25,174 nt of DNA from a virus. Position numbers and translations under genes: made by a program. Each line of letters starts with the position of its first letter. The stretch's first letter is position 1. The DNA is taken from the IMG/VR virus record IMGVR_UViG_3300017917_003245, positions 1-25,174 of that record. One strand, written 5' to 3'. Positions 1-25,174 of the stretch are shown here, in pieces. Under the pieces are notes generated by a model. It was not told the origin of the DNA, did not search any database, and saw only the letters and a list, made by a program, of their open reading frames with translations.

Positions 1-85
1 ATTCATCTTCTTTAATTTCATAGAAATTCTCAGCTGATGGAAATACTCCTGTCTTAACTTCATCAACATATTGTTCTAAAGCATC
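1..85 (-). pseudogene. panB: Severed 3' end of panB, in frame after a TAA
   Basis: Directly after the panB stop codon (TAA at 88-86) the same frame stays open to the window edge. It reads DALEQYVDEV, then KTGVFPSAEN and FYEIKEDE. This matches the C-terminal helix and tail expected of ketopantoate hydroxymethyltransferases, which end with an Ala-Val-rich helix, a YVxEV-like segment and an FPxxEN/H-like tail. No base is gained or lost; a single codon has become a stop. A one-base change (TAA to AAA or CAA) would restore a normal-length protein. The segment has no start codon of its own near its beginning, so it is probably not translated separately. Whether this is a real nonsense mutation or a sequence error cannot be decided here. 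Confidence 0.75.
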
Positions 86-820
86 TTAAATAATTTTTCC
101 TGCTTCACAATATCTTTTAACAAATTTAGATTTGAATTCCCAGAATAAACCTGTTAAATCATGGAAGATCACTAATTGACCATCAACACCATCACCACCA
201 CCAATACCATATACTGGAATTGATAATTGTTTAGCTATCATTTCGGCTGGTTCTTTAGGCATGGCTTCTAAAAGTAAAGCTGAACACCCTGCTTCTTGTA
301 ATGCTAAGGCTTGTTGTAAAATAACATCTGCCTGGTCAGCTGTTTTACCTTGAACTTTATAACCACCTAATTTAGCTCTAGTATGAGGTGTTAACCCTAA
401 GTGGCTCATAACCATAATACCTGCTTTTGCTATTGCTCTTACTCTATCAACCATAGCGCCTTCTACTTTAACCATATCCATACCAGCGCGAATAAATCTT
501 CCAGCATTTTCAATAGCTAATTCATCTGATTGCTGGTAAGACATGTAAGGCATATCTCCAATTAAGAAAGCGTTTTGAGCTCCTCTACTAACTGCTTCAC
601 AACTTCTAATCATATCATCCATTGTAACTGGGATAGTTGTTTTATATCCTAATTGAGTCATACCTAATGAATCCCCTACTAGAATACAATCAACTCCCGC
701 TCTATCAGCTAATATAGCTTGAGGATAATCATAAGCAGTTACTAAAACAGTTTTTTCTCCTTTTAATTTATTACCTGTTAAGGTAAGAATTGTTTTTTTG
801 GTTTTGCTATCTGCAGCCAT
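86..820 (-). CDS. panB: Ketopantoate hydroxymethyltransferase (PanB), C-terminally truncated
   Basis: PanB transfers a hydroxymethyl group from 5,10-methylene-tetrahydrofolate to 2-oxoisovalerate to give ketopantoate, the first committed step to pantothenate and CoA; it is cytoplasmic. The 244 residues show the expected signature in order: a metal-binding VGDSLGM (D50), GDMPYMSY (D89), KVEG (K118), HLGLTPH around 140-146, LLLEAMP with the catalytic Glu (E185), and a glycine-rich IPVYGIGGGDGVDGQ. The core is therefore intact, but the protein stops about 20-30 residues short of the usual length of roughly 265. The missing tail is encoded in frame after the TAA. The gene is the last of the glycan island, 19 bases after the TPP enzyme gene. 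A host-like metabolic gene in a phage suggests horizontal acquisition. The identity is secure; the activity of the short form is uncertain. Confidence 0.9.
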   Translation of the reverse strand: MAADSKTKKTILTLTGNKLKGEKTVLVTAYDYPQAILADRAGVDCILVGDSLGMTQLGYKTTIPVTMDDMIRSCEAVSRGAQNAFLIGDMPYMSYQQSDELAIENAGRFIRAGMDMVKVEGAMVDRVRAIAKAGIMVMSHLGLTPHTRAKLGGYKVQGKTADQADVILQQALALQEAGCSALLLEAMPKEPAEMIAKQLSIPVYGIGGGDGVDGQLVIFHDLTGLFWEFKSKFVKRYCEAGKII

Positions 821-839
821 AAACTTAATTATTTAATTA

Positions 840-2624
840 TTATTTATTTAAAGTTACCCATCCTTGGGTGTTATCACGTCTTGGGATCATATCTATGACC
901 ATATTATTTTTTATAGTCTCATCATCTAAATATGGAGACATATCTTCTAAAGGATTTCCAAATTCTAATTTAGGAGTTAATTTTTGTTCTTTGTCAATAA
1001 TAACATTAACTAATATAGCATCTTTTTCTTTAAAAGCCAAATCTATTACTTCTTGATAATTGCTTTTATCAGCTTCTATAGCTCTAATTCCATACGCTGT
1101 AGCTATTTTCACAAAATCAGGAGCTGTATAATCTTTAGTTTCAGTAGCTATATATCTTGAACCAAAATATGAGTCTTGAAACTGTTTAATTATACCATAA
1201 CAATTATTATTTATTATAAAAATTTTAACAGGTAAATTATAATGCTTAATTGTTTGTAATTCTTGAATATTCATTTGAAACCCTCCATCTCCATCTATAC
1301 AAATGACAGGATTAGAATTATTAATAGATGCTCCTATAGCTGCTGGTAATCCATACCCCATAGATGAGTTTCCAAAATTTGAAAATACTCTTTGATTATT
1401 CTTAGGTTTTAAAGATTGCATTGACCATACTAAATGTCCTCCTTCATCTGGTATAATAGTAGAATTTGAGGGAAGTTGAGTATTAAGATATTCTAAAAAT
1501 TCATATGATGTAAGTACATCTGATTTTATTGGCCTATTATCTAATTTTAAATTTTTATATTTAGTATAAGTCTCTAACCATTTATTATTAACTGTATAAG
1601 GGACTAAATTATTTGACCACTCTGTTATGAATTGTTTAGCATCACATGTTATAGGTAAGTCTATATTTAATCCACGACCCTTATAAATTTCATTTTTATC
1701 AATATCAACCATTACTTTAAATGATTCTCTTGAAAATGTTTTTAAATCACCTCCAGTTTGTCTTGTATCTAATCTAGAACCTATTGAAATTAATAAATCA
1801 CAATTTTGAATTGCAAAATTACCTCCTCTACTCCCATACACTCCTATATCACCTATAAATAAAGGATGATCATGAGATATAATATCAAATCCACCCCATG
1901 ATACTACAAAAGGTATATTTAATTTATTTACTAATTCATTTATTTCTTTTACAGCATTAGATAATCTAACTCCATGCCCTATAAGTAATAAAGGTCTTTT
2001 AGAGATTGATAATTGTTTATTTAATTTCTTAAGCTGATGGTTTATATTAGTAATAAGAGGTTTAGGTTGGAATGTAAATACCTCTTCATTTATAATACTA
2101 TTCTGAATGTTAGTAGGCATATCTAATAAACTAGGGCCAGGTCTACCTTCAAAACATTTAGTTAAGGCTTCTTGTAAATCTTGTTTAAAACTATCTACAT
2201 TATTTATTTTTTTTATAAATTTAGTAAAAGGTTTAAATGATTCAACTACCGGCATTTCTTGAAAACCTAATTGTCTTGGTTTTGTATCTATAAAATCTAA
2301 TGATTCGTATGTACTAACTTGACCTGTTATAAATAAACAAGGTATAGATTCATACCAACATCCACATATACCATTTAACAAATTTTGAGCCCCAGGACCA
2401 CTTGTACTTAATACTACTCCTAATTTACCTGAAGTTCTATAATAAGCTTCAGCTGCCATAGCCGCTGATTGCTCATGTTGGAAACAAAAATATTTAATTC
2501 CAGGCTTGGTTCCAATATAATCTATAGTAGGTACTATAGCTCCTCCTGTCACTAGAAAATAAGTATCAATTCCGTTATGAACTAAAGTATCAATTAAATA
2601 TTCTAAAACTTTTTTATTTACCAT
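840..2624 (-). CDS. TPP-dependent enzyme, acetolactate synthase family (YerE-like candidate)
   Basis: This 594-residue protein has the three-domain layout of acetohydroxyacid synthases. The N-terminal part has FQHEQSAAMAAEAY with the catalytic Glu (E51) that activates thiamine diphosphate, followed by STSGPGAQN. The C-terminal part has the TPP/Mg motif GDGG (445-448) with NNN at 472-474. Both halves of the cofactor site look intact. The C-terminal stretch (PKLEFGNPLEDM, then NNMVIDMIPR) resembles TPP enzymes I recall from O-antigen and capsule clusters rather than valine biosynthesis. In Yersinia, the homologous FAD/TPP enzyme YerE adds a two-carbon unit from pyruvate to CDP-4-keto-3,6-dideoxyglucose. 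An E1-type 3-dehydrase gene lies two genes upstream, so a sugar-branching role fits. A plain acetolactate synthase feeding PanB through 2-oxoisovalerate is the alternative. The start overlaps the dehydratase gene by seven bases, implying coupled translation. Confidence 0.85.
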   Translation of the reverse strand: MVNKKVLEYLIDTLVHNGIDTYFLVTGGAIVPTIDYIGTKPGIKYFCFQHEQSAAMAAEAYYRTSGKLGVVLSTSGPGAQNLLNGICGCWYESIPCLFITGQVSTYESLDFIDTKPRQLGFQEMPVVESFKPFTKFIKKINNVDSFKQDLQEALTKCFEGRPGPSLLDMPTNIQNSIINEEVFTFQPKPLITNINHQLKKLNKQLSISKRPLLLIGHGVRLSNAVKEINELVNKLNIPFVVSWGGFDIISHDHPLFIGDIGVYGSRGGNFAIQNCDLLISIGSRLDTRQTGGDLKTFSRESFKVMVDIDKNEIYKGRGLNIDLPITCDAKQFITEWSNNLVPYTVNNKWLETYTKYKNLKLDNRPIKSDVLTSYEFLEYLNTQLPSNSTIIPDEGGHLVWSMQSLKPKNNQRVFSNFGNSSMGYGLPAAIGASINNSNPVICIDGDGGFQMNIQELQTIKHYNLPVKIFIINNNCYGIIKQFQDSYFGSRYIATETKDYTAPDFVKIATAYGIRAIEADKSNYQEVIDLAFKEKDAILVNVIIDKEQKLTPKLEFGNPLEDMSPYLDDETIKNNMVIDMIPRRDNTQGWVTLNK

Positions 2625-3574
2625 ACAAATTTTTCTCTATAATATTCAACAATACTTCTTAATTCGGAATTAAAATTCATTTCTGGTTTCCACCCTAATG
2701 CTCTTAATTTATCATCATTTAAAGCATAACGAACATCTTGTCCTTGTCTATCATATGAAAAGTCTACAAAATCTTCTAATATGTAAACTGAATTGTTATT
2801 ATATAATGTAAGTAATTTTTTTACAGTATCCAAATTACTTTGCTCAAATCCTCCACAAATGTTATAAATTTCATTTTGTACTCCAGATTCAATTATTTTT
2901 ATAACTGCGTTAGCTGTATCTTGAGCATGTAACCAAGTTCTAATAGGTGTACCTCCATTATGTAGAGGTATCTTTTTACCTAATTTTAAATATTTTAAAG
3001 ATTTAGGTATTAATTTTTCAACATACTGACCTACTCCGTAATTGTTAGTTGGTCTAACTATAATATAAGGTAAATTATAAGTTCTACCCCAAGCTGTTAT
3101 TAACATATCTGCTGCAGCTTTAGTAGCTGAGTATGGGTTAGAAGGTTTAAGTAAATCTGTTTCAATATGTTCTCCTTCTTCAATATCTCCATATACTTCG
3201 TCTGTACTAAAATGAAGTAATATAGGTTTAGCTAAATGTTCTCCTCTATAATTCTTAATTAATTCTAACAAATTATGTACTCCATTTATATTTGAAGATA
3301 CAAATTCATCACTATTAGCTATGGAATTACCAACGTGAGTTTCAGCGGCTGTATTAATTACATAATCACAATCATATAAGAATTTTAAGTCATTTATATC
3401 ACAGTCTACAAATGAGAAATTAGGATATTTTTTAAATTCATTTAATAGAGCTTTATTAGAGGCGTATGTTCCCTTATCAACTCCTTTTACATACCATCCT
3501 CTATCAAGGCAAGTTCTTGTTACATAGGATCCTATAAATCCCAAACAACCTGTTACGTATACTACTTTTGTCAT
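2618..3574 (-). CDS. NAD-dependent sugar-nucleotide 4,6-dehydratase (RmlB-like)
   Basis: This is a 318-residue extended short-chain dehydrogenase/reductase. The NAD-binding loop is VTGCLGFIGS (G9, G12, G15). The 4,6-dehydratase catalytic set is visible: STDEVYG with T124-D125-E126 and YSATK with Y148 and K152. TAAETHVGNSI near 75-85 and RPTNNYG further on are typical of dTDP-glucose 4,6-dehydratases. Such enzymes convert an NDP-glucose into NDP-4-keto-6-deoxyglucose, the usual entry to deoxysugars. The motifs favour a dTDP-type substrate, yet the neighbouring RfbH-like protein belongs to a family that works on CDP sugars, so the nucleotide specificity is open. The gene lies one base after the glycosyltransferase gene and overlaps the TPP-enzyme gene, so it sits inside the sugar operon. 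Confidence 0.88.
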   Translation of the reverse strand: MTKVVYVTGCLGFIGSYVTRTCLDRGWYVKGVDKGTYASNKALLNEFKKYPNFSFVDCDINDLKFLYDCDYVINTAAETHVGNSIANSDEFVSSNINGVHNLLELIKNYRGEHLAKPILLHFSTDEVYGDIEEGEHIETDLLKPSNPYSATKAAADMLITAWGRTYNLPYIIVRPTNNYGVGQYVEKLIPKSLKYLKLGKKIPLHNGGTPIRTWLHAQDTANAVIKIIESGVQNEIYNICGGFEQSNLDTVKKLLTLYNNNSVYILEDFVDFSYDRQGQDVRYALNDDKLRALGWKPEMNFNSELRSIVEYYREKFVW

Positions 3575-3575
3575 A

Positions 3576-4508
3576 TTAAAAATTCATGTTACATTGTTCT
3601 ATTAAAAATTTTTTGGTTTCTTCATTAAACCAAGTATTTTTCATTTCATATAGGGTTTCATTATATTCTTCTTTAGTTTTAACTCCTAATGCTTCAGCAT
3701 AATGAAAAACTTTTATTTGTTTATTATCTGATGTAAATAGTTTATTATTTTTCACATAATAAGTTGAGGTTGGATACACATCTCCGATAGCGCTACTATT
3801 AGGATCTTTATAATTACCATTATATAATTTTCCTTTATACATTTGGTTCCCACCATGAGCCATTCCTTTAGATCTAACATTATATAAGGAATTAGCTTTA
3901 ATATAAGGAAAATCTACTATACTAATTTTAACACCTAATGATTCTTGATTTTGATATAGGTAATTCATACCACCTTGTTCATAATGACCTGTCCAAAATT
4001 CTATAGATTTATTGATTAACATATCTGCTGTTTCCCAATTATTAAAACAAGCTACATCAGCATTTATAAAATCTATATCTCTATAGATGCCTCCATTATG
4101 TTCAAATTCTACTACTTTAGGAGACCAATATTCAGTTTTAAGAAAAATATAAGGTGGGCCTGATGTTAATATTAAATCATCTTCGTCATTATTAATAAAA
4201 TCATCTAAGTATGAACATGTGAATGTGTCTAGACCTAACATGATAATTTTACTATATCCCTTCTGTTTTAATAATTCTCTAATAATATAAACTCTAATTA
4301 ATCCTACAGAATCATAATATTCGGTTATATTTAATTCTCTTAAATATGATTCAAAATTATCATTAGTAATATGATGAACATCTATATTAGGATGCCATTT
4401 TATAAAACTATTTAAGGCATTTGGAGCAAAAAAGGTATCATCTTTATAATTACTCTCTACATCACTGCTTAAATTTATAAATAAGCAACCTACTTTTTTA
4501 TTACTCAT
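3576..4508 (-). CDS. Probable GT-A glycosyltransferase, GT8-like
   Basis: The 310-residue protein looks like a GT-A nucleotide-sugar transferase. The first 60 residues include a beta strand (VGCLFINLSS). Around 88-96 the segment IIMLGLDTF sits where GT8 enzymes have a strand followed by the metal-binding DxD, but the first Asp is replaced by Gly, leaving D94. FINADVACFNNW resembles the NAGVxxFN element, and HYAEALGVKTKE near the C-terminus resembles the HFxGxxKPW element. There are no signal peptide or membrane segments. It sits one base after the E1-type dehydrase gene and one base before the dehydratase gene, so it may transfer the sugar those enzymes make. The family is inferred from fold-level patterns, and donor and acceptor are unknown. 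Confidence 0.6.
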   Translation of the reverse strand: MSNKKVGCLFINLSSDVESNYKDDTFFAPNALNSFIKWHPNIDVHHITNDNFESYLRELNITEYYDSVGLIRVYIIRELLKQKGYSKIIMLGLDTFTCSYLDDFINNDEDDLILTSGPPYIFLKTEYWSPKVVEFEHNGGIYRDIDFINADVACFNNWETADMLINKSIEFWTGHYEQGGMNYLYQNQESLGVKISIVDFPYIKANSLYNVRSKGMAHGGNQMYKGKLYNGNYKDPNSSAIGDVYPTSTYYVKNNKLFTSDNKQIKVFHYAEALGVKTKEEYNETLYEMKNTWFNEETKKFLIEQCNMNF

Positions 4509-4509
4509 A

Positions 4510-5820
4510 TTACTTATTAAAGAATTTATCTACAATTGTTCTAATATACTCTATTTGTTCTAAAGTAATTACTGGTGAACATCCTAAGAAAAATGTATCT
4601 GTTGTTACTTTTCTTGATACTGGGTATTTTTCTATTACTTCTTTTGGGTCAATTAAATGAGAATATCCTGGTTGTAACATAATATTACCTGCAAAGTAAG
4701 GTCTTGTTTGGATTTTATTTGCTTCTAAGAATTGACAAAATTCTGCTCTTGTAAATCCTGCTCCATCTTTTACTGTTAACGCAACAGCAAACCAATCTGG
4801 ATCTGATTTATCAGTAGCTTTAGGTAATATAAATTTATCTTCATATTGTTTAAAGATATTAACAATCGCTTTATGATTTCTTCTTCTTAGTATTCCAATT
4901 TCTTCTAACTTACCTAACTGAACATTACCCATTGCTGCTTGTAACTCAGTTGGTTTTAAATTATAACCAATTTCTTCATAAGTGTATTTATGATCAAATA
5001 TTTCATTAGGTAAGCTTGGTAACCAGTTACTAAATCTAATTCCACATGAACCACATTCTAAAGCATTTGCTTTACCTTGACAGTAACATCCTCTACCCCA
5101 GTCTCTAAGACTTCTAAGTATTTTTTCAGTTTCAGCATCTTTACATGCTACAAATCCTCCTTCACCCATTGTAATATGGTGTGCTGGATAGAATGAGCAT
5201 GAAGCCATTTTACCAAATGAACCTAATGGCTTACCATCGTAAGTTGTTCCTAATGCGTCACAACAGTCTTCTAATAGAATTAAATCATACTTGTTTACAA
5301 TTTCCATTAATCGGTCCATGTTAGGTGGATTACCTAATACGTGAGCGAATGTAATTACTTTAGCATCAGGATGATCTATACAGGCTTGTTCTACTTGATC
5401 TAAATCTAAATTAAGGGATTCTAATTCAATATCAACAAATATAGGTTGAAACCCTAATTGTATTGTTGGACTTAATGTAGCTGGGAATCCTGCTATAGGA
5501 GTAATAACTTTTGTTCCTTCAGGTAGATTTAATCCTCTTTTAGATTTTAAAGCAGCCATCATTAGTAAATTAGCACTGGATCCACTGTTAACAATAACTC
5601 CAGTTTTTTGTCCTAATTTTTTAGGAAACTTTCTTTCAAACATCGCTCCTTCTTTTCCTAATACTAACCAACCCTCAAGCATAGTTTTAACAACGGCTTG
5701 ATATTCTTTTTCGTCAAAATAAGGTCCAGCGTATTGAACTAAGTCCTCTCCAGCGACCCATTTCTTTTCACTGTCTTTTTTTGTAATGTACTCTTGTACT
5801 AAATTTAAAATATTATCCAT
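4510..5820 (-). CDS. rfbH: CDP-4-keto-6-deoxyglucose 3-dehydrase-like enzyme (RfbH/E1)
   Basis: This 436-residue protein belongs to the DegT/DnrJ/EryC1 PLP fold but carries the marks of the E1/RfbH/DdhC subgroup, which removes the C3 hydroxyl on the way to 3,6-dideoxyhexoses using PMP and an Fe-S cluster. The segment SFYPAHHITMGEGG has His214 where aminotransferases have the Schiff-base Lys. The cluster cysteines are present: C187, C245, C247 and C256, a C-x57-C-x1-C-x8-C pattern that is nearly the spacing I recall for Yersinia E1, plus C259. Family members are about this length. The enzyme should need an E3-type reductase partner, which is not in this window. A 51-base gap precedes the start, and the next gene follows after one base. 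The assignment to the dehydrase subgroup rather than a transaminase is strong; the exact substrate is inferred. Confidence 0.88.
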   Translation of the reverse strand: MDNILNLVQEYITKKDSEKKWVAGEDLVQYAGPYFDEKEYQAVVKTMLEGWLVLGKEGAMFERKFPKKLGQKTGVIVNSGSSANLLMMAALKSKRGLNLPEGTKVITPIAGFPATLSPTIQLGFQPIFVDIELESLNLDLDQVEQACIDHPDAKVITFAHVLGNPPNMDRLMEIVNKYDLILLEDCCDALGTTYDGKPLGSFGKMASCSFYPAHHITMGEGGFVACKDAETEKILRSLRDWGRGCYCQGKANALECGSCGIRFSNWLPSLPNEIFDHKYTYEEIGYNLKPTELQAAMGNVQLGKLEEIGILRRRNHKAIVNIFKQYEDKFILPKATDKSDPDWFAVALTVKDGAGFTRAEFCQFLEANKIQTRPYFAGNIMLQPGYSHLIDPKEVIEKYPVSRKVTTDTFFLGCSPVITLEQIEYIRTIVDKFFNK

Positions 5821-5871
5821 GTAATTAATTTTTATTTAATATAATAAAAGAAATTGAAGTATCCAAATATT

Positions 5872-6897
5872 TTATATTTCTCCTTTATCAATTTGTTTCA
5901 AAACTTCAATTATGGAATCTATATCTCCTAATTCCCAAGCTAAATTATTACCATCAGTTTGTCCTTCTTCTAATTCAGCTACACAATACCCTCCATCATT
6001 TAAACTAATTAAATTAGTTTTTGATTTATCAGAAAATTGATGACATTTATATCCTAACCAATCTTCCATTTTAGGGTGAGTTATAATAATATTAGTATTA
6101 TTTTTATTTGAAAATAACACATTAATATTTGAAGCACTACTTTGATGAATTATATTTTTATAGGATTTAAATATTTGAATTTTACCTACCATATCATAAT
6201 CCATTAATTCAATTATATCATATCCTAATTCAGATTTTATCTTATCAATTAATTCTAATTCATTAATTAATTCTCTTGAATGATACCATCCTCTTTTAAT
6301 AGTGTCTTGTCTTGAAATATAGCACCCATTAGTTTTAACTTCTATAGGAGGTATTTTAGCTACAGTTTCTATAATCCTTTCTACAATAAGTTCATCACCA
6401 TGAGACATAGGAAAACCATATAAAGTATTAGGCACAATTAGATTAGATATTTTATATTTAATACCTTTTTTAAGTATTAGAATTTCAACATTTTTGTCTC
6501 TATAATATAATTCTAACCATTGTTTTATATAACTGATATTGCCCTCTTCTTGCCAAAAATCTTCTAGTATTGCTAATTTTACATTTGGAAGTTCATCAAA
6601 ATAAAGACATTTACCAAAAAAATTAAAAAATGAATGAGCATAATTTAAGCTAGTCTCATCATATAGAAAAAATATAGATTCATCAAGTAACTCATCATAT
6701 GATTCATCTACTATGGTAGTATTAGTATAAATTGGAATATTCCCACTTACATCAAGTTTAAGACCATTATGGCATATTTCAACTCTCCCTAAATCTAAAT
6801 CTACATGTTTTAAATAAGCTTCAGGGTATGAAGTTACAAAATCGTTTTCAGGATTAATAGTTTTAGGTAGTTGTATTTTAATTATCTCGGCACTCAT
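5872..6897 (-). CDS. GT61-like (DUF563) glycosyltransferase
   Basis: The 341-residue protein fits the DUF563/GT61 pattern. ETSLNYAHSFFNFFGK (about 80-95) matches the family's N-terminal NYxHxFxxF element. CYISRQDTIKRGW followed by RELINEL matches the YxSR...R...NE element. A later KIQIFKSYKNIIHQSSASN and INVLF correspond to the segment that normally reads as IVGxHGAxLxNxxF. Here the usual His-Gly-Ala is replaced by HQSSAS, so catalysis may differ. No membrane segment is visible. The start ATG (6897-6895) lies inside the end of the upstream fusion gene, a 20-base out-of-frame overlap that suggests translational coupling. Its placement among four other glycosyltransferases points to a role in building the phage-directed glycan; donor and acceptor are unknown. 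Confidence 0.65.
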   Translation of the reverse strand: MSAEIIKIQLPKTINPENDFVTSYPEAYLKHVDLDLGRVEICHNGLKLDVSGNIPIYTNTTIVDESYDELLDESIFFLYDETSLNYAHSFFNFFGKCLYFDELPNVKLAILEDFWQEEGNISYIKQWLELYYRDKNVEILILKKGIKYKISNLIVPNTLYGFPMSHGDELIVERIIETVAKIPPIEVKTNGCYISRQDTIKRGWYHSRELINELELIDKIKSELGYDIIELMDYDMVGKIQIFKSYKNIIHQSSASNINVLFSNKNNTNIIITHPKMEDWLGYKCHQFSDKSKTNLISLNDGGYCVAELEEGQTDGNNLAWELGDIDSIIEVLKQIDKGEI

Positions 6898-8752
6898 CTA
6901 ATAAAGTATTTATAATTTTAAAATATTTAGCAAATTTATCTTGATCTTCAGTATGTAAAGGCATAAGTGTAAAGAATAAACTTGCTGTTATTATCTTTAT
7001 AATACGAAGACATTTTGGCTTAAACAAACCTTCAAATGCATTTTTAAATTCATTTATATAAACATTGTCTAATTCAATATCATTTAATATAAAATCATAT
7101 CCTAATATTGATTGATAAACTTTAGCTAAATCATAATAAGCATCTCCTATAATAGTTAACTCACCATCTATTTTACCTTTCATATCAATAAACTTTAACC
7201 CTTGTTCAGTTTGTAAAACATTAGTAAATACTGGATCACCATGTATTATGGATATTACTGCTTTATCATAGTGGGATAATAAATTATCAAGCTTTTTAAA
7301 TATAGATTCAGCATGTATGTACTTATTATATAAATCTAAATTATTATTATATCTATCTCTAAGTTTTTGGTTATAGTCAGCATAAACATTTGGGTATTCT
7401 TTAACTCTAGTATTATACAGATGAAGTTGATTTAAACATGCTATTAATATTTTTAAATGTTCAACTTTTAATAACTTATTAGTATACAAATATGAAAAAC
7501 TTACACCTTCAATATTATCCATTGTGATTTGGTTATCTGTAATATCATATACTTTAGGAAACAAATGTTCTATTCCTTTAGGAATGTTTTGATACCAATA
7601 AATTTCACCTGGGTTAGAAGTGGTTTTTATAACTTTATCTTTATTATAATCTACTTTATTAAATGTTCTAGGTGCAATCTCAGTGTCATAAACCCCTATA
7701 GCTTGGTTCATTGATATAGATGGATTAACAGCTAAATCATCAATATAAAAATTAGCGTAAGGCTTACCAAAATAAATCTCATCATAAGGTATATCAAATT
7801 TATCAAGTGTGTCTAGAGTTACCCTAGATATGTCAGCTATTACGCGCCCAACATTACCACCATGAGTTTTCATTCTGCGTGCTGTGTAGATGATAATAGT
7901 ATGACCTAAACTTTTTAATAATTTAAGAAAATTTATATTACGTTGAATTGGTTCTACACTATAGTAATCACCTGGTATGGTTGGATATGAAACTAAAGTG
8001 TTATCAAAATCAAAACATATTCTTAATGGTTCTGAATTATGTTTATTCTTATTACAATAGATCTGTAATTGTAAAGGTGTACCAACACAACTAAATTCAG
8101 ATATTTGTTGTCCTTTAATTACTAAGTTATCCTTTAACATTTCATTATATACACATGAGGTATAAAGTTCTGTTGAGGTTGAAGGTAATTTTTCAATGTA
8201 TTGTTTTAGAGTACGTCCTGTATGGAAACCATAAGCACCTGTATTAGCCCAATCTGATATTTTTACTTTCTCAGCTATTTTTGTAACCCAATTATTAGAA
8301 TCTAATTTAATATAAGAGAATATAGGATTAGTTTGTTTGTCTTTAAAATAAAAAATCATATTTTTATTATCAGACTTTCTATAATAATCTAAAATATCTT
8401 CCTCATAAAAGGTATCACAATCTAAAATTAAGAATTCTTTTTCTAATTCTTTAACAGGCATCTCATTTAAACCATAAAGTATAGTTTCAGATGCTCCTTT
8501 AGTAACATGATCTAAAGATATAAATTTTATATTCTTTTTAGGGAAATAGAACTTAACTAAATTTTCAAAGTTAAATTCTTTTAATTGACTATTATAAACA
8601 ATATAGATAGTATCTTCATCATTTAGTTTTAGGTTATCTATTACTCTATAAATCATAGTTTTACCTAAAACACTTATAAGTGGCTTAGGCATAAGGTACC
8701 CTTCATCTTTAAATCTTTGACCTAAACCTCCTATAGGAATTATTATGTTCAT
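6878..8752 (-). CDS. Three-domain nucleotidyltransferase / HAD phosphatase / sugar or choline kinase-like fusion
   Basis: In 624 residues three catalytic domains follow one another. Residues 1-235 are a sugar-nucleotidyltransferase-like Rossmann domain: GGLGQRF (8-14), PKPL (22-25), LDCDT (110-114), NTGAYGF (170-176) and CVGTP (222-226). Residues 243-345 are a HAD phosphohydrolase domain with the nucleophile motif DFDNT (248-252), YTAR (289-292), GKP (329-331) and DDL (338-340). Residues 375-624 are an aminoglycoside phosphotransferase/choline kinase-type domain with HGDPVFTN (504-511), FIDMKG (521-526) and GDAYYDLAKV (536-545). All key residues I can check are present. Kinase, phosphatase and nucleotidyltransferase in one chain would suit stepwise activation of a sugar or small alcohol to an NDP form, as with LicA/LicC-type pairs. 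The substrate is unknown. The start overlaps the GT2 gene by four bases (ATGA). Confidence 0.82.
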   Translation of the reverse strand: MNIIIPIGGLGQRFKDEGYLMPKPLISVLGKTMIYRVIDNLKLNDEDTIYIVYNSQLKEFNFENLVKFYFPKKNIKFISLDHVTKGASETILYGLNEMPVKELEKEFLILDCDTFYEEDILDYYRKSDNKNMIFYFKDKQTNPIFSYIKLDSNNWVTKIAEKVKISDWANTGAYGFHTGRTLKQYIEKLPSTSTELYTSCVYNEMLKDNLVIKGQQISEFSCVGTPLQLQIYCNKNKHNSEPLRICFDFDNTLVSYPTIPGDYYSVEPIQRNINFLKLLKSLGHTIIIYTARRMKTHGGNVGRVIADISRVTLDTLDKFDIPYDEIYFGKPYANFYIDDLAVNPSISMNQAIGVYDTEIAPRTFNKVDYNKDKVIKTTSNPGEIYWYQNIPKGIEHLFPKVYDITDNQITMDNIEGVSFSYLYTNKLLKVEHLKILIACLNQLHLYNTRVKEYPNVYADYNQKLRDRYNNNLDLYNKYIHAESIFKKLDNLLSHYDKAVISIIHGDPVFTNVLQTEQGLKFIDMKGKIDGELTIIGDAYYDLAKVYQSILGYDFILNDIELDNVYINEFKNAFEGLFKPKCLRIIKIITASLFFTLMPLHTEDQDKFAKYFKIINTLLDECRDN

Positions 8753-9366
8753 AATGTATCGTAATAATTGTTTTGTCTTTCTTGTCTCTCAATTGTCTTT
8801 GGGTGATATAGACAATATGCTTCTTCAGCTGGTAATAGAGTAGAAGATTTATGTCCTTCTATTACTTCATGTACTTTATTTCTCCACTTAATAGTAGGAG
8901 AGTTTCTATAGATTCTCCATTGATAGTCAGGAAAATTAACCCATCCTTTTTCATTCACGTTCCATCTCCACTGACGAATATGTTCTTGAGTAAGTCCTTC
9001 TACAGTATTAATTCTAGGAACTAAAAAGACATCTACCTCTTGATTTATTTCTAAAATATAAGGAAGTTGATTTATAAGTTCTTCAGTTGGAAGTTCGTCG
9101 GCATCTATCTGGAAGATATAGTCTCCTGTACAATAAGAATTTAATTGGTTTTTCCAATCAGCAAAATGACCTTCAAATCTATCTCTACAACATCTTATTT
9201 CTGCAGGAAGTGTTAGTAGATATCTGTAAACTTCATCTTTACCATTTGAATGATCAAGTAAAACTACTATCTCATCTTCTTCACGTTTGTTGGATTGAAG
9301 GAAATTTAATAAACGTTTAATTTCCTCCAATTCATTACAAACTGTTATAGCATAACTTATTTTCAT
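8749..9366 (-). CDS. GT2 family glycosyltransferase
   Basis: A 205-residue GT-A fold enzyme of family 2. It begins with SYAITVCNELEEI, the usual first strand and donor-binding loop. It continues with EIVVLLDHSNG and reaches the metal-binding DxD in FQIDADELP (about residues 92-100). WRWN and YRNSP further on resemble the family's acceptor side. It is shorter than many GT2 enzymes (250-350 residues) but resembles the compact glycosyltransferases in phage and capsule clusters. No membrane segment is present, so it is probably soluble. The stop overlaps the start of the fusion gene. It probably adds one residue of the glycan built by the island; specificity cannot be read from sequence. Confidence 0.85.
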   Translation of the reverse strand: MKISYAITVCNELEEIKRLLNFLQSNKREEDEIVVLLDHSNGKDEVYRYLLTLPAEIRCCRDRFEGHFADWKNQLNSYCTGDYIFQIDADELPTEELINQLPYILEINQEVDVFLVPRINTVEGLTQEHIRQWRWNVNEKGWVNFPDYQWRIYRNSPTIKWRNKVHEVIEGHKSSTLLPAEEAYCLYHPKTIERQERQNNYYDTL

Positions 9367-9369
9367 ATT

Positions 9370-9825
9370 TTAGTTTTCTTTAAAGAATCCTATATAATCT
9401 AATGCTTCAATAAAATCTTCTTGTGGGAAGTTTTTTAAGGTTTTAATATCGGTTTTATGAGTGTAAAACTCTTCAGTACCAGGTATTTTAAATTTACCTT
9501 TTTCTTCTTCGTTTACTTCAACTGCTAATACTCCGGCCCATGCCCAATTGTCTTTGCTAGTACCATTAGCAAATACTGTTCCTTTCTCCTGAATATTCAT
9601 AGTAGCTGGGTACCATACTCGTTTATTGTCATCAACTCGTTTCAAGTCTTTGTATAATTCAGGAAGAGTTTCTTCATATTGATCGAAATCAAATTCTCCT
9701 TCAATCATTAAATCATTAGTTTTGAACCCTGTTGAGAAACAAAAATAACTATTTTTAGTTTCACTAATAGGTGTTACATAACATAATCCTCCATTTAATG
9801 GACTTTCTATTATTTTATCTTTCAT
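9370..9825 (-). CDS. Uncharacterised 151-aa protein in the glycan island
   Basis: I do not recognise this family. The protein is acidic and looks soluble. It is rich in aromatic residues (NSYFCFSTGF, RVWYPATMN, DNWAWAGVLAVEV), which suggests a compact beta-rich fold. It has no signal peptide, membrane segment or obvious catalytic motif. It starts on the last base of the upstream GT4 gene (a one-base overlap) and ends three bases before the GT2 gene. That tight packing argues it is a real, co-expressed gene and not an accidental frame. A small accessory or structural role beside the glycosyltransferases is possible, but nothing in the sequence proves it. Confidence 0.75.
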   Translation of the reverse strand: MKDKIIESPLNGGLCYVTPISETKNSYFCFSTGFKTNDLMIEGEFDFDQYEETLPELYKDLKRVDDNKRVWYPATMNIQEKGTVFANGTSKDNWAWAGVLAVEVNEEEKGKFKIPGTEEFYTHKTDIKTLKNFPQEDFIEALDYIGFFKEN

Positions 9826-11132
9826 TATTCTACTTTTTTAAGTTTTGGTAATTCTACTTTTTTAAGTTGAGGCAGTTTTATTTGAACTTGTTTTGGAATA
9901 TCTGGTATATTAGAAGTTAATATTGTATCTAATTTTTCTTGCATTTTTTCAAATGAGAAATTAGTTTTACAATAATGAGCTAAACGTTTACCTTTATCTT
10001 GATATTTTTTATAATTCTCAAAATAATCTTTTAATAACCCACTTACAAATCCATAATCGGCTGTAAACCATTGTGAACCTTCAATTAACATATCTTGAAC
10101 TTGAGCTGATGGATGTATTGGAGTTAAATTACCTGGTATTAATGAAGTGAATTCTGGATGTAAGAAATCTACTTGACCACTCCAATTTGGGGCTATAACT
10201 GGTTTTTTAGTTTGAGTAAACTCTAATAATGGTCTACCAAACCCTTCTCCTTTAGTTAAACTAACCATTGCTTTAATTTTAGAATGGTTATACAAGTGAT
10301 TTACTTCCTCATCTGATATTTCACCATGGAATAGATAAACGTTAGGTAAGTTTTTAGAATTAACTGTACCTCTAATCATGTCAATTTTCTTCAATATTGA
10401 ATCTCTATCAGTAATAGAAGCAGGACCAGACATTGTTTTTAAAACAAGAGCAGGTTTAGATTTTTTATTCTTAAATGTTTCAAAGAAAATTTTAACTAAA
10501 CCACTTACATCTTTTCTATCTTGGCCTAAATCACCTTGTAACCAGTGACCAGCAAATAAGAAGGCAAAATTTTCTTCTATAGTATCTAAGGCTTGACCTA
10601 TTTCAGATGCTGGGGTTAAGGTAGCAGGAAAATATTTAGTAATATCTACTCCTTCAAATAATACCTCAATTGGAGCTGTTAATTCAAGAGTACCTATAAC
10701 TTGTTTAGTTCGTTCATCTTGTTTTTGGAATTTAGAATCTAAAAATACTTTTTTAGAATGTTCTGATGATACTAAATTTAAGTTCATTCTATTCATTCCT
10801 TCAATCCATTGTGGAGCACAAATTGTAGTTTCAATACCAGCTGTTATACCAATATTATATTTCCCAATTGGTTGAAATTCATTAGGTACAGTTATTTGAG
10901 CCCAAATATCAGGTTGTGAAGTCATCTGACTTGTTAATATATGAGGAACTAAGAACCCCCACTCGTCTTTATGATCCTCAATAAAGTTCCAAGGCGTATT
11001 ACCCCAACGTTGTGGTAATATTTTAACATCGTACTTATCTAGGTTAATTAAGGCTTTAACTAAGTCTCTTGAACGAGAACCGTATCCGCTGTAAGTGTCA
11101 ATAGGACAACTTATTACAAATGTATTTTTCAT
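9825..11132 (-). CDS. GT4 family glycosyltransferase
   Basis: This 435-residue GT-B enzyme has the glycosyltransferase 4 C-terminal signature. GEISDEEVNHLYN is followed by KGEGFGRPLLEF, in which the two glutamates give the E-x7-E donor-site pattern, then KKPVIAPNWSGQVDFL. The N-terminal half starts with FVISCPIDTYSGYGSRSRDLVKAL, whose Gly-rich loop matches the acceptor-domain opening. A central FLFAGHWLQGDLGQDRKD marks the start of the nucleotide-sugar domain. The C-terminal tail contains a short duplication (LPQLKKVE then LPKLKKVE) encoded by a 24-base tandem repeat. The gene starts six bases after the other GT4 gene. It probably uses an NDP-sugar to extend a glycan; sugar and acceptor are unknown. 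Confidence 0.88.
   Translation of the reverse strand: MKNTFVISCPIDTYSGYGSRSRDLVKALINLDKYDVKILPQRWGNTPWNFIEDHKDEWGFLVPHILTSQMTSQPDIWAQITVPNEFQPIGKYNIGITAGIETTICAPQWIEGMNRMNLNLVSSEHSKKVFLDSKFQKQDERTKQVIGTLELTAPIEVLFEGVDITKYFPATLTPASEIGQALDTIEENFAFLFAGHWLQGDLGQDRKDVSGLVKIFFETFKNKKSKPALVLKTMSGPASITDRDSILKKIDMIRGTVNSKNLPNVYLFHGEISDEEVNHLYNHSKIKAMVSLTKGEGFGRPLLEFTQTKKPVIAPNWSGQVDFLHPEFTSLIPGNLTPIHPSAQVQDMLIEGSQWFTADYGFVSGLLKDYFENYKKYQDKGKRLAHYCKTNFSFEKMQEKLDTILTSNIPDIPKQVQIKLPQLKKVELPKLKKVE
9827..9868 (-). repeat. 24-base-period tandem repeat at a gene end
   Basis: An 18-base stretch occurs identically at 9827-9844 and 9851-9868, a period of 24 bases, or eight codons. It encodes two copies of LPxLKKVE at the C-terminus of the GT4 protein. 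The most likely cause is recent tandem duplication within the gene end. It gives a short basic tail and needs no other function. Confidence 0.8.
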
Positions 11133-11138
11133 AACGTA

Positions 11139-12566
11139 TTAATATGTTAGTGGGTGAACTAATTCTAATGCTGGCATTTCTTCAGTCTTGATGAACTCAA
11201 ATGATTTTCTTGGTTTAAATGTATTTAAAGTTAAATCAATATCTTTAATAATATTCTGACACATTACTCTAGCTGACATACCTGATTCATCAGATGTAAC
11301 CCATTCTCTAGCTGCTAAACCATTTTCTTTTCTAGTCTCAGGAGACATTTCATATACCTTTTGGATAGCAGTTACTAATTCTCTAAAATCTAATTTATCA
11401 TCCCAAATATAAGGTGTTGTAGGTGAACCTACTAAAGACATATTGTTTGGGAATACTGGTACGGCCCATTTACCATGTTTTTTATATTTACCAAAATGGT
11501 TAGAAGGGAATTCAGGAGTAAAATCAATCCATTTACCATTCTCATCTTCAAATCTCATTTGATCTTGCATACCACCTGTTACATTAGCAATAATCATTTT
11601 ACCTGCCATCATAGCTTCTGTAAGTGCTAATCCCCATCCTTCATTTGAAGTAGGTAATACAACTGCATCTGCTATATTATAAAGTAAATTCATATCTTTA
11701 GGTTCTAATCTTTGATCTGAGAAGAATACATTTGAATTTTTACCAAATAATAATTCTCTAACAGCATATAAATCAGTACCGTTTTGGTCTACAGGTTGAG
11801 TATGTAATACTAAAGCAATTTTATCTGCTTGTTCTTTAGGTAATGAATCTAAAAATAATTTATGAGCGGCTAATAAATCACTAATACATTTTCTTCTAAT
11901 GTTTCTAGAATTGAAAAGTAATGTGAAGTTAAATTCTTTATCACCAAATAATTTTTTCTTAGTATCTACTAATTCATTTTTATCAACTACAGGATAAAAT
12001 ACTTTTTCATTAATACCATGAGGTACATAAGTGATAATCTTATCTTTAGCTTTATCCCCTAAAACCATTTCATTAATGTTTTTGGTTTGTTTTGAAATTG
12101 CTAATAAAGTATCACATGATTCATAAAATGCTCTATTGTATAATGGAGCTGGTAAGTCATCCCAGATGTTGATATAAATCATTGGGATTTGTTTTCTGAT
12201 TTCATTTTCAATAGCGAATAACCAATCATAATATCTTGGGTCGGTAAAGAAAAATAAAGCATCAGGTTTTTCATTTTTAATTAAAGCTCTAATTAAGTCA
12301 GCACTACCATAACCATTGTTAGGATATAATATAACTGATGAGTCAGTTAAACCTGTTTCTTGATTAGTGGCTTGAGATAAATCTAATCTTTTTCCAGCTT
12401 CTGGATGATCAATTGCTGCTGCTATTGATACCCAATTGTAATGTTGAGCTGTACCTAAAACTATCTCTCGGGACATTGTAGCTACTCCTGAATGCATTCT
12501 TATATCATCACAAATGAATAAGATTTTCTTACGTTGATCAGGAGGTAAATAACCTTCTATTTGCAT
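11139..12566 (-). CDS. GT4 family glycosyltransferase
   Basis: A 475-residue GT-B glycosyltransferase. The opening KKILFICDDIRMHSGVATMS has the N-terminal strand and glycine loop of the acceptor domain. NSRNIRRKCISDLLAA begins the donor domain. RLEPKDMNLLYNIADAVVLP, then EGWGLALTEAMMAGK and IIANVTGGMQDQM, give the classic GT4 E-x7-E site and the following GG loop. An insert near residues 335-385 separates that site from the C-terminal helices, which end in DESGMSARV. There is no signal peptide or membrane segment. It is the first gene of the glycan island in transcription order, 21 bases after the ribbon-helix-helix gene and six bases before the second GT4 gene. Family certainty is high; substrate is unknown. 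Confidence 0.88.
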   Translation of the reverse strand: MQIEGYLPPDQRKKILFICDDIRMHSGVATMSREIVLGTAQHYNWVSIAAAIDHPEAGKRLDLSQATNQETGLTDSSVILYPNNGYGSADLIRALIKNEKPDALFFFTDPRYYDWLFAIENEIRKQIPMIYINIWDDLPAPLYNRAFYESCDTLLAISKQTKNINEMVLGDKAKDKIITYVPHGINEKVFYPVVDKNELVDTKKKLFGDKEFNFTLLFNSRNIRRKCISDLLAAHKLFLDSLPKEQADKIALVLHTQPVDQNGTDLYAVRELLFGKNSNVFFSDQRLEPKDMNLLYNIADAVVLPTSNEGWGLALTEAMMAGKMIIANVTGGMQDQMRFEDENGKWIDFTPEFPSNHFGKYKKHGKWAVPVFPNNMSLVGSPTTPYIWDDKLDFRELVTAIQKVYEMSPETRKENGLAAREWVTSDESGMSARVMCQNIIKDIDLTLNTFKPRKSFEFIKTEEMPALELVHPLTY

Positions 12567-12587
12567 AAAACTGTTTTGGTTTTTAAT

Positions 12588-12776
12588 TTATTTTTTTAAT
12601 TCTAAGTTCATATGGTTGTGAACTATTTTTTGGAATTCAGGATCAGTTAAGTATAAATGCATACCACGATCTGCTAATTTTTGAAGTGAAAACTTAGTTT
12701 TAACACATTCGATTTTAAAGGCTTCAAATATTTCTTTATCTACCTTTACACTTGTTAATTGTTGATTGTTTGCCAT
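12588..12776 (-). CDS. Small ribbon-helix-helix-like protein
   Basis: This 62-residue protein has the outline of a ribbon-helix-helix (Arc/MetJ-type) DNA-binding domain. A short strand (QLTSVKVDKEI) is followed by helix 1 (FEAFKIECVKTK), a turn with Ser at the helix start (FSLQKLADRGMHLYL), and a basic C-terminus. Such proteins bind DNA as dimers through the strand and often control their own operons. It stands between the nuclease gene and the glycan island and has a 38-base AT-rich leader (12777-12814), one of the few real gaps in this part. It could therefore regulate the island. An accessory role in DNA partition or nuclease control is equally possible. The start ATG has no Shine-Dalgarno sequence. 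Confidence 0.65.
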   Translation of the reverse strand: MANNQQLTSVKVDKEIFEAFKIECVKTKFSLQKLADRGMHLYLTDPEFQKIVHNHMNLELKK

Positions 12777-12801
12777 AATTTATATTTTAATGTTATATAT
12801 A

Positions 12802-12814
12802 AATATATGGAGTC
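12802..12814. repeat. Intergenic motif shared with 15875-15887
   Basis: The 13-base plus-strand sequence AATATATGGAGTC lies just after the nuclease stop codon and before the ribbon-helix-helix gene. It differs at one base from the sequence at 15875-15887, which lies between groEL and the gp44 gene. Both copies sit in the leader of the next gene. They could be part of a promoter or processing signal, but AT-rich sequence makes chance likeness possible. Confidence 0.4.
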
Positions 12815-13786
12815 TTAATAAAAACTAAATTTCTTTTTAACTTCCTCATTCTTATTACATAAGTCAGGGTTATTAGAGTAAGGACAAAATCTACAATTTT
12901 CCTTGCTTGGCCTTTTTTCTAACTCATTCATTTTAAAAGTACCATCTGGATTGAATACTTCTAATAAGAAAGTTTCTAGTAATTGAGTTGATTTATTTAT
13001 CTTAACTTTACCAGCTGCTGGTTTAAATTCTTGGATACGTTTTTGAGGGAAATCTCCTTCTTCATATACTTTTCTTCTAGTAATAAAATATTCTACTTCA
13101 ATATTATCAATAGGAAAATTATACTGTTCAGCAAAGAATTTTTTATATAAAATTAATTGAGATGTTTTAACATCATCTTTTTTCTCTTTATCACCCCAAC
13201 CTCTAGTTGAAGTTTTAATATCAAGAATCTTTATTGTATTTGTAGGTTCATGATAAAAAACTACATCTAAAAATCCTCCAAATAAAACATTGGATAAACC
13301 TTTCATAGGTTTTAATACTAAAGGCAATTCACAACCTACTAAATACCATCCTCGTTTTGAAAAGTAATTACCACTTTTCTTCTTAATATAATTTATAATA
13401 TTCATCCCATCATCATAAAACTCAGCTAACTCAGCTGGATTACTAAAATGAACTTTTTTATTTTTATTATAGAAGTTTTGATATTCTTCTCTGAGTGAGG
13501 TTTTTAATAAGGTTTCTAAATCCTCTCTATCAGCAGCGGCTTTACTTTCCTCGTAAAACACAGTTAGGTAATGTTGAAGAGTTAAATGTAAAGCAGTTCC
13601 AAACACAGCATGTATGCTAGGTTCAAATACTTTATATCCATCTCTATACTTTAGACCCCATTGGTGAGGGCAATTAGAGTAAATACTTAACTGTGAGTAA
13701 GAAATATTTTTATTGAAAGCATAGTCTATTTCAGGTACTACTACTTTCTTTATTTCTTTTAATACTTGAGGAATTTTTTTAGCCAA
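12815..13786 (-). CDS. PD-(D/E)XK nuclease with Cas4/AddB-type Fe-S cysteines
   Basis: A 323-residue RecB-like nuclease. YSQLSIYSNCPHQW carries the first cysteine (C39). GTALH gives His67, GGFLDVV gives Asp174 and KILDIKTST gives the core Asp189 and Lys191. SQLILY supplies the Q-x3-Y motif (Q210, Y214). The C-terminal ENCRFCPYSNNPDLC adds C298, C301 and C310. One cysteine before and three after the nuclease core is the arrangement of Fe-S clusters in Cas4 and AddB. The protein probably trims or degrades DNA ends during replication, recombination or host DNA breakdown. The only usable start is TTG at 13786-13784, overlapping the DUF3310 gene by eight bases. No other ATG, GTG or TTG lies between it and the upstream in-frame stop. 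Confidence 0.88.
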   Translation of the reverse strand: MAKKIPQVLKEIKKVVVPEIDYAFNKNISYSQLSIYSNCPHQWGLKYRDGYKVFEPSIHAVFGTALHLTLQHYLTVFYEESKAAADREDLETLLKTSLREEYQNFYNKNKKVHFSNPAELAEFYDDGMNIINYIKKKSGNYFSKRGWYLVGCELPLVLKPMKGLSNVLFGGFLDVVFYHEPTNTIKILDIKTSTRGWGDKEKKDDVKTSQLILYKKFFAEQYNFPIDNIEVEYFITRRKVYEEGDFPQKRIQEFKPAAGKVKINKSTQLLETFLLEVFNPDGTFKMNELEKRPSKENCRFCPYSNNPDLCNKNEEVKKKFSFY

Positions 13787-14066
13787 TTTTCTTTCTATTT
13801 TGAATTTCTCTATCTAAATAAAATAGAGCTTTTTCTAGATCTTGAATAATATTATCTTTTTTACCTGCTCTAGAGATATATTTTAAAGTATTACCTAAAT
13901 TAAAACCTACTCCCCAAGCCTCTATAACTTTAATAGCTTCATAAGGATTATCTTTACCTCCATAATGTTTAGGATGATTAACATTTGAGTTAGATTTTTC
14001 CTCATCAATGGTAACTTTTACTTCTCTATCATTCATTTCTTCATATTTTTTTATTGAGTCTCCCAT
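13779..14066 (-). CDS. DUF3310 protein
   Basis: The 95-residue protein contains the hallmark of DUF3310, a small family frequent in phages. NHPKHYGGKDNPYEAIKVIE is followed by GNTLKYISRAGKK and a helical C-terminus (IIQDLEKALFYLDREI). The family is sometimes labelled as nucleotide kinase-like, but I know of no firm function. The N-terminal 28 residues are charged and probably disordered. It is an early-type small gene packed two bases after the 73-aa gene and overlapping the nuclease gene at its end. Confidence 0.85.
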   Translation of the reverse strand: MGDSIKKYEEMNDREVKVTIDEEKSNSNVNHPKHYGGKDNPYEAIKVIEAWGVGFNLGNTLKYISRAGKKDNIIQDLEKALFYLDREIQNRKKIG

Positions 14067-14068
14067 GA

Positions 14069-14290
14069 TTATTGTTCAAAATACATTTTTAATGCATCTA
14101 ATCTATCATCAGCATCAATTAACATTTTTAAAGCTTCTTCAGCATTGTTATAGAAATCATCTGTTGAATGATCTCCAATACCTGCTGGATTTTCTGATAG
14201 TAAATTTAATGTTAACATAGCTTTTGCTTTATCAGCTTCAGCAGATGTTTTTAACATTTTATATAAATGTGGGTTTAATGGATTTTTCAT
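14069..14290 (-). CDS. Small helical protein of unknown function
   Basis: Seventy-three residues, probably all-helical, with KAMLTLNLLSENPAGIGDHS followed by DDFYNNAEEALKMLIDADDRL. I recall similar small proteins with an AGIGDHST segment in marine T4-like phages, but no function is attached to them. The start overlaps the gp62 stop by four bases (ATGA) and the gene ends two bases before DUF3310. That position and spacing support a genuine gene within the replisome operon. No DNA-binding or catalytic motif is visible. Confidence 0.7.
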   Translation of the reverse strand: MKNPLNPHLYKMLKTSAEADKAKAMLTLNLLSENPAGIGDHSTDDFYNNAEEALKMLIDADDRLDALKMYFEQ

Positions 14291-14712
14291 TTTAATAATT
14301 TTTTTAGTTCTTTGTCATCTTTTCCTAATTGTAATATAATATCAGTAACATCTTGTTTAGATAAAATATCACAGTAGTCTAAAACTTCTCTAGTACTAGC
14401 TTGGAAGTACTCAGCTAATAAACCTAATACTTCCTTACTATACTGTGATTTTGAGGGTTTTTGATACTTGTTAAAAAATTTTTGTTTAGGTAAAGTTTTA
14501 CAATAAAATTGATATAACTTATCTTTAGGTAATTGTAATTCTTGAATCTCAGCTACTAATTCAATATAGTTAGGATTCATAGAAATAATTTTGTTTATCA
14601 TAAAATTATTGAACATATCTTGTTCCTCAATAGTAAATGAGGACCAAGGTTCTTTATCATATGATATTTGCTTTACCCAATCAAAAATAGTCTTAATTCT
14701 CGTCACCTTCAA
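14287..14712 (-). CDS. 62: Clamp loader small subunit, gp62-like
   Basis: The 141-residue protein resembles gp62, the non-ATPase subunit that with four gp44 copies loads the gp45 clamp. It opens with a TIFDWVKQISYDKEPWSSF segment. It continues with FMINKIISMNP and a YQFYCKTLPKQKFFNKY stretch, elements I recall from phage gp62 proteins. The helical C-terminus (YSKEVLGLLAEYFQ, then EVLDYCDIL) matches the collar region. T4 gp62 is about 187 residues, so this is a short version. Translation must begin at TTG (14712-14710), or GTG two codons on, because no ATG lies before the conserved start of the domain. It overlaps the 80-aa gene by 20 bases, which suggests coupled initiation. Position directly beyond gp44 supports the call. 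Confidence 0.8.
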   Translation of the reverse strand: MKVTRIKTIFDWVKQISYDKEPWSSFTIEEQDMFNNFMINKIISMNPNYIELVAEIQELQLPKDKLYQFYCKTLPKQKFFNKYQKPSKSQYSKEVLGLLAEYFQASTREVLDYCDILSKQDVTDIILQLGKDDKELKKLLK

Positions 14713-14935
14713 TAATAAATGTTAATTCTGCTGGTAATCCTTCTTTTAAAATATCTCCTGTTTCAGGATCATAAAATACTTGAATTGGTAAAACATTATC
14801 TTCTGTAGTACCAGTTACAAACTTAGATACTTTTCTTAAAATGTAACCTTGATGCCAAATTTTCTTCCCATTTGGAGTTAAAATTGGAGTTGTTTTAGTT
14901 AAATCAAGATTCATTTGTGGTTGCATTTCGTCCAT
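14693..14935 (-). CDS. Uncharacterised 80-aa protein between clamp loader genes
   Basis: I do not recognise this protein. It is 80 residues, acidic at the C-terminus (FIIEGDEN) and predicted to be mainly beta: PILTPNGKKIWHQGYILRKV, then LPIQVFYDPETGDILKEGL. It lies between the gp44-like and gp62-like genes. It starts seven bases after gp44 and overlaps gp62 by 20 bases, so it is translated with the clamp loader. T4 has no gene at this place that I know of. It may be a small accessory factor of the replisome, but the sequence gives no direct evidence. Confidence 0.7.
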   Translation of the reverse strand: MDEMQPQMNLDLTKTTPILTPNGKKIWHQGYILRKVSKFVTGTTEDNVLPIQVFYDPETGDILKEGLPAELTFIIEGDEN

Positions 14936-14942
14936 TGCTTTT

Positions 14943-15854
14943 TTATTTAGTTGTTAATAATTTTGCTATACACCCGCAAAATGTAATTTCTTTATCAGGT
15001 GCCATAATTGATTTATATTGATAATCTGCTATAATAAGAGATGCTATAGCTGAATTAGTAAATTCATCTGCTCGTTCAAATAATACTCTATATAACTCAT
15101 TATAATCTCTAATATTTGAATCCATTACTAACTGTCTTATAGTAGTAAAGTTTTTGATGTTTTGACCTTTAAGTAATTCGATTATTTTATCAGATGTTTG
15201 TTTGAAATTAGTAACTTCTCTACTTTGTTGTAAATCATTATCTTTAATAGATGATTGTAATAGATTTAAAGTCTTTCTAATATCAGGATAAGTTTGTTTA
15301 ACAATTCTTACTATATCAGCTTTAGTATAAGTAACACCCTCTAAATCTAAAATCTCAACACATTTGAAAGCAACATCCTGCATTGATGGAGGTGTTAATT
15401 CAAATACAACAGTTCTAGATTGGATTGGATCAATAATACGTTCAATGAAATTACAAGTAAATATGAAACGTGTTGTTAAACTAAATGTTTCAATTATATT
15501 ACGTAGAGCTGCTTGAGCATTAATTGTTAAGAAATCAGCTTCATCCATTATCACTACTTTCTGAGGTTTGAAACTAGCTGCTGAAGCAAATGATTTTACT
15601 TTATCCCTGATTGTATCAATACCATTTTCATCAGAACAGTTAATGTAAACATAGTCGCAATTAATGTTGTTAACAATTAATTTAGCAGCTGTAGTTTTAC
15701 CTGTACCAGCGCCTCCACATAATAGTAAGTGAGGAACATCATTAGTATCAATCCATTGTTGTAGAGATGATTTAAAATCATCATTACCAATATAACCTTC
15801 TAATGTATCAGGTCTGTATTTTTCAGTAAATAAAGTGTGTTTTTTAGTAAACAT
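14943..15854 (-). CDS. 44: Clamp loader large subunit, gp44-like AAA+ ATPase
   Basis: A 303-residue AAA+ ATPase, close to T4 gp44 (319). It has the clamp-loader opening EKYRPDTLEGYIGN and Walker A GGAGTGKT (47-54). Walker B is VVIMDEAD (100-107), sensor 1 is in IFTCNF (131-136), and SRT (146-148) carries the arginine finger that acts across subunits. DIRKTLNLLQ provides the sensor 2 region. With gp62 it opens the gp45 ring and places it on primer-template DNA for the polymerase. The gene follows groEL after a 54-base gap holding a strong hairpin, so its expression may be set separately from the chaperones. Confidence 0.95.
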   Translation of the reverse strand: MFTKKHTLFTEKYRPDTLEGYIGNDDFKSSLQQWIDTNDVPHLLLCGGAGTGKTTAAKLIVNNINCDYVYINCSDENGIDTIRDKVKSFASAASFKPQKVVIMDEADFLTINAQAALRNIIETFSLTTRFIFTCNFIERIIDPIQSRTVVFELTPPSMQDVAFKCVEILDLEGVTYTKADIVRIVKQTYPDIRKTLNLLQSSIKDNDLQQSREVTNFKQTSDKIIELLKGQNIKNFTTIRQLVMDSNIRDYNELYRVLFERADEFTNSAIASLIIADYQYKSIMAPDKEITFCGCIAKLLTTK

Positions 15855-15874
15855 ATAACTTATTAATTTATTAT

Positions 15875-15887
15875 AATATATGGAGCC
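15875..15887. repeat. Intergenic motif shared with 12802-12814
   Basis: The plus-strand sequence AATATATGGAGCC matches 12802-12814 at 12 of 13 positions. It overlaps the hairpin at 15882-15901 and lies in the leader of the gp44 gene. A shared leader signal is possible but unproven. Confidence 0.4.
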
Positions 15888-15901
15888 TCTTTCGAGGCTC
15901 C
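15882..15901 (-). terminator. Perfect 8-bp hairpin between groEL and gp44
   Basis: The arms GGAGCCTC (15882-15889) and GAGGCTCC (15894-15901) pair perfectly around a four-base loop, TTTC on the plus strand. It is by far the most GC-rich inverted repeat in a region of AT-rich sequence. In the direction of transcription it begins eight bases after the groEL stop. It is followed by ATATATTATAATAAATT and not by a run of U. It may be a weak terminator, or an RNA processing or stability element that separates chaperone and clamp loader messages. Confidence 0.6.
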
Positions 15902-15908
15902 AAATTTA

Positions 15909-16157
15909 TTACATCATACCTTGCATTGGATTTGATTCTTCTTTATCTTCAATTTTTTCATAAATTACTGACTCAGTTGTCAATAATGTACCTGCAACTG
16001 AAGCTGCATTCTCTAAAGCTACACGAGTTACTTTTTTAGGATCGATAATACCATAAGTTTTAAAATCCATTGTTCCTAAATCCTTATAATTAAGACCTAC
16101 CCAATTGCTTCCTTTTTCTGAATCAGTTAATTTGGAACCTAAAAATTGAACTTCCAT
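15909..16157 (-). CDS. groEL: GroEL C-terminal segment in a shifted frame
   Basis: These 82 codons hold the last part of Gro[21 protein letters not shown] supplies the conserved Asp of the nucleotide pocket and is followed by [12 protein letters not shown]. The C-terminus NPMQGMM replaces the usual Gly-Gly-Met tail. The frame is -1 relative to the main groEL reading frame and overlaps it by 19 bases. An ATG at 16157-16155 could start it, but a stand-alone C-terminal fragment of a chaperonin makes little sense. More likely this is the remainder of one groEL gene broken by a single-base deletion, a sequence error or a ribosomal frameshift. Joined to the upstream part, the protein would be about 545 residues, the normal GroEL size. 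Confidence 0.85.
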
Positions 16158-17545
16158 AGATCATGTCCTGCGTTAGTTAAAATCTTAGCAAATGGAGCTC
16201 CTGCGGCTCTATAAACAATTTTCTTACCGTTTACAAAATCATTTGAACCTTCAAATGTAATTGCTTTTCTAGCATACATTAAAGCTGTACCACCACCAAT
16301 TACAATTCCTTCTTCAAGAGCGGCTTTTGTAGCGAATAAAGCATCTTCTACTCTATCTTTTTTCTCTTTAATTTCTAATTCACTGTTACCACCAACATTA
16401 ATGATAGCTACTCCTCCGATTAATTTACCTAAACGTTCTTGTAATTTTTCTTTTTCAAATGGTGAACCAGCATTATCAATCTGAATTTTGATTTCTTCAG
16501 CTCTTGCTTTAATAGCTTCTTCAGAACCTTTACCGTCTACAATAGTTGTTTTTTCTTTACCTACAATAGCAGTACGAGCTTGACCTAATACTTGTTTTAA
16601 AGTAGCTACATCAATTTTATCTAACTTATGTCCTTTATCTTTTGATAAAACTTGACCGCCAGTTATGATAGCTAAATCCTCTAATGCCATTGTTCTTCTA
16701 TCTCCAAATTCAGGAGCTTTAACAGCAGCTACTTTTACAACCCCTCTTGCTTTGTTAACAATTGTTAAAGCTAAAGCTTCACCATCAATATCCTCAGCTA
16801 CAATTAATAATGCTCTTGTTTCTGAGTTAGCTAATGTTAATACATTTACTAATTCATTTACATTACCAATTCTACCATTGTAGATTAAGATGTATGGATT
16901 GTCTAATAACGCGTTCATAGTGTTATTATCAGTTACAAAATAAGGTGATTTGTAACCTCTATCAAATTGCATACCCTCAACAATCTCTAAAGATGTTTCT
17001 CCAGTTTTTGATTGTTCAATAGCTACAATTCCATCTCTACCCACTTTTTCTAAAGCAGTAGCAATTAAATTACCCACTTCCTCATCATTGTTACCAGATA
17101 TAGTAGCAACTTCTTTTATTTGTTGATTATCCGAGATATCTTCTGTTAGATTCTCTAAAGCTGATTTGATTTCCTCTACAGCGGCATCAATCCCTTTTTT
17201 AATTTCAACTGGATTTTGACCTGCAGATACATGTTTTAATCCTTCTTCTAGAATAGCGTGAGCTAAAACTGTTGAAGTAGTTGTACCATCACCTACTAAA
17301 TTACCAGTTTTGATTGATACTTGTTTTACTGCTTGTGCTCCAATTGATTCTACTTGATCTTCTAAGTCACCAAATGCTTTAGCAACTGATACACCATCTT
17401 TAGTGATGGTTAATTGACCTTGATTGTCCTTAATTAAAACTGTTCTACCAGCTGGACCTAATGTTGATGCTACACTATTGTTTAGTTTCTCAACACCTTT
17501 TAATAATTTACCTTTTAATTCTGTTCCGAATACCGTTTCTGTCAT
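16139..17545 (-). CDS. groEL: Chaperonin GroEL (60 kDa), main part, interrupted near the 3' end
   Basis: GroEL forms the double-ring folding chamber that works with GroES and ATP. These 468 residues contain the equatorial and apical domains in the right order: [10 protein letters not shown] near residues 30-40, [15 protein letters not shown] with the catalytic Asp-Gly-Thr, [22 protein letters not shown] and [19 protein letters not shown] followed by IVIGGG. It ends after NAGHD with the unrelated LWKFNF and a TAG. The C-terminal equatorial strands lie in the -1 frame. NAGHD then MEV in the other frame aligns well with the NAGxxPSVV of GroEL, suggesting a lost base near 16160; one extra T in the T5 run (16141-16145) would also restore the frame. 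groES precedes it by two bases, as in bacterial operons. Confidence 0.93.
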
Positions 17546-17547
17546 AA

Positions 17548-17841
17548 TTAATCTTCTATAATTGATGGAATATTATTTTGTGCTATGATAAGGTAGTCTA
17601 CATTATCAATTTTAATTTTTTGTGCTCCCATAGGAGGAATTGCAACTTTCATACCTACTTTTAAATCTGTTGGAATGAATTCACCTTTATGGTAATTGTA
17701 AACATCAGATACTGCTACAACTTCAGCTATAAGTGATCTATCATCACCCATATCAGGAATGATAATATTACCTACTGTAGTTTCAGTTGTCTCAATCTGC
17801 TTTAAAATAATATTACCATCTCTTGGTACTAATTTACTCAT
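17548..17841 (-). CDS. groES: Co-chaperonin GroES
   Basis: This 97-residue protein caps GroEL. It begins KLVPRDGNIILKQIE, matching the GroES start in which PRDxRVxVK is followed by a basic-acidic strand. The mobile loop that docks on GroEL is ETTVGNIIIPDMGDD (about 20-34). AEVVAVSDV and VGMKVAIPPMGAQKIKIDN form the barrel, and DYLIIAQNNIPSIIE is the C-terminal strand. It is diverged from bacterial GroES but full length. It overlaps the upstream 100-aa gene by eight bases and precedes groEL by two. T4 encodes only a co-chaperonin substitute (gp31) and borrows host GroEL; this phage carries both parts. Confidence 0.9.
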   Translation of the reverse strand: MSKLVPRDGNIILKQIETTETTVGNIIIPDMGDDRSLIAEVVAVSDVYNYHKGEFIPTDLKVGMKVAIPPMGAQKIKIDNVDYLIIAQNNIPSIIED

Positions 17842-18136
17842 AGTTCATTAAAGTTTTTAATTGATTTATTGTTGATTCTAATTCTTTAAGATACTCTTTT
17901 AGAGTATAAGTTGTTTTTTTCTCTATAACCTGCTCTTTAGCTATACGTCTTAACGCACTAGGTAATTGAGAGTAATACCCTATTACCTTTTCTTTCTGAG
18001 TATCAGGTTCAGTGAAAACTAAATTATAACTACTTTCATCAAATACTATTTTATAATCACCTAAAAGTGGATCAGAAATAGTTGATGTCTTTTTGATAGA
18101 CCCTTTTTGTCTACCTTTGAAATTTGGATTTGCCAT
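17834..18136 (-). CDS. Uncharacterised 100-aa protein with a basic N-terminus
   Basis: I cannot assign this 100-residue protein to a known family. Its N-terminus is basic with a GRQKGSIKK stretch, somewhat like an AT-hook or RNA-binding tail. The middle has DPLLGDYKIVFDESSYNLVF (beta strands), and the C-terminus is helical (YTLKEYLKELESTINQLKTLM). Similar layouts occur in small phage proteins of unknown role. It starts 68 bases after hsp20, behind a leader ending AATAAGTTATATG, and overlaps groES by eight bases. It is thus translated with the chaperonins. Whether it is a chaperonin partner or a replication factor is not known. Confidence 0.7.
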   Translation of the reverse strand: MANPNFKGRQKGSIKKTSTISDPLLGDYKIVFDESSYNLVFTEPDTQKEKVIGYYSQLPSALRRIAKEQVIEKKTTYTLKEYLKELESTINQLKTLMNYE

Positions 18137-18183
18137 ATAACTTATTTATTTGATTTAATGTACGTAAGAATAAACCGATAACC

Positions 18184-18203
18184 AAACTCTTGGGCGAGAG
18201 TTT
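18184..18203 (+). terminator. Hairpin with a T-run, oriented against the genes
   Basis: AAACTCT (18184-18190) pairs with AGAGTTT (18197-18203) around the loop TGGGCG. On the plus strand the stem runs straight into TTTTTT and more T-rich sequence, the form of an intrinsic terminator. The genes, however, lie on the minus strand, where no U-run follows the stem. It may stop antisense transcripts entering the 3' end of hsp20, or act only as an mRNA end-stabilising hairpin. Confidence 0.5.
18186..18198. repeat. 13-base element, inverted partner upstream of hsp20
   Basis: The plus-strand sequence ACTCTTGGGCGAG lies after hsp20 and overlaps the hairpin. Its inverted partner (12 of 13 bases) is at 18676-18688, before hsp20. 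GC-rich words such as GGGCGAG are rare in this AT-rich window, so a matched pair around one gene is notable. Confidence 0.55.
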
Positions 18204-18204
18204 T

Positions 18205-18612
18205 TTATTTAATTTTGATAGTTTTCGGTTTAGCTTTTTCAGTAATAGGAATAAAGATTGTTAGTAAACCATTTTCTAGTTTACCATCAGCTTTACTTAA
18301 ATCATATTTACTTGAAATTTTATAACCTAAATTAAATGATCTTTTTGCTAGACCATTTACAATTGTTCCTGAATGGAATGATTTCTCGTCTTCAGGTTTT
18401 TCGTAACTGATTTTTAAGATATCATCTTCGATATCTACTTTTACATCATCTTTAGTTAGACCAGTACATGCTACTTCAAAGTGAAGGCCTGTTTCGTCAT
18501 AATAGATGTTTAAAGGGTGTGGTTGTTTTGTAGTTGAGGCAGATAAGAATCCGCTTGTTGGGTGGAAAAAGTTATGGAATAAAATGTCCCATTCATTGAA
18601 ATTTGTACTCAT
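18205..18612 (-). CDS. Small heat shock protein (Hsp20/alpha-crystallin)
   Basis: A 135-residue ATP-independent holdase. The alpha-crystallin domain runs from about residue 32 to 125: NIYYDETGLHFEVACTGLTK, DVKVDIEDDILKISYEK and FNLGYKISSKYD. The signature ADGKLENGLLTIFIP follows, with the usual A-x-x-x-N-G-L. The C-terminal KTIKIK carries the I-x-I motif used for oligomer assembly. Small heat shock proteins occur in several T4-like cyanophages and marine phages. Here the gene opens the chaperone block. Two gaps flank it (95 bases before, 68 after), both holding inverted repeats, so it may be expressed as its own unit. The start lacks a Shine-Dalgarno sequence. Confidence 0.93.
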   Translation of the reverse strand: MSTNFNEWDILFHNFFHPTSGFLSASTTKQPHPLNIYYDETGLHFEVACTGLTKDDVKVDIEDDILKISYEKPEDEKSFHSGTIVNGLAKRSFNLGYKISSKYDLSKADGKLENGLLTIFIPITEKAKPKTIKIK

Positions 18613-18628
18613 TTGATTTACATTTTGT

Positions 18629-18645
18629 GAGTGCCTAAGCTACTC
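18629..18645 (-). promoter_or_regulatory. Imperfect hairpin in the hsp20 leader
   Basis: In the RNA, GAGTAGCTTAGGCACTC forms an imperfect stem: GAGT with ACTC, an internal mismatch, then CT with AG. It ends 16 bases before the hsp20 ATG. Leader hairpins that melt with heat control many small heat shock genes, but nothing here proves such a role. The half resembling the CIRCE element has one inserted base and no second half. Confidence 0.3.
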
Positions 18646-18675
18646 GGTTAATAATTTTTAATACAACTAATTTAA

Positions 18676-18688
18676 CTCGCCCTAGAGT
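18676..18688. repeat. 13-base element, inverted partner downstream of hsp20
   Basis: The minus strand reads ACTCTAGGGCGAG, matching the plus-strand element at 18186-18198 at 12 of 13 positions. It lies in the 95-base gap between the clamp gene and hsp20, about 65 bases before the hsp20 start, where a promoter or regulator site would be expected. Confidence 0.55.
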
Positions 18689-18707
18689 CGATTTGTCATA
18701 AATATTA

Positions 18708-19430
18708 CTACTCATGTAAAGCTACTAAAAAATATTCAGATATTACTCCTTCTTCTTCTAAATTGATTTTCAATAAACCATCTTTAAATAGATAAGCCTT
18801 ACCATTAGCACTTTTAGCTACAGAAACTATTTCCCTGAAATTAGCAGCGCTAAATGATACAGGTTTTAATTGGTTTATAATAGTCCCAGCTTCAGTAAAG
18901 GTTACTTTATTAGAATAAGTTGATTTTTCACCTACCATAAAACTAACTACTTCTTCACCTTGAAAATCTTTAGTTACACCTATTTCAAAACGAGGTGGTT
19001 TATCTAAAGCGTTATGTGCTTTAATATATTTTTGAGTAAAATCAAAGTTAATATCAAATTCTAAATCATGTGGTGGTAAGTTTGGTACTACACCTGGATC
19101 CTGAATTAATCCTAAATCACTTAAATTATATGATAGATCAAATTGATTATCACTAATATGAAGTTTTAAAAAGTGATTACCTTGTTTTTCTAATTTTAAC
19201 TCAATATACTCATTTGTAATATTAAGTAATTTTAGTAATTGAGCAGTATTAAAAATACCAATCTCACAATCTTCTAATTGTACAGGTGCTTTTATTTCAC
19301 CAATACAGTCTTTATTGTCAGTAGCAAATTTAATGTGTGCTTCATTATTTTTAACTTTGAATTTAACTTGAGTAGCTAAACCATTAAGGTAAAAACTTTC
19401 GATTAATTGTATTAATAACTTTTTTTCCAT
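18708..19430 (-). CDS. 45: Sliding clamp, gp45-like
   Basis: The 240-residue protein has the size of T4 gp45 (228), the ring that tethers polymerase to DNA and, in T4, also activates late transcription. Features fit the two-domain clamp fold: an N-terminal helix (LLIQLIESFYLNGL), alternating strands (VKFKVKNNEAHIKFATDN), an interdomain stretch rich in Pro (GVVPNLPPHD) and a second domain ending YLFKDGLLKINLEEEG with a final strand SEYFLVALHE. It follows the C-terminal polymerase gene directly (stop, one A, then ATG) and ends at TAG. Position next to polymerase and clamp loader genes supports the call strongly. If this phage uses clamp-dependent late transcription, the partner proteins are outside the window. 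Confidence 0.9.
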   Translation of the reverse strand: MEKKLLIQLIESFYLNGLATQVKFKVKNNEAHIKFATDNKDCIGEIKAPVQLEDCEIGIFNTAQLLKLLNITNEYIELKLEKQGNHFLKLHISDNQFDLSYNLSDLGLIQDPGVVPNLPPHDLEFDINFDFTQKYIKAHNALDKPPRFEIGVTKDFQGEEVVSFMVGEKSTYSNKVTFTEAGTIINQLKPVSFSAANFREIVSVAKSANGKAYLFKDGLLKINLEEEGVISEYFLVALHE

Positions 19431-19431
19431 T

Positions 19432-20367
19432 TTAGTTGAATGTGAAGAATTTATTTATTAAAGGATTTGATGGTGGTAATACCCACTCTAAATCATCATA
19501 GAACCCTTGTAGTTTATTTTGTAATATAGTTTCAAAACTTTTTTCTCTATCAATATACTCATTAATAAAATCTTTAATTTTATCAGGCATATCAAATTCT
19601 AGAAAAGCTATAGCTTCCATTTGGTATGGATTTGATTTTAAGTAAACCCACTTAATTTTATCACCCTGTACAATTTGACTATGTTCTTTATCTAACTGCC
19701 AGAATCTTAATAAGTCATTATAACAAGTAGCTGCTTTAACATTTGCACCCGCACCTTTTTTAAGTGTAGATAAAATTTTACCTGGTTTAGGAACTGCTTC
19801 AACATAATCATTTAATACCTTAACTGATGTTGGATTACCAATTAAAGTAAAATCTATATTAGGTCCAGTTGATTCATTTCTAAAATCTTGTATTTTTTTA
19901 TCAATTATATTTTGTGGAGTACCTTTAATAATTAACTCTAATATCTCTTGATAAAATTTACCAAAATATTTAGGGAAGTTAGCTTTTTTAAATTCTAAAC
20001 CTTTAATATCTAAAGTTTCTTTTGCTATACCTTCTTGTTTCGTGATCCACTGAGCATATCGTCTAGTGGCTCTAAAATAGGCTGAACGGATAACACATTC
20101 TGTTTTCATTACTAACCTATGAGTAGGAACGTTAAAACATTCTCTAGCTAATTCATCATAATGTTTAGTAATAATATCCTCATATTTTAAATCAACTTTT
20201 TCTAAGATATCATCTTTTTCTTGATCTTCAAAATCTTCAAAGTTAGGATATAAATGTTTTAATAAAGGTTCAGCATTAAAGTAATTAGAGTCAGTATCCA
20301 CATAGGCGCAGAAATTGAAGTCACCTTCATCACAAATCCACCATGGAGTATCTTCTAAATGCTTCAT
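19432..20367 (-). CDS. 43: DNA polymerase family B, C-terminal subunit (motif C, thumb)
   Basis: This 311-residue protein is the second half of a gp43-like polymerase. FCAYVDTDSNY holds motif C with the catalytic Asp24 and Asp26. KTECVIRSAYFRATRRYAQW matches the region around the conserved KKRYA of T4 gp43. The remainder is the helical thumb. The C-terminus LINKFFTFN is a hydrophobic, Phe-rich tail like the clamp-binding end of gp43. It lacks the exonuclease and motifs A and B, which are on the separate gene upstream; together they total 887 residues against 898 in T4. The first 16 residues (MKHLEDTPWWICDEGD) have no obvious match in T4. It begins one base after the 87-aa gene and is followed directly by the clamp gene. 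The two chains must associate to form an active site. Confidence 0.92.
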   Translation of the reverse strand: MKHLEDTPWWICDEGDFNFCAYVDTDSNYFNAEPLLKHLYPNFEDFEDQEKDDILEKVDLKYEDIITKHYDELARECFNVPTHRLVMKTECVIRSAYFRATRRYAQWITKQEGIAKETLDIKGLEFKKANFPKYFGKFYQEILELIIKGTPQNIIDKKIQDFRNESTGPNIDFTLIGNPTSVKVLNDYVEAVPKPGKILSTLKKGAGANVKAATCYNDLLRFWQLDKEHSQIVQGDKIKWVYLKSNPYQMEAIAFLEFDMPDKIKDFINEYIDREKSFETILQNKLQGFYDDLEWVLPPSNPLINKFFTFN

Positions 20368-20368
20368 A

Positions 20369-20632
20369 TTAAAATGTTCTTTCTCCTGGTACTGGAGGTA
20401 AATTTACTGGTCTATTTCCTCTTGAATCTATATCAGCTCTTTCTTTAAGAGTAATATTATATAACTCACCGTTTACTTTACATTTACCACCTTGTTTAAG
20501 CATTTTCTTAAAGAATGATTCTTGTTGTTCTGTCCAAGTTTCACTTGCCTCAATAATTACTTGTTTATCAACTGGTTTACCATTCTGAGTAATGGTAACT
20601 CCATTTCTAATTGATTGTCCTTTTAATGCCAT
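20369..20632 (-). CDS. Uncharacterised 87-aa protein between the polymerase halves
   Basis: This small protein lies exactly between the two polymerase genes. Its ATG shares one base with the stop of the N-terminal half (TAATG), and its stop is one base before the C-terminal half, so all three are translated in series. The sequence is a basic N-terminus (ALKGQSIRNGVTITQNGK), a helix with Trp (ETWTEQQESFFKKMLKQGG), a beta segment (KCKVNGELYNITLKER) and a Pro-rich end. I see no homing endonuclease motif (LAGLIDADG, GIY-YIG, HNH), no intein motif and no cysteine cluster. It may be a polymerase accessory subunit, or the remnant or passenger of the element that split the gene. Function unknown. Confidence 0.75.
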   Translation of the reverse strand: MALKGQSIRNGVTITQNGKPVDKQVIIEASETWTEQQESFFKKMLKQGGKCKVNGELYNITLKERADIDSRGNRPVNLPPVPGERTF

Positions 20633-22362
20633 TATATCTCTAATTTAATTTCGTTTCTAATAACTTTATTCATGTGTCTATTAGCACAAAGTGCTGATTC
20701 TTGAATAATTCTTTGTCCTGATAAAGTGATGGCTTCTGATAATATAACATTTCCGTATCTAAATGAAGGTAATGCTGTGGCGCCATATAAACTATTTAAT
20801 AGAATTTTCATTGTGTATTGCATCAAATGATATTTTTCACCAGCTACTTTATCACCAGCTTTATAAGATTCTTTCATTTTATTTTTATACAATACCCTTT
20901 CATCAAACCATTTATCTAATATTGTAGATAATACTGATGGATTATCAGTACGGAATATAACACCATTTGCTGAGATAGCCAAATTATATTGTTGAAGTAG
21001 TTTAGCTAATTTTGAACTAGTCCATTCTATTCTATTGAATTTATCTTGGTTAACAAACCATTCTGTAACTCGAGGTTTATCATCAACATCATTTAGTAAA
21101 TCATTCAATCCCAATCGATTGTTTCTATCATTAGGATCTATAATTCTACCTACTAATGTTTCTTTACCAATATTAAGAGACATAATAATTGAAGGATATA
21201 GTGATGTTAAATCCTCATCAAACATGTATCTATATAAACCTGCTTTAGGGCAAAACAAATAACCACCAGCGTAATTAGCTTTTTTAATTGGATTTCTATC
21301 TCTTGATGGAGGTACTATACCTTCTGATAGTAGATAGGCTGAAATAGCGCCATCATGTATTTTTGAAGATTGGTAAACATCATCATAATGAATTTTACCT
21401 TTATGAGCTAAGTTTTTCGTTAAACCAATATAATTGAATTTATTATCTAGTGCTTTTAAGATTTCAACGTCTCGGAAGTTATATTCAATAAATTTTTCTT
21501 TATCAGTTTCAAATAATCTATCTAAACTACCCTCATATTCAATTTTAGGCAATTTACAATATTTTTCACCTAAAGCATCTAATTTATAAGAAGGCTCATC
21601 AGACATAGAATATTTTTTATGTAATCTGATATAATCAAGTGAATACATTCCTTCTATTCTAATCGGTTGATCTTCATTCCAGAAAGTCATTCCTGATTCA
21701 TTAGTATGTTTTTGTTCTTTAACTTTACCTATTGGAGATAAAGAATTTGCTCTACGATCACCTAATTGATTTAATATTCTGTAGTATAGATAAGGTATAT
21801 CGAAGTAATCACTGTTATAACCTATTAGTATGTCTGGTTGAACTTTACCTAGATAATTTAACCATTTAGTTAATAATTCTCTTTCATTAGCAACAGGAAT
21901 AATCATTTTATTCCCTACTGTTGTTTTTTCTATATGATTTTGTTTATCTAAAATTAAGATATACCATTTGTCTTGTTGACGGTGCCACCAAGCAATTGAT
22001 GTAACAGGTTTAGGTGCTCTTCTAATATATTCAGGAGTTAAAGCACCCCCCATTTCAATCTCAATATCAAAAAATATCTCTTGATGTGTAGTTGAGGGTT
22101 CATCATTAGTTCCATATTTGTCAATTAGGAATTTTTGATGAACAGGCATGTCATGATAATGAAGGAAAGGATTATTTTTTTCCCAATACGTTACTTTACG
22201 TAAAGATTCTCCTTTTAGACCTAAATGAGTCGCATCTTTTGGATAGCATTTTTCATAAGCATAATTCTGAAATTCATACTGTTCCACTCCATCATCAGTC
22301 CATAAAGTGATAGCATGTCTATTTTTACCCAATGATTGGGTAGTGATGTTTTTATAACTCAT
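20632..22362 (-). CDS. 43: DNA polymerase family B, N-terminal subunit (exonuclease, motifs A and B)
   Basis: The 576-residue protein carries the N-terminal, 3'-5' exonuclease, palm and fingers parts of a gp43-like replicative polymerase. Exo I is FFDIEIE (D99, E101), Exo II is GYNSDYFDIP (N183, D188) and Exo III is YNFRD (Y294, D298). Motif A is DLTSLYPSII (D384) and motif B is KILLNSLYG (K519). It ends 49 residues after motif B, just before the place where motif C should follow; that lies on a separate gene. All catalytic residues for proofreading are present, but polymerisation needs the second chain. AAAGG lies nine bases before the ATG, one of the few Shine-Dalgarno-like sequences in the window. 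The start is 13 bases after the membrane-protein gene. Confidence 0.95.
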   Translation of the reverse strand: MSYKNITTQSLGKNRHAITLWTDDGVEQYEFQNYAYEKCYPKDATHLGLKGESLRKVTYWEKNNPFLHYHDMPVHQKFLIDKYGTNDEPSTTHQEIFFDIEIEMGGALTPEYIRRAPKPVTSIAWWHRQQDKWYILILDKQNHIEKTTVGNKMIIPVANERELLTKWLNYLGKVQPDILIGYNSDYFDIPYLYYRILNQLGDRRANSLSPIGKVKEQKHTNESGMTFWNEDQPIRIEGMYSLDYIRLHKKYSMSDEPSYKLDALGEKYCKLPKIEYEGSLDRLFETDKEKFIEYNFRDVEILKALDNKFNYIGLTKNLAHKGKIHYDDVYQSSKIHDGAISAYLLSEGIVPPSRDRNPIKKANYAGGYLFCPKAGLYRYMFDEDLTSLYPSIIMSLNIGKETLVGRIIDPNDRNNRLGLNDLLNDVDDKPRVTEWFVNQDKFNRIEWTSSKLAKLLQQYNLAISANGVIFRTDNPSVLSTILDKWFDERVLYKNKMKESYKAGDKVAGEKYHLMQYTMKILLNSLYGATALPSFRYGNVILSEAITLSGQRIIQESALCANRHMNKVIRNEIKLEI

Positions 22363-22375
22363 TTATAACCTTTTA

Positions 22376-23470
22376 TTAGTTGTAATCTATAATATTATCG
22401 TCTTTAGATATTTTTTGTCTTAATTCTTCAGCTTCCTGTCTCATTTTATTAGCTCTCCATCCTGATAAAGAATTATTTTGCAACTCATTTTCAATAGTCG
22501 CTATTTTACTTTCGGCTATTGCTCTTTCTTCATCATCAACAATTCCATCTTTATTTAGATCTAATATATCAAATTCTTGTTGGGGAGCCAAGTCATCTTC
22601 ATTTAAAGTAATATCATCTAGATGCATATTAAAATCCCAAAATGGTTTTAATATCTCATCTTCTTTAGGTTTAGATTGAGCAAAAGCAAAGTTAGCTGCT
22701 ATTACTAAAGCAATTGCTAAAGGATCAAATACAAATATTATTACTAATAATAACCAATTTATAATTCTATCCATTGAAACCCCTGTTAAACCACTTAAAT
22801 ATTTTAATGGACCTAACTCACCAGCGGAATTATTGGTTGTTCTCGCTTCTACAATCTGAGTATCCAATTTGAATATTGAATCGTTAATAACGTCTAATTT
22901 GGCCGAAATTTCCGATTGCCTCGCATTAGTATTATCTAATTGTTTTTCAAATGATTTACGATTAGAATTACTAGTTGATTGTATTAGGTTACCTTTTTTA
23001 TCAACATAAGAGGTTCTATTATTAGCTAAACCTGATTGCAATTGGGTAATACCTTGTATTAAGTTATCTTTTTCTTTAGAGTATAAATCTCGTTGCTGTA
23101 CAAAGTTTTGCTTTTTAGTTTCAAGTAAGGTTACTTGAGCTTCAGTATTACTAGCTTGAGAAGCTGTTGTTTGGTAGGCAGCTGACAGGTATCCGTAAAT
23201 ACCCATAGATGTTATTAGTATTAACACTGTAGTAGCACCTACTAAATAAGCTCTTAAAGTCTTATTAAGTGTATCCCAATATTGGTATAATAAAGAAGCT
23301 ATTACTAATTTAGCTACTTCTAAACTTCCTGCCATTATCATCACTTGTGTAGATGCTCCTGCAAATAATTTACTCAATCCAGTGACAGAGTAAAACGCAG
23401 CAGAAGCACTAACCGACAGAGCAGTTAGTGCTATAATATAAGGAAAAATTTTATTTTTAGTATTTTCCAT
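22376..23470 (-). CDS. Four-pass membrane protein with coiled coil and EF-hand loop
   Basis: I know no function for this 364-residue protein. Hydrophobic segments lie at about 9-30, 42-64, 73-95 and 237-264. Between the third and fourth is a polar, Gln/Asn-rich helical stretch (105-215) that looks like a coiled coil and would sit outside the cytoplasm or in the periplasm, depending on topology. After the last segment (VFDPLAIALVIAANFAFA) comes a soluble acidic tail. Residues 304-315 (DLNKDGIVDDEE) match the 12-residue EF-hand loop, with ligands at D304, N306, D308, D312 and E315. The C-terminus is helical and charged. It begins 18 bases after the small membrane-protein gene. A calcium-responsive membrane factor of phage origin would be unusual; a structural metal site is the simpler reading. 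Confidence 0.8.
   Translation of the reverse strand: MENTKNKIFPYIIALTALSVSASAAFYSVTGLSKLFAGASTQVMIMAGSLEVAKLVIASLLYQYWDTLNKTLRAYLVGATTVLILITSMGIYGYLSAAYQTTASQASNTEAQVTLLETKKQNFVQQRDLYSKEKDNLIQGITQLQSGLANNRTSYVDKKGNLIQSTSNSNRKSFEKQLDNTNARQSEISAKLDVINDSIFKLDTQIVEARTTNNSAGELGPLKYLSGLTGVSMDRIINWLLLVIIFVFDPLAIALVIAANFAFAQSKPKEDEILKPFWDFNMHLDDITLNEDDLAPQQEFDILDLNKDGIVDDEERAIAESKIATIENELQNNSLSGWRANKMRQEAEELRQKISKDDNIIDYN
22526..22561 (-). other. Predicted EF-hand calcium loop
   Basis: These codons encode the loop D-L-N-K-D-G-I-V-D-D-E-E. Asp/Asn/Asp stand at positions 1, 3 and 5, Gly at 6, a hydrophobic residue at 8 and Glu at 12, the canonical calcium-coordinating pattern. Only one loop is present, whereas EF-hands usually come in pairs, so pairing by dimerisation, or a dockerin-like single use, would be needed. 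Confidence 0.65.
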
Positions 23471-23488
23471 TATGTTGCTTTTTTAAAA

Positions 23489-23770
23489 TTATTTACCCTC
23501 TTGTTTTTTCTTTTTAGGGTAATATTTTTTCTTTTTAGGCTTTGTTTCTTTAGCCTCAGTAACACCAACTGCTTCTTTAACAGCTTCGTTTACTTGTCTT
23601 GTTACAGGTTTAGCTACTTTTACTTCTTCTTTTACCTTTTCTTGTAAGTCTTGGTCAAGATCTTCTGTAAAGTCTCCTAAACTTGGTTGTCCATAATTCA
23701 TATATGCTCCAATCACTGACGCGATTATTACAATAACTAGAATTAAGATAACAATGTCGAATCCACTCAT
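23489..23770 (-). CDS. Small single-pass membrane protein with lysine-rich tail
   Basis: This 93-residue protein begins with one hydrophobic helix (IVILILVIVIIASVIGAY, about residues 6-23), then an acidic stretch (LGDFTEDLDQDLQEKVKEEV), a Lys/Val/Thr-rich linker and a very basic end (KPKKKKYYPKKKKQEGK). The layout suggests a membrane anchor with a charged cytoplasmic tail that could bind nucleic acid or acidic lipids. There is no cleavage site of a classic signal peptide, and a lone Cys for lipid attachment is absent. It sits directly before the four-pass membrane-protein gene, and the two may act together. I do not recognise the family. Confidence 0.7.
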   Translation of the reverse strand: MSGFDIVILILVIVIIASVIGAYMNYGQPSLGDFTEDLDQDLQEKVKEEVKVAKPVTRQVNEAVKEAVGVTEAKETKPKKKKYYPKKKKQEGK

Positions 23771-23793
23771 AATAGTTTGTTTTAGTTAATAAT

Positions 23794-24306
23794 TTATTTT
23801 ATTCTGTTAAATTTACTTAATTGTTCTTCTGTGAAGAATTGTGATAAGTCTGGTCTGAAGTAATTTATATTTTTCATTACTTTTCTATCTCTTGTTCTAT
23901 AAACAATAAAATATTCTCCAACTTTTTCGTAATGACATGCTTCACCTTGTTCGACGCTTCTTTTAGCGACCGTTGCTTGAGCTTCTTCTTCTGTTTTGCA
24001 AGCTTTAGATAAATTTGACGCTTGAACCTCTTGATATGCTGGCCATACCTTATCCTTAAGGCCATGTAACATAGCACCGTTCCCAACGGCAACATAAGTA
24101 ATATCACAAAGAGCATCCAAAACCTCGACGATGTCTCCTCTTTCGCAAGCTTCTCTATATTCTTCAAGTTCTTCAAGGACGAAATTGTATACAAATTCCC
24201 ATTCTTTTCTCTCGGGGATAACTGGTTCATAATTGTTTGGTTTGCCCATTACGGCGTTAAATTCTTCTACTTCATCTAAGAATGGAACTGATGGTTCTGT
24301 AATCAT
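23794..24306 (-). CDS. MazG-like / PRA-PH family nucleotide pyrophosphohydrolase
   Basis: An all-helical NTP pyrophosphohydrolase of the MazG/phosphoribosyl-ATP pyrophosphohydrolase group. NFVLEELEEYREACERGD carries the E-x-x-E metal ligands, and VEVLDALCDITYVAVG adds the acidic residues of the second helix. The C-terminal part (SNLSKACKTEEEAQA, VGEYFIVYRTRDRKV, INYFRPDL) resembles the longer form I recall from Bacteroidota. The protein would hydrolyse (d)NTPs, clearing damaged nucleotides or altering (p)ppGpp and pool balance. I chose ATG 24306, which gives 170 residues and sits two bases after the phosphoribosyltransferase stop. A start at 24372 is possible but would overlap that gene by 64 bases and add an unrelated, basic N-terminus. 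Confidence 0.85.
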   Translation of the reverse strand: MITEPSVPFLDEVEEFNAVMGKPNNYEPVIPERKEWEFVYNFVLEELEEYREACERGDIVEVLDALCDITYVAVGNGAMLHGLKDKVWPAYQEVQASNLSKACKTEEEAQATVAKRSVEQGEACHYEKVGEYFIVYRTRDRKVMKNINYFRPDLSQFFTEEQLSKFNRIK

Positions 24307-24308
24307 AA

Positions 24309-24710
24309 TTATTTTTTTAAATAGTCTTGTATTTGTTCTGAATCTTTTCTTTCCCATGGATAAATAATCCATTCATTCCCTTCATGAATAGTAGCATAAA
24401 CATTCGGTTTAAAACATGAAGTATGAGGTTTGTAATGTAACGTTGCTGTGTAGCAACCCACTGTATTTTTTAATGTTACTCCCGTGTCTGCTATATCATC
24501 TATTACTAATGTATTAGGTAACATTACATTTGACCAAGGTAAATTTAATTTATGTGATACCATTACTGCAGGTATTAGACCTCCTCTATCTATACCAAAT
24601 ACTGAATCAACATTAGGTATTTCAGTAATTATCTTTTCACATAAAGTATCTACTAGTTGGGATATATCATCCCAACTTAAGTAGATTTTATTTTCAATTT
24701 TTAGAGCCAT
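24309..24710 (-). CDS. Purine-type phosphoribosyltransferase
   Basis: The 133-residue protein has the type I phosphoribosyltransferase fold. VFGIDRGGLIPAVMVSHKL is the PPi-binding loop region, and TLVIDDIADTGVTL is the PRPP-binding motif with its paired Asp and Thr. WIIYPWERKDSEQ near the end resembles the C-terminal segment of xanthine-guanine and hypoxanthine phosphoribosyltransferases. It would convert a free purine base and PRPP into a nucleotide, salvaging bases from degraded host nucleic acid. The start shares one base with the folE stop (TAATG), and the MazG-like gene follows after two bases, so the three form a nucleotide-metabolism unit. Base preference cannot be fixed from sequence. 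Confidence 0.85.
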   Translation of the reverse strand: MALKIENKIYLSWDDISQLVDTLCEKIITEIPNVDSVFGIDRGGLIPAVMVSHKLNLPWSNVMLPNTLVIDDIADTGVTLKNTVGCYTATLHYKPHTSCFKPNVYATIHEGNEWIIYPWERKDSEQIQDYLKK

Positions 24711-25174
24711 TATACTGGATGATTACCATTGTTAATCTTAATTGAATCAAAAAACTCTTCACGAGCTAAATTTCCATTTTCCATAAACACTCCTGATGCT
24801 TTAGTTGTAACCATTGAAGCACCTTGATGTTTAACACCTCTACAAGATACACAATTGTGAGTACCAACAATAGAAACAATTACACCTCTATTATTTTCAC
24901 AAATTTTATCTACAGCTTGATGAATAGCTGATGTTAATTGTTCTTGAATTGCTCCTCTTCTTCCGAAATGTTCTACAATTCTGTTTAATTTAGATAAACC
25001 AATTACTCTACCATTTTCACCTACTACATAACCAATATGAACTACTCCTCCAATTGTTTGGTGATGATGTGAACACATACTAGTTAATGGAATGTTTCTT
25101 TCAATTACAATACCATCGTAACCATCTGATGGAAATGAAGTAATTTCAGACATTGGAGTATATCTACCTTTCCA
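24710..25174 (-). CDS. folE: GTP cyclohydrolase I (FolE), 5' end outside the window
   Basis: FolE opens GTP to 7,8-dihydroneopterin triphosphate, the entry to folate and to 7-deazaguanines. The zinc ligands are present: CSHHH (Cys and His) and the later Cys in HNCVSCRGV. HIGYVV, RVIGLSKLNRIV and QLTSAI complete the family signature, and HQGASMVTTKASGVF is the C-terminal strand. The frame is open to the window edge, with WKGRYTP before the ATG at 25153. That part continues the conserved N-terminal region, so the true start lies beyond the window. About 154 codons are visible of a usual 180-220. Next-door purine salvage and MazG-like genes place it in nucleotide metabolism; whether it serves folate or modified DNA bases depends on genes not seen here. 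Confidence 0.95.
   Translation of the reverse strand, partial: WKGRYTPMSEITSFPSDGYDGIVIERNIPLTSMCSHHHQTIGGVVHIGYVVGENGRVIGLSKLNRIVEHFGRRGAIQEQLTSAIHQAVDKICENNRGVIVSIVGTHNCVSCRGVKHQGASMVTTKASGVFMENGNLAREEFFDSIKINNGNHPV

Follow-up and report, generated by a model that had tools for sequence, protein, structure and literature searches.

A gp43-like DNA polymerase encoded as two chains cut beside motif C, with a cargo slot between their genes, in a clade of uncultured T4-like phages

We analysed a stretch of 25,174 nucleotides of viral DNA (IMG/VR record IMGVR_UViG_3300017917_003245; hereafter, the window) in which the replicative DNA polymerase is divided between two genes, and a third, small gene lies between them. 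The locus very probably specifies a working gp43-like replicase, made of two co-translated chains that would assemble non-covalently. The polymerase is cut at this one position in a large set of related phages, while the content of the gap between the two genes varies from lineage to lineage.

RESULTS

Organization of the locus and site of the cut

From the ORFs, the gene order on the minus strand is N chain (20632–22362; 576 aa), M (20369–20632; 87 aa), C chain (19432–20367; 311 aa) and a clamp-like gene (18708–19430). At the N/M junction, the sequence TAATG has one base common to the stop codon of N and the start codon of M, and a gap of one base separates the stop of M from the start of C; the junctions given in the preliminary description were thereby confirmed. 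The two chains together have 887 residues (576 + 311), compared to 898 for T4 gp43. It had also been claimed that the N chain holds Exo I–III and motifs A and B, that the C chain holds motif C and the thumb, and that their sum equals a whole gp43. Alignment to T4 gp43 bore this out. In the N chain, Exo I aligns at D112 of T4 gp43, Exo II at about residue 216, Exo III at D324, motif A at D408 and motif B at N561; in the C chain, motif C (YVDTDS) aligns at D618 and a KKRY-like motif (RRYAQ) at K703.

The family matches are consistent with this division. The N chain, which has the 3'-5' exonuclease domain, matched the Pfam families DNA_pol_B_exo1 (1e-20) and DNA_pol_B (3e-22), and these two matches were observed in this chain only. 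PHROG DNA polymerase families matched both chains, PHROG_262 in the case of N (2e-109), and PHROG_262 together with PHROG_1918 in the case of C. A profile of the C chain matched residues 600–898 of RB69 gp43, which comprise the thumb and C-terminal third (E 1e-20). By sequence, the locus is a gp43-like family-B polymerase with predicted polymerase and 3'-5' exonuclease functions. In place of the single polypeptide of gp43-like polymerases, two ORFs are present, both in the window and in the 125 related lineages described below.

The cut is located about eight residues ahead of motif C, near residue 610 of T4 gp43. The exact T4 residue is soft; the loop aligns poorly, and the match to RB69 gp43 begins at its residue 600 with residue 3 of the C chain. 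The spacing from motif B to motif C in one-chain relatives is 58–60 residues in L056, L136 and L095, and 74 residues in L284. As it varies even among one-chain polymerases, this loop appears to be tolerant of length changes. The C chain begins with an 18-residue stretch (MKHLEDTPWWICDEGDFN; 20314–20367, minus strand) that is conserved over the 125 split lineages (P8 99%, W9 94%, I11 98%, C12 97%, D16 96% and N18 98%). We propose that this conserved head docks on the N chain. Certain relatives (L113/L114, L124 and L368) have N chains with a longer C-terminal tail that has the common ending ERNI(S/T)PR.

The clamp-like gene directly follows that of the C chain and, as observed from tblastn synteny, stays adjoining it across the relatives. 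No significant family match to this gene was obtained in PHROG or Pfam; its position and length point to a clamp. The C chain ends in a hydrophobic tail, NKFFTFN, which may serve in clamp binding. Genes for GroEL, a GroES-like protein and Hsp20 (15909–18612, minus strand) are located directly downstream of the replication genes, and this order is kept in many relatives.

The split is old and stable

We gathered relatives of N, M and C by IMG/VR scans and removed near-copies to obtain non-redundant lineages; all of these relatives are metagenomic and most of the records are incomplete. A search for the same arrangement in related phage genomes, which the preliminary description had suggested, was successful: the same split, at the same position, was recovered from many independent assemblies, which represent 125 non-redundant lineages. 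Exo I–III and motifs A, B and C, with their catalytic acidic residues, are kept across the clade in the alignment to T4 gp43, so that both chains retain all of their catalytic motifs. The dN/dS values are 0.05–0.18 for N and 0.03–0.17 for C, and low to moderate (0.1–0.5) for M. The distances of the N and C chains are correlated (0.79; 95 lineages). At most of the junctions an ATG overlaps the stop codon of N (53 ATGA-like, 42 TAATG-like), and the next gene is probably translationally coupled to this stop by a stop-start mechanism.

Gene decay or an assembly artefact might be suspected from the state of groEL in the same window (15909–17545, minus strand), which is frameshifted into ORFs of 468 and 82 aa. 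However, in relatives having both parts, groEL is in one frame, and its frameshift in the window is likely a contig-specific error or mutation, whereas the polymerase split is common to the relatives. As the split is found in 125 independently assembled lineages, with conserved motifs and under purifying selection, we give almost no credence to decay or artefact as its cause. We concluded that the split is old and stable. Together with the overlapping junctions, the same data uphold the earlier proposal of stable, probably coupled translation.

In one record of 72 kb (L293; G037), the N chain is followed by a large unrelated gene, and the C chain was not found anywhere in the 72 kb. In L364, the N chain is close to that of L091, but the beginning of the C chain diverges to an unusual degree, as would be expected if recombination had occurred within the C gene.

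The same genes occur in metagenome-assembled genomes (MAGs) binned as Flavobacteriales/Flavobacteriaceae and, for some contigs, as Pelagibacter. These bins, which can be contaminated, give a weak hint of marine hosts for the clade. A search of 50,697 deposited phage records yielded no close relative of the polymerase (best identity 34–36%) and no significant match to M, and among open-access papers we found none on the split polymerase of this clade.

Two chains or one re-joined product

The two gene products could in principle be re-joined by protein trans-splicing, RNA splicing or ribosomal frameshifting. A split PolB with split inteins has been reported in phage MIJ3 (PMC6892783), and the uncultured phage LR756508, whose polymerase is split at the same place as that of the window, carries an intein at motif B and another at motif C. 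Against this, we observed no intein family match in either chain of the window. The intein search covered N, M and C (Pfam and NCBIfam), and the tail of N and the head of C were also read directly; Rfam gave no intron. Moreover, in 24 lineages the N and C genes abut, and therefore leave no room for an intron. We consider re-joining highly improbable.

The preferred reading is that the two chains remain separate polypeptides. Its assembly step has a precedent: 43A and 43B of Aeromonas phage 25 purify together and show polymerase activity (PMC2988022).

Origin of the split

With one-chain polymerases as the root of the tree, the split lineages fall into one large group. Two one-chain polymerases, L284 and L295, are nested within this group as neighbours of the L018 group (98/96 support); the MAG contigs L365 and L366 have one-chain genes very similar to these. 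When all of the split rows are constrained to be a single clade, the tree is worse by 11.9 log units, a borderline rejection (AU p 0.0499). The simplest reading, and a likely one, is a single split followed by a single re-joining, so that L284/L295 may represent a natural re-joining of the chains; two separate splits are possible. The sequences indicate that the split likely arose in an ancestor common to a large T4-like clade of uncultured phages, most of which retained it thereafter.

No direct trace of an element that made the split was detected in the window (PHROG and Rfam intron searches). We infer a mobile-element origin of the split in this clade. LR756508 suggests that splits of this type can result from mobile elements targeting the B–C region. 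In the unannotated record of this phage (LR756508.1, 257000–270000; L370), one intein is located at motif B and another inside motif C.

The junction behaves as a cargo slot

The content of the gap differs among the 125 split lineages: M is the sole occupant in 40 and is accompanied by other DNA in 59, a different gene without M is present in 2, and the gap is empty in the 24 where N and C abut. The slot thus holds M in 99 lineages and lacks it in 26. Among the other occupants are nucleases of the HNH (L009 and L011), GIY-YIG (L109) and T5orf172 (L051) types, as well as, among others, Smr (L110), SET (L129), DUF6165 (L096) and DUF2452 (L057) genes. Metabolism, including that of sugars, is represented by a DAHP-synthase-family enzyme and a transaldolase (L115) and by a cytidylyltransferase (L086). 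In the window itself, PHROG and Pfam searches found no nuclease gene between the halves. The earlier observation that the spacer has no endonuclease or intein motif therefore holds for the window, but HNH or GIY-YIG nucleases occupy the same slot in relatives. The junction acts as a site of cargo insertion within an operon of essential genes.

M is the usual occupant of the slot and not an obligate part of the polymerase

M belongs to a distinct, apparently undescribed small family with 114 non-redundant members, in whose alignment QxIR, W33 and KMLKQGG are near-invariant. M had no significant match in Pfam, PHROG, NCBIfam or PDB; searches for distant homology gave weak PHROG and Pfam matches only, which differed between members. 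Of two AF2 models (pLDDT 67 and 73), the one at 73 predicts, with moderate confidence, a beta hairpin, two helices, a second hairpin and a tail without predicted structure. The models had no significant Foldseek match in PDB or BFVD. A PAS-domain fold was considered and dropped, the best VIA match (Z 2.6) being too weak.

The preliminary description suggested that M may be a subunit of the polymerase. An obligate third subunit, bridging the chains or completing the palm, would fit its location between the chains in 99 of the 125 lineages, the purifying selection on it and the usual coupling of the gene following N to the N stop. This suggestion was not supported by the comparison of lineages. 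M is missing from the slot of 26 split lineages, in 24 of which N and C abut. Some split records carry it elsewhere (G022, G025 and G028, with neighbours that include queC-like and thioredoxin-like genes), and three of 95–110 kb, which are incomplete, have no M. M also coexists with one-chain polymerases, from which it lies apart, in L098 (record G002), L112 (record G003) and the locus L095; the preliminary description had itself listed this arrangement as one that would count against its proposal. In addition, nucleotide identity between the phages L001 and L002 is 96% in N and 98% in C but only 79% in M. M has been swapped between these near-identical phages, with both polymerase chains unchanged. 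Over 95 lineages, the N–M distance correlation (0.35) is below that of every equally short piece of C (0.52–0.72). By these comparisons M evolves out of step with both chains and is transmitted independently, and we regard an obligate subunit as very unlikely. M is the usual occupant of the slot, and is more likely an accessory protein that is passed on independently and serves phage replication or nucleotide metabolism.

A rival reading, in which M is a facultative helper of replication (acting on the polymerase, the clamp loader or dNTP supply) and not a structural subunit, is possible, though we lean slightly away from it. Outside the slot, M adjoins a clamp-loader gene in L095 and ribonucleotide reductase genes in L090 and L098, which fits such a role but does not show it, and the family is widely conserved under purifying selection. 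On the other hand, M is without a link to a fold or family, gene neighbourhood is weak evidence in genomes as dense as those of phages, and in L112, L105 and L106 the neighbours of M are unrelated. A more speculative and rather unlikely proposal is that the two-chain design serves control: C would dock via its head, an exchangeable M would tune assembly, clamp handover or host compatibility, and M alleles would be swapped as a replication-regulating cassette.

DISCUSSION

A model of the two-chain replicase

In our working model, the two polypeptides would be made from one operon and translated in turn by stop-start coupling, presumably through re-initiation. The N chain would supply the exonuclease and the fingers as well as that portion of the palm in which motifs A and B lie; the remaining palm, with motif C, and the thumb would come from the C chain. 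Non-covalent assembly at the palm would then unite the catalytic aspartates of motif A (from N) and motif C (from C). The cut would have been placed in a loop whose length varies even in one-chain relatives, and the assembled replicase is expected to proofread and to work with the adjacent clamp. After the split, the junction would have turned into a slot for cargo.

Throughout a diverse viral clade, a replicative family-B polymerase can persist as two chains cut beside motif C, and such a two-chain state is not limited to isolated cases. The clade offers natural sets (split, abutting split and one-chain) for probing the assembly of the palm halves, and a natural cut site for two-part polymerases. 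The gap in an essential gene is a cargo slot, into and out of which homing nucleases, metabolic genes and the M family come and go.

Comparison with known split polymerases

Aeromonas phages 25 and 44RR2.8t, like the window, have a T4-type family-B replicase in two chains encoded by adjacent genes, and phage 25 has a GIY-YIG nuclease gene separating 43A from 43B. The preliminary description had cited split gp43 genes of Aeromonas phages as a precedent. The precedent is real (PMC2988022), but the site differs: the Aeromonas split is in the fingers, ahead of motif B, at about T4 residue 510 (43A of 44RR ends at 510), whereas that of the window is at about 610, between motifs B and C. As its site is at about residue 510, the Aeromonas split is independent of that of the window, and the differing position rules out the same event. 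The two differ also in that the split described here spans a large clade and has a slot with many cargo genes.

A cut between motifs B and C is also found in the PolB of LR756508, a 484-kb uncultured phage in which several genes separate the two halves. This phage belongs to a different lineage (nearest to Microcystis phage Mel-JY01 and L056), has the inteins mentioned above and has no M; its sequence indicates that it split its PolB independently at the same place. Mel-JY01 itself has the closest deposited phage polymerase (34–36% identity) but, unlike the window, a single PolB chain of 848 aa and no M.

Other phages are already known to have split polymerases whose halves are separated by an ORF (PMC10580990 and PMC6892783). 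Phage MIJ3 encodes PolB by two genes that flank a nuclease gene (PMC6892783), and differs in its split intein, none having been found in the chains of the window. OM43 phages of the MEP401 type have a split DNA polymerase, but are related to Zobellviridae and unrelated to the clade described here. The archaeon Methanothermobacter thermautotrophicus has PolB in two polypeptides, according to the passage in PMC7776575 that cites Kelman 1999; it is likened to the window by this two-polypeptide state alone. Split polymerases are thus a known kind, and, as far as our tools show, the site of this cut, its fixation across a clade and its use as a cargo slot are new.
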